Shown one piece after another: positions 1 to 64,000 of a stretch of DNA of 64,000 nucleotides. The translations under genes were made by a program, and so were the position numbers. The stretch lies in contig CP046866.1 of assembly GCA_009789175.1 (NCBI GenBank), forward strand, positions 3,100,001-3,164,000. The letters run 5' to 3'. The stretch's first letter is position 1; every line of letters starts with the position of its first letter. The notes beneath the pieces are model-generated. The model was not told the origin of the DNA and searched no databases. It saw nothing but the letters and a program-made list of their open reading frames with translations. This stretch comes from Salinibaculum litoreum. GTDB taxonomy: Archaea > Halobacteriota > Halobacteria > Halobacteriales > Haloarculaceae.

Positions 1-23
1 CGTCGGCGTGCCTATCTCTCCGC

Positions 24-749
24 ATGGAGTGTCGGCAGTGTGCATCGCCGCTTGACAGGCCGGGTGACTACTGTCTGGTCTGTCGGACAGCAAACGCCGA
101 CACGGTTGTCTTGGAACTCGGACGCGAGCGCGCCACGGTGACGACAATCGAGGGGGAAACCGTCCACGGCCGCCGTGTGGTGACGACGACGCCCGAACCG
201 GACGGCAGCGAACGGACGATCGCCGAACTGCGCAACTTCGCTAGCCTTGTCGCCGACGAGGTGCGGCGCAAGCGTCCCGAGGAGGTCTACGCTACCGGCG
301 ACCGCGACGTACTCCGTGCCGTCCGGGCACAGCTTCGCTACGAGTTCTACCGCGTTGAGGCTGATGACCCCGTGGAGTACGTCCTGAACCGTAAAGGCGA
401 GACTGCTCTCGAAGTGGTCGAAGCGTCGGTCGCCGAGAAACTCGGTGGCTCGCACTCGACGCTCATCGGCAATCGCGCGGGGCGACGTGCGCTGGAAGTG
501 GTCGCCGAACACCCCCACGTCAAGAAGATTATCCCCGGACCAATCGATGCCGGCGGGTCGGGGTCCCGGACTGGGGTACGAGCGAAGGCGACCCGGGCCG
601 ACGATAACGGTAACGTCCGTCTGCTCATCCGGGACGGTTCCAGCGTTCAGGAGAACCGCGTCGTGACGACTGCCGGTGACCGTGAACTCGGCGAACACGT
701 CCGTGCCGACTTGAACGACGCGCTCAGCGAGACAGCCTTGCAGGATTGA
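24..749 (+). CDS. DUF2103 family predicted metal-binding protein
   Basis: A 241-residue protein. It opens with a zinc ribbon (Cys3, Cys6, Cys18 and Cys21, seen as CRQC and CLVC), followed by an alpha/beta body with a conserved-looking HPHVKKIIPGPI stretch near residue 170. These features fit the archaeal DUF2103 family, whose biochemical role is unknown to me. It lies directly before the ribosomal protein L37Ae gene, so a translation or RNA-linked role is a context guess only. The first ATG after the window edge fits the zinc ribbon start. Family call is moderately sure, function is not. Confidence 0.75.
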   Translation: MECRQCASPLDRPGDYCLVCRTANADTVVLELGRERATVTTIEGETVHGRRVVTTTPEPDGSERTIAELRNFASLVADEVRRKRPEEVYATGDRDVLRAVRAQLRYEFYRVEADDPVEYVLNRKGETALEVVEASVAEKLGGSHSTLIGNRAGRRALEVVAEHPHVKKIIPGPIDAGGSGSRTGVRAKATRADDNGNVRLLIRDGSSVQENRVVTTAGDRELGEHVRADLNDALSETALQD

Positions 750-929
750 CAGGCGACACTATATCGTCCCGCCGTGGTGTGTCGCACTTCCGCGGGCCAC
801 GCCGGGGCGGTTCTCAGAGCACGCGTGTGGGTGGCCCTGCCTTCGGTGATAAATACGTGGTCGCCGTGGCTGACTGGGGCAGTTGGAATCGTAGGGATTA
901 TTGGGGCGGTCCGCAGAAAGTACGGTACC

Positions 930-1208
930 ATGAGCAAGAACAAGGGCCGGACCGGCAGTGCCGGTCGCTTTGGCGCACGCTACGGGCGCGTCGCTCGGCG
1001 ACGCGTCGCCAGCATCGAAGCGGAGATGAACGAGGACCACACCTGTCCCGAGTGTGGCGACGACCGCGTCGACCGCCAGGGGACCGGTATCTGGGAGTGT
1101 GGCGCGTGTGGCTACACCTTCACGGGCGGTGCCTACTCGCCGGAGACGCCCGCAGGTAAGACCGTCTCCCGCTCCATCCGCGCAGCCCTCGGCGAGGACG
1201 AAGACTAA
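930..1208 (+). CDS. rpl37ae: 50S ribosomal protein L37Ae (eL43)
   Basis: A 92-residue ribosomal protein of the large subunit. Residues 1-30 are basic and glycine-rich ([20 protein letters not shown]), as in L37Ae. A C4 zinc ribbon follows: CPECG, then CGACGYTF about 18 residues later. The frame is open further upstream, but the ATG at 930 gives the family's usual start and length. A TATA-like ATAAATAC lies about 80 bases upstream. It heads a run with rpoP, pcc1, the prefoldin beta gene and a DUF3194 gene, an arrangement common in archaea. Confidence 0.96.
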
Positions 1209-1234
1209 GGGCCTCGCGCCCCCTTCTCTCACCT

Positions 1235-1369
1235 ATGAGCTACAAGTGTTCCCGATGCAAACGCGACGTGACGCTCGACGAATACGGTGGCGTCCGGTGT
1301 CCGTACTGCGGGCACCGCGTCCTCCTCAAGGAGCGCAGCCGTGACGTCAAGGAAGTCGAAGTCGAGTAA
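1235..1369 (+). CDS. rpoP: DNA-directed RNA polymerase subunit P (Rpb12-like)
   Basis: A 44-residue zinc-ribbon subunit of archaeal RNA polymerase, homologous to eukaryotic Rpb12. The translation begins [12 protein letters not shown] and contains [14 protein letters not shown], giving the CxxC...CxxC zinc site and the basic C-terminal segment typical of the family. It starts 26 bases after the L37Ae stop. The next gene (pcc1) starts inside its 3' end, so the two are translationally coupled. Length and motifs make this call secure despite the small size. Confidence 0.96.
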
Positions 1370-1607
1370 CGAAGCCGTTCTCTCTTTCGTCTACGACGAC
1401 CCCCAGCGTGCACGCCGCGTCGAGCGTGCTATCCGTCCCGAAGTCGGCGATATCGATAGTGACCGCTCCTCGGTAACGGTCACGCGTGAGGGCGCCGAAC
1501 TGGAACTGACCGTCACGGCGACAGACCTCGTTGCCCTGCGTGCGGGCCTGAACACCTGGTCTTCGCTGGTGACCGTCGCCGAGGACGCCGGTGGCGTCAT
1601 CGAGTGA
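1341..1607 (+). CDS. pcc1: KEOPS complex subunit Pcc1
   Basis: An 88-residue protein starting at a GTG that lies 29 bases inside rpoP. The conserved part begins near residue 12 ([10 protein letters not shown]), and the C-terminal [12 protein letters not shown] is the characteristic Pcc1 helix. In KEOPS, Pcc1 is the dimerising subunit that helps Kae1 form t6A at position 37 of ANN-decoding tRNAs. No other start codon lies between the rpoP stop and the conserved region, which supports the GTG. Adjacency to prefoldin beta and rpoP is a known archaeal arrangement. Confidence 0.92.
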
Positions 1608-1669
1608 CTGCGGCCCAGCACTGTCGTCGAAAGCAAGGGTTTACCACGTCGGACCCCCAGGTGAGGGAT

Positions 1670-2050
1670 ATGCAGGGTAATCTTCCGCCTGAAGCACAGG
1701 AGAAACTTGAAGAACTGCAGGACCTACAGGAGACGGCACAGCAGGTCGCTGCACAGAAACAGCAGGCAGAGACACAGCTCAACGAGTCCGAGACGGCACT
1801 CGACGAACTCGAAAATGTCGACGAGGACACGACCATGTACCGCGAGGTAGGCGAACTCCTCGTGAAGACGAACTACGACGACGCTCAGGACGACCTCGAA
1901 GAGAAAGTCGACAGCCTCGAAGTCCGCGTCGACACCCTCGAAAAGCAGGAAGAGCGCGTCCAGGAGCAGTTCGAGGAACTGCAGGAGGAGCTCCAGCAGA
2001 TGCTCGGCGGCGCAGGCGGTGCCATGGGCCCCGGCGCTGGCGGCGCATAG
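1670..2050 (+). CDS. pfdB: Prefoldin subunit beta
   Basis: A 126-residue hexameric chaperone subunit that hands unfolded proteins to the thermosome. It has the expected layout: an N-terminal coiled coil (residues 8-50), a central beta-hairpin with [13 protein letters not shown] (about residues 62-75), and a second coiled coil (residues 80-115). A short Gly/Ala/Met-rich tail follows. The ATG at 1670 matches the conserved [10 protein letters not shown] start. It abuts the next gene: that ATG follows its stop codon directly, indicating one transcript. Confidence 0.95.
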
Positions 2051-2293
2051 ATGACACAGACGGACGACCCGACCGACGAAGAGGTCGTCCAGACGGCTGC
2101 CGCTGCGGCTGAAGACATCGTCTTCTCACGACTCTCGTCTTCGGATATCGAAGACGTTGATGTCACCGTCACCTTCGAGGACGACGTTCTGGAGGTCGAT
2201 GTCTATGTCAACGCCAGCGACCGCGATGCCGAGCAGGTCGCCGACGATGCGGCGCTGGCGGCACGGGCAGCCGTTGACGACCTGCTGGAGTAA
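2051..2293 (+). CDS. DUF3194 domain protein
   Basis: An 80-residue, very acidic protein that starts immediately after the prefoldin beta stop codon. The pattern of an N-terminal helix, a central beta strand pair (DVTVTFEDDVLEVDVYVNA) and a C-terminal alanine-rich helix (ADDAALAARAAVDDLLE) fits archaeal DUF3194, which usually sits next to prefoldin beta and pcc1. No catalytic residues are evident. A role with prefoldin or KEOPS is suggested only by gene order. Confidence 0.8.
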   Translation: MTQTDDPTDEEVVQTAAAAAEDIVFSRLSSSDIEDVDVTVTFEDDVLEVDVYVNASDRDAEQVADDAALAARAAVDDLLE

Positions 2294-2302
2294 CTTCGGC
2301 TT

Positions 2303-2542
2303 TTAGTTCTCGACAGTGCGGGCCTCGTCGTGTTTTGGCCCCACCAGCCCCGTCCGGAAAGCGATGTAGCCGATGATGCTGATAAAGAGGATGGGTGGCA
2401 GGATGAGAAAGGCCCACAGCGGTCGCAGTCCCCAGCCAAGCAACAACAGAAGGTTTCCGACGCCGAGTGCGATAAACGGGGCCATGTACAGCACGGCTCG
2501 CTTGCGGTTGAGCGTTCGCCCCTTGCTCGGTGGCGCGACCAT
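2303..2542 (-). CDS. Small two-helix membrane protein
   Basis: A 79-residue protein with a basic N-terminus (PPSKGRTLNRKRA) and two hydrophobic helices, roughly residues 20-40 and 44-65, ending in a short polar tail. I chose the ATG at 2542 because AAAGGAG lies 5 bases before it, whereas an ATG 24 bases further upstream has no such site. It is convergent with the DUF3194 gene, with 9 bases between. I do not recognise a named family. Such small membrane proteins are common in Halobacteria. Confidence 0.75.
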   Translation of the reverse strand: MVAPPSKGRTLNRKRAVLYMAPFIALGVGNLLLLLGWGLRPLWAFLILPPILFISIIGYIAFRTGLVGPKHDEARTVEN

Positions 2543-2708
2543 ACCACTCCTTTGGGGTGCATGCAAAAAAGCGCCGCGTTCGGCCTAGCAGTGGTTGTGA
2601 AGACGGCAGTTCTCTTTGCGTCTGTGCTCGACACAGAGTGTATAGATAGTAAAGCCGTTACAGGAGAGACACCAAAAATATCCGAAAGGAATTTGATTGT
2701 ATAATTGT

Positions 2709-3107
2709 ATGAAGCGTCGCTGTGCACTCAGCCTCGGTGGTTCCCTTCTACTTACGGCGGTAGCTGGCTGTTCCGCCTTGGAGTCGAACCCCTCACAACT
2801 CAATATGACGCTATTCAACAAAGCTGATAGTCCATATACGATAGAAATGAGCCTATTTCGTGTCGGGGACAATCAGCCTCGAAGCGAGGCACGAGCGTAC
2901 TCTGAGTCTATTGACGTTGAACCCGGGGGCAAAGCACAGCGTGAAAACGTTGCTGAAACTCGTCCGTATCTCGTTCGATACGAGGCCTACGAGAACAACA
3001 GTCGACTAACCGATGAAGACCACGCTCACTTCTATCCATCTGGCAACGAAGGTGACGACAGTGTGTCCTTTGATATACATCCCTCAGGCGTGTTGACTCG
3101 ACGATGA
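2709..3107 (+). CDS. Putative haloarchaeal lipoprotein, unknown function
   Basis: A 132-residue protein with a signal peptide starting MKRRCALSLGG and a lipobox AVAGC at residues 20-24, so it is probably exported and lipid-anchored at Cys24. The mature part looks like a small beta domain (NMTLFNKADSPYTIEMSLF). The ATG at 2709 is preferred over one 12 bases upstream because it starts directly at the basic n-region. Codon use is less GC-biased than that of its neighbours and the flanks are AT-rich, suggesting acquired DNA. A TATA-like AAAAATATCC lies about 30 bases upstream. I do not recognise a family. Confidence 0.72.
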   Translation: MKRRCALSLGGSLLLTAVAGCSALESNPSQLNMTLFNKADSPYTIEMSLFRVGDNQPRSEARAYSESIDVEPGGKAQRENVAETRPYLVRYEAYENNSRLTDEDHAHFYPSGNEGDDSVSFDIHPSGVLTRR

Positions 3108-3133
3108 TGACTAAGCAGGCTTATCGAACAATA

Positions 3134-3158
3134 TTTTCATTACTTATAGAAATGAAAA
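3134..3158 (+). terminator. AT-rich hairpin after the lipoprotein gene
   Basis: TTTTCATT (3134-3141) and AATGAAAA (3151-3158) are perfect complements around a 9-base loop, followed by further A residues. It lies 27 bases past the stop of the lipoprotein gene and before the convergent secreted-protein gene, where a transcription end would be expected. The stem is A/T-rich and weak, so it may instead be chance in AT-rich DNA. Confidence 0.35.
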
Positions 3159-3223
3159 AATTCCATTCGCGACGGTCGTTAGTACGTGGCGTCAGCGGAG
3201 ACTACCCCCTGGGTGGGGCGTGA

Positions 3224-3760
3224 TTACGTGTCGTCGCTATCGTTGTTTGCGTCGTCTGCGTTGTCGCTATCGGTTTCTTCTCCGCTTTCGATTTCGTCGT
3301 CGCTGTCAGTTCCTTCTTCACTATCGGTCTCCTCGTCGGCGTCATCGCTGTCCACGTCGGATTCCTCGCCAGCGTCGTCGGCATCTTCCTCGTTGGCCTC
3401 GGCGTCATCGTCCGCCGGGGTCAGTTCGCTAATCTGCTCGCCGAGGTTGTCGACGGGTTCCTGGGTGTGCTGGTGGATGAGTTCGTGAATCTGGCTGACG
3501 AAGTCAGGGACCTGCTCGGGCAGGTCGACGGGCGGACCGCGGCGGTCGTCCGCAGTGTCGTCGGTCTGCGAGGCGCGGTCAGCGGCCTGGTCCGGGCGGT
3601 CGGCCGTGTCGTCCATCTCGTCTGTCTCGTCGGGCGCCTGCTCGGTTGCGTTCTCGTTGGCCTGTGCCTCGGCGGGCGCGTTGCCCGGCATCGCTGCGAC
3701 GCCAGCGGTGGCGACCAGTGCGACTGCGAGCAACGCGGCGACGGTCTTTGTGAGTTTCAT
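3224..3760 (-). CDS. Secreted acidic low-complexity protein
   Basis: A 178-residue protein with a Sec-type signal peptide (MKLTKTVAALLAVALVATAG, cleavage probably after Ala-Glu-Ala near residue 31). The mature chain is highly acidic. Residues 35-75 are Asp/Glu/Thr-rich, 75-110 hold the only ordinary sequence (VDLPEQVPDFVSQIHELIHQ), and residues 115-178 are an Asp/Ser/Glu low-complexity tail. The ATG at 3760 is chosen because it begins the signal peptide. No lipobox or membrane anchor follows. No family is recognised; the tail is the sort of sequence that stays soluble in high salt. Confidence 0.75.
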   Translation of the reverse strand: MKLTKTVAALLAVALVATAGVAAMPGNAPAEAQANENATEQAPDETDEMDDTADRPDQAADRASQTDDTADDRRGPPVDLPEQVPDFVSQIHELIHQHTQEPVDNLGEQISELTPADDDAEANEEDADDAGEESDVDSDDADEETDSEEGTDSDDEIESGEETDSDNADDANNDSDDT

Positions 3761-4049
3761 GCTGCACTCGACACTGGACGCCAGAGGGTCTTGAAGGGGG
3801 CAAGCGCTCAACCCGAACTTTCCCCGATTTAAGCCGAATTATGGCCTCTCGCGTGGGTTTTAATCCGGATTAATCCGGCTCGACCGTCCGTGTGCTGCTG
3901 GTCGCTCCCGATTCCCTGTCGGGCCAGCGTGCGCGCGCTTTCTCGGACCTCGCATGGCTCGGACACGCGGTTCCCCTGTTCGCGGTCCGCAGTGCTCGTC
4001 GCCCCCTTCCCACACAGTCTTTTCATACCCGGCTCTCCTACTCGTTGGC

Positions 4050-4529
4050 ATGGAACACGAGGCTACGGTCGAGGGGGTCGGCGTCGGTGTCAGCGATGAA
4101 GGCCCCGGCGCGCCCGTCGTCGTCCTGTCCGCCCGCGAGGAGATAATCCCGATTTTCGTCAGCTCCGACCAGGCACAGTCGATGCAACTCGCCATCGAGG
4201 GGGAACCGTTCGAGCGACCGCTGACCCACGACCTGTTCGTTGAGATGGTCGCGGAGTTCGGTGGGGCCATCGACCGCATCCGCATCGACGACCTCGCCGA
4301 CGGCACATTCTACGCCAAAATCGACACCGAACAGTACCACGGCGGCGAGCGCAAGCAGGCTGTCTTCGACGCCCGGCCCTCCGACGGTATCGCACTCGCA
4401 CTCCGTGTCGACTGTCCGATTATCGTCTCTGACGAAGTCGTCGACGAGGCCGGCCGCCCGCCCGAGACCTTCGAGTCCGATGACCCCGATGTCGGCGACG
4501 ACACTGGGTTCGATGAAGACATGTTCTGA
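4050..4529 (+). CDS. Bifunctional nuclease family protein (DUF151)
   Basis: A 159-residue protein with the DUF151/BFN fold signature: a beta segment VVVLSAREEIIPIFV, then AQSMQLAIEGEPFERPLTHDL around residues 45-65, and RPSDGIALALR near residue 115. Members have reported nuclease activity, but for archaea the role is not established. The ATG at 4050 starts the conserved MEHEATVEGVGV segment. A haloarchaeal Asp/Glu tail closes the protein. It is followed after 47 bases by a HAD hydrolase gene on the same strand. Confidence 0.88.
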   Translation: MEHEATVEGVGVGVSDEGPGAPVVVLSAREEIIPIFVSSDQAQSMQLAIEGEPFERPLTHDLFVEMVAEFGGAIDRIRIDDLADGTFYAKIDTEQYHGGERKQAVFDARPSDGIALALRVDCPIIVSDEVVDEAGRPPETFESDDPDVGDDTGFDEDMF

Positions 4530-4576
4530 CTGCCGTCGGGCGAAATCCTTGAGTAGCTGTCGGCCAACCGTTCACT

Positions 4577-5236
4577 GTGACATACGACGCACTCCTGTTG
4601 GACCACGACGGCGTCATCGTCACGCTGGGTGACCACACTGCCCTCCACGAGGCGGCCGAACAGGCACTCGTCGACGCCGGCGTCGACGACCCTGCAGCCG
4701 ACGCAGTCGATACGCTCTCCATTGCCGTCGACGAGTCCGAACTGCTCGGTGTGTGCAAGCGCTATGACCTGGACCCCGATGAGCTCTGGCGGTACCGCGA
4801 CGACCGCGTCGCCGAGGCACTCTACGAGGAGACCCGGACGGGACGGAAGACACCATACGACGACGTGAGCCTGCTCGCCGACCTCGACGTTCCGCTGGGC
4901 ATTGTCAGCAACAACCAGACGCGCATCGTCGAGTTCGTCCTCGAGTACTACGACCTCGCCGAGTATTTCGAGACTCTCCACGCCCGCGCCCCCGTTCGCG
5001 CGAGCCTTTCCCGCAAGAAGCCCCATCCTACCTATCTGGAGGACGCGATAGCTGACCTCGGTGTCGACAATCCGCTTTACGTCGGTGACAGCGAGAGCGA
5101 TATCGAAGCCGGGCAGCGTGCGGGCATAGACACCGTCTTCATCCGCCGGGACCACAACACGGAGCAGTCACTGACCACCCAGCCGGTCCGTGACGTTTCC
5201 GACCTCGGGACAGTGGCCACCCTCGTCACGAACTGA
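4577..5236 (+). CDS. HAD-superfamily hydrolase (phosphatase-like)
   Basis: A 219-residue HAD protein starting at GTG. All four HAD motifs are visible: motif I LLDHDGV with both aspartates near residues 9-11, motif II as VSNN near 112, motif III lysine in SRKKPHP near 148, and motif IV YVGDSESDIEAG near 170. A helical cap lies between motifs I and II. This is the pattern of a small-molecule phosphatase of the Gph/phosphoglycolate type. The substrate cannot be told from sequence. Confidence 0.85.
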   Translation: MTYDALLLDHDGVIVTLGDHTALHEAAEQALVDAGVDDPAADAVDTLSIAVDESELLGVCKRYDLDPDELWRYRDDRVAEALYEETRTGRKTPYDDVSLLADLDVPLGIVSNNQTRIVEFVLEYYDLAEYFETLHARAPVRASLSRKKPHPTYLEDAIADLGVDNPLYVGDSESDIEAGQRAGIDTVFIRRDHNTEQSLTTQPVRDVSDLGTVATLVTN

Positions 5237-5385
5237 GGTGCCTGTCGTCACGACTGCCGGCGTTACCGCCACACAGCAGGAGAACTCGGCAGGTGACTAA
5301 CAGCCTAGCATCTGCGAACCTGTCCTTTTCTCAGCTTAGCCCTCTTCCTTACACCGGGTGGGCGTCTTCTAGTCAGTAGCCACCT

Positions 5386-5682
5386 ATGACGAATTCACAA
5401 GCACGCCGTACACCGGCGATGGACGAATCAGTGAGCCTGACAGTTGTCCGGGCTGTCGCGGAGGCGAAGGGGGTCGACCCGATGGAACTCGACGAACAGC
5501 TTCACGACTGCGTCGACCCGGATGCGCTCGACCGACTCTTCGAGTCCGGGGCTGATGGCCAGTTCTGGGAGGGGACCCTCTCTTTCACCATGGCCGGCTG
5601 TCGAGTCGACATCGAAGGGCGGGGAACGGTCGTCGTGACCCGCACCGACGCTTCGACTGCATCGGATACGGTTACACCATAA
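5386..5682 (+). CDS. HalOD1 output domain protein
   Basis: A 98-residue single-domain protein. After 13 variable residues it shows the haloarchaeal output-domain pattern SVSLTVVRAVAEAKGVDP, then LDRLFES and a C-terminal beta part (GTLSFTMAGCRVDIEGRGTVVVT). HalOD1 domains are attached to, or act beside, two-component and sensory proteins in Halobacteria; their molecular action is not known to me. This one stands alone, upstream of an AI-2E-family permease gene. A TATA-like region is not obvious. Confidence 0.85.
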   Translation: MTNSQARRTPAMDESVSLTVVRAVAEAKGVDPMELDEQLHDCVDPDALDRLFESGADGQFWEGTLSFTMAGCRVDIEGRGTVVVTRTDASTASDTVTP

Positions 5683-5815
5683 CCACCTACCAGCTCGGGG
5701 CTGTCTGCCGGGTCCGGATGGACTCTCCTGTCGACGTGTGAGATGCTTGCTGTCGGCATCCTCCCTTTCCAGTGCAGGCCAAGGCTTTCGACGTGGGGCC
5801 TCTCAGGTGAAGCCG

Positions 5816-7048
5816 ATGGCCAACGGTGACCGCACACCGTCACTCGACCGCGCCCGTCTCGGGTGGTGGCTGCTGGTCACCGCACTCGCGCTGCTAGCGG
5901 GCTATGTCGCCTACTCGTTTCTGGGGCTGCTCGCGCTGGGCATCTTTGGCTACTACGCGACTCGCCCAATCAACCGCCGGGTCTCGAGAGTCGTCGACTC
6001 CGACGGGGTTGCCGCCTGGGTGACGATTCTGCTCGTCATGCTCCCGATGGTCGCGGTACTCGCCTACGGCGGGTTCCGCCTCTACCAGCAGGCACGGTCA
6101 CTGCTGACCGACTCCGGTGACCCACTCGTGGGGCTTCTGGATGCCCTCCCCGAGGCCCAGCAGGAGGCCATAGAGCAGGCACTCCGGAACCCACAGCAAC
6201 TGGTGTCGGACCCCCAGCAGGCAATCGAGACTATCGGGATGGTCTCTTCGGCGTTTTTCGGCGCCCTGTTGTTGCTCGGCCTTGCGGTGACGCTGACGTT
6301 TTTCCTTCTGGCCAACGACCACGCCATCGCTGCCGGCATCCGCGAACTGGTCGGCGGTGAGGATACCACCGCGTGGGCGTACGCGACTGCCGTCGACAAC
6401 GACCTCCAGTCTGTCTTTTTCGGAAACTTCCTCTTCGTCGTCGCGATGGCTGTCATCGCCGCCGTCGTCTACACGCTGACGAACCTGCTCGCGCCGGCGG
6501 GACTGGCCGTCCCCAGCGTCCTCGTCCTCGCCTTTCTGACCGGGGTCACCAGCTTGATTCCGCTGGTCGTCAGTAAGGTAATCTACGTGCCAGTGCTTGG
6601 CTATCTCGCGTTGCAGGCCTCCGAGGGTGGCAGCGAGGCCTTTCTCGCCGTCGGTGTCGTGGCGGTTGTGTATTTCCTCGTGCTTGATTTGCTCCCCCAG
6701 ACGTTCCTCCAGCCGTACATCACCGGCCGCCAACTTGGAACGGTCGTGATGATGTTCGGCTACCTGCTCGGGCCGATTCTGTTCGGCTGGCACGGTGTCA
6801 TCGTCCTCCCCATCCTCTTTCTGTTGATGCTCGAAGCCATTCGTATCGTGCTCCCACAACTGGTCCGCGGGGAGCCGCTGACGACCACTGTCAGCATGGC
6901 CGAGTCCATGGGCGGTGAGCCCCAGACGAGTGGGGCCGCTTCGGGCGGGGCGGAACGGCCGCCGGGAGAGAACGGCGGCCAGACGGGGAGCGATGGACGT
7001 ACGTCGGGCGGTGAGGACGACAGCGAGGAGACGCCGGAGGGAACGTAG
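5816..7048 (+). CDS. AI-2E family transporter (PerM-like permease)
   Basis: A 410-residue polytopic membrane protein. Hydrophobic segments lie near residues 15-40, 60-85, 145-175, 210-240, 245-270, 285-310 and 320-355, with the family's helix-loop segment before residue 150 and a PxxxGWHGVIVLPILF motif near residue 330. The last 50 residues are Gly/Glu/Ser-rich and disordered. The ATG at 5816 is preceded by AGGTGA at 5 bases, which decides the start over upstream in-frame codons. Family members export diverse solutes, and AI-2 transport should not be assumed here. Confidence 0.88.
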   Translation: MANGDRTPSLDRARLGWWLLVTALALLAGYVAYSFLGLLALGIFGYYATRPINRRVSRVVDSDGVAAWVTILLVMLPMVAVLAYGGFRLYQQARSLLTDSGDPLVGLLDALPEAQQEAIEQALRNPQQLVSDPQQAIETIGMVSSAFFGALLLLGLAVTLTFFLLANDHAIAAGIRELVGGEDTTAWAYATAVDNDLQSVFFGNFLFVVAMAVIAAVVYTLTNLLAPAGLAVPSVLVLAFLTGVTSLIPLVVSKVIYVPVLGYLALQASEGGSEAFLAVGVVAVVYFLVLDLLPQTFLQPYITGRQLGTVVMMFGYLLGPILFGWHGVIVLPILFLLMLEAIRIVLPQLVRGEPLTTTVSMAESMGGEPQTSGAASGGAERPPGENGGQTGSDGRTSGGEDDSEETPEGT

Positions 7049-7259
7049 CCACTGTACTTGGGCTTGGTGTCCGTACCGCACCGCGTCGCCGGCGCTGTCT
7101 TACCGCCACACGACTCGTGATTCTCACCGAAGGCTTGAAACACAGCAGAACGAAACACTCGCTCGCGATGGCTGCAGGGCGCATATCGTCCAGACACGAA
7201 CCGCGGTCTCCGACCTGAAAATCGACTGCTCTCTTGACTATCCGGTCACACGGTCCGAC
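7049..7259. other. Non-coding spacer
   Basis: I see no convincing gene here. Together with 7371-7658 it forms a gene-poor stretch between the permease gene and the synthase gene. It may hold remains of older insertions, but no transposase fragment is recognisable. Confidence 0.4.
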
Positions 7260-7370
7260 TCAGTCCGCACTGTGGAGCGGCACGGACCCACAGTTCGGGC
7301 AGCCGTTGTGCTTCGTGGTTTTGTAACTCAGTTGCTGACCGCACTCGCAGTTGTAGCTTGTGTTAGTCAC
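7260..7370 (-). CDS. 36-residue double-CxC/CxxC zinc-finger microprotein
   Basis: A short frame starting at GTG encodes 36 residues, VTNTSYNCECGQQ followed by a basic stretch and CPNCGSVPLHSAD, ending in TGA. The CxCG...CPNCG arrangement is that of the very small zinc-finger proteins that are numerous in Halobacteria. It was found by reading the reverse strand; it is too short for routine gene calls. No Shine-Dalgarno is visible, which is normal for leaderless haloarchaeal genes. Nothing shows its function. Confidence 0.6.
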   Translation of the reverse strand: MTNTSYNCECGQQLSYKTTKHNGCPNCGSVPLHSAD

Positions 7371-7658
7371 TACGGGCTAGTACGGTGTCAGCCCGAAAGG
7401 TCTTGTGTGGTCCGTGTTCCCGTGCGCTGTGGTCCCGTCTCTGCGTGCGCAGGTAGTGGCATGCGGTATTCCGTCGTCACAGCGTACGTCCCTCCACTCT
7501 AGGTCGTTCGCTCCGATGAACTCCACACCTGTGGCTTGCACGCCAGGCAGTAGCATCCCACCGATGGTTGGTTCAACGGGTCGGCAAGAGTCGGACTCGC
7601 CTGTCGAGTCCCAGGACGCTTCGAAAGAACATCGAACGACCGCAGAATGTGGCCGCTC
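7371..7658. other. Non-coding spacer upstream of the 36-residue gene
   Basis: Nearly 290 bases without a gene I can support. It joins the first inverted-repeat element at its right edge. Several frames are open across it on both strands, but none matches a family or has a plausible start. Confidence 0.4.
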
Positions 7659-7767
7659 ATACTGTCGGCTGTAAGTACCTAAAGAACGTGACGAAGAAAC
7701 CGTCCTACAAGCCACCAGGCACCAGCAATGTGTTGGTGTAGATTGAAAGAGTTACAGCCGACAGTAT
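7659..7767. mobile_element. MITE-like inverted-repeat element at the 3' end of the synthase gene
   Basis: ATACTGTCGGCTGTAA (7659-7674) and its perfect complement TTACAGCCGACAGTAT (7752-7767) bound 77 unrelated bases. No transposase is encoded. The right repeat abuts the stop codon of the synthase gene, which reads GAC-TGA-TACTG on that strand. A second element with nearly the same ends and the same placement lies at 17802-17881. It is either a miniature transposable element or a hairpin acting in 3'-end formation. No clear target duplication is seen. Confidence 0.55.
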
Positions 7768-9305
7768 CAGTCGTCGGCGATGACCGTCTCGTCGTCATCC
7801 GCAACGAGGCGGTCCATCGCGTCGACCATCGCCGTCACGGAGGCGTGGGTGATGTCCGAATCGCTCGCGGTAACGGTGACGTGGTCGTCGCCGCGGGACA
7901 TCTCCACCTCGACGGTGACGAGGGCGTTCGTGCCACCCGTGATGGCGTCGACGTGGTAGGACTCAAGCGAGGCGTCGGCCTCGTGAGAGAGCGCCCCCTC
8001 GGCGGCGTTCATCGCGGCGTCGACCGGACCGGAGCCAGTCGCAGCCTGCTCGCGCTCCTCGTCGTCGACCGAGAGGCGGACGCTCGCGGTCGGCGGCGTC
8101 ACACCCGAGACGGCCGTCAAATCGAGCAGTTCGACGCGGCGCTCGCGGTCTCTGCCTTCGACTTCCTCGGCGATGGTGAGCAGGTCGGCGTCGGTGACGC
8201 GCTTGCCGCGGTCGCCGATTTTCTTCACGCGCTGGACGACCTGGCCGATCTGCTCGTCGTCGAGGTCGAAGCCGTGTTCGCCGAGTGCGGCCTCTACACC
8301 GGCACGACCGGCGTGTTTGCCGAGTGCCAGCCGGCGCTCGCGGCCCACCTTCTCCGGCGGGTAGGGCTCGTACATCGCGTCGTCTTTGAGCGTGCCGTCG
8401 GTGTGAATGCCCGATTCGTGGGTGAAGGCATTCTCCCCGATGACGGCCTTGTTCGGCGCGAGCGGGATGCCGGTGAGTTTGGCGATGAGCTGGGCGAGGT
8501 CGTGGACCTCCGTCAGGTCCATCGGCTCGATGCCGTAGCCGTGGTCGAGCGCGATGGCGACCTCCTCCAGTGCGACGTTGCCGGCGCGCTCGCCGATGCC
8601 GTTTATGGTGCCATGGACGAGGTCCGCCCCGGCGGCTATCGAGACCAGTGCGTTGGTCACTGCCAGTCCGAGGTCGTCGTGGGTGTGCGTGCTGGTCGGG
8701 CCGAGGTCGGCCAGCCGTGTCACACATTCGAGCGTGCGGTCCGGCGTCGCGTGGCCGACGGTGTCGGCATAGCAGACCCGGTCCGCACCCGCATCCAGCG
8801 AGGCGGCCATCAACTCTTCGAGGTAGTCGATGTCCGCCCGGGAGCCGTCCTCGCCGATGACCTCGACCCAGAGGTCGTGGTCTTTCGCGTACTCGACGAG
8901 TTCGGCCGTCGTCTGGACGTTCTCCTCGTGTGTGGTGTCGACCTTCTCTGTGATGTGCTTGTCACTGGCCGGCACGACGAGGTTGATGCCGTCGACGCCA
9001 CAGTCCATCGCGAGGTCGATGTCGTTCTGGATGCCACGGCAGAAGCTGGTGACCGTCGCGTCCAAATCCAGGTCGGTCACCCGGGAGATAGTCTCCCGCT
9101 CGCCGGGGCCGGTGCAGGCACTGCCTGCCTCGATGACATCGATGGCTGCGTCGTCGAGGCCACGCGCGATGCGGGCTTTTCCCTCGGGTGTGAGTGACAC
9201 ACCTGGTGCTTGCTCGCCGTCACGGAGCGTGGTATCGAGGAACTGTACGTCGCCTGCCTCAGAGAGTGGGGTTGTGTCGGGATGGCCCCCGAATAAATCG
9301 ATCAC
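7767..9305 (-). CDS. cimA: Citramalate/2-isopropylmalate synthase family enzyme, probably (R)-citramalate synthase
   Basis: A 512-residue LeuA-family enzyme that condenses acetyl-CoA with a 2-oxoacid (pyruvate for citramalate synthase, 2-oxoisovalerate for LeuA). It shows LDTTLRDGEQAPG near residue 23, the metal-site HTHDDLGLA near 205, NGIGERAGN near 240, and the flexible-region ENAFTHESGIHTDG near 290. The C-terminal regulatory domain (residues 385-505) is intact. Start is a GTG preceded by GAGGT. It stands alone, away from ilv/leu genes, which fits the haloarchaeal citramalate paralogue, but sequence alone does not settle the substrate. Confidence 0.82.
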   Translation of the reverse strand: MIDLFGGHPDTTPLSEAGDVQFLDTTLRDGEQAPGVSLTPEGKARIARGLDDAAIDVIEAGSACTGPGERETISRVTDLDLDATVTSFCRGIQNDIDLAMDCGVDGINLVVPASDKHITEKVDTTHEENVQTTAELVEYAKDHDLWVEVIGEDGSRADIDYLEELMAASLDAGADRVCYADTVGHATPDRTLECVTRLADLGPTSTHTHDDLGLAVTNALVSIAAGADLVHGTINGIGERAGNVALEEVAIALDHGYGIEPMDLTEVHDLAQLIAKLTGIPLAPNKAVIGENAFTHESGIHTDGTLKDDAMYEPYPPEKVGRERRLALGKHAGRAGVEAALGEHGFDLDDEQIGQVVQRVKKIGDRGKRVTDADLLTIAEEVEGRDRERRVELLDLTAVSGVTPPTASVRLSVDDEEREQAATGSGPVDAAMNAAEGALSHEADASLESYHVDAITGGTNALVTVEVEMSRGDDHVTVTASDSDITHASVTAMVDAMDRLVADDDETVIADD

Positions 9306-9446
9306 GGGTCATGATAACCTCACTATTCTCTCCCGTCGTGCAGGCTTAAAAACTATCCCTTTCGTCGCTCCGTCCCACCCGTGCTGTCCCGCGGTGGGAC
9401 AGGCTGCCGTTCCGTGGTCGGAGACGCCGGTGTGTGCCGTGGCGGG

Positions 9447-9866
9447 TCATCCCTCGCCCTCGGCATCGTCCAGTCCATCGACTCGGACCGTGTCGTCAAC
9501 ACTCACGCCCTCGGCAGCGCCCGCGGGGAGTTCGATGATACGGTCGGCCTTGGCGACGCCGTAGCCAGTCCACGGGGAGAGCCGTGCTCGCTTGACGACC
9601 CGTTCGCCCTGGAGCCAGAGCACGTCGATCGGAAAGCGCATGAACAGCATGTGGACGAACTGACGGGAGGGGCTACTCGACAGCAGGCCGCCACCGTCGT
9701 CCAGTTCCATCACCAGTGCGAAATCCTCGGGCACGGACGCACGAAACATCAGCCCCTTGGCCTGTGAGAGTGTCGAGTCGGCGACTTCGACGGTCTCTGC
9801 GAGTACCTGTTCGTCGGGGCCGTCGTCGCTGCCGATAACTTCGTCTGTCCGGTGGACGACTCGCAT
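9447..9866 (-). CDS. DUF192 family protein
   Basis: A 139-residue protein. The core motifs of DUF192 are present: the LSQAKGLMFR segment near residue 35, FVHMLFMRFPIDVLWL near 70-85, and GVAKADRIIELPAG near 105-118. The family forms a small beta barrel, sometimes secreted, of unknown biochemical role. This copy has no signal peptide and its N-terminal 25 residues are acidic. ATG start at 9866. It lies between the synthase and universal stress protein genes on the same strand, without overlap. Confidence 0.88.
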   Translation of the reverse strand: MRVVHRTDEVIGSDDGPDEQVLAETVEVADSTLSQAKGLMFRASVPEDFALVMELDDGGGLLSSSPSRQFVHMLFMRFPIDVLWLQGERVVKRARLSPWTGYGVAKADRIIELPAGAAEGVSVDDTVRVDGLDDAEGEG

Positions 9867-9934
9867 ACCAACTGCTCGCGGGGTCGGGTCAAAAACGTTA
9901 CCGCTACAGCGACCGGGGCACCGGCTGGCCGACG

Positions 9935-10558
9935 TTAGTCGCGTTCGACGACACTGCTGCGCTGGCTGACGGGGTCGACGTAGACCACGAGCGTCCGTCC
10001 GTCGGCCTCGGCATCGGCAACCCAGACGTTTAGCTGGCGTTCGACTGCCGTGACCTCGCCGTCGTGACCCGATTCGTCGAGCGCCTGCTGTGCCAGTTCC
10101 CGGGCACGACTCTCGTCGTCGACGGTTACGTCGGATTCGGGAAGGCGGACGGTCATCACCGGACAGGTCGCGTGACGGACGAGTCGCTCGGCGACGCTTC
10201 CGATGAGTCGGCGTTTGATACCCGACCGGCCGTGGGTGCCGGAGACGATGGTGTCGGCCTCGATTTCCTCCGCGTAGGCCAGAATCTCGTCAGCCGGGTC
10301 GCCCTCTCGGATGGCCGTCTCGACGGCGACGCCGTGGACCTCGGCCATCCGCTCGATGCGTTCGACCGCCCGCTGTCCCTGTTCTTCGAGTTCCGTCGAG
10401 GAGCCGCCGACCTCCGAGAGCAGCGACCCGTCGTGGGCCTCGACGACGTTGAGGACGTGCAGTGTGCCGCCGTACTGCTCTGCGAGGTCGATTGCCTGCA
10501 GGGCGACGTGTGCCGTTCCCGTACTACCGTCTGTGGGTATCAGTATCCGTTCGTACAT
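9935..10558 (-). CDS. UspA-family universal stress protein with C-terminal extension
   Basis: A 207-residue protein. The Usp domain spans residues 1-142, from MYERILIPTDGS to the nucleotide-binding loop GTHGRSGIKRRLIGSVAERL and CPVMTVRLP, so it is the ATP-binding type. About 65 further residues form an extra acidic alpha/beta segment (ESRARELAQQALDESGH, then a beta hairpin) not found in minimal Usp proteins. The ATG at 10558 begins the domain exactly; an open frame continues upstream but would add unrelated residues. It is divergent from the next gene with a 100-base shared promoter region. Confidence 0.88.
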   Translation of the reverse strand: MYERILIPTDGSTGTAHVALQAIDLAEQYGGTLHVLNVVEAHDGSLLSEVGGSSTELEEQGQRAVERIERMAEVHGVAVETAIREGDPADEILAYAEEIEADTIVSGTHGRSGIKRRLIGSVAERLVRHATCPVMTVRLPESDVTVDDESRARELAQQALDESGHDGEVTAVERQLNVWVADAEADGRTLVVYVDPVSQRSSVVERD

Positions 10559-10658
10559 ACCTGAACAGTCGACGCCACACCCGAAGTATCCCGCGATTGC
10601 TCCCAATCTGTGGGAATCCGGCATCGCGTTTATCATTGTCTTTGATGTAGGTTCTAGC

Positions 10659-11132
10659 ATGACAACTGAGGAACTAGAGCGGGTGGGAATCGAACGGATG
10701 GATGACGAGGCCATCGAGGGGTTCCTGTCGAGTCGGGGTGTCGGCGTCCTCGGGTTGCCGGGGCTGGAGGAGCCGTATCTGGTCCCGCTGTCATTCGGCT
10801 ACGACGGCGAGCAGAGCCTGTATTTCACCTACGTCGTGGGGCCGGAGAGCCGGAAACAGGAGCTGAGCGAGCGCGCCGACAGCGCACAGTTTCTCGTCTA
10901 CGATACCTCCTCGAAGTACATGTGGGAGAGCGTCCAGGTCACCGGGACGCTCACCGAGGTGCCCGCGACCGAGTGGGACGACCTGGAGGAGGAACTGGCA
11001 AACGCCTGGCGCCCAGCCGTCTTCGAGCCGACGGAGTACTCCGGGGGACTCGCGGTGTACCGACTCGACGTAACGGAGTGGGTCGGGTTCAAACAGACCG
11101 GGCTCCCGCCGGGACTGGAGCCCCCGGAGTAG
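10659..11132 (+). CDS. Pyridoxamine 5'-phosphate oxidase-like flavin-binding protein
   Basis: A 157-residue split-barrel protein. The pattern MDDEAIEGFLSSRGVGVLGL, PYLVPLSFGYDG and ESVQVTGTLTEV is that of the PNPOx-like/nitroimidazole resistance group common in Halobacteria. Members bind FMN, F420 or heme and usually lack true PNPOx activity; the cofactor here is not evident. The ATG at 10659 starts the conserved region. It shares a divergent promoter region with the universal stress protein gene, so joint stress regulation is possible but unproven. Confidence 0.8.
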   Translation: MTTEELERVGIERMDDEAIEGFLSSRGVGVLGLPGLEEPYLVPLSFGYDGEQSLYFTYVVGPESRKQELSERADSAQFLVYDTSSKYMWESVQVTGTLTEVPATEWDDLEEELANAWRPAVFEPTEYSGGLAVYRLDVTEWVGFKQTGLPPGLEPPE

Positions 11133-11177
11133 CCACTTGCGGTCACCTATCGCTCGAAAATGGCAGTCCGTGGCGCG

Positions 11178-11483
11178 TTACTGCGTCACGGCCGTCGCGT
11201 TCTCCGCTTCGTCGGTTTCCGGCGTCGCCCTGACCAGTTTGTAGAGGCCGTCAGCGGCCAGGACGACCAGGCCGAGGACGACCAGCCCGACCCGGATGTT
11301 CGGGTCAATCATCGGCGTCGCGACGACCTCCCCTGCCTCGTTTGTCAGCGGCGCTGCGCCGTACGGTTCACCGGCCAGCGTTTCGACCAGCCCGAGGACG
11401 ACGACGCCGACGGCCATCAGCCCGGTGCCGACCAGCATCGCGGCCCTGTCGAGCAGGTCCATGTCGTTGATGTCGAGTGTCAT
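11178..11483 (-). CDS. Small membrane protein paired with DoxX protein
   Basis: A 101-residue protein with two clear membrane helices (residues 13-35 and 62-83) joined by a polar loop and ended by an acidic tail. An unusually strong ribosome binding site, AAGGAGGAGAAAC, lies in the 13-base gap after the upstream DoxX gene. The two are therefore one operon, and this protein is likely its partner in the membrane. No family name is recognised. Confidence 0.8.
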   Translation of the reverse strand: MTLDINDMDLLDRAAMLVGTGLMAVGVVVLGLVETLAGEPYGAAPLTNEAGEVVATPMIDPNIRVGLVVLGLVVLAADGLYKLVRATPETDEAENATAVTQ

Positions 11484-11496
11484 ATGTTTCTCCTCC

Positions 11497-12021
11497 TTAG
11501 CCGAGCAGGTATCGCAGCCGCGGGTGGGTTCTCACGAACTCGGTCTTCTCGATGTAGGCGTCGAGCCCGTAGTACCGGCCGGCAGCGAGGATGCCGAGGG
11601 TCAGGAACAACAGCAACCCCATGAGGTCACCGTTGACCAGCCCGTGACCGAAGTCGGCGTTCCCGACCCAGAACAGGGTCATGAAGAACACCCCGCCGGC
11701 ACACGCCAGCCGCGTCAACACGCCGGCCATCAGACCGAGCCCGATGAGCGTCTCGAAGACCGGGACGCCCGGCTCGATGGCCCACGCGAGGTTCTCACCC
11801 ATCCACACCGGAATCGGTCCGAGTGCCGTCCCGGTCATCCCCTTCAGGTAGACGGGGCCATACGTGTAACTCAGGCCATCGGCCAGCAGTTTCGTGAAGC
11901 CGGAGTGGAAGAACCACCAGCCGACGACCAGCCGGAGGAACCCGAGCCAGTACTGTTGCCAGCCGCCATCGAGGTGCAGGTCCGTCCCGAAATCAGTGAC
12001 CTGCTTTGTCTGGGTTGCCAT
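11497..12021 (-). CDS. DoxX family membrane protein
   Basis: A 174-residue protein with four membrane helices (about residues 24-45, 80-105, 108-125 and 130-150). It matches the DoxX/DoxD family: FLRLVVGWWFFHSGFTKLL near residue 30 and FETLIGLGLMAGVLTRLA near 90. DoxD is a subunit of thiosulfate:quinone oxidoreductase in Acidianus, but most DoxX proteins have no known reaction, so no activity is assigned. ATG start at 12021. It leads a two-gene operon with the small membrane protein downstream. Confidence 0.87.
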   Translation of the reverse strand: MATQTKQVTDFGTDLHLDGGWQQYWLGFLRLVVGWWFFHSGFTKLLADGLSYTYGPVYLKGMTGTALGPIPVWMGENLAWAIEPGVPVFETLIGLGLMAGVLTRLACAGGVFFMTLFWVGNADFGHGLVNGDLMGLLLFLTLGILAAGRYYGLDAYIEKTEFVRTHPRLRYLLG

Positions 12022-12114
12022 GGTCAGTCACCTCTACATGCGAACGTTGTTTGGCGACCGGCATAAGTTGAAAACAGCGTTCTCACCGGATAGGAATCGC
12101 CTGCGCGTTTGGAT

Positions 12115-13827
12115 TCAGTCCTGTGTCCGGACGGCCTGAGCCTGGTCGGACTCCACCGCTGTCTCCGACTCGACGGTGAACGTCGAGAGGTGCGATTGCA
12201 GGTCGTCGGCCTCGCCGGCCAGCCGCTGGATATCGCTGTTGACCTCGGAAATCGTTGCGGTCTGTTCCTGTGCGGCGGCGGCGACGGTCTCGGCTTCGGC
12301 GGCTGTCTCTTCGCTGACGGAGGCCACCTCGTCGACCATCTCCACGACTCCCTGTGTCGTCTGTGCCTGCTCGTCGGTCGCCTTGCTTATCTCCTGGACG
12401 GTCGTGTCGACATCGTCGACGACATCCACGATGTCCTCGAAGTTCTCGAGGGTGGCTTCGATGGACCCGACGCTGTCTGACACCTGGGTCTCCATGGCCT
12501 GGACGTCCGCGACGGTCTCGTCGGAGTCCTCCTGAATCTCCTCGATGCGCTTGGATATCTCCTCGGCGGACTCACGAGTCTCCTCGGCCAGCCCCTTGAC
12601 CTCGTCCGCGACGACTGCGAAGCCATCCCCCTCACCGTTGGCGCGGGCGGCCTCGATAGAGGCGTTCAGCGCGAGCATGTTGGTCTCCTCGGCCACCTCG
12701 TCGATGAAGGAGACGATTTCGTCGATTTCGTCGATGCGAGCCACGAGGTTCTCGACGGCCTCGGCGGTGTTGCTGATGCGTGACTCCAGTTCGTCGAGTT
12801 CGTCGATAGCCTCAGCGGCGGCTTCCCGGCCCGAGCGCCCACGCTCTGCGGCGCTGCCCGCGGTCTGGGCTGCCTCGTCGGCCGAGGCGGCGATTTCTTC
12901 AACGGTCGACGACAGCGTGTTCATCTCCTCGGCGACCTGCTGGAGGTCCCTGGTCTGGCTTGCTGCGCCGTCGGAAATCTCCTGGACCGAGCGTGCGACT
13001 TCGTCGCTTGCGTCGTTGACCTCGGCCATGCTCGTGCTGACATCGTCACTGGCCGCCGAGACGCTGTCGGCGAAGTCCTGGACGCCACCGACAGTGTCGC
13101 CAAGCGTCGTCACGAGAGCGTTGTAGTTCTCGACGACTTCCCGGAAGAGTTCGTCATCGGCGTCGGCGACCGCGTCCTCGTCGATAGTCGCCGTCAGGTC
13201 GCCGTCCCGAGCGCGGTCGGCTGCAGCGCCGAACTCCTCGACCAGCGCCTCCAGTCGCTCCGAGCGTTCCTCCAGTTGCTCGGTCATCAGCTCTAGCTCC
13301 TGAGTGTAGTCCTGCATGCTGGCGGCCATCCGTTTGAGCGACCGGCCGAAGTCGCCGGGGACATCCTCGTCCAGCACGGGGTCGTCGAAGTTCTGTTGTG
13401 CCAGCGCGGCCGCCTGCTCGGAGACCGTCCCGAGGTACTCACCCATCTCCGCGAAGGAGTTCGTCAGGCTCCCGATTTCGTCGGGTTGGTCCGACCGCTC
13501 GATGTCGACATCCACGTCGCCGCCGGCGACCGCATGTGCCTGCTCTTCCAGCGTCGTCACCGGCGTGACGAAGTCCCGGCGGACGATGAGCAGCGTGTTC
13601 ACGAAGGCGACTGCCGCCGCAACGAAGAGACTGCCAGCGAGCACATACCACAGAATCCCGGAGACGACGAACGGCAACAACACCTGTGCGATGGAGACCA
13701 GAAACTGGAGGGCGACCGCGACGACCACCTTCCGCTCGATGGACTCGTCGACACCCAGCACGTCCATCGTCTGCCACAGCAATGATTCATAGCGTGCCTG
13801 TAGTTCTCCCACGCTGCTCGTTGACAT
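12115..13827 (-). CDS. Methyl-accepting chemotaxis (Htr-type) transducer
   Basis: A 570-residue transducer. A hydrophobic hairpin lies at residues 34-85, with almost no external loop. A HAMP domain follows (about 85-140), then a second HAMP-like/coiled region (190-245). The long cytoplasmic four-helix signalling domain has its hairpin tip at [20 protein letters not shown] near residue 380. Ala/Glu-rich methylation-type helices flank the tip. With no periplasmic domain, it probably senses a cytoplasmic or membrane signal. ATG at 13827 was chosen; a GTG lies 6 bases upstream. It is divergent from a histidine kinase. Confidence 0.92.
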
Positions 13828-14002
13828 ATCCACACTTTATCTACACAGTCCTAAATAACACGTGCTGTCTTTTTTACCGAGCGGGAATCTTCCTCGACCT
13901 TTAAATATTCCTCTCGCTGTAGTCAAATCAGAACCGACGGTCAGCGCCAGTCCCGTCCCGGCGCCCGGTTACGTCCGGGAACCCACCTGGTATCTCGATA
14001 CG

Positions 14003-15811
14003 ATGGAACACCGGATTGTCACGAACGCCCTTCGACGCAAGCCGCTGGCACTTCTCCCTGCCGCGCTCGGTCTGGTCATCGTCGGGGTGACTGCTACGCA
14101 TCTCGCGGCCGGAACGGAACCCAGCAACGGTGCCGTTGTCGCTGTGGCCGTGTTGCTCGTGCTGTCGGTCCCGCTGTTGCTTGGCAGTCTGTGGCTGCTC
14201 CGTCACTCCTTCGATGCCCTCGAAGTCCAGCGCATCGTTTCGTGGGTGTTTGCCGGTGCGATCCCGATAACGCTGCTTGTGGCCATCGTTATTTTCTACC
14301 AGCGGACACACGGCGTCGTCGTCGCGCACCCGTTTATCCTCACCACGTGGGTGGCCGGCGTCGGTGCCATCGGCGGCTTTCTCACCGGCGTCTACGATGT
14401 CCGCCGGGTCCGCCGTCACGAACGCTACGAGGAGACCTCGAAACGCCTCCGTGCCCTCATCGAGGCCTCGCCGGTTGCCATCGTCGTCATCGACAGCGAC
14501 GGCGTCGTCACCGACTGGAGTCGGGCCACGACGGAGCTCTTCGGCTGGGAACGCGAGGAAGTCATCGGTGAGACCTACCCCCTGGTGCCCGATGACAAAC
14601 AGGCCGAGTTCGAAGAGCACGTCCGCCGCGTCAACGCCGGCGAGACCCTCACCGGCGTCGAGACCGAACGCGAGCACAAGGATGGCTCCCTCGTCGAGTG
14701 TAGCGTCTGGTCGGCTCCCGTCGAACACGAGGGGACCGTCGACGAGCATATGGTGGCGCTGGCGGACATCTCCGAACGGAAAGCGCGCCAGCGCGAGCTA
14801 AAACTCCTCAGCAGAGCCATCGAACAGGCCGACGACGCCGTTCTCGTCACTGACGACGACGGCCACATCGAGTATGTCAACGACGCCTTTGTCGAACTCT
14901 TCGGCTACCCCCGCGAGCAGGTACTCGGACAGACACCGCGCATCCTCAAATCGGGTGAACACGACGAGAGTTTCTACGCCGACTTCTGGGAGACCATCAC
15001 CGACGGCGAGGTGTTCCAGGCGGACGTGACCAACCGCCGAGCGAACGGCGAATTGCTCGACGTGGAACTGACAATCGCCCCCGTCGAGGACAACGAGACG
15101 GTCACCCACTACGTCGCCATCGAACGCGACGTGACCGACCGCAAGCGCGACCGCCAGCGGCTGGAGGTCCTCAATCGTGTCCTCCGACACAACGTCCGCA
15201 ACGCCGCGACAGTCGTCGAGGGTAATGCCCACCGCATCGCCGAGGAATGCGCAAATCAGGACTCCCGTGCGCTGGTCGACGCCATCGTCCGACGGACCAC
15301 GCAACTCCAGTCCGCCGTCGAGAAAGCACGGACCGTCGAGCGTGCACTCGACACCGACAGGACCGGGGTGGTCAACGTCCGCTCGCTCATCACCGACCAG
15401 CGGGAGGCGCTCGCGGACCGTCATCCCGAGGCGACGCTGTCCATCGATGTCCCGGCGGACCTGTGGGTACAGGCAAACGCCACGTTCGAGGCCGCTCTGC
15501 AGGAGGCGCTGGACAACGCTGTCGAACACGACACGGACACGGACGCACCCGACATCCGGGTCGTCGCAACGACGACCGCTGACGACCGCGTGGATATCTG
15601 TATCATCGACAACGGCCCCGGCGTCCCCGACCACGAACGACAGGTGCTGGAGGCCGGCGAGGAATCCGACCTCCGCCACGGGAGCGGCCTCGGACTCTGG
15701 GTCATGAAATGGGTCGTCACCGGTCTTGGCGGCGATGTTTCCATCGATAACCGTGATTCCGGTGGCACCGTCGTCACGTTCACACTTCCCCGCGCCTACC
15801 CCGACGAGTGA
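14003..15811 (+). CDS. Membrane PAS-domain sensor histidine kinase
   Basis: A 602-residue kinase. Four membrane helices occupy residues 15-132, forming a MASE-like sensor. PAS domain 1 is at about 150-265 (ASPVAIVVIDSDGVVTDWS), and PAS domain 2 at 270-390 (IEYVNDAFVELFGYPREQVLG). The H-box is LNRVLRHNVRN with His396, and the ATPase domain ends with N-box LQEALDNAVEHD, DNGPG and GSGLGLWV. A TATA-like TTTAAATATT lies at 13899-13908, about 95 bases before the ATG, so a 5' leader is expected. No response regulator is adjacent. Confidence 0.9.
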   Translation: MEHRIVTNALRRKPLALLPAALGLVIVGVTATHLAAGTEPSNGAVVAVAVLLVLSVPLLLGSLWLLRHSFDALEVQRIVSWVFAGAIPITLLVAIVIFYQRTHGVVVAHPFILTTWVAGVGAIGGFLTGVYDVRRVRRHERYEETSKRLRALIEASPVAIVVIDSDGVVTDWSRATTELFGWEREEVIGETYPLVPDDKQAEFEEHVRRVNAGETLTGVETEREHKDGSLVECSVWSAPVEHEGTVDEHMVALADISERKARQRELKLLSRAIEQADDAVLVTDDDGHIEYVNDAFVELFGYPREQVLGQTPRILKSGEHDESFYADFWETITDGEVFQADVTNRRANGELLDVELTIAPVEDNETVTHYVAIERDVTDRKRDRQRLEVLNRVLRHNVRNAATVVEGNAHRIAEECANQDSRALVDAIVRRTTQLQSAVEKARTVERALDTDRTGVVNVRSLITDQREALADRHPEATLSIDVPADLWVQANATFEAALQEALDNAVEHDTDTDAPDIRVVATTTADDRVDICIIDNGPGVPDHERQVLEAGEESDLRHGSGLGLWVMKWVVTGLGGDVSIDNRDSGGTVVTFTLPRAYPDE

Positions 15812-15875
15812 CCCCCGGCGGCCAGTGACACTCGCTGTCGTCGCACTGAATAGCATCGCGCCCGAGGACACGGTC

Positions 15876-16427
15876 ATGGAGAAGACCGAGGCGGGCACCA
15901 CCGTCGGCGTCGACGACCCCTACGCCCACGTCGACCGCTGTGACCATCTCACCGACGATGGCCGCTGTCGCTTTGCGGTGGAACAGGGTGACCGCGACCC
16001 CGACTTCGCCGACGCCCGCTCCCGTGAGGAGTTCCGCTGCCCGGTGGTCGGGGACCTGACTGAGGAAGGGCTGACTGGCCCCTGGGCGTGGGCCGACTGC
16101 CCGCACTTTCGCTCCCGGGACCACGACCGCGAGTGCGCCCGCTGTGGGCTGGCAGAGGTCCGCCTCGCCCACGAGGAGTCCCGCCCGCTGCTCGAGGAAC
16201 ACCACCTCTCGTATGCTGACGACTCCGGCACAGGCGAGGGTACTCCCAGCCACGAGATAACGGTCTACCTGTGTCGGTGGTGTCACGCCAAAGTCCACGA
16301 CTCGTGGGCGCGCATCGACGACGACGCCAGTCCCGACCCCGAGGCTATCGCCGAACGCGAGGGTCGTCGCTCGAAAGAACAGCAGGAACTCGGCTTCGAA
16401 TCCGCCGCTGACCGCTATGACAGCTAG
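15876..16427 (+). CDS. Cysteine/histidine-rich HNH-like haloarchaeal protein
   Basis: A 183-residue protein with paired cysteines throughout: a DRCDHLTDDGRCRF start, CARCGL near 95, and a CRWCHAKVHDSW segment near 145. The LLEEHHLSYAD...CRWCHAKVH pattern resembles an HNH-type zinc site, but the catalytic pattern is not clear enough to call a nuclease. It is conserved-looking and haloarchaeal in style. Its TAG stop shares a CTAG with the stop of the convergent LUD gene. ATG at 15876 chosen because it begins the acidic start before the first Cys pair. Confidence 0.65.
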   Translation: MEKTEAGTTVGVDDPYAHVDRCDHLTDDGRCRFAVEQGDRDPDFADARSREEFRCPVVGDLTEEGLTGPWAWADCPHFRSRDHDRECARCGLAEVRLAHEESRPLLEEHHLSYADDSGTGEGTPSHEITVYLCRWCHAKVHDSWARIDDDASPDPEAIAEREGRRSKEQQELGFESAADRYDS

Positions 16428-17080
16428 TAGCCCAGCTTCTCGCGGACGAGGACGACCGTCGTCCGCCCCTCGTCGAGTTCCTGGCGGAAGATGAGCTGTT
16501 TGGCGATTGCGGACTCGACGCCATAGGCTTCCTGTGCGCGCTCGTTTTCAAGCGGGTACGCGACCGATTCGAGACGGTCCAGCGCGTCCGACAGCGTCGG
16601 GACGATTTTGTTCACGCCGCTGACGAGGACGAGGTTGCCGGCCGCGAAGGGGTAGGCCCCGATGCGACTCCCCGAGCGGTCGGCCGCGACGAGTTCGCCC
16701 GTGCCGGCGATGGCGTTGACACTGCCCAGGAAGTAGTCGGCGGTCTGTGCCTCACGACGGGCAACCTGCCGCTTCTCGTCGTCGTCGATACTCCAGATGT
16801 TCTCGGAGAGATTCTCCCAGTCGTGGTCGCCCTCGCTCAGGTACTCGGCGAACCCGATTTCCTCCAGCGTCGTCGAGTGACCGTTCATCACCGAGACGCC
16901 TGCGGGGATGTGTGACTGCACCGTCTCCAGTGCCTCCTCGGCCGTGTCGACGACTTCGACTTCGAACCCGTTGGCTTCGAGGTTGGCGACGGCCTCCTCT
17001 ATCGTCTCTTCCTCGGGGAGTGTGTCCAGGTCGTCTTCGATGTCCGCCTCGTCTACGTAATCTGCCTTGCGCTGAGACAT
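16424..17080 (-). CDS. LUD domain (LutC/YkgG-like) protein
   Basis: A 218-residue protein of the LUD family (lactate utilisation, LutB/LutC). It has the sheet-helix pattern VANLEANGFEVEVVD near residue 30, IPAGVSVMNGHSTTLEEIGF near 60-80, and RIGAYPFAAGNLVLVSGVNKIVP near 140-160. A single-domain LUD protein without adjacent iron-sulfur or FAD partners cannot be called a lactate oxidase. The ATG at 17080 is preferred to a GTG 9 bases earlier. It is divergent from guaA and ends in a CTAG shared with the convergent gene. Confidence 0.83.
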   Translation of the reverse strand: MSQRKADYVDEADIEDDLDTLPEEETIEEAVANLEANGFEVEVVDTAEEALETVQSHIPAGVSVMNGHSTTLEEIGFAEYLSEGDHDWENLSENIWSIDDDEKRQVARREAQTADYFLGSVNAIAGTGELVAADRSGSRIGAYPFAAGNLVLVSGVNKIVPTLSDALDRLESVAYPLENERAQEAYGVESAIAKQLIFRQELDEGRTTVVLVREKLGY

Positions 17081-17220
17081 TCTCGTCACCCGATTCGACC
17101 GGAACGGACATAAGCGCTCTCGGGCATCGGTGTCAGGGGGTTACGCCCGTGTCACCTCTGTATCCTGTCCCGCGCGCTCTGTGGTGGCAATATTCTCGCG
17201 TCGAGTCGGTTCCGGGGCAC

Positions 17221-17226
17221 ATTTAC
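17221..17226 (+). promoter_or_regulatory. TATA-like box of the GMP synthase subunit A gene
   Basis: ATTTAC is centred about 27 bases before the ATG at 17251, in otherwise GC-rich DNA. This is the spacing expected for a leaderless haloarchaeal transcript. It supports that ATG although the same frame is open several hundred bases upstream. Confidence 0.5.
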
Positions 17227-17250
17227 GCCCGCCTCGCATACGCGTCGGCA

Positions 17251-17802
17251 ATGACCCGTATCCACGTCGTCGACAACCACGGCCAGTTCACTCATCTGGA
17301 GCACCGCGCGCTCCGTGATATGGGCGTGGACGTCGAGACCATCGACAACGACACTCCACCGGAAGAAATCGACGCGGACGGACTCGTCCTCTCGGGTGGC
17401 CCCGACATCGACCGCATCGGCAACTGCCCCGACTATCTCGACCTCGATATCCCCGTCTTCGGCATCTGTCTGGGGATGCAACTCATCGCCGACGAACTCG
17501 ACGGCCGCGTCGGGGGCGGCGACTACGGCGGCTACGCCGACGTGACCGTCGAGATTACCGACGAGACCGACCCGCTCGTCGGCTCGCTGGCCCCCGAAAC
17601 GCGCGTGTGGGCAAGCCACGCCGACGAGGTCAAGGAGGTCCCGACTGGCTTCGAGCGCACTGCCAGAAGCGACGTGTGCGGCGTCGAGGCGATGAGCGAT
17701 GTCGACCGCGACCTCTACGGCGTCCAGTGGCATCCCGAAGTTGCTCACACCGAGGAAGGCGAGGAAGTCTTCGAGAACTTCCTCGCACGGTGTGAAGACT
17801 GA
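17251..17802 (+). CDS. guaAA: GMP synthase glutaminase subunit A
   Basis: A 183-residue class I glutamine amidotransferase. It supplies ammonia to the separate ATP-pyrophosphatase subunit, which makes GMP from XMP. The nucleophile loop GICLGMQL carries Cys near residue 76, and the His-Glu pair is in VQWHPEV near residue 157. The glycine loop LVLSGGPDIDR is near residue 48. The two-subunit arrangement and this length are normal for archaea. Subunit B is not in the window. Its TGA stop is placed at the left edge of the second inverted-repeat element. Confidence 0.93.
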   Translation: MTRIHVVDNHGQFTHLEHRALRDMGVDVETIDNDTPPEEIDADGLVLSGGPDIDRIGNCPDYLDLDIPVFGICLGMQLIADELDGRVGGGDYGGYADVTVEITDETDPLVGSLAPETRVWASHADEVKEVPTGFERTARSDVCGVEAMSDVDRDLYGVQWHPEVAHTEEGEEVFENFLARCED

Positions 17803-17881
17803 TACTGTTGGCTATCACTTCGTGAAGGTATTCGACACCCCGGAGTGCCGAAATCCGTCATGGGCTTATAGCCGACAGTAT
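17802..17881. mobile_element. MITE-like inverted-repeat element at the 3' end of guaA subunit A
   Basis: ATACTGTTGGCTAT (17802-17815) and ATAGCCGACAGTAT (17868-17881) are complementary except for one T/C difference that leaves a G:T pair, and enclose 52 bases. Ends match those of 7659-7767 (GACTGATACTGT on the gene side, CAGTATGAGC on the far side), while the interiors are unrelated. No protein is encoded. As RNA it would form a strong hairpin starting in the stop codon. Confidence 0.55.
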
Positions 17882-18033
17882 GAGCCCCCGACTTCTCAGA
17901 CACTCGCCCCGTCCGTGCCAACGCACCGGCTGCCGTGTCAAGCGATGCCGCATTGACTCGGCCCCTGCCCTCCGGTGACGTATATCCTGTGCAGGTGCCA
18001 GTTTTATGATGACGGCGCTCGCGTACGTGAACA

Positions 18034-19911
18034 ATGACTGCGACCCAGGGCAACCTCGCCAGCATGTCCCGGTTCATCTTCGGGACGCCGCGGTGGTACG
18101 CCAGTCTCGGGGTGGCGCTGGTACTGGCCGCCTTGACTGGCTGGCTTGCCTTCGACTCGGCGTTCCCGCTGGACGATGCCTACCGCGGGGTCTTTTTCCT
18201 CGGCTTGCCCACGGTGGTCGCGGCCGTCCTGACGCCCGTACTCTCCCAGCGACTCGGTGGCGCTTTCACCCACGACCGCTCGGCGCTTCTGGCGCTTGCC
18301 TGTGAGTTGCTCGTCGTCGCCGTGTTGCTCGTCGCCGAACTCGTCTCGCGGCTGTTCGTGCTGACCGAACAGTTCGTACTGGATGCCCTGCTGGTCGGAC
18401 TCGCTGCCATCTTCGCACTTCGGCTGTTCATCCTCGTCGCCGTCTCCCGCCAATCCCCGTTGCGGGCCGTCGTCCCCGCCAGCGTTCAGACCGCTGCCGC
18501 CGCCGTCCTCCTCTTTGTCTACAGCGGCACGCTGTACTACCTCGAGGTCGGTGGCGGCCCGCTGGCCCAGACGGTGCTTGCCCGCCCCGAACAGGCCCCG
18601 GTCGAACTACAGAATGCCATCTACCCGTTCGACTTCGTGATGCTCGCGGTCGTCTGTACGATTCACGCCGGCGCAGTCTGGGCGTTCATCGCGGCTATCG
18701 ACCGGCCGTGGCGCTCCAGCCTCGGCGTTTCCGTGCTGGATTTCGTCGGCGGGTTCGTCGGCCATCTCGCCGAAGGTTCACAGGAACTGGAGACGTTCTT
18801 CGAGGAAATCGGCGAGGAGGCACTCGTCCCGATTACCGTCTGCTCGATCCGTCGACCCGGCGGCGAGGAGAAAGCTCGCTTCGTCCTCCCGATGGTCCAC
18901 CCCGGCCCGATGGGCGACATCGGCGGCGGCAACCTCCCGATGCGTATCGCCGAGACGACCGACGGCCTCGCCTTCCCGCCACACGCCACCGCCGGCCACG
19001 ATTTCAATCTCGTCACCGGACGCGAGGTCGACACCATCTGTGAGACCGCCGAGTCCGCGTACCAGCGCATCGAATACACCGACACCGCTACACCCGGTGT
19101 CCGAATCGAGGATGGCTCGGCTACGCTCACCGGCCACGCCATCGGCGACGACGCTCTGGCCATGGCGACTTTCTCCCCCGGCTTCGCCGACGACGTGTCC
19201 TACGCCGTTGGCCTCTCGGCGATGGCCGAAGCCCGTGCCAGCGGACTCGACAGCGTGTTACTGGCCGATGCCCACAACTGCAACGACGGCCTCGAAGGCG
19301 AGGACCTCGGCCACGTCGTCCCCGGTGACGAACGCTCCTTCGACCTCATCGAGGGGGCCGGCAGCCTCGGCGAGCATCTTGCCCGCGCCGAGCAACACCC
19401 GCTCCGAGTCGGCGTCGCTCACGACGAAACTGACTGGGACCCCGAAGACGGCATCGGTCCGCTGGGCATTCGCGCGGCCGTCTTCGAGAGCGGCGACCAC
19501 CGGACCGCCTACGTCCTCGTCGACGGCAACAACATGGACCCCGGACTGCGCGAGCGCCTCGTCGACGCCATCGAGGGGGTCGACCTCGCGGAGGTTGCCA
19601 CCAGCGACAATCACGTCGTCAACACCGTCGAGGCTGAAAATCAGGTCGGGCAATCGCTGGATACTGACGCCCTCGTCGACTGCGTAACGACACTCGTCGA
19701 GGACGCCACTGCCGACCTCGAACCCGTCGAGGCCGGCATCGCCAGCGACCGGGCCGAGGTGACCGTCTTCGGTAACGACCGGACGGAGACGCTGGCCAGT
19801 CACGCCAACGCGATGGTGCCGATGGGTACCGCGCTGGCCGGTGGGTTCGTCCTCGCGGTACTCTCCGTGAGCGCTCTCGTCTTCGTACTCGCTTCCGGCG
19901 GCGCGTGGTGA
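18034..19911 (+). CDS. DUF2070 family membrane protein
   Basis: A 625-residue protein matching archaeal DUF2070. The N-terminal 230 residues hold six or seven membrane helices. The large cytoplasmic domain (about 255-590) has VLPMVHPGPMGDIGGGNLP near residue 285, HATAGHDFNLVT near 318, DAHNCNDG near 410 and NNMDPGLR near 500, which look like metal or nucleotide-binding loops. A last helix is at 600-622. The function of the family is unknown to me. A TATA-like GTTTTATGA at 18001-18009 fits a leaderless start at this ATG. Confidence 0.88.
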   Translation: MTATQGNLASMSRFIFGTPRWYASLGVALVLAALTGWLAFDSAFPLDDAYRGVFFLGLPTVVAAVLTPVLSQRLGGAFTHDRSALLALACELLVVAVLLVAELVSRLFVLTEQFVLDALLVGLAAIFALRLFILVAVSRQSPLRAVVPASVQTAAAAVLLFVYSGTLYYLEVGGGPLAQTVLARPEQAPVELQNAIYPFDFVMLAVVCTIHAGAVWAFIAAIDRPWRSSLGVSVLDFVGGFVGHLAEGSQELETFFEEIGEEALVPITVCSIRRPGGEEKARFVLPMVHPGPMGDIGGGNLPMRIAETTDGLAFPPHATAGHDFNLVTGREVDTICETAESAYQRIEYTDTATPGVRIEDGSATLTGHAIGDDALAMATFSPGFADDVSYAVGLSAMAEARASGLDSVLLADAHNCNDGLEGEDLGHVVPGDERSFDLIEGAGSLGEHLARAEQHPLRVGVAHDETDWDPEDGIGPLGIRAAVFESGDHRTAYVLVDGNNMDPGLRERLVDAIEGVDLAEVATSDNHVVNTVEAENQVGQSLDTDALVDCVTTLVEDATADLEPVEAGIASDRAEVTVFGNDRTETLASHANAMVPMGTALAGGFVLAVLSVSALVFVLASGGAW

Positions 19912-19912
19912 T

Positions 19913-20134
19913 TTACTCTCTCCTGACCGACGCGACTAGCGGTCGAACGCCGACGACGTACGCGATGAGAAATGCCAGGAACCACGCTTGCTCCGTAACC
20001 GACTCGCCGGCCTGGAGGTTTCCGACCAGCAGACCGATACCGACCAGTCCCAGCAGTCCCGCCATGACCAGCGACAGGCGCTCGTTTTCGGACAGCAGTT
20101 GGCACAGCCGTTGCTTGATTGTCAGCTGTGTCAT
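19913..20134 (-). CDS. Small two-helix membrane protein
   Basis: A 73-residue protein: a basic/acidic N-terminus (MTQLTIKQRLCQLLSENERL) followed by two membrane helices at about residues 22-40 and 50-66. The ATG at 20134 is chosen because longer forms would run into the tRNA-Ser gene. It is convergent with the DUF2070 gene, with a single base between the stops. The family is not recognised. Confidence 0.75.
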   Translation of the reverse strand: MTQLTIKQRLCQLLSENERLSLVMAGLLGLVGIGLLVGNLQAGESVTEQAWFLAFLIAYVVGVRPLVASVRRE

Positions 20135-20240
20135 ACCGACCCATACGACTCTCAGCCACTTTAATCGTGATGGCTCGTTGTCGAGTCTTCCACTGCCAGG
20201 TTCACACCAGCGTGGCCACTCACGAATTGTTCGTGGAAAA

Positions 20241-20325
20241 CGCCGAGGAGGAGATTTGAACTCCTGAGTCCTCTCGGACAGTTGCTCTCGAAGCAACCGC
20301 CTTGGCCAGGCTAGGCTACCTCGGC
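20241..20325 (-). tRNA. tRNA-Ser (CGA anticodon)
   Basis: An 85-base type II tRNA on the reverse strand. The acceptor stem GCCGAGG pairs with CCTCGGC, and the discriminator base is G, the serine identity base. The anticodon stem GTTGC/GCAAC encloses the loop TTCGAGA, with CGA in the anticodon position. A long variable arm (GTCCGAGAGGAC) separates it from the T arm AGGAGTTCAAATCTCCT. CCA is not encoded. No intron is present. Confidence 0.96.
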
Positions 20326-20537
20326 TCACCCGTTCGTTCCTGCCGGCTGGTGTTAGCCGTTTCGATTCAGATTGCCGGACGGGTGACCTTCGAGACGCTG
20401 TGAAGTTTCACCGTGGCAGTCTTCACCACACAGAACTCTGCGATATTTCAACCACGTGAAAACGGCCGCAGATTGCCTGTCTGACCTGTCTCTTCCCGAG
20501 CTGTCGCCGGCGACCTCTCTCTAGCCCTGAGCGAAGG

Positions 20538-20567
20538 TTTAATTATCCAGTGATATAACCTAGTGAT
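20538..20567 (+). promoter_or_regulatory. thiC promoter with direct repeat
   Basis: TTTAATTATC (20538-20547) is a TATA-like box about 26 bases before the thiC ATG. Between box and start, AGTGAT occurs at 20549-20554 and again at 20562-20567, a 13-base period. That placement suits an operator that blocks initiation. No THI-box riboswitch is seen, so protein-based control is the more likely mode here. Confidence 0.45.
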
Positions 20568-20568
20568 T

Positions 20569-22008
20569 ATGACGCAACTCGAACGCGCCCGTGCCGGTGA
20601 AGTCACGTCGGCGATGGAACGTATCGCCGAACGCGAGCAGGTCGACCCGGAGTACGTCCGCGAGCAGGTGGCCGAGGGACAGGCAGTCATCCCCGCGAAC
20701 CGCCACCACGACGCGCTGGACCCGATGATTATTGGCCGGGAGTTCTCGACGAAGGTCAACGCAAACATCGGTGCCAGCGAGACGACCAGCGACATCAGCG
20801 AGGAGCTGGAAAAGCTCCACACTGCCGTCCACTACGGCGCTGACACGGTGATGGACCTCTCGACTGGTGGGGGCGACCTCGACGCCATCCGGCAGGCCAA
20901 CGTCGACCACTCCCCGGTACCGGTCGGGACCGTGCCCATCTACGAGGCGCGCAAACAGGTCGACGCCGTCGAGGACCTCACCGCGGAGTTGCTGCTCGAT
21001 GTCATCGAGAAGCAAGCAGAGCAGGGCGTCGACTACATGACTATCCACGCGGGCGTGTTGATGGAACACCTCCCGCTGACCGACGGCCGCAAGACCGGCA
21101 TCGTCTCCCGTGGCGGTTCGCTGCTCGCCCAGTGGATAGAGGAAAACGCCATGCAAAACCCCCTCTACACTCACTTCGAGGAGATCTGCGAGATTTTCGC
21201 CGAGCACGACGTGACCTTCTCGCTGGGCGACGGTCTCCGTCCGGGCTGTATCGCCGACGCTGGCGACGAGGCTCAGTATGCGGAACTGGAGACGCTCGGC
21301 GACCTCACGCGGACGGCCTGGGACCACGACGTGCAGGTGATGGTCGAAGGACCGGGCCACGTCCCGATGGACCAGATTCCCGAACAGATAGAGCGCCAGC
21401 GCGAGGTCTGTGACGGCGCACCGTTCTACGTGCTTGGCCCGCTCGTGACCGACGTTGCACCCGGTTACGACCACATCACCAGTTCAATCGGCGCGGCCAT
21501 CGCCGGCCAGTCCGGCGCGGCGATGCTCTGTTATGTCACGCCCAAAGAACACCTCGGGCTTCCCGACAAAGAGGATGTCCGGGACGGCCTGGCCGCCTAT
21601 CGTATCGCCGCCCACGCGGCCGACGTGGCCAACGACCGCCCCGGGGCAAGCGACTGGGACGACGCCCTCTCCGAGGCGCGCTATGCCTTCGACTGGAACG
21701 AGCAGTTCGACCTCGCACTCGACCCCGAGCGGGCAAAGGAGTACCACGACCAGACTCTGCCCGGTGACAACTACAAGGACGCCCGCTTCTGTTCGATGTG
21801 CGGTGCCGAGTTCTGCTCGATGCGCATCGACCAGGACGCCCGCGACGCCGACGGCGAGATGGACGATATCGCGGACGATACCGACCTCGACGAATCGCCT
21901 GCGGCAGACGTCAACCGTCCCCCGGTCGGCAGCCACGACACCAGCAACGTGCCGCCGGTCGAGGATGTCGTCGACGACGCCACCGAGGACCTGCTGGCCG
22001 ACGACTAG
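20569..22008 (+). CDS. thiC: Phosphomethylpyrimidine synthase ThiC
   Basis: A 479-residue radical SAM enzyme that converts aminoimidazole ribotide to HMP-phosphate in thiamine synthesis. Expected motifs are present: [13 protein letters not shown] near residue 55, [11 protein letters not shown] near 100, [13 protein letters not shown] near 260, and the [4Fe-4S] site CSMCGAEFC near 410 (CxxCxxxxC). An acidic tail of about 60 residues follows. The ATG at 20569 fits a leaderless start; a GTG 6 bases upstream is less likely. Its TAG stop shares CTAG with the convergent decarboxylase-like gene. Confidence 0.95.
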
Positions 22009-22733
22009 GCTGACTTCACCCTTTCCGGCTCGTCGATGACGAACTCTCCTTCGAAGGCACACACAGCAAGTGGGCGTGACTCGACGCCGAGGACGCGAAG
22101 CTGGTCGGCCCACGGATGGTCCCCCAACTCGACAGCGCCCCTGTTGTAACCGGGTGCCACGCTGCCCGTGCCGTCGACGCGGACGGGCACAGCCTGCACG
22201 GCCTCGCCGCCATCGGTGTAACTCCTGGCTCCGTAGCTCACCGGGACCGCTCGCGGCCGCTTCACGTCGAGTGACAGCACCTGCTGTCCGTCGACGGTAA
22301 CCGTCGTCCGTCGCCGTCTGCCGTCGTCGGCCAGGTCGATGTCGGCGACGGTCTTCGGGAATCCCCAGATGTCTCCGAGGGCGCGTGCCGGTTCGGTCGT
22401 CACCGGCAGTTGCCAGGTGTACCCGCCGAGCCCGCCACGCAGTGCCGATAGCCTCCCGGATGCTGAGGCCGGAACCACGGGGACGAACATCCCGAATTCG
22501 TCGTACGGTGTCAACTGGTTTCGGTCGATGCGGTGGTACTCGACGCTCAAAAGCAGCAGTGCCGTCCGTGCCGGCGTCACCCTGAGCGGTTCGAGCCCGT
22601 CGGGAACGAGATGCGCCGCGGCGTCGGCGGCGGCGGGAAACACCGCGCCGGCCATCGTCGCAGTCGTCGACAGCGGGAGCCGGACCGTCTGTCCTGTCGC
22701 AATCTCGACCGCTCGACCGGATGCATCGCTCAT
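22005..22733 (-). CDS. Acetoacetate decarboxylase-like protein
   Basis: A 242-residue protein of the acetoacetate decarboxylase superfamily. The Schiff-base lysine is in IWGFPK (Lys127), preceded by [10 protein letters not shown] near residue 77-86. Members include true decarboxylases as well as aldolase/dehydratase relatives, so the reaction is not fixed. It is last in a reverse-strand run with an SDR, whose TGA overlaps its ATG (ATGA), and hydantoinase A/B genes. Its TAG stop shares CTAG with thiC. Confidence 0.82.
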
Positions 22734-23632
22734 CGAAACCTCCCGAGGATATCACTCACGCGTCGTGCCGTGATGCTGGCCCGGCCCATGACTCGCCGAA
22801 TCGGGTCCTGGATGCTGGCTGGCAAGACGTGTGCCCAGCGAACGAAGTGTGCGAAGGCTCCGACCGGGTACCGCGCTCGCGGGCTGGCTGTCGTGAGTGC
22901 CTCGACAATCGTCGCCGCGACCGTTTCCGGGTCGGTCGCGAACGGACCGCCGTCGAGTACCCAGCCCGACTCGAGTGCAGCGTAGGTCCCGGCGTAGTCC
23001 TCGGTCCGGTCCGCCGGCAGTCGGCTCCGCGCGCTCGTGGCGAAGTCGGTGTCGACCCACGCGGGTTCGACCAGTACTGCATCGACACCCGTCCCGTGTA
23101 GTTCCATCCGGAGTGCGTCCGTCTGTGCCTCGAGGGCCGCTTTCCCGGCACAGTACGTTCCCATTCCCGGATACGCCGAGTGGGCCAGGACGCTGGTGAC
23201 GTTGACGATACGCCCCGACCCGGCCTCGCGCATGGCTGGTAGGACAGCCCGACAGAGCGTGACAGCGCCGTTGACGAGTACGTCGAACTGCCGGCGCTGG
23301 GCGTCCGAGTCGGTGTCTTCGACCGGCCCGAGGACGGCGTACCCGGCGTTGTTCACGAGGGCGTCGATACGTCCAGCCTCGTCGAGGATGTCATCGACGA
23401 CCCGCTGGCACTGTTCGGCGTCGGTCACGTCCAACTCCCGACAGTGACACCGCTGGGCGATGTCCGCCGGAACGGCTGCGATGTCGGTGGCGTACACTCG
23501 CCAGCCCCGGTCGACACAGGCACGCGCTGTCGCTGCACCGATGCCCGATGCCGCGCCGGTAATCAGGACGACCCGCCGGTTATCTTCGTGTCCGGTCGGG
23601 ACTGCCGTCTCGGTGTCCCCGTTTGTTCCCAT
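22730..23632 (-). CDS. Short-chain dehydrogenase/reductase (SDR)
   Basis: A 300-residue classical SDR. It has the cofactor motif TGAASGIG near residue 25, NNAG near 93, catalytic Ser in VTSVLAHS near 147 and YCAGK near 160. The Asp after the second beta strand (VYATDIA) suggests NAD(H) preference. A C-terminal extension (260-300) is hydrophobic/basic. It overlaps the decarboxylase-like gene by ATGA and follows the hyuB-type gene by 56 bases, so it probably belongs to the same pathway. Substrate unknown. Confidence 0.88.
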   Translation of the reverse strand: MGTNGDTETAVPTGHEDNRRVVLITGAASGIGAATARACVDRGWRVYATDIAAVPADIAQRCHCRELDVTDAEQCQRVVDDILDEAGRIDALVNNAGYAVLGPVEDTDSDAQRRQFDVLVNGAVTLCRAVLPAMREAGSGRIVNVTSVLAHSAYPGMGTYCAGKAALEAQTDALRMELHGTGVDAVLVEPAWVDTDFATSARSRLPADRTEDYAGTYAALESGWVLDGGPFATDPETVAATIVEALTTASPRARYPVGAFAHFVRWAHVLPASIQDPIRRVMGRASITARRVSDILGRFR

Positions 23633-23688
23633 CGTCAGTTACCCGTCGGAGCGTGGGCCGGTTCGGTGTAGTAGCTATCGGTCATCTC

Positions 23689-25257
23689 TCAGTCGCTGTC
23701 TCCGTGCCCGCCGCCACCGGGTGTCTCAACTGTCACTGTCGTTCCGGCCTCGATGTCACGCGTTACCTTTGAAGGCACTTCTTCCCCGTCGACGAGGTTT
23801 CGGCCGGCTGTCCCGTCTTCACCGCCGGCGACGCCAGCGGGTGCGTGACGCCGGCGTTCGGTGAGCAGCGATACCGTCGCGTCGGTCTCGACTGTCACGG
23901 AGCGCACGAGGCCGTCCCCGCCGCGGTACTCGCCATCGCCGCCGCTGCCGTCCCGGAGCGCGTATTGCTCGATACGAAGCGGGTACTCCTGTTCCAGTGC
24001 TTCGATTGGCGTGTTCAGCGTGTTGGTCATCCCGACTTGCACGCCCGAGAGGCCGTCGCTGTCCGGGTTCGCACCTGCACCGCCGCCGATTGTCTCGTAG
24101 TAGGCGAACTCCCGATTTCCGATTACGAGGTTGTTCATCGTCCCCTGGCCCTGTGCAGGGACTCGCTCGGGGGCCGCATCGGCGAGGGCGGCGAAGACAA
24201 CGTCGGTCACGCGCTGGCTTGTCTCGACGTTCCCGCCGACGACCGCGGCTGGTGGCTCCGGATTGAGCATCGTGCCCGCGGGCGCACGCACGCTGATTGG
24301 AAGGTAGCAGCCCTGGTTCGGCGGGATTTCCGGGTCTGTCACACAGCGGACGACGAAGTAGACGGCGCTTGTCACGACGGACAGCGGCGCGTTCACGTTG
24401 CCCTCGACCTGTGGCGCAGTGCCTGTGAAATCAACATCCATGGTCGCGCCGTCGATGGTTACTGTCACCTCGACAGATAAGTCGGCCTCCGTGACTCCGT
24501 CGCCTTCCAGTACGTCGCTGGCAGTGTACGTGCCGTCGGGCAACGCCGCGAGTTCGTTCTCGATGCGTTCCCGTGAGTACTCGATGACGGCGTCGAAGGC
24601 AGCAAACAGGCGGCTGCCGTGGTCCCCGAGCAACTCGCCGACGCGCTCGCGGCCCCGGTCGTTCGCCGCCAGTTGGGCCCGCAGGTCCGCGCGTCGCTCC
24701 CGCGGGTTGCGCACGTTCGCCAGCATGAACTCCTCGATGGCCGAATCGATGTCTCCGTCCACGACCAGCCTTGTCGGCGGTATCCGAATCCCCTCCTGGT
24801 GTATCTCCGTCGCACCGGCGGGCATACTCCCCGGACTCGTTCCGCCCACGTCGGCGTGGTGTGCCCGCGAAACGGCGTAGCCGATTATGCTTCCGTCGTG
24901 GGAAATGGGTGAGACGATGGTCACGTCCGGGAGGTGAGTGCCGCCCCGGAACGGGTCGTTGAGTATCCACGCGTCGCCGGGGTCGGGGTCGCGTGCGAGA
25001 ACGGCGTCGACGGCCTGTGGCATCGCGCCCAGATGGACCGGAATGTGTTCGGCCTGTGCGAGTAGCCGCCCGTCGGCATCGAACAGTGCGGTCGAGCAGT
25101 CCCGTCGCTCCGTGATGTTTGGCGAGTATGCACCCCGGACCAGCACCTCGCCCATCTCCTCGGCGACACTCTCCAGTTGATTCCGAAGAATCTCCAGTTC
25201 GACCGGGTCGAGGTCCCCGGTCGCTGCTCTCCTGTCATCCGTCCTGTTGTTGCTCAT
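23689..25257 (-). CDS. hyuB: Hydantoinase B/oxoprolinase family subunit
   Basis: A 522-residue HyuB-family protein. It starts with VELEILRNQLESVAEEMG and includes ERRDCSTALFDADGRLLAQAEHIPVHLG near residue 50 and DPFRGGTHLPD near 100. A metal-site region RAHHADVGG lies near 130, and the end is ETPGGGGHGD. The ATG at 25257 overlaps the hyuA stop (ATGA), so the two subunits are coupled. Families sharing this architecture include N-methylhydantoinase, 5-oxoprolinase and acetone carboxylase. No small gamma subunit gene is nearby. Confidence 0.9.
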   Translation of the reverse strand: MSNNRTDDRRAATGDLDPVELEILRNQLESVAEEMGEVLVRGAYSPNITERRDCSTALFDADGRLLAQAEHIPVHLGAMPQAVDAVLARDPDPGDAWILNDPFRGGTHLPDVTIVSPISHDGSIIGYAVSRAHHADVGGTSPGSMPAGATEIHQEGIRIPPTRLVVDGDIDSAIEEFMLANVRNPRERRADLRAQLAANDRGRERVGELLGDHGSRLFAAFDAVIEYSRERIENELAALPDGTYTASDVLEGDGVTEADLSVEVTVTIDGATMDVDFTGTAPQVEGNVNAPLSVVTSAVYFVVRCVTDPEIPPNQGCYLPISVRAPAGTMLNPEPPAAVVGGNVETSQRVTDVVFAALADAAPERVPAQGQGTMNNLVIGNREFAYYETIGGGAGANPDSDGLSGVQVGMTNTLNTPIEALEQEYPLRIEQYALRDGSGGDGEYRGGDGLVRSVTVETDATVSLLTERRRHAPAGVAGGEDGTAGRNLVDGEEVPSKVTRDIEAGTTVTVETPGGGGHGDSD

Positions 25258-27254
25258 GCTGAGGCCTCCATTCTGAGCGTCCCGCGCTCGTCGACTGTTG
25301 CCGTCCACGCTGGAGGCACCACGACCGTGCTCTCGCCGCCTTCGAAGATTGCCGGTCCCGAGATGTCGGTCCCGGATGCTAGCCGTTCGCGGTCGTACAC
25401 CGCCGTCTCGTGAGACTCGCCGTCGAACAGCGCCGACCTCGTCCCGACCCGTGCGTTGCCAGGCCCCTCGTGTGACAGATGCGGGCTCGACCCCTCGATA
25501 GTCGCAGTCACCCGAAGCGAGACGAGTTCGACCGGTTCGCCGTCGAGGCTGTACCCGCGCGTCTGCTCGTGTGCTCGCTCGAAGCGCTCCCGGACGGTCC
25601 CGGCGTTAAACTTATCGGGAACGTCAACGGGTAGCTCGTGACTCTGACCGACATATCGGAGGTCGGCTCGCCTGGTGACCGTTGCCTCCTCGGGAGCGCT
25701 CGCGTCGTCGAGTACATCCGCTGTCAGTGTCGCGTACTGCTCGTCGACGCGGTCGGGTGTGGTCTCCGAGAGGCGTACGCGATGGGTCCGGACGGCGTCG
25801 TGCGTCTCGTCGGCGGCGAGCAACCCCAGTGCCGAGAGGACGCCGTTCGCGCGTGGGACCAGCACCGTCCCCACGTCGAGACGGTCAGCCAGCCCCGCGG
25901 CGTGCATCGGGCCGGCACCGCCGAAGGCGACGAGTGCGAACTCCCGTGGGTCGTGGCCGCGTTCGACGGTCACGCTCCGGATGGTCCGGGCCATCGCCGC
26001 GTTGGCGACGGCATACACCCCCTCCGCTGCAGCGCGGGGACCGTCGAGGCCGGCCTCGTCCGCGAGACCGGCCAGCGCATCCCGTGCCGCGTCGGCATCG
26101 AGTGTCATGCCCTCACCGAGTTCGGTGTCGGCACCCAGATAGCCAAGCACGAGGTTTGCGTCGGTGACCGTCGGGTCGGTACCTCCTTTCCCGTAACAGG
26201 CCGGGCCGGGCTCTGCACCCGCTGATTCGGGGCCGACCCGGAGCGCTCCGCCGGCATCGACCCGTGCGATAGAGCCGCCACCTGCGCCGACAGTCTCTAC
26301 GTCGACCATCGGGACGCCGACCGGGTGACCCCCCACGCGTGCATCTGTCGTCTCTTCGGCGTCCCCATCGCGGACGAGGCTCACGTCGCTCGATGTCCCA
26401 CCCATGTCGAAAGTCACGATGCCGTCGTGGGTATCAGACTCGAACAGCGACGCACCGACGACGCCAGCCGCTGGTCCCGAGAGGACCGTCGTCACCGCGT
26501 GTTCACGGACGGTCGTAGCGTCCGCAATGCCGCCGTTGGATTGCATGACGTGTGGGGCTGGCAGTCCCCGCTCGGTGGCCTCCGTGTCGAGGCGAGCGAG
26601 GTAGTCGTCGATAACCGGCGTAACGTACGCGTCGACAACTGTCGTCGCCGTTCGCTCGTACTCCCGGAACGTCGGGAGCGTCTCGTGGGAAGCGACGACT
26701 GTCGTATCCAGCTGTTCCCGCAGTCGCTTCGTCACCTCCTGTTCGTTTGCCGGATGCGCATACGAATGGAGCAAAGAGACTGCGACGCTCTCCGCATCGC
26801 TCTCGTCGATTGCATCTGTAATACCTTCGAGGGTATCGACATCGACGGGCTGTTCGATACCTTCTGTGGTCGCCCGTTCGGGGACGCCGTAGCGGCACTT
26901 CGCCGGGACCAGTGGGTCGGGCTTGCGAGCAGAGAGGTCGTACAACGACGGGCGGTCCTGTCTGCCGATTTCGAGTACGTCCGTGAACCCCTCAGTCGTC
27001 ACGAGCGCTGTCGCCGCCCCGTCGCCTTCGAGCATCGCGTTCGTTGCGACAGTCATCGCATGACGGAACTGCTCGATGTGCTCGGGGGTGATATCCGCCT
27101 GTTCACAGGCACGTTCGATGCCCGCCAATACCCCCTGGCTCTGGTCCGATTCCGTTGTGGGTACCTTCGTTGTCGTGATGTCGCCGTCAGCGAGCAGCAC
27201 CACGTCGGTGAATGTGCCGCCGACATCGACCCCGAGGCGTACCGCGTCGTCCAT
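25254..27254 (-). CDS. hyuA: Hydantoinase A/oxoprolinase family subunit
   Basis: A 666-residue ATP-using subunit. The actin-like ATPase loop LGVDVGGTFTDVVL is at residues 7-20 and a second, FDMGGTSSDVSLV, near 287. VETVGAGGGSIA lies near 330 and VAFGGAGPMHA near 455. Together with HyuB it would hydrolyse or carboxylate an amide or ketone substrate at the cost of ATP. A TATA-like GTTTATC centred about 27 bases before the ATG supports a leaderless start. First gene of a four-gene run. Confidence 0.9.
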   Translation of the reverse strand: MDDAVRLGVDVGGTFTDVVLLADGDITTTKVPTTESDQSQGVLAGIERACEQADITPEHIEQFRHAMTVATNAMLEGDGAATALVTTEGFTDVLEIGRQDRPSLYDLSARKPDPLVPAKCRYGVPERATTEGIEQPVDVDTLEGITDAIDESDAESVAVSLLHSYAHPANEQEVTKRLREQLDTTVVASHETLPTFREYERTATTVVDAYVTPVIDDYLARLDTEATERGLPAPHVMQSNGGIADATTVREHAVTTVLSGPAAGVVGASLFESDTHDGIVTFDMGGTSSDVSLVRDGDAEETTDARVGGHPVGVPMVDVETVGAGGGSIARVDAGGALRVGPESAGAEPGPACYGKGGTDPTVTDANLVLGYLGADTELGEGMTLDADAARDALAGLADEAGLDGPRAAAEGVYAVANAAMARTIRSVTVERGHDPREFALVAFGGAGPMHAAGLADRLDVGTVLVPRANGVLSALGLLAADETHDAVRTHRVRLSETTPDRVDEQYATLTADVLDDASAPEEATVTRRADLRYVGQSHELPVDVPDKFNAGTVRERFERAHEQTRGYSLDGEPVELVSLRVTATIEGSSPHLSHEGPGNARVGTRSALFDGESHETAVYDRERLASGTDISGPAIFEGGESTVVVPPAWTATVDERGTLRMEASA

Positions 27255-27277
27255 ATCGGATTCACGACCGGCGGGCA

Positions 27278-27284
27278 GATAAAC
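27278..27284 (-). promoter_or_regulatory. TATA-like box of the hyuA operon
   Basis: On the reverse strand GTTTATC lies about 27 bases before the hyuA ATG at 27254, the usual haloarchaeal distance for a leaderless mRNA. The remaining bases up to 27470 hold no gene. Confidence 0.5.
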
Positions 27285-27470
27285 GGTTGCTGTCGAAGGG
27301 AACGGAACCGGGAACCCGAATCAGTATTGCCACGCCAAGGAGGACGTGACTGCTCGGGTATCTGTTCTCACATCAGGTCCAACATGGCTGTGGCGGGGTC
27401 TGCGCTCGCCCTCAAGTAAAAGAAATACGTCACATTCGGTACAGCGCTACCGAGGCGACCGCTCACCTGC

Positions 27471-28031
27471 TCAGGCGGTCGAGTCCTGTTCCTCGCGTCT
27501 GGGGACTGACTGCGTGGCGACACCGTCGACTCTGTCTTCGACTGCACAGAGCCAGTCGTTGACCGTCACCGTATTCGCTGTGTCAGTCCCGTAGTTGGTC
27601 GTGTACGGGACGACGCCGGCAAGGTCGGACGCTTCGTACAGTGCGACCGTCGCGATTGGGACTCGGATTTTCTCCTCGGATTCGCTGGACTCGGTCAGTG
27701 AGGACGGGACGGGCTGGCGGCGGAAGGCCGGACGGAGCGAAACGCCGTGGTCGTCGGCCCACGCCTCGAATTCGGCAACGATACACTGACGCGTCAGGTC
27801 GTCGCTTCCAGTGCCGCTATCGGTAACCTGTGCGCGTGGCCATCTCGTCCGGTCGACTTCGTCTATCACCGGGGTCTCTGTGAGTATTCTGAGCCGGTGT
27901 TGGATGGCGTCGACCTGACGGTGGCTGATAGTCGAGATGTCCGGACGGACGTACAGCTCGACCTGGAGGGAGTGGTCGGAGTCGATACCCAGTGGCTGTG
28001 CCGGTGACATGGGACGGTCGATATCTGTCAT
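27471..28031 (-). CDS. Haloarchaeal HTH_63-like regulator candidate
   Basis: A 186-residue protein. The N-terminal half shows LQVELYVRPD, then a helix QVDAIQHRLRIL, and WPRAQV. This resembles the haloarchaeal proteins that carry a YVR...RL...W pattern and are assigned to a helix-turn-helix family (HTH_63). The second half includes EFEAWADDHGVSLRPAF and a beta-rich end. Such genes often sit near secretion or redox genes, and here it is divergent from the pilus operon. Start uncertain between the ATGs at 28031 and 28073. A regulatory role is inference. Confidence 0.6.
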   Translation of the reverse strand: MTDIDRPMSPAQPLGIDSDHSLQVELYVRPDISTISHRQVDAIQHRLRILTETPVIDEVDRTRWPRAQVTDSGTGSDDLTRQCIVAEFEAWADDHGVSLRPAFRRQPVPSSLTESSESEEKIRVPIATVALYEASDLAGVVPYTTNYGTDTANTVTVNDWLCAVEDRVDGVATQSVPRREEQDSTA

Positions 28032-28211
28032 GGTGGGTTTCTGACGGCGACGTTTTGCTGTGTGGATGGGCATAGTTACCGCGCCCTCGGGGACTCACCT
28101 AGTGCAACAATGGACCAATTTGTAAATCTATTTGACTTTTCCTGTCATGTCCCATGAGTGGTGGACTGTCTCACTTTTCGCCACCGTAACCAGTCGAGTC
28201 GTTTCACTGAA

Positions 28212-28219
28212 TTTTAAGA
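28212..28219 (+). promoter_or_regulatory. TATA-like box of the pilus operon
   Basis: TTTTAAGA is centred about 28 bases before the pilB-type ATG at 28244. A GAGGAGGT right after it lies 14 bases from the ATG, too far for a ribosome site and probably upstream of the transcript start. Confidence 0.5.
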
Positions 28220-28243
28220 TAGAGGAGGTAACCACCCCCGTCT

Positions 28244-30550
28244 ATGGCCGATGCGACGCTCGAGATTGCCGCCACTACTGGGGAATCGTCCGACGGGGGG
28301 TCTGTTCCGCCGCCGCTGCCACCTGACGACCCGGAAGCGTGGTACGCACCGGATGTCCGCGCCCAGTACGAGGTCCATCCCGGTGTGGTCGTCACCATCT
28401 CCGACCACGGCACTGACTTCGCCTACGACGTTCGGGAGCCGCCGCTGACCGAGCGCGACGAGTCCGCGCTCTCCCGTATCGAGTCCTATTTCGCGGATGC
28501 ACATCTGGAACGACCGCGCACACGCGAGGGTGCCGTCGAACGGATGGCCGACGGGTTCGACCCGAAACACGAGCGGGTACTCGACCGACTCGTCGACTGC
28601 TCACCGGCCGCGCGCCGCCGCCTCTCCTACCATGCACTGGCCTCGCTGGCCTGTCTCGGCGAGTTGACGCCATATGCGCTCGATGAGGCTATCGACGTTG
28701 CTGATACCGACGACGAAGGTGTCCTCCTCCATACGACCGACTATGCCCCGGCGGTGACCGAATTACCGCCGGACCCGGACTACATCGAGCGCTTCGCCAG
28801 CGAGCGCCTACAACATCATACAGTCCAGTTTCACGACTTCGAGATTCCGGTGATACTCTACCGGGAGAACCTGCTTGGCAACGACCCCTTCACGACAAAA
28901 TACGCGGTTCGCGAGCCCGACCTGTTGCCTGGCGACGAGGAACTCATCGATGAGGCCAAAGAGCGACTCTGGGAGACGGCAGTCGACGGCATCATCGATG
29001 ACGAGACTGCTTTCGTCCGTGAACGCGCCGAGGAACTCCTTGCTCGACGCCTCCGTGGCCGCAATACGCGTGCCTGGCTCGACGCTGTCACCGCTCGCTT
29101 CCGGGCTGTACTCGCCGAATACAACCTCGCGGTCCCGCCGGTCGACCGCCGGTACGCCGACGACCGACTCTCGGATTTGGTCTATTATGTCCTCCGGGAC
29201 TACGTCGGCTACGGCAAGCTCACGATACCGATTCTGGACCCGATGCTCGAAGACATCGAGGCCAATCGTGTCGGCGAGCGTATCAAGGTCGTCCCGCGGC
29301 CGGAGACGGGCCACGGCGAGCGTGTGCCGACAAACCTCGTTTTCGAGTCCGAGCAGCCGTTCGTCAACGTTGTCACGCAACTGGCCGCAGCAGACGGGAC
29401 GGAACTCAACGCCAGTACCCCGAGCGCGAAAGTGAACATTCAGCCCACCGGTACCGGGAATGACGACTCGGCGGCCGGTCGGTGGCGTGATAGCGACGAG
29501 ACGATTCGGTGTGCGGTCGCGCTGCCGACGGTCAGCGAGGACGGGCCACACATCTCCATCCGCAAGCAATCCGCGGACGCGCTAACGCCGACTGACCTCG
29601 TCCGTAGCGACAGTATTTCGACCGAACTGGTCGCGTTGCTGTGGCTGGTCTATGAACACCACGGTGTCGTGCTGTTCTCGGGGCCGACCGGCGTCGGCAA
29701 GACGACGCTTATGAACGCCCATATGCCCTTTGTCCCCTTCCGTGACCGCCCCATCAGCATCGACGAGGGCAGCCGGGAAGTACGCCTTCCCCACGAGACG
29801 GGTGTCTCCTTGACTACCCGTGACCACGAAAGCGACCACAAGCGCGTGACGATGGCCGACCTGATGACGGAAGCGAATTACCTGAACCCGGATGTCGAGG
29901 TCATCGCTGAGGTCAACACCACAGAGAGCTTCGAAACCTTCGCCGAGTCGCTCAACACCGGCCACGGTCTCATCGGCACCACTCATGCTGAGGATGTCGA
30001 GAGTCTGGTCAACCGCGTCGTCGAGCAGGGGTTGCCGCCGTACCTGCTGCGCGAACTCGACCTCGTGGTCTTCCCGCGGTACGTCGACGGTGAGCGCTAC
30101 GTCGGGGAAGTGGTCGAACTGCTCGACGAGACTGCCTACCACGACCTCACTTCGGACAGTCGGTGTGGCGTCATCGAGAAACAGGGCACCGAAGTGTACT
30201 GGAACACGGTCGCCCGGCGACAACCGGACGGCGATTTCGCGTTCGCCTACGACCACCCGGCACTCGACGACGAGGAAACGACAGCAGGAGCACAGGCCGA
30301 CGACTGGTCCTGTAAGATGCACACCTTCGAGCGCGTCGCCGCGCTGACCGACCGGTCAGTCGACGCCGTTCGCTCGGAGTTCCACCGAAAGCACCGCTAT
30401 GTCACGTATTTCGTCCGCGAGTCGGTTGATGACTTTGAGACGCTCTTTGATTTGCTCGCGGACCTGGAAACTGACGAGGCGGCGACTGTCGAACGGTTAC
30501 GTCGCCAGCGCGAGGGGGCTGGGGCTGCGCGGGGGGAGCGTGATGACTGA
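28244..30550 (+). CDS. pilB: Type IV pilus assembly ATPase, PilB-type (GspE/VirB11 family)
   Basis: A 768-residue secretion ATPase, longer than bacterial PilB because of a 300-residue acidic N-terminal region typical of haloarchaeal homologues. The catalytic domain follows: IRKQSADALTPTDLV near residue 440, Walker A GPTGVGKTT at 480-488 (Lys486), an Asp box with SIDEGSREV near 507, and a Walker B-like stretch VEVIAEVNTTESFE near 553. The His box GLIGTTHAEDVESL is near 578. It powers pilin assembly from the cytoplasmic face. It overlaps the next gene by 8 bases. Confidence 0.93.
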   Translation: MADATLEIAATTGESSDGGSVPPPLPPDDPEAWYAPDVRAQYEVHPGVVVTISDHGTDFAYDVREPPLTERDESALSRIESYFADAHLERPRTREGAVERMADGFDPKHERVLDRLVDCSPAARRRLSYHALASLACLGELTPYALDEAIDVADTDDEGVLLHTTDYAPAVTELPPDPDYIERFASERLQHHTVQFHDFEIPVILYRENLLGNDPFTTKYAVREPDLLPGDEELIDEAKERLWETAVDGIIDDETAFVRERAEELLARRLRGRNTRAWLDAVTARFRAVLAEYNLAVPPVDRRYADDRLSDLVYYVLRDYVGYGKLTIPILDPMLEDIEANRVGERIKVVPRPETGHGERVPTNLVFESEQPFVNVVTQLAAADGTELNASTPSAKVNIQPTGTGNDDSAAGRWRDSDETIRCAVALPTVSEDGPHISIRKQSADALTPTDLVRSDSISTELVALLWLVYEHHGVVLFSGPTGVGKTTLMNAHMPFVPFRDRPISIDEGSREVRLPHETGVSLTTRDHESDHKRVTMADLMTEANYLNPDVEVIAEVNTTESFETFAESLNTGHGLIGTTHAEDVESLVNRVVEQGLPPYLLRELDLVVFPRYVDGERYVGEVVELLDETAYHDLTSDSRCGVIEKQGTEVYWNTVARRQPDGDFAFAYDHPALDDEETTAGAQADDWSCKMHTFERVAALTDRSVDAVRSEFHRKHRYVTYFVRESVDDFETLFDLLADLETDEAATVERLRRQREGAGAARGERDD

Positions 30551-32438
30551 GGGGGCTGATACGACCCGGCTCGGGCCACTCGACCGGGGACTGTACGCCC
30601 TCTTCTCGCGCCGTGCCGACGCCGACGCCCACGAGCGTGACCGCCACAGCTATCGCGCTTCCGGGCTGTCGACCAGCTTCGATGTCTACCTTGCACGCGT
30701 CTACGGGCTTGCGTGGGCGAGTGCACTGCTCGCACTCGCGTGTACGTTCACCGCGGTCTTGCTCGTTCCTGGGGGCGTCGTGGGACGTATCGTCGATTTT
30801 CTCTCGGCTGGGCTCCCGCTGTTGAACCGTCTCACGCTGCCGACCGTTTCGCGACCCTACGTGGCACTCTTCGCAGCCATCGCGGTCGGTATATTCGTCC
30901 GTTCGCTGGTTGTCCGTGCGGGCGGGTTCTACCTTCGTCGGGCCGCCGCGGCCCGCCGGGATGAAATCGGGCGGACCCTGCCGGGGGCCGTCAGATACCT
31001 GCGGGTGCTTGCAACCGGAACGAGTGACCAGCGGACCATGCTCCGCCGCGTCGCAGCCCAGGACGCCTACGGCGCGACCGCCGACTCCTTTCGTGCCGCG
31101 CTCAACAAAGCGACACTGACCGGCAGCCTCGATGAGGGGCTCTCGATGGTCGCCCGCGATACCCCCTCGCGTGACTTGCTCTCCCCGTTCCTGCTGAAAT
31201 TCCGTGAGCACGCGGCCCAGGGGAGTGACTCGCTGGAGGGGTACCTGAAGATGGAAGGGCGACTCCTCTCACAGAAGCAATCTCGCGTCCGCGAGCGCGC
31301 AAGCGGCTTTCTGGAACTCGTCGCCGAACTGTTCGTCGTGTTGCTCGTGTTCCCTGCCCTTGGGGTGTTGATTCTGACTGTCGGAAGCGTTCTTGCCCCG
31401 GAACTCTCCGAGCCGGTTGCGACACCGATTGGCTCGATACCGGTTCGGGCGCTGCTGGTCTATGCGAGTGCCCTGTTCGTCCTTACAGTCGGTATCGGTG
31501 CCTCCTCGGTCGTCGCATCGTTGCGGCCGTCCGACCTCGCGACGCCGAGCTACGAACGGCCGACAAGAGTCCGGGCACTCCTTACCACTGCGACGGTCAA
31601 CCCTGCGAGCGCTGCCTGGGTATTCCTGGCACCCGCAGCCGCACTCGCTGCTCTCCTCTGGACGCTTTCTTATTCGCCGCTGAACGTCGCCTTGCTGAGC
31701 TACGCCGGCTACGGTATTCCGGTCGGTATCGTGGCCGTCCGCCGAGCGGGTCGTGACGATGCGAAGGACCGCGAAATACGCGATTTCGTCCACGCAGTCT
31801 CGGGCCACGTCAGTCTCGGTCGGCCCTTCCCGGATGCGGTCGACCGCGTGGCCCGCGAGGTCGACCTCGGACCGCTCCAGGCCGACGTTGAAGACCTCGC
31901 GTTCAACCTTCAGTTGACGACCGGGGCCGACGAGGAGGTCGATGTTCGCGCCGCGGCGCTGGACCGGTTCGTCGAGCGGGTCGGCACGCCCCTTGCCTCC
32001 CAGACTGTCGGGCTGGTCGTCGGAGCCCTCGAAGCCGGGAATGACACCGAGGAGGTGTTCGAGACGCTGGAGACCGAAATCGGCCGGCTCTATCACGAGC
32101 GCAAGGCGCTTCGCTCCCGGCTCCTCGTCTACGCTGCCGTCGGGTGGACGACTGCACTGCTCGTCGTTGGCATCGTCGTCGCAGTCAACGCGAGCGTCCT
32201 CGATGGGTTCGCACAGCTGTCGACGGTCGCTGACGCCAACGCCGGAGTCGGACTGAACCCGGGGGCTGTTGACCCTGCGCGTGACCGCGAGCGGTTCTAT
32301 CTGGTCACACAGGCGACGGTACTCGCCTGTGGCTGGTTCGCCGGCACTGCGAGTCGAGGGCGCTACGAGGCGCTGTTGCACTCGGGGCTGCTGGTCGGGC
32401 TGACCTACGTCGTCTTCACGGGGCTGGGACTGGTATGA
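30543..32438 (+). CDS. pilC: Type IV pilus polytopic membrane protein, PilC-type
   Basis: A 631-residue membrane protein with two T2SSF-type modules. Membrane pairs lie near residues 48-85 and 105-128, 265-330, 370-420 and 520-545, with a final helix near 605-628. The cytoplasmic segments RTLPGAVRYLRVLATGTSDQ (about 145) and IRDFVHAVSGHVSLGRPFPD (about 420) are the duplicated F-domain starts. It is the platform for the PilB ATPase. Start ATG 30543 sits inside the end of pilB. The next gene overlaps it by ATGA. Confidence 0.92.
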   Translation: MTEGADTTRLGPLDRGLYALFSRRADADAHERDRHSYRASGLSTSFDVYLARVYGLAWASALLALACTFTAVLLVPGGVVGRIVDFLSAGLPLLNRLTLPTVSRPYVALFAAIAVGIFVRSLVVRAGGFYLRRAAAARRDEIGRTLPGAVRYLRVLATGTSDQRTMLRRVAAQDAYGATADSFRAALNKATLTGSLDEGLSMVARDTPSRDLLSPFLLKFREHAAQGSDSLEGYLKMEGRLLSQKQSRVRERASGFLELVAELFVVLLVFPALGVLILTVGSVLAPELSEPVATPIGSIPVRALLVYASALFVLTVGIGASSVVASLRPSDLATPSYERPTRVRALLTTATVNPASAAWVFLAPAAALAALLWTLSYSPLNVALLSYAGYGIPVGIVAVRRAGRDDAKDREIRDFVHAVSGHVSLGRPFPDAVDRVAREVDLGPLQADVEDLAFNLQLTTGADEEVDVRAAALDRFVERVGTPLASQTVGLVVGALEAGNDTEEVFETLETEIGRLYHERKALRSRLLVYAAVGWTTALLVVGIVVAVNASVLDGFAQLSTVADANAGVGLNPGAVDPARDRERFYLVTQATVLACGWFAGTASRGRYEALLHSGLLVGLTYVVFTGLGLV

Positions 32439-33166
32439 GTGACCGACGCGTCAATCGTGGTCAGTCCCACGTCGTCGGTGTCGTGCTCGTGCTCGGGCTA
32501 TCCGTACTCGCACTCGGTGCACTGACAGTCGGCGTCGGCGAGGTCATCGATGCCCAGACCGATACCGCCGACGCAACTCGCGTTGCCGACGACCTCGATG
32601 CGGCACTCCAGCCTGCCGACGTGACTGGTCCATACAGTGGTCGGGTGCAGTTTGCCGACGGGCGACTCGGGACCGAGCACCGCGACCTCAGAGTCCTCCG
32701 GAACGGCACCGTCGTCGCCGAACGACAGGTCGACGCCCTCGTCTACGAGGCCGGTGACCGCCGTGTTGCCTTCCTCGCCGGGGCCATCGTCCAGAGCAGT
32801 AGCGGTAGCCACTGGCTACACAGCAACCCCGCAGTTGCTGCTTCCGAACGAAACGAGGTGGTCGTCGTTGGCGCACCCGTTCTGGGCGCTGGGGACGTGG
32901 CCGTGTCGGGCTCGGGCCACACCACCGTCACGCTTGAAACCAACGTCTCCCACGAGCGTGAGGACCTCGGTCGCGGGGAATATGCAGTCGCTATCGAGAC
33001 GACGACGACCGGACCGTTCGAGCGCTACTTCGATGGACACAACGCCACAATCGACCGCCGTGACATCGACGGTGACGGAACCGAGTCGGTTGTCGCCTCA
33101 TACGCCGGGACACGGCGTGGCTATCTCGTCACCCACGACCTCTCGCTGGAGGTGACCGATGGATAA
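32435..33166 (+). CDS. Pilin-like protein 1 (class III signal peptide)
   Basis: A 243-residue protein. The N-terminus MSDRRVNRGQSHVVGVVLVLGLS has the RG|QSHVVG site cut by archaeal prepilin peptidase PibD, followed by the hydrophobic helix that packs in the pilus core. The rest is a beta-rich head with N-glycosylation-type sites (NVS, NAT). It overlaps pilC by ATGA and the next gene by 8 bases. It resembles haloarchaeal DUF7289-type proteins. A major or minor pilin role cannot be told. Confidence 0.82.
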   Translation: MSDRRVNRGQSHVVGVVLVLGLSVLALGALTVGVGEVIDAQTDTADATRVADDLDAALQPADVTGPYSGRVQFADGRLGTEHRDLRVLRNGTVVAERQVDALVYEAGDRRVAFLAGAIVQSSSGSHWLHSNPAVAASERNEVVVVGAPVLGAGDVAVSGSGHTTVTLETNVSHEREDLGRGEYAVAIETTTTGPFERYFDGHNATIDRRDIDGDGTESVVASYAGTRRGYLVTHDLSLEVTDG

Positions 33167-33605
33167 CCGCGCTGTCAGTCCGGTCGTCGGGAAGCTCCTT
33201 GTTGCGGGCCTGACAGTGCTGTATGTCTCAAGCGTCGCCGGGTTGTTCGTCGGCGGTCTGGTTCCGGAGTACCGGACTGCGACAGGTGAAGAACTCGGCG
33301 AGCGTGTGCTTGCGACTGCCGCGGGACAGGTCGAGACGGCACAGCCCGCGACCGACGACGCAGTCGATACGCGTTCTCGAGCGGAGCTTCCGGCGACTAT
33401 CCGGGGCGAACAGTACGACATCCGGTACAGTAACGGGACGCTCCTGTTGGACCATCCTGACGACGCTCTCGACGCTCGGACGCGACTCTCGTTACCCCCA
33501 TCTGTGACTGCCCGCAATGGGACCTGGCACAGCGGGAGCCAGTTCGTCGTTCGTATCACCGGGCCAGCAGAGAACCGCACGCTCACACTGGGTGCAAAAC
33601 GATGA
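33159..33605 (+). CDS. Pilin-like protein 2 (class III signal peptide)
   Basis: A 148-residue protein beginning MDNRAVSPVVGKLLVAGLTV. The RA|VSPVVG motif is the most typical haloarchaeal PilA signal, and the following helix runs to residue 34 (FVGGLVPEY). The head domain is small and acidic, with N-linked sequons NGT and NRT. It overlaps both neighbours by 8 and 4 bases. It resembles the DUF7266 group that accompanies PilB/PilC operons. Confidence 0.82.
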   Translation: MDNRAVSPVVGKLLVAGLTVLYVSSVAGLFVGGLVPEYRTATGEELGERVLATAAGQVETAQPATDDAVDTRSRAELPATIRGEQYDIRYSNGTLLLDHPDDALDARTRLSLPPSVTARNGTWHSGSQFVVRITGPAENRTLTLGAKR

Positions 33606-34273
33606 GGGCCCAGACCGAACTGCCAGCACTGGGGCTTGCGCTGCTCGTGTTGACTGCCGTCACGGTGCTTGGCGTCGTCGTCGCTGACGAGGCCGTCCGC
33701 TCGGCCGACCGCTCCGCGCTTGACCGGCAGGCTGCTGTCTCACTCTCCGAGCGCCTCGTTGGCCCCGAAAGCCACCTGACGACTCGGGCGAACGTTCTCA
33801 ACGAGACAGCCGTCGACGCGCTGAATGCGTCGACGCTCCGGACACGATATGGCGTCCCGAACGGAACTGATGCGAAAGTAACTCTCGAAGGCAAAAATAT
33901 CGTGGCGACCGGAGGTGTCGAGGACGGCGAACGCATCGAACGGCTTGTCGTCGTCGAGCAGCGCCAGCGGCGGACACTCACGCCGGCCTTTCGGGGTCGG
34001 ACGGCGGTGACGCTCCCGAGACGGACCGACCGGGCTGCTATACGGATTCGCCCACCGGAGAACACGACTGTCACGACAGTCAGGGCAAACGAGCGGGTCG
34101 TCCTGTACGACGAGTCGGGACTCGATGGCCGCCACACCGTCTCGCTGTCGCGTCACAGGACTGCCGACATCTACGTCGACGCGTCGGGACCGCTCTATCA
34201 GGGGAACGTGACGCTCACCTACTATCCACTCGAAACGCGGAAGGCCCGACTGGGGGTGACCGTCGATGGCTAG
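33602..34273 (+). CDS. Pilin-like protein 3
   Basis: A 223-residue protein with a short start MRAQTELPALGLALLVLTAV in which RA|QTELPALG is a probable PibD site, then a helix to residue 30. The mature part is beta-rich, with many Thr/Arg residues and several N-linked sequons (NET, NAS, NGT, NTT, NVT). It matches DUF7263-type proteins in position and layout. It overlaps the previous gene by ATGA and the next by 8 bases. Confidence 0.78.
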   Translation: MRAQTELPALGLALLVLTAVTVLGVVVADEAVRSADRSALDRQAAVSLSERLVGPESHLTTRANVLNETAVDALNASTLRTRYGVPNGTDAKVTLEGKNIVATGGVEDGERIERLVVVEQRQRRTLTPAFRGRTAVTLPRRTDRAAIRIRPPENTTVTTVRANERVVLYDESGLDGRHTVSLSRHRTADIYVDASGPLYQGNVTLTYYPLETRKARLGVTVDG

Positions 34274-34673
34274 AGCACAGGCGTCGCTGACTGCCGTCGA
34301 GGCTGGCATCGGCGTGCTCGTCGTGTTGGCAGTTGTCTTCACCTTCGCACTCGGTGTGCAGGCCCCGACCGACCACCGCGCACAACTGGACGCCTACGCC
34401 AGCGATGCGCTGACCCAACTGGACACCGACCAGCCCCAACACGGGGCGACAACGCGACTGGACGAGGTCGTCGCCTCAAACGAGTCCTTCGAGCGGGAGC
34501 GTGCGTCGTTGGTCCGGCGCATCGAGCGCATCCTCCCGGAGAACGTCATGTTTCGCGTCGAGACGCCCCGCGGAACGGCAGGGCAGCCGCTACCCGACGG
34601 GGTTGCGACGGGTACTGCGACGACGACGACCACACAGCACGGGCCGGTGACGCTCAGGGTGTGGTACGTGTGA
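34266..34673 (+). CDS. Pilin-like protein 4
   Basis: A 135-residue protein. MARAQASLTAVEAGIGVLVV carries RA|QASLTAVEAG, with the glutamate at about +8, near the +5 Glu of bacterial pilins. The helix continues to residue 31. The head contains a short helix and a Thr-rich loop (GTATTTTTQHG). It is of the DUF7262 type by layout. It overlaps the next gene by GTGA. Confidence 0.78.
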   Translation: MARAQASLTAVEAGIGVLVVLAVVFTFALGVQAPTDHRAQLDAYASDALTQLDTDQPQHGATTRLDEVVASNESFERERASLVRRIERILPENVMFRVETPRGTAGQPLPDGVATGTATTTTTQHGPVTLRVWYV

Positions 34674-35191
34674 CTCGGAGTCGTGGCCAGCTGGTCGTTC
34701 TCGCGGCGCTGGCACTGGCGCTAGCGCTGGTCCCAATGACGCTTGCCTACCTCCAGCTCGGGTACGACGAGGATGTCGAGTCGACGACTGTCACCGACGA
34801 CACCACCCGTGATGTCGAGCGAACCCTCCAGCGAGCACTCGTCGACACCTCTGGAGACGTTCCGGCCCGCTACGACTGGGGGGAGCGCGAAGACGCCGCG
34901 GCGGCGGTCCGGGACCGTCTTCAGCCCACCATCGAGTCGGTGACGACAACGAGTGCCGACAGCACTGGGGCGGTCACCGTCTCCCCGAATGCGACTCGGG
35001 CCAGCGTGTGGGCGACGAGGAACTGTCCCAGTGGCCCGGCGAGGAACTTTGGTCCCTGCGAGCGCGACGGTGGCCTCGTCGTCCAGGAGCGTGCCGGCCG
35101 GACTCACGTTCTGGCTTTTGCAGTGGACGTAACAGTGACGACCGACGACACCGAGCGGGCGACGACGATGGTTCTCACCGTCCCATCCTGA
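34670..35191 (+). CDS. Pilin-like protein 5
   Basis: A 173-residue protein whose start GTG at 34670 overlaps the previous TGA (GTGA), preferred to a GTG 9 bases earlier. MTRSRGQLVVLAALALALAL has a probable RG|QLVVL cleavage site and core helix to about residue 25. The head has two cysteines in a NCPSGPARNFGPCERDGG loop that may form a disulfide, unusual among the five. It resembles DUF7261. It is the last gene of the operon. Confidence 0.78.
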   Translation: MTRSRGQLVVLAALALALALVPMTLAYLQLGYDEDVESTTVTDDTTRDVERTLQRALVDTSGDVPARYDWGEREDAAAAVRDRLQPTIESVTTTSADSTGAVTVSPNATRASVWATRNCPSGPARNFGPCERDGGLVVQERAGRTHVLAFAVDVTVTTDDTERATTMVLTVPS

Positions 35192-35263
35192 CGGTGTCGG
35201 CCCGGCCGCGAACACACTGCTTACGTGGGAAAGAATAAGGGGGTCGGGGTACTCGACTCGCGT

Positions 35264-35494
35264 ATGAGCCCACAGGGCCGCGATACCGAGTTCTCTCTCT
35301 CGGACGTGACAGCGGTGTTCGAATCGCGTGACGACTACGCGGAGCCACTGACCGCTAGCGAGATTGCCGAGCGGCTCGGCTGCTCGCGCCGGACCGCGCT
35401 GAACAAACTCCATGACCTCGAAGCCGAGACCGACCTCAAAAGCAAGAAAGTCGGTGGGCGCAGCCGGGTGTGGTGGATTCCCGTCAACGTCTGA
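35264..35494 (+). CDS. Small winged-helix/HTH DNA-binding protein
   Basis: A 76-residue protein with a helix-turn-helix at about residues 28-50 (TASEIAERLGCSRRTALNKL) and a wing-like hairpin KKVGGRSRVWWIP at the end. It is a bare DNA-binding domain, probably a dimeric transcription regulator. ATG at 35264 fits the MSPQGRDTEFSLSDV start. It lies 72 bases after the pilus operon and is convergent with the DUF8054-like gene, overlapping it by 11 bases. Its targets are unknown. Confidence 0.78.
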   Translation: MSPQGRDTEFSLSDVTAVFESRDDYAEPLTASEIAERLGCSRRTALNKLHDLEAETDLKSKKVGGRSRVWWIPVNV

Positions 35495-36020
35495 AGCCCC
35501 ACTCTTCTGCGCGTTCCTGTGCCTGTTCGCGCGCTCGCTGCTGTATCTCAGCGATCGTCTCCTCGTCGTCCAGAAACGCTTCGACCGCACTGTCTCCAGT
35601 CGTCTCGTCGCTTTCGTCCCGCTGTTCCGTGGCCGCTGCCTCCAGGGTTCGCTCCGCCAGTTGTGGGTCGCCAGCGAGTTGCTCTGCCGGTAGTTCCGGC
35701 GGGATGGTCATCGGGTCGGTGTCGTGAACCTCGGCCAGCGCAGCGTCATCGAGTTCGTACAGCTCGAGCCGGTACGGACCGGCGACGGCGATGTCCGCGA
35801 GTGCCTCCTCGCCGGCGCTATCGGTTCCGGTGTGGTACGCGACAGCCGGGACGCCATCGGCGAAGGTGAGGACACCGACGCCGTCGGCATCGAGCAAGAG
35901 CGCGTCCTGTGATTCAAGCAACGCGTAGCCGGTCAGCCCGCTGTCGAGTGCGGTCGCAAGCACTGTCGTGAGGTCGGTGACGACCCGCTCGCGGACAAGA
36001 CGGCCACTCGGGAGCTTCAT
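35484..36020 (-). CDS. Haloarchaeal conserved protein (DUF8054-like), partner of MinD
   Basis: A 178-residue acidic protein. The N-terminal half has a beta-rich core (GYALLESQDALLLDADGVGVLTFADGV is too long to be chance, with the phrase LLDADGVGVLTF). The C-terminal half is a charged helix (EETIAEIQQRAREQAQERAEEW). Its ATG overlaps the stop of the upstream MinD/ParA gene (ATGA), so the pair is co-translated and it may be the cargo or effector of that ATPase. The family name is a tentative match. No catalytic motif is evident. Confidence 0.65.
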   Translation of the reverse strand: MKLPSGRLVRERVVTDLTTVLATALDSGLTGYALLESQDALLLDADGVGVLTFADGVPAVAYHTGTDSAGEEALADIAVAGPYRLELYELDDAALAEVHDTDPMTIPPELPAEQLAGDPQLAERTLEAAATEQRDESDETTGDSAVEAFLDDEETIAEIQQRAREQAQERAEEWGFRR

Positions 36021-36784
36021 AGCTCGTCAGGAACGACGGCGCGCTGGAAGCGCTCGGCGACGGCCTCCGACGGACCCGACTGTACGTCGAGGCGGCCGGC
36101 AGCCCCGCGATAGGCTGCTGCTGCCTGTGAATCCGGTGCGTGTGCGAGCAGTGGTTCACCGGCCCGACGGGCGGCGCGTGCGGCGTCACTCTCGGGGACC
36201 GTCGCCAGCGTCTCCCCCTCGAAGTACCGCTCGGCTTTCCCGGCGATGGCGTCGATATCCTCGTCGTCGGTAACGCGGTTGAACAGCAGTCCCGCCACAC
36301 CAGTCCCGTAGGTGGTGGCGTACTCCTGGACTTTCAGGCCGTCCGATAGCGAGGGAATCGTCGGCTGGAGGACGACCACGATGCGGTCGGCCAGCACGAT
36401 TGGAAGCACTGCCGCCCTGCTGCCGAGTGTCGCCGCCGAGTCGAGCAGTATCACGTCGGTATCGGCGGCCAGTTCGGCGACCACGTCCCGGAGTCTGTCG
36501 GGGTCGGCGTCCCGGAAGCCCGACAGTGAGGTGCCACAGGGGACCACGTCCATCCCGAACCGCTCGTAGACGGCCTCCCGGGTCTCGGCCTTGCCCGCGA
36601 GCACGTCGTGTAGCGTCGTCTCGGCGTCGGAAAGGCCCGCGTGAAAGAGGACGTTCGCCATCCCGGTGTCTGCGTCGACGATAGTCACGTCATAGGAGTC
36701 GGCGAGTGCCATCCCCAGTGCGAGCGTACTCGTGGTCTTGCCCGTCCCACCCTTCCCGCTGGCGACGGCGAACGCTTCGACCAT
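36017..36784 (-). CDS. minD: MinD/ParA-family ATPase
   Basis: A 255-residue deviant Walker A ATPase. ASGKGGTGKTT at residues 8-18 has both signature lysines, DADTGMANV is near 37, and Walker B VILLDSAAT near 115. A C-terminal amphipathic helix is not clear. Archaeal MinD homologues position surface structures, such as archaella, chemosensory arrays or pili, rather than the division ring. The start at 36784 is decided by a TATA-like GGTTTATACC-type box 29 bases upstream; an upstream ATG overlaps that box. It forms a pair with the downstream gene. Confidence 0.85.
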   Translation of the reverse strand: MVEAFAVASGKGGTGKTTSTLALGMALADSYDVTIVDADTGMANVLFHAGLSDAETTLHDVLAGKAETREAVYERFGMDVVPCGTSLSGFRDADPDRLRDVVAELAADTDVILLDSAATLGSRAAVLPIVLADRIVVVLQPTIPSLSDGLKVQEYATTYGTGVAGLLFNRVTDDEDIDAIAGKAERYFEGETLATVPESDAARAARRAGEPLLAHAPDSQAAAAYRGAAGRLDVQSGPSEAVAERFQRAVVPDEL

Positions 36785-36807
36785 GCCGGGTGTTGCTTCG
36801 CTTTCAG

Positions 36808-36817
36808 GTATAAAGGC
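36808..36817 (-). promoter_or_regulatory. TATA-like box of the MinD gene
   Basis: On the reverse strand CCTTTATACC is centred about 29 bases before the ATG at 36784. It separates this pair from the cobalamin genes upstream and argues against the ATG at 36823, which lies before the box. Confidence 0.55.
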
Positions 36818-36835
36818 TCGCATCTCCCAGGTCCG

Positions 36836-38374
36836 CTACTCGTACAGCCAGCCGAGGTCGACGTGCTCGCTCAGGAGGGTGGCGGCACGGTCGTACGGTG
36901 AGGGCTGTGGGACGGTCTCGCCCGTCGGTTCGTCGAGACCGGCCGCCTCCCTGACGTTCCCGACGAACGCGCGCCGAACGGTCTCGTTCTCGAAGAGCCC
37001 GTGCAGGTAGGTCCCGAATACGCGCTCGGTTGCAGCCCCGCTCTCCCGGAAAGGTCGCTCGGCGTCACCGACCAGCCGTGTCCGGCCCATGTGTATCTCG
37101 TAGCCGGATACCTCACCCGTGGCACCGCTGAGGGGGCCAACGCCGCTTATCCCCCGGCTGACCGGCTCGACGTGTTTCTCGGTCTCGAAGCGCGTCTCGA
37201 CTGGCAGCAATCCCAGCCCCTCGAACTCGTCGCCCTCGCCGGTCCCCTCGATGGAGCCGTTCGTGATGCGCTCCCCGAGTAGCTGGTAGCCGCCACAGAG
37301 GCCGACGATGGGCCCATCGAAGCACTCGATGCGCGCGGCCATCCCCGATTCCCGGAGCGCGAGCAGGTCGTCGACGGTGTTTTTCGTCCCCGGCAGCACT
37401 ACCGCGTCGGCCTCAAGCGGTGCGTCCAGCGGGAGATACGCGACTCTGATTCCCGGGACACGTGCAAGCGGCTCGAAGTCGGTAAAATTCGAGATTCGGG
37501 GGAGGCGAGGAACGGCGACTGTGACACACTGCTCGGACGGGACGTTATCGTCAGTACCTTCGAGGGAACGTTTTCCCTCTGGTGGTAATGAGACAGAATC
37601 CTCCGCGGGGAGCCCGGGGTCATCGTAGGGAAGGACGCCCAGCACGGGGACGCCCGTTCGCTGCTCGAAATCTTCGATTCCGGGGACGAGAATCTCACGG
37701 GAACCGCGGAACTTGGTGATGACAGCACCGACCACCCGCTCCCGGAGGTCTTCGGGCAGCAGTTCGAGCGTGCCGACGAGGCTGGCGAAGACGCCGCCGC
37801 GCTCGATGTCCGCGACGAGCAGTATCTCGGCGTCCGCGAACCGCGCTGTCTCGACGTTGGCGAGGTCACGCTCACGGAGGTTCGGCTCCGCGATGGAGCC
37901 GGCCCCCTCCGCGACGACGACGTCGTGGTCGGCGGCCAGTCGCTCCCAGGACTCGCGGGCGGCCTCGCGCGCTCGCTCCCAGTAGCTGTCGTAGTAGCTG
38001 TCGGCGCTGTAGTGGCCGAGTGCTTCGCCGTGGACGACGACCTGTGACTCGCCCTCGCCGCGGGGTTTGAGCAGGACTGGATTCATGTCGACGGTCGCCG
38101 GCACGCGGGCCGCCCGTGCCTGGACGTACTGTGAGATGCCGATTTCTCCCCCGCCATCACCGCGCTCGCCCTTCGAGACTGCCCGGGCATTGTTGCTCAT
38201 GTTCTGTGCCTTGTAGGGGACGACATCGACGCCCCGGTCGGCGAGCAGCCGACAGAGCCCGGCCGCGACCGTACTCTTGCCGACGTGAGACGCCGTGCCG
38301 GCGACGAGAACCGTCCGTGCAGTGTCCCTCTGCTCCCGGCTTCTGTCGTCCGCAGAGGCGCTACCGTCGGCCAT
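36836..38374 (-). CDS. cbiP: Adenosylcobyric acid synthase CbiP/CobQ
   Basis: A 512-residue glutamine-dependent amidotransferase that amidates four side chains of adenosylcobyrinic acid diamide. The N-terminal synthetase domain has the P-loop-like [15 protein letters not shown] near residue 25, [10 protein letters not shown] near 55, and [11 protein letters not shown] near 130. The amidotransferase domain has [11 protein letters not shown] near 325, the Cys loop [11 protein letters not shown] near 355, and the C-terminal [10 protein letters not shown] carrying His near 460. An acidic insert at about 255-275 is haloarchaeal. It starts one base after the cobA stop. Confidence 0.95.
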
Positions 38375-38375
38375 C

Positions 38376-39029
38376 CTAGAACTCGGTGCCCTTGCGTGCG
38401 CCCTGCCCGGCGTCGATTGGGTGTGTCTCCTTTCGAACGTTCGTGACGAGGTCGGCACGGTCGGTGACGTACTCCGGGCGGTCGTGCCCGCCGGTCAGGA
38501 CGAGTTCCAGTGCGTCGGGTTTCATATCCAGCAGGTCGCGGACATCCTCGGGGTCGACCAGTCCCCTGTTCGCGGCGTAGAGTATCTCGTCGACGACGAG
38601 CATGTGAACGCCGTCGTCGGCGGAGCCATCGAGGGGAAACGGCGTCGAGAGGTCAGCGTCGGCGGCAGCCCCGAGCAGGTCGCGGACGCGGGCGAGTGCA
38701 GCCTGTGCTTTGGCCTCGTGCTCGGTGTCCGCCGAGCCATCGAGAAAGCCGTGCCAGCCGTAGTGGCCGGCGTTTTCGTAGGTGATACCCGGCAGCGCAG
38801 CCATCGCGTTGTACTCGCCGCGGACATCCTCGACGGTGCCGGTCCCGCCTTTCATCAACTGGAGGACGTGGACGCGATAGCCGTGACCAGCGGCGCGCAT
38901 AGCCATCCCCAGTGCCGCAGTCGTCTTGCCCTTGCCGTCGCCCCACCACACCTGCACGAGCCCGAACTCCTCGGGTGCGGCCGGTTCGATGGGGTGGGCC
39001 TCGACTCCCGCTGGTTCGTCATCGCTCAT
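38376..39029 (-). CDS. cobA: Corrinoid adenosyltransferase CobA/CobO family
   Basis: A 217-residue ATP:cob(I)alamin adenosyltransferase. The P-loop is [12 protein letters not shown] near residue 30, FLQ-type [12 protein letters not shown] near 58, and the Walker B-like [14 protein letters not shown] near 145. It attaches the adenosyl group to corrinoids, the step before amidation by CbiP. A TATA-like box (39051-39060) and a perfect 16-base palindrome (39032-39047) stand before its ATG, so it leads a second promoter in the cluster, driving cobA and cbiP. Confidence 0.94.
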
Positions 39030-39031
39030 GA

Positions 39032-39060
39032 GACAACTGCAGTTGTCCTAGGAAAATAGC
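39032..39060 (-). promoter_or_regulatory. cobA promoter with perfect palindrome
   Basis: GACAACTGCAGTTGTC at 39032-39047 is a perfect 16-base palindrome ending 2 bases before the cobA ATG. A TATA-like GCTATTTTCC (39051-39060 on the reverse strand) precedes it. The dyad thus covers the expected transcription start, where a repressor would act. A related dyad lies before the HAD-cbiB operon. Confidence 0.6.
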
Positions 39061-39086
39061 TGTTGTGCTCGACAAGGGCAGCGACA

Positions 39087-39782
39087 TTACGGGCGGAACC
39101 GCTCTGTCCCGCGGTCGGTGACGATGCCGAAGTCGGCCGCCTCGACTGTCGTCGGCCACCCCTCATCGGGATAGCGGGCGGCAAGTGCCGCCCGGAGTGC
39201 GTCCCTGACACAGGCGCGGGTCGCATCGCCGACGGCAGTCCCACTGCCGGCAAACGCTGTGGCGTCCCCCTCCGGGTCGGTGCCGACGACGACTGCGTCG
39301 CTGGTCGTCCCCGTGAAGCCGGTCAGCGACTGCAGCGTCGCCGTCTTCGCCTCGACGGCCGTCGCCAGCAGTGTCGCCAGTGGCCCCTCCGAAAGCGCTC
39401 GGGTCGTCCCGACGAAGAGATTCACCGTCCCCGGCTGCCACTCCTCCGTGGTGTCGTCCGCTCCTTCAGCGGTGGACTCGGACAGCGTCGCAGGGTTGGA
39501 GAGGCCGGCCGTGGCGACGACAGTGACGCTGCCAGCCTGGGCTCCGCGGGCGTGGCGCTGGTCGACGCCGGTCAACAGTGCCGGCCCGTCGCGCTCGAAG
39601 CCCGCGTCGGTCAGTCGCTTGGTGACGTAACTCTCGAGGTCCGTCCGGTCGAAGCCCGTCGGGACAGTCAGGTTGTACGCGGCGTCGGCCCGGCGATAGC
39701 CGCCATCCCACCCTGTCGCGAGCCAGCGCGTGTCTTCACGTGCGAGGCGACAGATGCCCGCCGTCACTGCGGTCTCAAACAT
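39087..39782 (-). CDS. cbiZ: Adenosylcobinamide amidohydrolase CbiZ
   Basis: A 231-residue enzyme that cleaves the aminopropanol side of cobinamide to adenosylcobyric acid, allowing salvage of external corrinoids. It shows WLATGWDGGYRRADAAYNLTVP near residue 20-40, TVVATAGLSNPA near 95 and NLFVGTTRALSEGPL near 125, which are family hallmarks. The ATG at 39782 overlaps the cobD end by 8 bases. The following 57 bases hold the next promoter. Presence of CbiZ indicates that this organism salvages cobinamides as well as synthesising. Confidence 0.92.
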   Translation of the reverse strand: MFETAVTAGICRLAREDTRWLATGWDGGYRRADAAYNLTVPTGFDRTDLESYVTKRLTDAGFERDGPALLTGVDQRHARGAQAGSVTVVATAGLSNPATLSESTAEGADDTTEEWQPGTVNLFVGTTRALSEGPLATLLATAVEAKTATLQSLTGFTGTTSDAVVVGTDPEGDATAFAGSGTAVGDATRACVRDALRAALAARYPDEGWPTTVEAADFGIVTDRGTERFRP

Positions 39783-40854
39783 CGAGTGCATCGAGGAGCA
39801 GGTCGTTCTCGTAGGGCAAGCGGACGGCGACGCGGACGTGCTGGTCGAGACCGCGGAACGTGCGGGCGTCCCGGACAGCGATGTCGTACTCCCGCACCGC
39901 AGAGAGTATTTCCTCGACCGTTTCGCCGGAGCCGACATCCAGCAACAGAAACGGGGCGTCGGAGGGGAACACGTCGAATCGCCTGGCGAGGCGCTCGGCC
40001 ATGCGTGCCCGCTCGCTCTGGACTCGCTCGCGAGTCTCCGCGACGAACTCCTCGGCTTGCATGCAGTGCGTGCCAACCGTCGCCGCGACGATGCCGAGTC
40101 CCCAGGCCAGGCGGGCCGTGTCGAGGCGGGCACGATGTGTGTCCGTCGCCACTGCAAAGCCTGCCCGCAACCCGGGCATGCCAAACATCTTCGTCAGCGA
40201 CCGGGCGACGATGACACCCGGCTCGCCGGCCAGTGACGGCCGGTCGGTGAAATCGATGAAGGCTTCGTCGGCCAGCAACACCGTTCCGGCCGAACGACAG
40301 CGTTCGGCGAAGGCCCGCAACGCCCCGGGGTCGTAGGCATCACCGGTCGGATTGTTCGGGTTGCAGACGATTGCGAGTGCGTGGTCGGTTGGGTCGGCAT
40401 CGAGAATCCGGTCGTGGTCGATGAACTCCGGCTCACCGCCCTGGAGTCGAACTTCCCGAGCGTACTCGCCGAAACTCGGGGCTGGCACCAGCACGCTGTC
40501 TCCGGCGGTGACCGTGGTCGCGATAGCCAGGCGGATGGCCGCCAGTCCGCCGGCTGTCGGAATCACTTCCGTGGCTTCACAGCCGACGTAGTCAGCGGCG
40601 GCGGCACGAAACTCGTAGTAATCTTCCGAGGGATAGGCGCGCGCTGCTGACAGCGCCGCTTCGTACACCTGTGCGATACCATCCGGTGTCCGTGGGTTCG
40701 TATTCGCACTGAAATCTAGCAACAGCGGGTCCTCACTCCCACCGTGGGCTACTCGCCCGCTCCCGGCCGGGACTCCATCGTTCTCCCGGACGCCGTCCCC
40801 TCCTGTGGAAGCTCCGTCAGTCGATGCGAGGCCCTCGACGGCGTTTGGGTCCAT
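39775..40854 (-). CDS. cobD: Threonine-phosphate decarboxylase CobD
   Basis: A 359-residue PLP-dependent enzyme of the histidinol-phosphate aminotransferase fold. It makes (R)-1-amino-2-propanol phosphate for the nucleotide loop. It shows LDFSANTNPRTPDGI near residue 45, the substrate Asn in CNPNNPTG near 165, DEAFIDF near 195 and the PLP lysine in SLTKMFGMPGLRAG near 220. The ATG at 40854 is preferred over a GTG at 40917 because an AT-rich box lies about 26 bases before it. A low-complexity acidic start of about 40 residues is typical for halophiles. Confidence 0.9.
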   Translation of the reverse strand: MDPNAVEGLASTDGASTGGDGVRENDGVPAGSGRVAHGGSEDPLLLDFSANTNPRTPDGIAQVYEAALSAARAYPSEDYYEFRAAAADYVGCEATEVIPTAGGLAAIRLAIATTVTAGDSVLVPAPSFGEYAREVRLQGGEPEFIDHDRILDADPTDHALAIVCNPNNPTGDAYDPGALRAFAERCRSAGTVLLADEAFIDFTDRPSLAGEPGVIVARSLTKMFGMPGLRAGFAVATDTHRARLDTARLAWGLGIVAATVGTHCMQAEEFVAETRERVQSERARMAERLARRFDVFPSDAPFLLLDVGSGETVEEILSAVREYDIAVRDARTFRGLDQHVRVAVRLPYENDLLLDALDV

Positions 40855-40901
40855 GGTTTCATACTGTCGTATTACCGAATAATTCTTGTGTTGGTTACCT
40901 G

Positions 40902-41456
40902 TCACTGTCTGAACCACGCCGCTCTTCGTGCGTCGCGGGGCCTGTTGACGTTGACAGCGAGACGGCGGTCCCGGGCCACGAGCGTGTCGTCGGCAGCTCC
41001 GCCGACGACGTTGATGCCTGCAGGCGTGAGGAGTCGGCCGCCGTCCCGGTAGGCAGTGTCGACACTGACGCCGAGCGCGCGCTTGCGACCGACAGGGATT
41101 GCGACTGTCAGCGACCCCGTCGAAGCGTCGAGGATGCGGTTTATCGCCGATCTGTCGAGTAGCGGGAGGTCGGCGGCGACGGTCAGGACCGGGCGGCTGA
41201 TGCGGTCGTCGGAAAGCGCGCGTTGCAGGTCGGCAACGTAGCCCTCGCCTGGCGTCTCGATGACCGGACAGTCCACGCGTGCAGCTGTCTCCGGCGTCGC
41301 CGGTGAGGCGACAGCGTATGTCCGGTCGACGTGGCTCGCGGCGAGGGCCTCACAGACGTGGTCGACCATCGGTCTGGTGTTGATTTCCAGCAGCGGCTTC
41401 TCCACGTCCGCGCCGAGGCGCGTTCCCTCGCCGCCGCACATCACGAGAGCGTCCAT
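40902..41456 (-). CDS. cobY: GTP:adenosylcobinamide-phosphate guanylyltransferase CobY
   Basis: A 184-residue nucleotidyltransferase, the archaeal non-orthologous replacement of CobU. The N-terminus MDALVMCGGEGTRLGADVEKPLLEI holds the NTP-binding GGxGTR loop and lysine, ADLPLLD near residue 90 supplies the metal aspartate, and GINVVGG near 152 closes the site. Its ATG overlaps the cobS end by 16 bases. It activates cobinamide phosphate with GMP for CobS. Confidence 0.9.
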   Translation of the reverse strand: MDALVMCGGEGTRLGADVEKPLLEINTRPMVDHVCEALAASHVDRTYAVASPATPETAARVDCPVIETPGEGYVADLQRALSDDRISRPVLTVAADLPLLDRSAINRILDASTGSLTVAIPVGRKRALGVSVDTAYRDGGRLLTPAGINVVGGAADDTLVARDRRLAVNVNRPRDARRAAWFRQ

Positions 41457-42184
41457 ACGACCACTCCTGCGTGCAGCGCCGCGATGCGTGCGAGTTCGTT
41501 CGTGGCTCCGAAGACATCGCCGCCGACACCGTCCAGCCGTGCGTGTGCCCACTGGCGCAGGCAGACGGCGACCAGCGGACCGGCCAGCACTGCCGCCGCT
41601 GCTGTGGGTGCCGGCCAGGTGAGCGCAACTGCCGGTACGGCGAGGACACTCGCCAGCAGCATGTCCTCGCCGCTGGCATCGAGCAGTTTCTCCCCGAGGC
41701 CGGCGTGACTCGACCGTCCAGCCACCGCGAGCGTTACGACCCCGAGTTTCGCTCCCACCTCGGCCGCGATGACGATGCCGATTGCGACTGTCGGCGGGAC
41801 TGCAGCGAGTCCGAGCCCACCCAGTGTGAGGCCGGCCACGGCGAGGGCAACGGCCGTCACTGCTCCGACTCCGACGGTCGTATCACGCATGACAGAGCGG
41901 CGTTTCGCCGGCCCGCCGTGGACAACGGCTGCGTCACCGAGGTCCGCCAGCCCGTCGGCGTGGTTGATGCCAGTCGCCGCCACGATGGCGAGGACATAGA
42001 GCAGTGCTACCGTTTCCGGTGGGCCTGCAAACAGAAAGGGCAGGCTCACCAGCAGACCGACGAGGTAGCCGACCAGCGGCACGACCCAGACGGTGTCACA
42101 GAACGCTTCGAAGGCTCGCTCGTCGGTTCCGACCGGGAGCTGGGTGAGAAACCCGACTGCACCACGCAGGGCGCTCAGAGCCAC
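41441..42184 (-). CDS. cobS: Adenosylcobinamide-GDP ribazoletransferase CobS
   Basis: A 247-residue membrane enzyme joining AdoCbi-GDP with alpha-ribazole (phosphate). It has several hydrophobic helices and the family motif TGINHADGLADLGDAAVVHG near residue 72-90, with metal-binding Asp residues, plus RDTTVGVGAV near 103. Start is a GTG overlapping the cbiB stop by 10 bases; no ATG precedes the conserved FLTQLPVG. It acts in the cytoplasmic membrane together with CbiB. Confidence 0.92.
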   Translation of the reverse strand: MALSALRGAVGFLTQLPVGTDERAFEAFCDTVWVVPLVGYLVGLLVSLPFLFAGPPETVALLYVLAIVAATGINHADGLADLGDAAVVHGGPAKRRSVMRDTTVGVGAVTAVALAVAGLTLGGLGLAAVPPTVAIGIVIAAEVGAKLGVVTLAVAGRSSHAGLGEKLLDASGEDMLLASVLAVPAVALTWPAPTAAAAVLAGPLVAVCLRQWAHARLDGVGGDVFGATNELARIAALHAGVVVWTLS

Positions 42185-43128
42185 GTCACCACCCCCGTGA
42201 GGACGTACGCGAGCAGGCCGGCACTCCCGACCCGCCGGGTGGCGACACGCGCCCCCGCGACGGTCGGGAGTGCCTGTTCGGGATTGAGGACGTAGTGTCC
42301 GGGTTTTTCGAGACGCATCCCGAGCGCGGCCGCAAGCGTCCCCATCGGCCACCCCGAATTCGGCGAAGCCACACGACCCTGCCAGCGTCGTGCTGCCAGC
42401 ACTGCACCGGGTCGAAGACAGACCACAGCAAGCAGGAGCGCACTGAGGCGGGCGGGTATCCACTGGACGACATCGTCCAGCCGTGCGGGGGCCCACCCCG
42501 TCGCCTTCGAGTGATAGCCGAGCATCGAGTCGAGCGTGTTTACGGCCTTCACCCAGGCCGCCGCGCCACAGCCGACCGCGACGGCGACGACGCTGTCGGT
42601 CCCGACGAACCCACTAGCACCACCCCCGAGTGCCGTCGTCGCGATGACGCCGACAGCGAATGCGAGCAGCGGGGCCACCAGTCCATCGCCGAGGTTCTCC
42701 GCGAGACTCTCGACGGCCGCGCTCCGCACCTCGCCCGCCGACAGTACCGTCCCGTCCCGGCCGGCAAGCGCTCGCAAACGCTTGCGTGCCACATCGAGGT
42801 CCGTCTCCGTCGTGACGACGACCTCTCTGACGCGAACGAGCAGGCGGCGGAGACTCGTCGAGACGAACAGCCACACCGCACCCAGAGCTGCCCCGGCGAC
42901 CGCCGAGATAGTCCCTGCAACGACGACGCTACCCCCGACCACAACGCCAGCAAAGACTGGGAGAACGAGCGCGGCGAGAGCCCCGACCAGCCGCGGATGG
43001 TTCCACTCCCGGTCGACGACACTGACCACCCTGCCGAACCACGCCACCGGGTGTACCCGCTGTGGGAGTTCGCCGAGCGCACCGTCGAGTGCGAGCGCGC
43101 CGACGACGACGAGTGCGCTCACTGTCAT
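42175..43128 (-). CDS. cbiB: Adenosylcobinamide-phosphate synthase CbiB
   Basis: A 317-residue membrane protein that attaches aminopropanol (phosphate) to adenosylcobyric acid. The N-terminal ALALDGALGELPQRVHPVAWFG, AVESLAENLGDGLVAPLLAF near residue 140-160, and the KAVNTLDSMLGYHS motif near 200 are diagnostic. VASPNSGWPMGTLAAALG near 262 is the other family block. The ATG overlaps the stop of the upstream HAD gene (ATGA). Confidence 0.93.
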   Translation of the reverse strand: MTVSALVVVGALALDGALGELPQRVHPVAWFGRVVSVVDREWNHPRLVGALAALVLPVFAGVVVGGSVVVAGTISAVAGAALGAVWLFVSTSLRRLLVRVREVVVTTETDLDVARKRLRALAGRDGTVLSAGEVRSAAVESLAENLGDGLVAPLLAFAVGVIATTALGGGASGFVGTDSVVAVAVGCGAAAWVKAVNTLDSMLGYHSKATGWAPARLDDVVQWIPARLSALLLAVVCLRPGAVLAARRWQGRVASPNSGWPMGTLAAALGMRLEKPGHYVLNPEQALPTVAGARVATRRVGSAGLLAYVLTGVVTWL

Positions 43129-43742
43129 TCCCGGTCCTCCAGCCACGAGGGGAACTCGGTCAGCGATACATCCTCCGTGAGGACGACAGTCGCTCCCGCC
43201 GTCCGCCCACCGCCGTCGGTCCGTGGGTCGTCGCCGACGTGGACCAGTTCTTCGACCGGTATGTTGAGGCGGTCTGCTATGGCCGCAAACGCCCTGTCGT
43301 GGGGTTTTCGCCAGCCACAGCCGACGCTCGTCACGACGGTGTCGACGGCCGGCAGGTCGGCCCGCTCCAGTGTCCGGGCGACCAGCCCCGGGAGGCTACA
43401 GTTCGAGAGGATACCGACTGGCCCTGCTGTGGCGGCGGCGTTGAGTGCGTCGACAGCGCCCGGACGAACGTCGACGGGCCCGTCGAACGCCGCAAGGAGC
43501 GCGTCGTGGACGGTTTCGGTGTCGGTGTCGACGCCACGACTGTCGAGCGCTGCCAGCGTGTGTTCGACTAACGAGAGCTCGGCACCGCGGTCGACGGAGA
43601 CGTGTGTCGAGCGGTAGGCGCGTTCCCAGTCCGCTGGGACAGCCACGCCGCGCTCTGCCAGCCGGTCGGCGACCGCTGTCCACGGCTCGTCCGGTCGGTC
43701 GGCGTCGACGAGTGTCCCGAAGCAGTCGAACGATATTGCCAC
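43125..43742 (-). CDS. HAD-family protein leading the cobalamin operon
   Basis: A 205-residue HAD-fold protein starting at GTG. Motif I is FDCFGTLVD, so the usual second Asp is Phe, as in haloacid-dehalogenase-type members. Motif II is ILSNCS near residue 108, motif III the Lys in GWRKPHDRAF near 144 and motif IV VHVGDDPRTDGGG near 165. It is translationally coupled to cbiB. A role as the missing adenosylcobalamin-phosphate phosphatase is tempting from context, but the altered motif I weighs against a standard phosphatase. Confidence 0.75.
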   Translation of the reverse strand: MAISFDCFGTLVDADRPDEPWTAVADRLAERGVAVPADWERAYRSTHVSVDRGAELSLVEHTLAALDSRGVDTDTETVHDALLAAFDGPVDVRPGAVDALNAAATAGPVGILSNCSLPGLVARTLERADLPAVDTVVTSVGCGWRKPHDRAFAAIADRLNIPVEELVHVGDDPRTDGGGRTAGATVVLTEDVSLTEFPSWLEDRE

Positions 43743-43743
43743 G

Positions 43744-43765
43744 ACAGTTGCATCGCTACAACTGT
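43744..43765 (-). promoter_or_regulatory. Inverted repeat before the HAD-cbiB operon
   Basis: ACAGTTG (43744-43750) and CAACTGT (43759-43765) form a perfect 7-base inverted repeat with 8 bases between, ending one base before the GTG start. It occupies the expected transcription start. The AGTTG/CAACT half-sites recall the palindrome before cobA, although arranged the other way round. Confidence 0.5.
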
Positions 43766-43872
43766 ACTTGAATCACGTGGGACGAAACGCGCCGCGCGGT
43801 ACCCGCGACCGTGGCCGACCCGTGCGGGTACGCGTCCGTGGCGACTGCCACGGGGTGGTGCATGCGGTGCCC

Positions 43873-44040
43873 TTACTCCTGAACCCATTCGGACCGTCGC
43901 ACATCGAAGCTGCTACACGACGGGCAGCTGTGATGTTGTACCTCGAAGGCGGTCTCGCACGCGAGGCAGACGTATGGTAGGCCCTCCTCCTCGCCTGTCG
44001 AGATACCTGATACTTGCTTGGCCCTATCTAGGACACCCAT
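43873..44040 (-). CDS. 55-residue zinc-ribbon microprotein
   Basis: A 55-residue protein: MGVLDRAKQVSGIS, an acidic linker, CLACETAFEVQHHSCPSCSSFDV and RRSEWVQE. The two CxxC pairs form a zinc ribbon, and the layout recurs in haloarchaeal microproteins. The ATG at 44040 is chosen; upstream in-frame starts are only TTG. It is followed by the HAD-cbiB operon after 130 bases and preceded by an AT-rich spacer with two dyads. No function can be given. Confidence 0.72.
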   Translation of the reverse strand: MGVLDRAKQVSGISTGEEEGLPYVCLACETAFEVQHHSCPSCSSFDVRRSEWVQE

Positions 44041-44436
44041 CGCAACCACATCCACATAGTTGCTCCCTACCACCAAAAAGGAGGCTGATTGTTTACGCCC
44101 GACCGAGCCGCTCCCGTCTTGCGATTCTGTAGCTCCTGTCTTTGCAGTGACAGACGAAACTCCTCAGGTAATTATTGCTGATACACTCGCCAACAAACGG
44201 TTATTCCTAGGGTAGGAAATTTGACTATTTCGCCTGCGGACAGGCACAGATAATCTACCGATTCACACCACTATATATAGAAATTGTGACGTATGCTCTC
44301 ACAATGGTGATATAGATGTGGTAATTAAAAACATAGGACACATACGATAGATTACTGTATGTGTCAACTGCTGCATCTGACAATAATGTTTGTATCCGTA
44401 TGTTTGTGGCGAGGATGGAGGTGTCTCACAGACCGC
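44041..44436. other. AT-rich intergenic spacer with two dyads
   Basis: About 400 bases with no supportable gene, much richer in A/T than the flanks (for example CTATATATAG at 44271-44280). Two perfect inverted repeats are present: ATTGTGA/TCACAAT at 44283-44289 and 44299-44305, and GACACATAC/GTATGTGTC at 44337-44345 and 44357-44365. They lie past the 3' end of the sugar dehydrogenase gene and upstream of the zinc microprotein gene, so they could be terminators or operator sites. Confidence 0.5.
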
Positions 44437-45795
44437 TTACGCGGTGGTGAGTCGCACGAGGACATCATCACTGTCCCGGGGGAATGGCGTGTCCTCTTTT
44501 GGTCGACCGTCACGGTTGGACGTGATGGCGTAGAGTTCGCCGGTGGGGCTCTGTGCGACGTGTCGGACGCGGCCGAGTTCGTTGTGCAGCATCCGGTGTG
44601 CTGTCGCGGTGAAGGCGTCGTGTGTCCACTCGGCGTCGTACCGCGTCGCCTCACCGTCAAGCGGCGGTGGACTGACGCCGCTTGGCGTCAGGGTTATGAC
44701 CCAGATAGACTGGCTCGCCAATCCGCCGACGATGAAGCGGTTTTGCCACGCTGGGAGGGCATCGCCGGTGTAAAAGGTCGCGCCAGTCGGAGCCCAGCCG
44801 TTGTATGGCCCCGTGTTAACAAGGGGGTGCGTCACGTCTGCGCGCTCGGCGTAGGTGTCGAATTCGTCGCTCGGGTCGTCGGCGACGCCCCTGACCTCCG
44901 GCCAGCCGTAGTTCCGACCTGGCAACAGAACGTTCACCTCGTCCCGGTTCGCGGGCCCGTGTTCGCTCGCGATGGGGACGCCGTTCGGAAGCCAGTCGAT
45001 ACCCTGTGGGTTCCGATGCCCGTAGCTGAACACGCGCCTGTCCCCACCCAGTTCGGGATTGCTCGACGGTATCCGACCGTCGGGTGCGATGCGCAGAATC
45101 TTGCCCGCCAGTGACGACGCGTTCTGTGCCGCGGCGGGTTTTCCGGCATCGCCGGTACACACCCAGAGGTTGTCGTCGGGGCCAAAGCGGATGCGGCCGC
45201 CGTTGTGATAGCTGTCCGCAGGCATGCCCTCGATGAGCGTCTCCTCCGTGCTCGCAGGGTCGCTCGCACCTGCGTCGAACCGGACGACTCTGTTTGCCTT
45301 GCCGTCGTCGGTCTTCGCCGTGTAGTAGACGTACACCCACTCTTCGTCCGGGTAGTCCGGGTGTACTTCGATACCGAGTGTGCCCCCTTCGCCGCCCTCG
45401 ACCCACCACGGGCGCTCGTCGCTCCCCGGTGGCATCGACCCCGCGTCGATGGCATCCTGTGGCTGGGCGATTTCCGAGACCTCGCCGGAGTCAAATCGGA
45501 GCACCTGACCTGTCCGCTCGGTCATGAACAGCTCCCCGTCGCCGGTGAACGCAATGTCCCATGGAATCTCCAGATTCTCGACTAGCGTCTCCACCTCGAC
45601 GGCTACCCGGGGTGATGTGGTTGGCGTCTCCCAGCCAGGACCATCGCCTGGCTTTGGATGTGTGTAGTTGTCCTCGACGATGTCTGGCGTCTCATCGTTG
45701 TCGCCGTCGGAACTGCCACCGAGACAGCCGGCGACGGCACCAGCGCCGGCCAGAGCGACGAATTGCCGACGTGAGACTGGAGGGCCTCGTGTCAT
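44437..45795 (-). CDS. PQQ-dependent sugar (glucose/sorbosone) dehydrogenase-type lipoprotein
   Basis: A 452-residue secreted protein. The Tat signal SRRQFVALAGAGAVAGCLGG contains the twin arginine and a lipobox AGC, so it is exported folded and lipid-anchored. The mature six-bladed beta-propeller shows IPWDIAFTGDGELFMTERTG near residue 75-95, YHNGGRIRFGPDDNLWVCTGD near 195 and YGHRNPQGIDW near 255, which hold the PQQ and Ca site residues of soluble glucose dehydrogenase. The substrate is not known, and PQQ synthesis genes are not in the window. Confidence 0.88.
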   Translation of the reverse strand: MTRGPPVSRRQFVALAGAGAVAGCLGGSSDGDNDETPDIVEDNYTHPKPGDGPGWETPTTSPRVAVEVETLVENLEIPWDIAFTGDGELFMTERTGQVLRFDSGEVSEIAQPQDAIDAGSMPPGSDERPWWVEGGEGGTLGIEVHPDYPDEEWVYVYYTAKTDDGKANRVVRFDAGASDPASTEETLIEGMPADSYHNGGRIRFGPDDNLWVCTGDAGKPAAAQNASSLAGKILRIAPDGRIPSSNPELGGDRRVFSYGHRNPQGIDWLPNGVPIASEHGPANRDEVNVLLPGRNYGWPEVRGVADDPSDEFDTYAERADVTHPLVNTGPYNGWAPTGATFYTGDALPAWQNRFIVGGLASQSIWVITLTPSGVSPPPLDGEATRYDAEWTHDAFTATAHRMLHNELGRVRHVAQSPTGELYAITSNRDGRPKEDTPFPRDSDDVLVRLTTA

Positions 45796-46033
45796 GCCTA
45801 CATCACAGGAGACTCAGAATAAAGGTCTTCTGCTCGCGCGGACAGGGGTACAGCGCGCGCTCGCGCACGAGAGCGTCCGCGCTCACCTTGCCACTCGTCC
45901 AGCGTCGAGGACTGGGGTGTTGGTCGTCCACCCGGGGTGCAGACGGTTGGACACTCGCTCCGCTACGCGTGATGTCCAAGTTGCAACCGGCTCAGGATGG
46001 ACTCACCACTGCTCACGTTGTTCGCAACAAAAA

Positions 46034-46107
46034 TCCGCCCTCCCCGATTTGAACGGGGGGCAAGTCGATCTACAGTCGACTGCTCTACCAGTCTGAGCTA
46101 AGGGCGG
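46034..46107 (-). tRNA. tRNA-Tyr (GTA anticodon)
   Basis: A 74-base tRNA on the reverse strand. Acceptor CCGCCCT pairs with AGGGCGG and A73 follows, giving the C1-G72 pair that is the archaeal tyrosine identity element. The anticodon stem GTCGA/TCGAC encloses CTGTAGA, with anticodon GTA. The D arm GCTCAGACTGGTAGAGC and T arm CCCCGTTCAAATCGGGG are normal. No intron and no encoded CCA. Confidence 0.96.
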
Positions 46108-46251
46108 GCGCATCAACGAGTAGGCCGACTGTTGAACTTAACAATTGTCATTCGGACCGAGGCCACCCGCCGTTGTCTGTCGGACGACAGACGCGCGTCT
46201 GACTGCTGGGAAGATTGAAATACCGTGGGTGACAACGTGTATGACGAGTCG

Positions 46252-46872
46252 ATGAGCAAGATAACGTTCCGCGCTGATGACGACCTCATCCGGCAACTCG
46301 AGGAGTTCGACGCCTCGAAAAGCGAGGTCATGCGCGATGCGCTCCGGGCCTACCTCGACGAGCACACGGAGTCGTCAGACACGACTCCATCAGCCTCGCC
46401 CGACGAGGAGACGCTCGACGACCTCGTTGCCGAGCGCGTCGACGCGCTCATCGCTGACCGTCTGGAGCGGTCGTTCACGCCCCGTCAGCCACAGGATGTC
46501 AACGTAAACATCTCGCTTGATGGTGATTCCGCCGCCGCATCAGACTCCAAATCCGAGGCTGTAAACGTCGATTCTGGCGTGTCACACAGCGCGTCGAACG
46601 ACGCGTCACACGCGGCCGGCGAGCGTATGACGGACGACGGGGGCGATGAAAACGCCGATGCAAACGACAGTAAGACGTGCGCGCAATGTGGTGGAAATCT
46701 ATCGCCGTCCCACGTTTACTGTCCGAACTGCGGCGAGAAATCCTCCCGACGTGTGTTCTGCGATTGCGGTGACGAACTCCGCTCGGACTGGGCATTCTGC
46801 CCAGGTTGTGGCCGCAGAACCCCGGCAGCCGACGTTCTCGACCAGAATGCAAACGTCGAAAACACCAGATAG
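46252..46872 (+). CDS. cdrL: Cell-division regulator CdrL (RHH plus zinc ribbons)
   Basis: A 206-residue protein. Residues 1-38 form a ribbon-helix-helix domain (SKITFRADDDLIRQLEEF then ASKSEVMRDALRAYL). A long acidic linker (40-145) follows, then two zinc ribbons: CAQCGGNL...CPNCGEKS and CDCGDEL...CPGCGRR. This combination next to a short RHH gene and ftsZ2 matches CdrL of Haloferax/Halobacterium, a DNA-binding partner in the CdrS-FtsZ2 network. The ATG at 46252 begins the RHH exactly; GTGs at 46225 and 46237 are less likely. Confidence 0.88.
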   Translation: MSKITFRADDDLIRQLEEFDASKSEVMRDALRAYLDEHTESSDTTPSASPDEETLDDLVAERVDALIADRLERSFTPRQPQDVNVNISLDGDSAAASDSKSEAVNVDSGVSHSASNDASHAAGERMTDDGGDENADANDSKTCAQCGGNLSPSHVYCPNCGEKSSRRVFCDCGDELRSDWAFCPGCGRRTPAADVLDQNANVENTR

Positions 46873-46876
46873 AAGC

Positions 46877-46894
46877 CGTTTACTTAGGTAAACG
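46877..46894. promoter_or_regulatory. Palindrome CGTTTAC-N4-GTAAACG after cdrL
   Basis: A perfect 7-base inverted repeat with 4 bases between, starting 4 bases past the cdrL stop. It has the same GTnnAC half-site form and the same 4-base spacing as the GTAAGAC/GTCTTAC dyad 77 bases on, so it may be a further binding site for an RHH protein (CdrL or CdrS). Confidence 0.45.
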
Positions 46895-46901
46895 TGCCAG
46901 T

Positions 46902-47062
46902 GTCTTACGACCGCCGTAAGTTTTATTATCACATGGTCTGTGGTACTGAGTGCGTAAGACGGTCGTCTTACAGAGGGTCGCGGGCGACGTGCACACCGGT
47001 GCTGTCGTGCGGTTTGACGCTGTAAGACGTGCGGGCGTGGTGTAAACCCGCCCCCGTCTTAC
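46902..47062. promoter_or_regulatory. GTAAGAC/GTCTTAC box array in the cdrS-ftsZ2 promoter region
   Basis: The 7-mer GTCTTAC or its complement occurs at 46902-46908, 46954-46960, 46965-46971, 47022-47028 and 47056-47062. The middle two form a perfect dyad with 4 bases between, and GTAAG recurs at 46916. A TATA-like TTTTATTATC (46921-46930) sits inside the array, so binding would affect transcription of cdrS-ftsZ2. RHH regulators bind short repeated boxes, which makes CdrS or CdrL the likely ligand. Confidence 0.6.
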
Positions 47063-47080
47063 CCAAACAGGGGAACAAAT

Positions 47081-47278
47081 ATGGAGCGTGTGACACTACG
47101 GATTCCGAAGCAGCAGATAGAAGAGGTCGAACAGATGGTCGAGACGGGCGAGTACCCCAACCGGAGCGAAGCCATCCGGTCGGCGGTGCGGGAGATGCTC
47201 GCCGAACAGGAGACTGGAAAGGAGCGTCCATCTGAGAAACGCAAAGAGCGCAAAAAGCGCACCTGGGCGAGGGTCTAA
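47081..47278 (+). CDS. cdrS: Cell-division regulator CdrS (short RHH protein)
   Basis: A 65-residue ribbon-helix-helix protein: strand [11 protein letters not shown], helix IEEVEQMVE, turn [10 protein letters not shown] and helix [11 protein letters not shown], then a basic tail rich in Lys/Arg. It is the conserved partner upstream of ftsZ2 in Halobacteria and controls the timing of division by acting on ftsZ2 expression. AGGGGA lies 7 bases before the ATG. Only two bases separate it from ftsZ2, so the two are one unit. Confidence 0.92.
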
Positions 47279-47280
47279 CG

Positions 47281-48459
47281 ATGCAGGATATCGTCAAAGA
47301 GGCCCTCGAACGGGACGAGCAGGAACAACAGCAGATGGACGATGTCGACGGGTTCGGCGACCCTCGAATCGTCATCGTCGGTGCGGGTGGTGCCGGGAAC
47401 AACACCGTCAACCGCCTGTACAACATCGGCGTCGACGGTGCAGAGACCATCGCTATCAACACCGACAAACAGCACCTCAAGATGATCGAGGCCGACACGA
47501 AGATACTCGTCGGCAAGTCCCTGACCAACGGGCTCGGTGCGGGCGGCGACCCCTCGATGGGCGAGCGCGCGACCGAGATGGCACAGGGGACTATCAAAGA
47601 GGTGCTCGGTGATGCCGACCTCGTCTTCGTGACTGCTGGGATGGGTGGCGGGACTGGCACTGGTGCCGCGCCCGTCGTCTCGAAGATCGCAAAGGAGCAG
47701 GGCGCAATCGTCGTCGGCATGGTGTCGACGCCGTTCAACGTCGAGCGTGCGCGGACGGTCAAAGCCGAGGAGGGACTCGAACGCCTCCGCGACGAGGCCG
47801 ACTCCATCATCGTGCTTGACAACAACCGCCTGCTCGATTACGTCCCGAACCTGCCCATCGGCAAGGCGTTCTCGGTGATGGACCAGATCATCGCCGAGAC
47901 CGTCAAGGGTATCTCCGAGACCATCACCCAGCCGTCGCTCATCAACCTCGACTACGCCGACATGACTTCCATCATGAACAAAGGCGGCGTCGCGGTGATG
48001 CTCGTCGGCGAGACACAGGACAAAAACAAGACAGAGGAGGTCGTCAAAGACGCGATGAACCACCCGCTGCTCGATGTCGACTACCGCGGTGCCAGCGGCG
48101 GCCTGGTTCACATCACTGGCGGCCCCGACCTGACCCTCTCCGAAGCCGAGGGTATCGCCCAGAACATCACCGACCGTCTGGAGGCCGACGCCAACGTCAT
48201 CTGGGGCGCGCGCATCCAGGAGGAATACAAGGGCAAGGTGCGGGTCATGGCCATCATGACCGGCGTCCAGAGCGCCCAGGTGCTGGGTCCGACCACCCAG
48301 AAACAGGCCAACAAGTCCCGGCAGGCTATCGAGGGCGTCGACGACGAGACGTTCGACGCCGCGAGCAACTTCGAGGACAACCGCGAGTTCGGCGAGACCG
48401 ACGGCGGTCGTGAGGAAGTCGAGCAGAACAACGGCCTCGACGTCGTCCGCACCGACTGA
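47281..48459 (+). CDS. ftsZ2: Cell division protein FtsZ2
   Basis: A 392-residue tubulin-like GTPase. [18 protein letters not shown] lies near residue 30-48, the tubulin signature [13 protein letters not shown] near 120-132, and the T7 loop with [11 protein letters not shown] near 220. The C-terminal domain ends in an acidic disordered tail. FtsZ2 forms the constricting midcell ring with FtsZ1 in Halobacteria. Assignment to the FtsZ2 class rests on the [13 protein letters not shown] start and on the cdrS neighbour. Confidence 0.95.
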
Positions 48460-48549
48460 AACCACGTCGACCCTGGGTTCGACCTCGGGACGACACCGAT
48501 TCTCCGCATTTTCCGAACCGTTTAGTCCCGCCGCTCCTGCATACTAGTC

Positions 48550-48825
48550 ATGTTACGGGGCCTGTCGCGTCTCGGTTCGCTTTTGTTGGCGACGGTCGCT
48601 GCCGGGACCGCAAGTGCCCACGCCGGTCACGAGACACATACCCCTGAAGGAGCTGCCAGCACTGGAAGCCCACTCTCTATGGCGCTTTTCGCTTCCGGAC
48701 TCCTGCTCATCGGTGCCGGGCTCTATCTCGCTCGCCGAGACGACGTGAAGCGAACGTACGCGATGGCGGGCATCGGGCTCGGAGTCGCCGGACTGGCTGG
48801 TGCGGTCGTCACTCTGCTTCCCTAG
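48550..48825 (+). CDS. Small exported membrane protein with histidine-rich start
   Basis: A 91-residue protein with a signal peptide (LSRLGSLLLATVAAGTASA), then HAGHETHTPEG with three histidines just after the predicted cleavage, and two membrane helices at about residues 42-60 and 68-90. The His cluster could bind a metal, but no family is recognised. It follows ftsZ2 by 90 bases with its own TTTAGT-type region. Its TAG stop shares CTAG with the convergent ncsA gene. Confidence 0.7.
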   Translation: MLRGLSRLGSLLLATVAAGTASAHAGHETHTPEGAASTGSPLSMALFASGLLLIGAGLYLARRDDVKRTYAMAGIGLGVAGLAGAVVTLLP

Positions 48826-49799
48826 GCGAGTGCGTCCAGCAGACTGCACTTCCGGCAGAGTTCCCGTCGGGTCGGTCCGCCACATCGCTCGCACTCCCGG
48901 TACTCCTCGCTGTCCTCGCCCCGGTGTTTTGCTGCGGCCAGCCCCGCCAACTCCTCGTAGCCCGCGACGATAGAGTGGCGCGTCCCGGGATGGTTCTCTT
49001 CGAGGTCGTACAGCAGGTCCTGAATCTCACCTCGGTAGGCCTCCTCGGCGTGCGGGCACTCGGTGATGTGTGCCGGCAGGTCTCGGAGATGAGCATACAG
49101 TGCGACCTCCTTCTCGGGGACGTCCCGGAGTGGTTTCGCACGCGGGACGAACGCCTCACTATCACCCCGAGGCTGTCCCTCCTTTGCACCCTCGAAAGGG
49201 CCCAGGCTGGCATCGAAATGATTTGCCATCTTCGTGACATCGCCCTCCAGAAAATTCATCAATGCCGTCTCGGCTTCATCATCGAGATTGTGACCAGTCA
49301 GAAGCTTGTCAGCGTCGAGTTCCTCGGCGTATCGGGACAGTACGTCCCGTCGGAAGACCCCGCAGTATGCGCAGGCTGACATATCGTGTGGGTCGTCCTC
49401 GACCACCTCGTCCATCCGCACGTCGAACTCTTCTTCGTAGGTGACAGTTTCGTGGCGCAGCGAGAGGTCCTCGGTGAGTTCTTCACAGGCGTCGAGGCTC
49501 TCGTCTCGGTACCCCTCGATACCCTCGTGAATCGAGAGTGCGACCAGTTCGACGCGGGGGTCACGACCGAAGGTGTCATCAAGAATCTTCGTCAAGACGA
49601 CGCTGTCCTTGCCCCCGGAGAGGCCGATGACCCACGTCTCGGGGTCCTCGGGTGTCGTCTCGTCGGGGAGGAGATTGTCATCGCGGATTCGCTTGCGGAC
49701 TCGCTTTTCGACGGAGCGACAGAAGTGCTCCTCGCACATGTGTAGCCCGGAGTAGGCGGCATGCATGACCGCTTTCTCGCCGCACTTGTCACACTCCAT
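48822..49799 (-). CDS. ncsA: tRNA 2-thiolation protein NcsA
   Basis: A 325-residue TtuA/NcsA-family adenylating enzyme that puts sulfur on U34 of tRNAs, taking it from a SAMP-type ubiquitin-like carrier. The N-terminal zinc site is CDKCGEKAV with CEEHFC. The PP-loop is GLSGGKDSVVL near residue 58, the catalytic CAYCGVFRR near 142, and GHNLDDEAET near 165. The C-terminal zinc ribbon is CERCGG...CRKC. The ATG at 49799 starts the first ribbon. Confidence 0.92.
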   Translation of the reverse strand: MECDKCGEKAVMHAAYSGLHMCEEHFCRSVEKRVRKRIRDDNLLPDETTPEDPETWVIGLSGGKDSVVLTKILDDTFGRDPRVELVALSIHEGIEGYRDESLDACEELTEDLSLRHETVTYEEEFDVRMDEVVEDDPHDMSACAYCGVFRRDVLSRYAEELDADKLLTGHNLDDEAETALMNFLEGDVTKMANHFDASLGPFEGAKEGQPRGDSEAFVPRAKPLRDVPEKEVALYAHLRDLPAHITECPHAEEAYRGEIQDLLYDLEENHPGTRHSIVAGYEELAGLAAAKHRGEDSEEYRECERCGGPTRRELCRKCSLLDALA

Positions 49800-49889
49800 T
49801 ACCGCTCGCTTGACGACCGGGACCGTTGACCGTTTCGACTCCAGGCGGCAACCGACTGACTTATGGGCGTCTGTCACAAGATATGTGAT

Positions 49890-50213
49890 ATGTCGAGTCA
49901 CGGTGGTAATTCACACGCTGGTGGTGAGCGCGTCTGTATTCCTGCACTCTCCCTGGATACGGCCAACGAGATGAGTTGGATGCTCGGCGAACGGCTCACT
50001 CGCGAGGACGACCGCACGACACTCGTCGGCGAGTGGCGGACGCCCACCTCACGGCAGTCGGTTGCCCTGTTCGAGGTAACATCCGAGACCGCCGTTCTCC
50101 GATACCGGTCGCCAGTCGGTCGCGAGCATTACTTCGGGACGACACTCTCGGAGGCCAGACAGACGCGTGCTGAACTGGCGGATGCACCCGAGTGGTCCCG
50201 CACCGAGAAGTGA
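49890..50213 (+). CDS. Conserved-looking haloarchaeal protein, unknown function
   Basis: A 107-residue acidic/basic mixed protein. After a His/Gly-rich start it has SWMLGERLTREDDRTTLVGEW and an RYRSPVGREHYF beta part. There is no signal peptide or membrane helix. ATG at 49890 is chosen; an ATG 27 bases earlier would add MGVCHKICD. The TATA-like GATATG region is close upstream. Divergent from ncsA by 90 bases. I do not recognise the family. Confidence 0.65.
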   Translation: MSSHGGNSHAGGERVCIPALSLDTANEMSWMLGERLTREDDRTTLVGEWRTPTSRQSVALFEVTSETAVLRYRSPVGREHYFGTTLSEARQTRAELADAPEWSRTEK

Positions 50214-50247
50214 AACCGTTTTGCGCGCCCGCACCCAACAACCGATG

Positions 50248-50901
50248 ATGACCGACTGGGACCGCGAACGCGCTATCGACCGCGTCGCCGAAGTCGTCGA
50301 GACCGTCGAGTCGGAGACGATGCCCGTGCCCGTCCGCGAGGTGTGGGTCTTCGGCGACGTGGCGCTCGGGCTGGACCCGGTCGAACGCGTCGACATCTAC
50401 CTCACGAAAGATATCCTGCTCCACGACGACGCCGACCGCGAAGACGACTTTACTGAATCACACGGTATCGAGGGCGTCGGCAAGACAGTCCGCACGGAGT
50501 GGGCCGAGGAACACCCCGACTACTTGCGGGCCAACCGCAACGGTCACGCTGCCCCGGAGAAGTGTCTTGCCGCTCACCTGCTTGAGGAGAACGAACCTGT
50601 CCACCTGGAAGTCTGCAACGCCAGTTTCGAGGACAACGTCACCCAGCGCCTCGACGGTGCGCTGGCCCGTGACAACTACCGTGAGATTCTCGACCCCCGC
50701 GGCGTCTGTCTCTATCTGGAGGGTCGCCGCTCCGAGGAGGCCTTCGAGAAACTCCGCGCTGGCGAATATCCGTTCCCGCCCCTTTCGGGCGCACTGGAGA
50801 TGCTCGGTGCCGACGAAACCGAAGCCCAACAGGCAGCCGAGGTTCTCGAATCCGTCCGTGCGAACCAGGAGGGCACCTCCGTTCGCGGCGATGTCGTCTG
50901 A
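50248..50901 (+). CDS. Haloarchaeal conserved protein (DUF7095-like)
   Basis: A 217-residue protein. The N-terminal part VPVREVWVFGDVALGLDPVERVDIYLTKDI resembles a degraded nucleotidyltransferase beta-strand pattern (GD..LG...V.R.D.Y). Helical segments follow, including HAAPEKCLAAHLLEE and a C-terminal EMLGADETEAQQAAEVLESV. Such proteins are widespread in Halobacteria with no known reaction. Start chosen at the second of two adjacent ATGs. It lies between an unknown gene and cysK. Confidence 0.68.
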   Translation: MTDWDRERAIDRVAEVVETVESETMPVPVREVWVFGDVALGLDPVERVDIYLTKDILLHDDADREDDFTESHGIEGVGKTVRTEWAEEHPDYLRANRNGHAAPEKCLAAHLLEENEPVHLEVCNASFEDNVTQRLDGALARDNYREILDPRGVCLYLEGRRSEEAFEKLRAGEYPFPPLSGALEMLGADETEAQQAAEVLESVRANQEGTSVRGDVV

Positions 50902-50987
50902 GACTGCTCACGAGAAGCTACCCTGCCAACGGGCTACGTTTTATCAACGAAACCGGGACAAGCCCTGCCCGTGCTCTGACCCACCAT

Positions 50988-51026
50988 CACGGGATGGGCT
51001 GCGATTGCGCGACGAGTCATCCCGTG
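50988..51026 (+). promoter_or_regulatory. Inverted repeat in the cysK upstream region
   Basis: CACGGGATG (50988-50996) and CATCCCGTG (51018-51026) are perfect complements 21 bases apart, in the 209-base spacer before cysK. They end 84 bases before the cysK ATG and about 47 bases before a TATA-like ATATCTTT. It may be an operator or the terminator of the preceding gene, which ends 86 bases earlier. Confidence 0.4.
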
Positions 51027-51110
51027 GCTGTCTTTTCGTCGCCTGTTTGCCCTGTGTACCCGTAATACCGCGGGATATCTTTCTTCGTTCGGGGCCCAGT
51101 ACGACCGGTG

Positions 51111-52103
51111 ATGACGATAGCAGGCAACGTCACTGACCTCATCGGGGACACCCCGCTGGTACGACTGGACACCTTCGCACCGAATCTGGTCGGAAAGCTG
51201 GAGTTCTACAACCCGGCCAACTCCGTCAAAGACCGCATCGGAACAGCGATGCTCGACCACGCCGAACGCGAGGGTCTCGTCGGCGAGGGGACCACCATCG
51301 TCGAATCGACCAGTGGGAACACCGGTATCGGCCTCGCGGCCGCCTGTGCCGCACGCGGGTACGACCTTGTCCTCGTCATGCCCGATTCGATGAGCGAGGA
51401 GCGGCGGACGCTGCTCTCTGCACTCGGTGCCGAGGTCGTCCTCACCGACGGCGATGACGGCATGGACGGTGCTATCTCCTACGCCGACGAACTGGCCGAC
51501 CGGCTCGATGATAGTTACGTCCCACAGCAGTTCCAGAACCCGGCCAACCCCACCATCCACCGCGAGACGACTGGTCCCGAAATCTGGGAAGACACCGATG
51601 GTGATGTCGATACTGTCGTAGCCGGTGTCGGTACCGGGGGGACAATCACCGGTGTTGCCACCTACCTCAAGGAGGACCGCGCGGCAGACGTGCGGGCGAT
51701 TGGTGTCGAACCATCCCGCTCGGCTGTCCTCTCCGGCGAAGAATCTGGCTCGCACTCCCTGCAGGGAATCGGTGCCGGGTTCGTTCCCGACATCCTCCGG
51801 ACCGAGTTGCTTGACGATGTCATCGCCGTTCGCCGAGAGGTGGCCGTCGAGCGCTCCCAGACCCTCGCCAGCGAGGAAGGTATCCTCGCCGGCATCTCCG
51901 CCGGAGCCGCCATCGAAGCTGGCCGGCAGGTGGCCGAATCCAACCCCGACGACCTCGTCGTGACTATCGTGCCGGACTTCGGCGAGCGGTACCTCTCGAC
52001 GGACCTCTACGAGCCCTCTCGGGTCACTCACGCCTCCGAAGCTGAGCCCGACGACCTCGCTGCCGCCCTCGAAGAGCGGCTAGCTGTCCCGCGTGCGGAC
52101 TAG
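51111..52103 (+). CDS. cysK: Cysteine synthase (O-acetylserine sulfhydrylase family)
   Basis: A 330-residue PLP enzyme. The PLP lysine is in [12 protein letters not shown] near residue 38-48, the substrate loop [11 protein letters not shown] near 67, and the phosphate loop [10 protein letters not shown] near 172. SGISAGAA-type [11 protein letters not shown] is near 265. It makes cysteine from O-acetylserine (or a related activated serine) and sulfide. The ATG at 51111 is preferred over the GTG directly before it. A TATA-like ATATCTTT lies about 30 bases upstream. Its stop shares CTAG with the convergent methyltransferase gene. Confidence 0.9.
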
Positions 52104-52885
52104 ACGCTGCCGACGGTCACGAAGAAGGGGACGACCTCCCGCTGGCGGTACTGCTCTGCTTGCATCTGCTCGATGACTGTCCGTCCCATGGTGCGCCACT
52201 CCTGTTTGAGGGCGTCGAACTCCTCTGGACTGGTCTCACCGGCGAGAATCGTCTGTCGGTCGCTGACCAATCCGTCACCGGTTGCCTTCCGCCTGGCCGC
52301 CGTCAGCGCGTAGTCGCTGTAGGGTGGCTCGATGGTCCGCTCGTGGTCGTAGCGGTCGACAGTCACGTCTTCCAGACTGGCCTCTGCGAACAGTGTCCGG
52401 GCGGCCCCGAGACTAGCGTCGGTCTCGACGCCGTCGAGATATAGCCCCCGCGCCCGGCGGGCCAGCGGTGCTTCTGTCTCGACTGTCGACTCGATACTGA
52501 CCGCGCTGTTGTCCGGTTCGATGGCCGCGACCTGGCCACGGGAGACGCGAGCGAACTCCCGAACGGCCACCAGCGGGTCCGGAAGGTTGACGAGCAGTGC
52601 CTGACAGACCACTACGTCGAAAGCGTCGTCGGCGAAGGGTAACCTGGCCGCGTCACCCTGGACTCGTGGCCCTACAGACCCCTGCAGAAGGCTCGTGTCG
52701 GCGTCCAGTGCCACGACGGTTGCCGGCGACTCCTCGCGGAGCACCCTGGTCAATACGCCCGTGCCCGCACCCACGTCCAGCACCCGCTTTGCCGTGTCGA
52801 GATCGAGCGAGGCAAGCGCCTCCCGGGAGTCCTCCCACATCCCGCGGCGCGTCGTATCGAGATACTCCGCACTGAACTCGCGCAC
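52100..52885 (-). CDS. Class I SAM-dependent methyltransferase
   Basis: A 261-residue methyltransferase. The SAM site is [15 protein letters not shown] near residue 35, with acidic [10 protein letters not shown] near 58 and [17 protein letters not shown] near 90. The second half includes substrate-binding helices of a UbiE-like protein. The start is set at GTG 52885 because [17 protein letters not shown] is the natural start; a TTG 27 bases upstream would be rare. The methyl acceptor is unknown. Its TAG stop shares CTAG with cysK. Confidence 0.82.
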
Positions 52886-52920
52886 GGAAGGTCCTAACGC
52901 CGAGGCCGACAAAAGTGCGT

Positions 52921-53754
52921 TTACTTCCGCAGTTCCTTGACCCGGTCGATGTTCCAGGCGAAGCTCTTGCCGTTCTCGGTGGGCGTCTCCAGCACCAGCG
53001 GCACGTCTTGGATGGCGTCGTGGTTGACGAACGCTTTCATCCCCTCCTCACCGATGAGCCCTTCGCCGATGTGAGCGTGTTCGTCCTTGTTGCTCCCACA
53101 CTCGTGTTTGGAGTCGTTGAGGTGGACGCAGGCGAGCCTGTCCAGCCCGACCACGTCGTCGAACTCGGCGATGGTCTCCTCGACGCCCGCAGGTGTCGAG
53201 AGGTCGTAGCCCGCCGCGAACATGTGGGCAGTGTCCAGACAGATTTCGAGAGTCTGGCTGCTGGCAGCGAGCACCTCTCGGAGATGTTCGAAGTCGCCGC
53301 CGAGTTTGGTTCCGCTGCCGGCGTCGGATTCCACGAGGACGGTCACGCCTTCGGGGATGTCGAGTTCATCGAGCGCGCTGGCAGCGTTGGACAGACCCTG
53401 CTCGACGCCGGCACCGGTGTGAGCGCCGAGGTGCACGTTGACATAATCGATTCCCAGCTTGTCAGCTGCATCGACCTCTTTTTGCATCGAATCGATAGAC
53501 TTCCCGCGGAGGTCGTCTTTCGGGGTACAGAGGTTGACGAGATACGAGGAGTGGATGACCCACGGGCCGATGTCGTCGGCTGCGCTCTCCTCACGGAACT
53601 GCTCAGCTTCCTCCTCGCCGATGTTGGGGTTCTGCCAGACCTGCGGGGAGTGGGAGAATATCTGTCCGCAGTTGCCCTCGTACTCGCGCTGTTCGTCGAC
53701 GGCGTTGTGAACGCCACCAGCAATGGACGCGTGTGCGCCGACCCGGAGTGTCAT
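52921..53754 (-). CDS. nfo: Deoxyribonuclease IV (endonuclease IV, Nfo)
   Basis: A 277-residue AP endonuclease with a TIM barrel and three zinc ions. [11 protein letters not shown] at the start, [11 protein letters not shown] near residue 105, [18 protein letters not shown] near 142, [13 protein letters not shown] near 172 and [22 protein letters not shown] near 210-230 supply the metal ligands. It cuts DNA at abasic sites in base excision repair. It follows the methyltransferase by 36 bases. Confidence 0.95.
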
Positions 53755-53790
53755 ACCCGGCGATTGGCGCGCTCCCGTTTAGAGATAACG

Positions 53791-54603
53791 CTAGGCGGTC
53801 GGGTCGTCCCGCTCGCGGGTCCACTTGTCGCTCCCGTATTTCCGCTCGGCTCGTTCGCGGGCACGTTCCATCTCCTCTTCCGAGAACGTTCCTTCGTGGG
53901 CACCGAACCACTCGGAGAGCGTTGTTTCGAGTGTCGCCACAGCCTCCTCGCGGCCGATGCCCGCCTGTTCCCGGACAGAGGTCACACGGTTATCGAACTC
54001 CTCGTCGGATGGCGGGTCAGAGAACGTCCGGAGGTGGCGGTCTGGTCGCTTCTCGAAAGTGATCGAGCCGTGCTGAATGACGGCATCGCGCTGGCGGTAC
54101 TGGGCGTTGCCGCTCACTTTCCGTCCGTCACCCGCCAGCACGTCGTGGGCGGGGTGAAGCTCCCGGAGGTAGCAGGCAGGCTGGTGGATTGCCGGCTGGT
54201 CGTCCTCGGCGAAATAGGCGTCGACTCCCATGCCTTCGAAGGCAGCCATCAGTGGCTCACAGAGCAACTCATAACTGTCCATCAGGTCTCCGGGCACCTC
54301 GTCGGCTGGAAGGACGATGGAGTAGGAAATGTCACCGATAGCGTCGTGATAGATTGCGCCGCCGCCAGTCGGCCGGCGTGTGACGGTAATTCCTTCCTGC
54401 TCACAGTACGACCAGTCGATAGTCTCGGGCTCTTGATGATAGCCCAGCGAGAGCGTACTGGGTTCCCAACTGTAGACCCGGACTGTCGCGGGCCCGCCTT
54501 CGCCCGCCGTCTCGGCGGCAATCTCGTCCAGTGCCATGTTCACTGGGCCGGGTCTGCTTTTCTCAGGTATCAGTCGCCACTCCCTGTCGGCTAGGTCGGT
54601 CAT
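53791..54603 (-). CDS. Lipoate-protein ligase A family protein
   Basis: A 270-residue biotin/lipoate ligase-fold protein. It shows NMALDEIAAETA near residue 23, RVYSWEPSTLSLGYHQ near 42, the lipoyl-AMP loop RRPTGGGAIYHD near 76 and the catalytic lysine region GRKVSGNAQYRQRDAVIQHG near 160. Haloarchaea use such ligases for lipoylated 2-oxoacid dehydrogenase E2 or glycine cleavage H proteins. The C-terminal 60 residues form an extra charged helix like the separate LplB-type domain. ATG 54603 chosen at MTDLADREWR. Confidence 0.85.
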   Translation of the reverse strand: MTDLADREWRLIPEKSRPGPVNMALDEIAAETAGEGGPATVRVYSWEPSTLSLGYHQEPETIDWSYCEQEGITVTRRPTGGGAIYHDAIGDISYSIVLPADEVPGDLMDSYELLCEPLMAAFEGMGVDAYFAEDDQPAIHQPACYLRELHPAHDVLAGDGRKVSGNAQYRQRDAVIQHGSITFEKRPDRHLRTFSDPPSDEEFDNRVTSVREQAGIGREEAVATLETTLSEWFGAHEGTFSEEEMERARERAERKYGSDKWTRERDDPTA

Positions 54604-54682
54604 ACCAGTCCGTTGGCACCGGGCTGGCAAAGCGGTTGTGTCCTTCCGATAGAGCAAACTGGATGGCGGGCGGAGTCGTGAT

Positions 54683-55087
54683 ATGTCCGAGTTCAACTAC
54701 GAGAAAGAGATCGACGTTCGGTTCCGGGATTACGATATGATGGGCCACGTGAACAACGCGGTCTATGCGACGTATCTCGAACAGGCCCGCGTCGAGTTCA
54801 TCGAGGATGTTGTGGGCGAGGAACTGATGGATACCGGTGCTGTCGTCGCCGACCTCCACCTTGATTTCGAACAGCCCATCTCTTGGAGTGACGACGTGAC
54901 CGTCGCCGTACGGGTGGGTGAACTCGGTACGTCCTCAATTCCACTGGAGTACGAAATCCGGGCCGACGGTGAGGTTGCCGCGACGGGGGAGACGCTGATG
55001 GTCACCTTCGACCCGGCGGCTGGCGAACCACGACCGATGCCCGACGAGTGGCGCGAGAAGATTCAGGCACACGAGGACCGCGCCTGA
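54683..55087 (+). CDS. 4-hydroxybenzoyl-CoA thioesterase family (hotdog) protein
   Basis: A 134-residue hotdog-fold protein. The catalytic-type motif RFRDYDMMGHVNNAVYATYLEQAR at residues 13-36 carries Asp17 and the MGHVNN loop, and FEQPISWSDDVTVAVRV near 60 forms the sheet edge. It probably hydrolyses a small acyl-CoA, substrate unknown. It is divergent from the lipoate ligase gene, about 80 bases apart. Confidence 0.87.
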   Translation: MSEFNYEKEIDVRFRDYDMMGHVNNAVYATYLEQARVEFIEDVVGEELMDTGAVVADLHLDFEQPISWSDDVTVAVRVGELGTSSIPLEYEIRADGEVAATGETLMVTFDPAAGEPRPMPDEWREKIQAHEDRA

Positions 55088-55219
55088 CTACTGTGGCGTG
55101 TGGACGATGGCCCCTCCCCGAGACAGCGAGCGGACTGTCTCGGCACGCGATGGACGAGAGTGACCGGGGTTGCATTCTCGACGTTCGCTTTTTTTAGCCC
55201 ACCCCATGACTGTCTGTGT

Positions 55220-56197
55220 ATGCCCACCGGAGTGCTTGTTCCCTCGGACCAGGACGCGAAAGCGTTCGCCACGCGTGCAGAGTCGCTCGGCTACGACTCG
55301 CTGTGGACGCCCGAACTCTGGGGACGGGACGCCTTCGTCACGCTTGCCCGTGCAGCAGAAGCGACTGACTCCATCGGCCTCGGGACGGCTATCGTCAACG
55401 TCTACGGTCGCTCGCCAGCGACAATCGCACAGGCCGGTGCAACCCTCGACGACATAAGCGACGGCCGCGCCCGTCTCGGTCTCGGGACCTCCACACCGAA
55501 GACGGTCGAAGATCTCCACGGAAGTTCCTTCGAGCGTCCGGTCCGCCGCCTGCACGAGGCCGTCGCCCTCACGAAGGAGTTCCTTGATGGAGATGGTCGA
55601 GTTTCCTACGAGGGCGAGATATTTGACGTGGCTGATTTCCCGCCGCTGGATCGGGACGTACCGGTCTATGCGGCAGCACTCGGGTCGGCAAACCGGCGTG
55701 CGACCGGCCGGACAGCCGATGGGTGGCTCCCGCACAACATTCCCTTCGAGCGTCTCGATGTCGCCTTCGAGACCGTCGCCGAGACGGCACGGGAGGTGGG
55801 TCGTGACCCCGGGCAGATTGCAGTCGCCCCCTACGTGCCCGCGGCGGTCAGCGAGGACCCGGAGCAGGCCCGCGAAGTAGCCCGCGGCCACGTCGCTTAC
55901 TACGTCGGAAGCGGTGAAGGCTACCGGAAGGCAGTCGCACAGTCGTTCCCGGATGAGGCAGACGCCGTCGCCGAGGCCTGGCACGAGGGTGACCGCGAGG
56001 CTGCACGTGCAGCCGTCTCCGAGGATATGCTCGCGGCGCTAACTGTCGCGGGCGCGCCCGCGGACGCGAGAGAACAATTTAGAGCCATCGCGGCACTTGA
56101 TGTCGTCGACGAACCCCTGGTCGTGATTCCCGAGGGGACACCCGAGACGATGGCAGAGGCGACAGTCGATGCGCTCGCTCCTGTCGAGCGGGCGTGA
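55220..56197 (+). CDS. LLM-class flavin/F420-dependent oxidoreductase
   Basis: A 325-residue TIM-barrel protein of the luciferase-like family. SLGYDSLWTPELWGRDAF near residue 20, GLGTAIVNVYGRSPATIAQ near 50-70, RARLGLGTSTPKTVE near 80 and a PVYAAALGSAN near 145 match F420-dependent members such as methylenetetrahydromethanopterin reductase relatives. Halobacteria make F420, so that cofactor is plausible. The ATG at 55220 starts at the first beta strand. The substrate is unknown. Confidence 0.82.
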   Translation: MPTGVLVPSDQDAKAFATRAESLGYDSLWTPELWGRDAFVTLARAAEATDSIGLGTAIVNVYGRSPATIAQAGATLDDISDGRARLGLGTSTPKTVEDLHGSSFERPVRRLHEAVALTKEFLDGDGRVSYEGEIFDVADFPPLDRDVPVYAAALGSANRRATGRTADGWLPHNIPFERLDVAFETVAETAREVGRDPGQIAVAPYVPAAVSEDPEQAREVARGHVAYYVGSGEGYRKAVAQSFPDEADAVAEAWHEGDREAARAAVSEDMLAALTVAGAPADAREQFRAIAALDVVDEPLVVIPEGTPETMAEATVDALAPVERA

Positions 56198-56259
56198 GAC
56201 CTCTCGTCCGGATATATCCGGCAGTGGCTCTATACACGTGACAGGGCGACTCTAACGCG

Positions 56260-57234
56260 ATGGCCGCTGTCCGCCGCTGGCAGGCATTCCTCGTCTGCTT
56301 CCTGGCGATGTCGCTTTTCGTCCCGGCCAGCACTGCCCCAGCGACAGCACTGTCTCCCCCGACCTGTAACGAGGCTACCGGGCTCGCTGCCACCGACGAC
56401 GGTGCGTGGGTACTGACCAGTTGGGACCGTATCGAGCTCCGGGATAGCGACTGGGGAGAGCGAAACACTCGGAGCTCGCCGGGTTCGAACAACACGTATA
56501 GCGTCGCACGTGGCCCGAACAGTTCGCTGTGGCTCTTGCAGTCTGGAAGCGTCGTCAACGTAACCGACCGGCTTCGGGTCAGAGAGCGCATCGGGATCAA
56601 CGCCGGTCGTGAAGGTGCGATGCTCCCGGATGGGAACGACCTGACCTACACCGGCCGATGGCTGGTTCTCTTTGACGGCGACCTGACCAGCTACAACGAG
56701 TCCTGGGGCGACCCGGACCCGAACCCGCCAGTCGAGGACGTACTCCCCGAGGATACGCGCGGACTGTCCGTGACGGGCGATACGTACGTGTTTCTCACTA
56801 CCGACAGGACCCTCGAAATCTACGAACGAGTCTCGAACGATACCCGGAGCGCCGAGCAGGACCCGACCGACACTGTCGGTGGCACCGCCGACGCCCAGTC
56901 CCCCGGCGACCCTGCTGCCCAGACTGCCAACGTGAGTTTCGAGCACAGAGAGACTATCTCGCTGCACGTGTCACGCGATGTCGTCGACGTTCATCCCGGA
57001 CCGGACGGCTCGCTTTTGATTTTGCATCCTGGCAACGTCACCGCTGTCACCAGTGACGGCGAACGCATCGACCACCGCGCTTCCGTCTTTTCGCCGGGCG
57101 GGTGCGACGTAGACACCTCAGACGCCGGGGAAGCGGTCGCGTATCTGGCCTTGCTGTTGGTCGGTCTTGCGCTGGTCGGCACTACTGCAATCGTCGTGGT
57201 GACCGCTATCGCCGTGACGTACCTCCGGGGGTAA
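56260..57234 (+). CDS. Surface protein with signal peptide and C-terminal membrane anchor
   Basis: A 324-residue protein with a signal peptide (residues 1-31, [19 protein letters not shown]), an external beta-rich domain of about 255 residues and a C-terminal helix (residues 295-320). The domain has repeated WxL-type blades ([45 protein letters not shown]) that look like a small beta-propeller, and many N-glycosylation sequons. Two cysteines (36 and 283) could pair. No family is recognised. It precedes uvrB by 52 bases but a shared role is unlikely. Confidence 0.72.
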
Positions 57235-57286
57235 TCGACCTCCGCCGACCGAGTCCGTCAAGTTCGTCCAGCCCTACCCACAGCTA

Positions 57287-59347
57287 ATGAGTGACAGCGG
57301 CGGTCCCCTTTCACCGGACAGGCCGGATGTCGACCGAGCGTTCCGCGTCGAGGCCCCATTCGAGCCGGCGGGCGACCAGCCCGAGGCCATCGAGAAGCTT
57401 GCTGCCGGCTTTCGGCAGGGGATGGACAAACAGACTCTGCTCGGCGTCACGGGGTCGGGCAAGACCAACACTGTCTCCTGGCTCATCGAAGAGATACAAA
57501 AGCCCACGCTGGTCATCGCCCACAACAAGACCCTGGCCGCGCAACTGTACGAGGAGTTCCGCGAGCTGTTCCCCGACAACGCAGTCGAGTACTTCGTCAG
57601 CTACTACGACTACTACCAACCCGAGGCCTACGTCGAACAGACAGACACCTACATCGACAAGGACGCCTCCATCAACGACGAAATCGACCGGCTGCGCCAC
57701 TCCGCGACCCGGTCGCTCCTGACCCGTGACGACGTCATCGTCGTCGCCTCGGTGTCGGCTATCTACGGGCTGGGTGACCCACAGAACTACGTCGACATGT
57801 CTTTGCGCATCGAGCAGGGTGAACAACTCGACCGCGACGAGCTACTCGGCCGGCTCGTGGACCTGAACTACGAGCGCAACGACGTGGACTTCACGCAGGG
57901 TACCTTCCGGGTTCGGGGCGACACCGTCGAAATCTACCCGATGTACGGCCGGTACGCGTTGCGCGTCGAGTTCTGGGGGGACGAAATCGACCGCATCCGC
58001 AAACTCGACCCGCTCGAAGGGGAGGTCAAAAGTGAGGAACCTGCCGCGTTGATTCACCCCGCCGAGCACTACTCCATCCCCGAAAAACGCCTGCAGCGGG
58101 CGATGGACGAGATTCGAGACCTGCTGTCGGACCGGATTCGCTACTTCGAGCGGCAGGGTGACATGGTCGCCGCACAGCGCATCGAGGAACGGACCACCTT
58201 CGATCTGGAGATGATGGAGGAGACTGGCTACTGCTCGGGCATCGAGAACTACTCGGTACACCTCTCGGACCGCGACAGCGGTGAGCCGCCGTACACCCTG
58301 CTGGATTACTTCCCCGATGACTTCCTCACCGTCGTCGACGAGTCACACCAGACGCTCCCGCAAATCCGTGGTCAGTTCGAGGGTGACAAGAGCAGGAAGG
58401 AAAGCCTCGTCGAGAACGGCTTCCGACTCCCGACAGCGTTTGACAACCGCCCGTTGACCTTCGAGGAGTTCGAGGACAAAACCGACCGGACGCTGTATGT
58501 CTCTGCGACGCCGGGTGACTATGAGCGCGAGGAAAGCGAGCAAGTCGTCGAGCAAATCGTCCGCCCGACCCATCTCGTCGACCCTGCCGTCGAGGTGGCT
58601 GATGTCGATGGACAGGTTGCCGACCTCATCGAACGCCTGCAGGCCCTCCCCGAGGAGGAGCGAGCGCTGGTGACGACGCTCACCAAACGCATGGCCGAGG
58701 ACCTCACGGAGTACCTCGAAGAGGCGGGCATCGACGTGGCTTACATGCACGACGAGACCGATACGCTCGAACGCCACGAACTCATCCGCTCGCTGCGACT
58801 CGGGGAACTCGATTGCATCGTCGGCATCAACCTCCTCCGGGAGGGCCTTGACATCCCAGAGGTGTCGCTGGTCGCCATCCTCGACGCCGACCAGGAGGGA
58901 TTCCTTCGCTCCGAGACGATGCTCGTCCAGACGATGGGTCGGGCCGCCCGCAACGTCAACGGCAACGTCGTCCTCTATGCCGACGAACCCAGCGCCGCGA
59001 TGGAGTCTGCCATCGAGGAGACCACCCGCCGCCGTCGCATCCAGCAGGAGTACAACGAGGAACACGGCTACGAGCCACAGACTATCGACAAGGCCGTCGG
59101 CGAGACGAACCTCCCCGGAAGCAAGACCGACACCGGCGGCACTGCCGACCTCGCGCCCGACGACGAGGGGGAAGCCCAGCGGCTCATCGAGGAGCTACAG
59201 GAGCGGATGCAGGACGCCGCCGACAACCTGGAGTTCGAACTCGCTGCGGACATCCGCGACCGCATCCGGGAACTGCGCGAGGAGTACGACCTCGAAAGCC
59301 AGGCGAGCGACGAGGGCGTTCCCGCACCCGGTTCTGAGGAATTCTGA
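57287..59347 (+). CDS. uvrB: UvrABC excinuclease subunit B
   Basis: A 686-residue helicase-like damage-verification subunit. Walker A GVTGSGKT is at residues 53-60, the beta-hairpin [11 protein letters not shown] near 107, and the DEAD-like [11 protein letters not shown] near 347. Helicase motifs V/VI read [22 protein letters not shown] and [12 protein letters not shown] near 520-560. The C-terminal UVR motif ([14 protein letters not shown]) that binds UvrC is present near 650. UvrC lies 1.7 kb away on the other strand; UvrA is not in this window. Confidence 0.97.
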
Positions 59348-59436
59348 GACTGCCCGGCGGTTCTGACAGCTATCACGCCACGTTGTCGATAGTATCACCA
59401 ACCGGTACTCAGACGGTTCTCCGCTCTCTTCGATTT

Positions 59437-60146
59437 GATATAGCGATATATGATTTATTTAGGGCTCGAATGTGGAATGCGAGAGTCTCTCCGGCCCGAC
59501 ACGGTGTGATAGATGATCGGCCTGTGGCTGTCCGTGACTCCTGCCAGCGTAGCTCGTCCGTTCCCATCTCAGCCATGCTTCGAACGTAGGTGGGGTTGCT
59601 CGACAGCCCCGGACTAACCCCGGATTGACTCCGTACACTCGGTTGGTAGCGAATCGCATGGTCTGCTGAGAAGTGAGGAGTCTCGACGCCGCTGTCTGGG
59701 GTCACACTGACCGCAACCGCCCGGACCTCCGGCCGACAACGCCGGTCGACTGTTCGTCTGTCTGGACGGTCGACCAGCAGAGCCCGGGGAAGTCAGTCGG
59801 CCAAATCCGTGTCTCTGGAATCAAGCATTGTCGGGTTGGTGGCAAAGTCGCACCTTCACCCTGGACGGTCTGGCCTTCCTCGGCGACTGGCCCCGAACCC
59901 TCTGTCGTCGTGACTTTGACCGAGTTGTCTGCTCGTAGCATCTCTGTGACCTGCACGCGGTGTCTGTACGAAACTTGGAATTACCATCGTCGAGTCGAGT
60001 GCTTCGTTGTGACGGCGTTGTCCCTATTCGCCCATTCTGGAGCCGGACTGTTACACCTCGGGACCGGGACAATGCACGGATTCGACTGCAGTCTTGTGGT
60101 CTGCGTTGTTGGTGCTGATAAGAGATAAATCACATACTGCTATATC
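59437..60146. mobile_element. 710-base insert bounded by 22-base inverted repeats, no intact gene
   Basis: The segment 59437-59458 matches the reverse complement of 60125-60146 at 19 of 22 positions, core GATATAGC and TGATTTAT. Between them is AT-richer DNA with no supportable gene in a stretch of about 900 gene-free bases (59348-60251). A plus-strand CTRCLYETWNY stretch at about 59949-59981, followed in another frame by RRCPYS, looks like a zinc-ribbon gene broken by a frameshift. The whole may be a decayed insertion element or a non-autonomous one. No transposase remains and no target duplication is clear. Confidence 0.45.
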
Positions 60147-60251
60147 GAATCAGTGGCGACACCGTGGACTCGGCTGTGAGATGGTCACGAGCATACCGAC
60201 TGCGTTAGAACGTCCAGTCTCGAAACCGTGACTGCGCAGGTCGCCAACCGC

Positions 60252-60944
60252 TCACTTCCGGAGTTGCCAGCCGTCGTCGACTGCCACGACCACGTCCCTG
60301 CGTTCCATCTCGGTGAGGACTTCGTCGAGGCGGCCGGGCTGAGCGATTTCCATCTCGATGCGCTCGATCGAGTGATAGGCCGAGAGGTAGTGCCGAACGT
60401 CGGCTTTCGAGAACGTCGTCTGGTCGGCCCGGTCCATGACGCCGCTTACGAGTTCGACCATGTCCTCGATGAAGTTCCAGGGGTAGACGACCCAGGTCCA
60501 GGAGTCGAGGTGCTCCCCGACGAACTCGGGTTCGAACTCGCTTGTGTCGAGCAACTGCAGGGTGGCCGTCCGGACATCGTTGGCGTCGCGGTCGGTGACG
60601 TACTCGTAGGCATGGCTGATCGACCCGCCGGTGTCTGCGATGTCGTCGACGACGAGGACATCCTTGCCGGCGACCGAGCCCTCGGGCATCGGATAACGGA
60701 CCTGTGGCTCCTCGGCCTTCTCGCCGGTCCCGACGTAGTGTTCCATCTTCAGGCTCGTCAGGTCGTCCAGCCCGAGGAAGTCACAGAGACACCGACCGGG
60801 GAACCAGCCACCCCTGGCCAGTGCGACGACGATGTCCGGTTCGAACTGGGCCGCCCGGACCTGGTCGGCGACGTTCCGACAGAGCCCGTAGATGTACTCC
60901 CAGTTCGTGATTGTGCAGTCGAAGTCGTCCGGCAGGTCAGACAT
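60252..60944 (-). CDS. Phosphoribosyltransferase family protein
   Basis: A 230-residue type I phosphoribosyltransferase. PDIVVALARGGWFPGRCLCDFLG near residue 38-60 forms the first binding loop, and the PRPP motif is VLVVDDIADTGGSISHA near 95-110. An N-terminal NWEYIYGLCR and a C-terminal 75-residue domain (HYLSAYHSIERIEMEIAQPGR) are typical of haloarchaeal purine salvage-type enzymes related to xanthine/hypoxanthine transferases. The base used is uncertain. It stands between uvrB and uvrC. Confidence 0.85.
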   Translation of the reverse strand: MSDLPDDFDCTITNWEYIYGLCRNVADQVRAAQFEPDIVVALARGGWFPGRCLCDFLGLDDLTSLKMEHYVGTGEKAEEPQVRYPMPEGSVAGKDVLVVDDIADTGGSISHAYEYVTDRDANDVRTATLQLLDTSEFEPEFVGEHLDSWTWVVYPWNFIEDMVELVSGVMDRADQTTFSKADVRHYLSAYHSIERIEMEIAQPGRLDEVLTEMERRDVVVAVDDGWQLRK

Positions 60945-61087
60945 TCAGGCCATCACCATCCGTCACCCGGCTTTCCACTCTCTTGAAAACAGCGGCTCGG
61001 ACACGTGTTGCCCGCCCGGGGCTGGCCTGTCGTCTTCTCCGATAGCCGGGCAACGGTATGCCGTACAGACAGGCGACACGTCCGGCC

Positions 61088-62824
61088 TCAGAGCCGGTCG
61101 GCGATACGGCCGGCCGTCGTCGACCCAACGCCTTCGACGGTCTCCAGTTCCTCTTGGGAGGCTGTCCGGACGCTGTCGACGCTTCCGAAGCGCCGGAGCA
61201 GCCGTCGGCGCGTCTCCGGGCCGACCCCTTCGATGCCATCGAGCGGCGTCGACACGTCGTCCCTGAGCGTCTCGTGGTACTGCCGGGCGAAGCGGTGGGC
61301 CTCGTCGCGGACGCGCTGGAGCAGATGCAATTCCGGGGCGTCGTCGGGCCAGTCGTACTCCCCGTCGGCGGTGACGACCCGCTCTTCGGCCTTGGCGAGT
61401 GCGACGGTCGGCACGTCCCAGCCCGCTTCTGTGAGGGCGTCGACGGCGGCCTGGCGTTGTCCCTCGCCGCCGTCGATGAGCAGCAGGTCCGGGTCCGGGC
61501 GGTCGTCACGGCCCTCGACAGCCCGGTTGGCACGCCAGGCAACGAGTGCCCGCATGTTCGCGTAATCGTCGTTCTCGTCGGCGAGTTTCTTGCGCCGGTA
61601 GTCGGCCTTCTCGGGGTCGCCGTCGACGAAGGTGACGTTGCTGCCAACGACGGCCCGCCCCTGTGCGTGGCTCACGTCGAATCCCTCGATGCGCCTCGCG
61701 TCTCCGAGCCCCAGTGCGTCAGCAAGCGCTCGCGTGCCGTCGGGCTGGCGCTCGTCCCGGCGGGCGTTTTTCATCGCGAGGTCAACGAGTGTTGCCTCCC
61801 GCCCGGCACCGGGCACCCGGAGGTCGACGCCGACGCTGTCGAGCCAGTCGTCGACACCCTCGCCCGCCGGCCGTTCCGGCGTGAGGATGGCGTCGGGTAA
61901 CTCCCGATCGGCGTAGTACTGGACGACGAACGCTCCGAGTATCGCCGCTGGCTCGTCGGTCCCGTCCGGAGCGTCCAGCGTGTGTCGCTCGCGGTCGACG
62001 AGTTTCCCGCTCTCGGCGCGCAGCCGTGCGACCGTTGCACTCTTGCCTTCGAGGGAGACACCAAGCACGTCCACGTCGTGGCCGTGGTCGCCGTGGTCGG
62101 CAACCGCGTCGCTGCTGGCATCGTGGAACGCTTCCACCTCGGCCAGCCGGTCCCGAAGATTCGCCGCCCGTTCGAAGTTTTCGGCTGCTGCGGCTTCCTC
62201 CATCTCGCGGCGCATCGGGTCCGCGAGGATGCCCGTCTCGCCGCCGAAAAAGCGCTCGACTGCGCTCACGTCCTCGGCGTAGGCTTCCCGGTCGATTTCG
62301 TCGGTACAGGGGGCAGTACAGAGGCCGACCTCGTAGTCCAGACAGGGTCGCTCGCGGTTGGCGTACTTGTGGTCAGAGCAGCCACGGAGCCCGTAGGTCT
62401 CCCGCAGGGCTTTCACGACGGTCTCGACCTGTCTCTTGTCGGTGAAGGGGCCGAAGACGGTGGCTCGTTCCTCGGGGTCCCGCGTGATTCCGAGACGGGG
62501 AAACTCGTGGTCGGTCAACTGCACGAGCGGGTAAGATTTGTCATCTTTCAGGCGGACGTTGTACCGGGGTCGGTGGCGCTTGATGAGGTTCGCTTCGAGC
62601 AAGAGCGCCTGCGTCTCGGTGTCGGTGACGGCAACGTCGATTGTCTCGGCGCGGGCGACCATCTGGCGGATGCGTTCGCTGCGCGGGTCGACATACGAGC
62701 GCACTCGGTCACGCAAGTCGACGGCTTTGCCGACATAGAGTACCCGGTCGTCACCCAAAAACTGGTAGACCCCGGGCTCTGTCGGGAGGTCCGCTGCCCT
62801 GGCACGAACCGCGTCGCCGTCCAT
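61088..62824 (-). CDS. uvrC: UvrABC excinuclease subunit C
   Basis: A 578-residue nuclease that makes both incisions in nucleotide excision repair. The N-terminal GIY-YIG domain reads [20 protein letters not shown], with Arg and Glu positions following. A Cys-cluster region ([25 protein letters not shown]) is at about 150-175, split here across three motifs. The UVR motif [15 protein letters not shown] is near 215. The RNase H-like domain ([22 protein letters not shown] near 375) and tandem helix-hairpin-helix end are intact. ATG at 62824. Confidence 0.96.
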
Positions 62825-62857
62825 CGACGCCCGCTAGTCGCTCGGGCGCTATCAGCC

Positions 62858-63484
62858 TCACGCCTCGCTCACCGGGTCTGCCGCCGGGGTCCCCTCGGCG
62901 TCTTGCCCGGGTGTCTCGGGGAGGACAGCACGCTCGATGCGTTCGCCGACTTCGGTGGCGTCTGCTGGACGCGGGAGATGGATGTCGTCGTCGCCGGCCA
63001 CCTCGACGACAAGCGTCGGGTCCCGAGTGAGCCAGTAGACGCCGAAGAAGACGACCGACATGAACACGGCCAGCGCACCGAACACCTGCATCAGGTAATC
63101 GAGCCGGGTCATGAAGTTCAAAAGCGACTGCATCGTGCCCATAATACCCCCCATGCCGACCCGTCGTACCGTCTCCGCGTTCAGGTTCACGTCGCCGATG
63201 ATGCTCCCGAAGTCGACGACGAACCCTGCGCCGACGAGAACGAGGCCGATGACGCCTGCCTTGACCCCGCGTGCGAGGAGGTCCATCTCCGAGTTCGCCC
63301 CTGTCGAGACGGTTTCGACGTTCGGGCGCTGTGCCTGCTGGAGAGTCGGGCCGTCGCTCTCGCCGTCGAACGCCAGCACGCGGTGGGTGGTGACGACGAC
63401 GCTTGCCTCCCCGAAGTCGACGGTCTCCTCGACAGTCTCACCGTCGTACAGCAGGTCGTCGACCCGCCGCCGCCACCGTGTCAT
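62858..63484 (-). CDS. Membrane protein, unknown function
   Basis: A 208-residue protein. The N-terminal 60 residues form a cytoplasmic beta domain (LYDGETVEETVDFGEASVVVTTHRVLAF) resembling a PH-like fold. Three hydrophobic segments follow at about residues 72-92, 105-125 and 132-152, then a beta-rich acidic tail (PTLVVEVAGDDDIHLPRP). It follows uvrC's start by 33 bases upstream on the same strand and may share its transcript. ATG at 63484 begins MTRWRRRVDDLLY. Confidence 0.75.
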   Translation of the reverse strand: MTRWRRRVDDLLYDGETVEETVDFGEASVVVTTHRVLAFDGESDGPTLQQAQRPNVETVSTGANSEMDLLARGVKAGVIGLVLVGAGFVVDFGSIIGDVNLNAETVRRVGMGGIMGTMQSLLNFMTRLDYLMQVFGALAVFMSVVFFGVYWLTRDPTLVVEVAGDDDIHLPRPADATEVGERIERAVLPETPGQDAEGTPAADPVSEA

Positions 63485-63592
63485 AGCCCGGGCTACGTCG
63501 CGGTCGTATTTGAAATCACGGGCCGCGTGCCCTGTCTGTACGCGCCTGTTTGCACTCGGTGGATACAACACCCACAGGCGCGAAGCGTAGGT

Positions 63593-63850
63593 ATGACCGA
63601 GGTTCGCGTCTGGCTGGTCGACCGCACGTACAACGACAAAGGCATGGTCGAACTCGTCTACGCCACTCCCGACGGCGAGCGCTATCACCACCGACAGCTC
63701 TCCGAGCCGATGCTCGTCCAGAAGTCGGTGACGGCCGCCGAGGACGTCGCCGAGGACCGTCTCGAACCGACCGCCGAAGAGGACCGCGAGTACTACGGGA
63801 GCGAGGCCACACGGATGTCCGAGGAACACGACCCCGACGAAGAGGTCTGA
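63593..63850 (+). CDS. Small conserved haloarchaeal protein, unknown function
   Basis: An 85-residue acidic protein: a beta-rich core TEVRVWLVDRTYNDKGMVELVYATPDGERYHH followed by a helix (KSVTAAEDVAEDRL) and an acidic tail. Written in pieces: VRVWLVDRTY, MVELVYATPDG and YHHRQLSEPM. It has no signal peptide, helix in the membrane or catalytic motif. It is divergent from the membrane protein gene by 108 bases and ends 40 bases before the convergent partial gene. Confidence 0.72.
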   Translation: MTEVRVWLVDRTYNDKGMVELVYATPDGERYHHRQLSEPMLVQKSVTAAEDVAEDRLEPTAEEDREYYGSEATRMSEEHDPDEEV

Positions 63851-63890
63851 ACGCGCTCTCTGTCGTCTGGCCCGGGCGTCAGGACTGTAC

Positions 63891-64000
63891 TCAGGCGTCG
63901 ACATCGACGCCGCGTTCCGAGAGCAGGTCCAGAAACTCCGACTCCGACAGCATCGCCACGCCCTCGCTCTCGGCGTCGTTCCGTTTCGTCTGGCCGGGGT
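63891..64000 (-). CDS. Partial C-terminus of a BRCT-like protein, possibly NAD-dependent DNA ligase
   Basis: The window ends inside this gene. The last 35 residues read PGQTKRNDAESEGVAMLSES, then EFLDLLSERGVDVDA and a TGA. The phrase GVAMLSESEFLDLL is like the end of the BRCT domain of LigA-type DNA ligases, where a variable loop is followed by a short final helix. A BRCT domain in another protein, such as a replication factor C large subunit, is possible. Confidence 0.5.
   Translation of the reverse strand, partial: PGQTKRNDAESEGVAMLSESEFLDLLSERGVDVDA

Follow-up and report, generated by a model that had tools for sequence, protein, structure and literature searches.

A heptad array conserved before cdrS-ftsZ2 in Halobacteria as a putative CdrL operator, with a CdrS-type box at the cdrL promoter

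The cdrS-ftsZ2 operon of Salinibaculum litoreum is preceded by an array of heptads, GTA(A/T)GAC (L-type), that is a putative operator of the regulator CdrL, while the paralogous regulator CdrS would read a heptad differing by one base at position 3, GTC(A/T)GAC (S-type), at the cdrL promoter and at its other targets. Together these sites probably form a reciprocal loop in which CdrS acts on cdrL and CdrL acts on cdrS-ftsZ2. The arrangement bears on how archaea set the amount of the division ring, a single base would tell the promoters of one paralogous regulator from those of the other, and the exact boxes are now at hand for mutation in tractable haloarchaea.

The window, a stretch of 64,000 nucleotides, carries the three genes in the order cdrL, cdrS and ftsZ2, with the array between cdrL and cdrS:

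46252-46872, plus strand: cdrL, coding for a regulator with RHH, CdrL_M and double zinc ribbon domains (Pfam PF01402, PF24252, PF12773); stop codon at 46870-46872
46902-46908, minus strand: box A, an L-type heptad upstream of the BRE/TATA, at -51 to -65 relative to the dyad (54 of 58 species)
46921-46929, plus strand: TATA box TTTTATTAT of the cdrS-ftsZ2 promoter, kept at -32 to -26 from the dyad
46954-46960, plus strand: box B1, the left half of the dyad, invariant across all 58 diverse species
46965-46971, minus strand: box B2, the right half of the dyad, identical in 57 of 58
47022-47028, plus strand: box C, with at most one mismatch in 43 of 58 species
47056-47062, minus strand: box D, identical in 58 of 58 and 21-29 nt 5' of the cdrS start codon
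47081-47278, plus strand: cdrS, coding for a 65-aa RHH protein (Pfam PF01402, E 1.7e-8)
47281-48459, plus strand: ftsZ2 (Pfam PF00091, PF12327)

Exact match positions bore out the count of the first-pass annotation, which had placed GTAAGAC/GTCTTAC five times within 161 bases (46902-47062); a sixth exact heptad falls within cdrL at 46670. The genome total is 86 in 3.73 Mb, and at this rate a Poisson model expects approximately 1.5e-8 stretches of 161 bp with at least five heptads per genome, which rules out chance clustering. The perfect dyad with a 4-base spacer was likewise found as described, GTAAGAC-GGTC-GTCTTAC at 46954-46971, and the TATA-like box reported inside the array sits between box A and dyad B. 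The leader of cdrS, previously thought to exceed 100 bases, was predicted at about 129 nt (46952-47080, plus strand) with a start near 46952 deduced from the distance to the TATA box. Boxes B1 and B2 lie 11 bp apart centre to centre (12-13 in some species), about one helical turn, as in RHH operator arrays.

The motif search upstream of cdrS in other Halobacteria that the first-pass annotation had proposed was run as a pattern search for GTAAGAC-N4/5-GTCTTAC in 194 Halobacteria genomes, with the reversed pattern as control. The dyad proved to be conserved in related genera, where its absence would have counted against the annotation, with exactly one site per genome in 185 of the 194 genomes and in 63 of 66 genera, while the reversed pattern had no site in the same 194 genomes. 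In all 30 loci checked the dyad precedes cdrS, which begins about 120-135 nt downstream. The nine genomes without the exact dyad all carry a variant at the same place, whose spacer is 2, 3 or 6 or whose bases are altered to, for example, GTATGAC, GTCATAC or GTGAGAC, and a CdrL-like gene stands before cdrS in every one of them; true loss of the dyad is ruled out by these variants, as is a generic promoter repeat by the single site per genome.

The layout was kept in 58 diverse promoters: box A first, then the BRE/TATA, the B dyad at the predicted start, and boxes C and D. Box A, for the most part GTAAGAC or GTATGAC and found on either strand, lies 51-65 bp 5' of the dyad (most commonly 52) and the BRE/TATA spans -39 to -26 relative to the dyad. 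Box C mostly lies 46-51 nt 3' of the dyad; in Halosimplex and its relatives the distance is 71-72 nt, approximately two helical turns more. Box C is absent in 15 of the 58 species, and one dyad-variant genome is without both box C and box D. These comparisons of promoter sequence support the interpretation of the boxes as a conserved regulatory array. Between the TATA box and the dyad a further element, TNTGTGGTA (46937-46945), is strongly conserved in most species; it is not explained by the heptads and is perhaps a proximal promoter element.

A second dyad had been noted just after cdrL:

46877-46894, strand not assigned: dyad CGTTTAC-TTAG-GTAAACG, just 3' of the cdrL stop

Its presence at this position was confirmed, but its membership in the system as a general component was ruled out, as it is perfect in only four of 58 diverse relatives. 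The half-site GTAAAC at -66 from the array dyad recurs in 16 of the 58.

CdrL is the most likely ligand of the array. CdrL ChIP-seq in Halobacterium salinarum yielded one reproducible site, upstream of cdrS-ftsZ2, with binding resolved to the level of the locus (PMC7439475), and the text of that study does not name a CdrL motif, a box layout or box conservation. The first-pass annotation had suggested that the boxes may be sites of both CdrS and CdrL, allowing autoregulation. The CdrL part of this suggestion gained support, with an array unique in each genome and the sole reproducible CdrL ChIP site at the same locus, whereas direct CdrS autoregulation through the array did not. CdrS ChIP-seq in Haloferax volcanii identified 18 sites, including ftsZ1, dacZ, psmB and hisB, and the cdrS promoter was not among them (PMC8406309); the boxes carry GTA and not GTC; and the 58 cdrS promoters hold S-type heptads at chance level (2 against 1.4 expected), in comparison to 268 L-type heptads where 2.5 were expected. 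CdrS is therefore disfavoured as the reader of the array. It is important to note that FLAG-CdrS was expressed from a plasmid in the Haloferax ChIP experiment, and the missing CdrS peak at the cdrS promoter is for this reason not proof.

The CdrS box was read from the promoter DNA of published targets in other Haloferax species, and not from the published logo. The ftsZ1 promoter holds GTCAGAC-GGTC-GTCTGAC, the dacZ promoter holds GTCAGAC as a single heptad rather than a full dyad, and the psmB promoter holds a single heptad, GTCTGAC or GTCAGAC, in most species and has lost it in one. An independent search for GTCAGAC-N4/5-GTCTGAC in 116 genomes returned sites 5' of ftsZ1, hisB, dacZ and sepF (genes identified by Pfam), and because the heptad was seen both at the target promoters and in this search, the CdrS box was taken to be GTC(A/T)GAC. 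At position 3, more than 99% of the 271 heptads from the arrays have A, and 97% of the S-type heptads at the cdrL promoter have C. The RHH strand residues are R-V-T-L-R in CdrS versus K-I-T-F-R in CdrL, a difference that could be the source of the base preference.

Perfect CdrS-type dyads precede sepF, a gene whose expression fell when CdrS was knocked down in the published work but which the ChIP list does not include. In S. litoreum, CdrS-type dyads at C1:1320403, C1:37872 and C1:2751541 stand before a bactofilin-like gene, a divergent ParA-like/archaellum FlaD/E pair and hisB, a set of candidate CdrS targets with ties to the cytoskeleton, segregation and motility. Just behind a CdrS-type dyad there is also, repeatedly, a conserved small protein of approximately 76-84 aa, one copy of which has no Pfam match.

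The promoter of cdrL, adjoined on its upstream side by a tRNA-Tyr gene (46034-46107, minus strand), contains both types of heptad:

46186-46203, plus strand: S-type dyad GACAGAC-GCGC-GTCTGAC, a probable CdrS site, matching GNCWGAC-N4-GTCWGAC
46213-46222, plus strand: cdrL TATA-like element GATTGAAATA, part of a block conserved 26-35 nt 3' of where the S-type dyad begins
46239-46245, plus strand: lone L-type heptad, GTATGAC, where cdrL transcription is predicted to start

Only 10 sites in the S. litoreum genome match GNCWGAC-N4-GTCWGAC. When 51 diverse cdrL promoters were surveyed, GTCWGAC-N4/5-GTCWGAC with at most two mismatches was present in 40, versus 0.4% of shuffles, and with at most three mismatches the S-type dyad was in register at -63 to -76 in 35, mostly a few bases 5' of the cdrL BRE/TATA block. 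These promoters hold 50 S-type heptads (1.0 expected) and 20 L-type heptads (1.4 expected); of the latter, 13 are at the predicted start, where 13 of the 51 species have an L-type heptad at -19/-20 relative to the MSK lysine codon. The CdrS-type dyad at cdrL suggests the reciprocal CdrS-CdrL loop, and CdrL autoregulation through GTATGAC at the cdrL start is possible. The loop is perhaps not present in all species: the Haloferax cdrL promoter holds one S-type heptad only, and the absence of cdrL from the Haloferax CdrS ChIP list (PMC8406309) accords with that single heptad.

In the proposed mechanism, each CdrL RHH dimer would occupy one heptad GTA(A/T)GAC, with box A filled 5' of the TATA box, the B pair at the start site, and boxes C and D in the leader; B1 and B2 would be occupied on successive helical turns. 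CdrL would act on the cdrS-ftsZ2 operon alone, because the dyad occurs once per genome, whereas its paralogue CdrS would read GTC(A/T)GAC at the ftsZ1, hisB, dacZ, sepF and cdrL promoters. We infer that CdrL reads the array heptads and that it represses cdrS-ftsZ2, because its sites lie over and downstream of the start. CdrS would activate cdrL, as its dyad lies just 5' of the TATA box, an argument also made for ftsZ1, and the loop would then amount to negative feedback. The published CdrL deletion strain carried second-site mutations and is thus no guide to whether CdrL represses or activates. Published data also show that cdrL is co-expressed with cdrS-ftsZ2 under metal overload; with the zinc ribbons of CdrL, this makes a metal or redox input to CdrL at most conceivable.

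The distribution of CdrL suggests how this division of labour may have arisen. CdrL_M was detected in 18 of the 24 Halobacteria listed, and nowhere else in the phylum sample. Other Halobacteriota without CdrL carry GTCNGAC boxes near or 3' of the TATA box at the cdrS-ftsZ promoter, and in one outgroup the boxes follow a period of approximately 11, GTCAGAC-N4-GTCAGAa-N4-GTCAGAC. The simplest reading of this small outgroup sample is that CdrS once controlled the cdrS-ftsZ promoter and that its paralogue took over in Halobacteria as the box changed by one base. CdrL would thus appear to have taken over an ancestral promoter, with the box of the old regulator now standing before cdrL itself.

The outgroup boxes, which are of the CdrS type, are also an argument that the array may be, or may also be, a CdrS operator that provides direct CdrS autoregulation. 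Unlike the symmetric S-type heptad, the L-type heptad is asymmetric, with one GTA half and one GTC half; a heterodimer of CdrL and CdrS could account for this difference and perhaps bind the array. The single base between the two heptads and the decrease of ftsZ2 by approximately 1.3-2.2-fold in a cdrS deletion (PMC7439475) fit direct action of CdrS. We nevertheless consider this reading unlikely, as the array is intact in Haloferax species and yet CdrS ChIP did not recover the promoter there, cdrS promoters show no enrichment of S-type heptads, and an asymmetric heptad can be read by an RHH homodimer. That the array binds some other regulator, neither CdrS nor CdrL, is highly improbable. The link of CdrL to the heptad is putative for S. 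litoreum, which leaves some room for such a protein, but the single genomic site coincides with the unique ChIP peak of CdrL, the array adjoins cdrL, and array and CdrL co-occur across Halobacteria with CdrL_M absent elsewhere in the phylum sample.

Alternatively, the heptads may be kept mainly as stems of the 5' leader (B1-D, B2-C and a C-D hairpin) that control translation or stability of cdrS-ftsZ2. Two such stems were predicted in the window:

46954-46962, plus strand: RNA stem P1, 5' side, pairing with 47054-47062
46964-46973, plus strand: RNA stem P2, 5' side, pairing with 47020-47029 (10/10 complementary)

The predicted S. litoreum leader has a folding z of -3.5, and B1 pairs with D and B2 with C in most of the 58 diverse leaders (mean z -3.6). 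The flanks of the B2-C stem covary, with three pair types each at +3 and +4 (p<=0.001, above every shuffle, where shuffles ignore phylogeny), and most control pairings were flat in this test. An alignment-based count gave 15 double-change cells versus 6.2 in shuffles that likewise ignore phylogeny, and the count fell to about half or less in slid structures. Furthermore, a published mismatch between mRNA level and ribosome occupancy for the cdrS-ftsZ2 operon (PMC8303175) leaves room for a leader RNA role. Against a primary role of the RNA, box A is conserved, and can be inverted, although it is untranscribed. No change was seen in B1 or D and only one in B2, which indicates constraint on the sequence and not on pairing alone. 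The nearly invariant heptad pairs carry little information on pairing, and alternating inverted repeats fold in this way automatically. P2 is missing in some clades, and this fold is out of reach both for those without box C and for the genome that lacks C and D. Rfam covariance models matched only the tRNA gene and no leader or riboswitch, and a known RNA family was ruled out. Retention of the heptads mainly as leader stems is very unlikely on this evidence, and the leader structure is probably real in many clades and secondary to the DNA array.

A combined version would add the RNA to the CdrL operator and reciprocal loop favoured above: the four transcribed heptads would double as CdrL operators and as leader stems read by CdrL, with its zinc ribbons and RHH domain, or by another factor, atop a loop that replaced ancestral CdrS control by a one-base change. 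We regard this as doubtful; if true, the dual DNA/RNA role would tie the transcription of the division operon to its translation.

In the literature searched, which lay outside subscription journals and preprints, the CdrL site, its partner logic and its evolutionary origin were undescribed, and several known systems offer a comparison. The operator of NikR, an RHH protein whose RHH domains are among the PDB matches of CdrS, is GTATGA-N16-TCATAC, and its half-site is contained in the box variants GTATGAC/GTCATAC. Spacing and multiplicity differ from those of the array, however, and NikR has an ACT domain where CdrL has zinc ribbons instead. In the heptad arrays of the Omega repressor and in the Arc operator, RHH dimers bind short arrayed sub-sites, with an 11-bp centre spacing in Arc. 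The array resembles both in its short arrayed sub-sites, and B1 and B2 share the Arc spacing, whereas the archaeal array extends from 5' of the TATA box to about +110 and overlaps a leader with predicted structure. The CdrL region of Halobacterium salinarum (PMC7439475) is alike in locus and single-site specificity; no motif was named there, and the heptad array is added here. The CdrS motif of Haloferax volcanii (PMC8406309) is symmetric and lies upstream of promoters, its heptad pairs with a 4-bp spacer being read here from ftsZ1 DNA. Its heptad GTCWGAC has C at position 3, whereas the heptad of the array, which is not in the CdrS ChIP list, has A.
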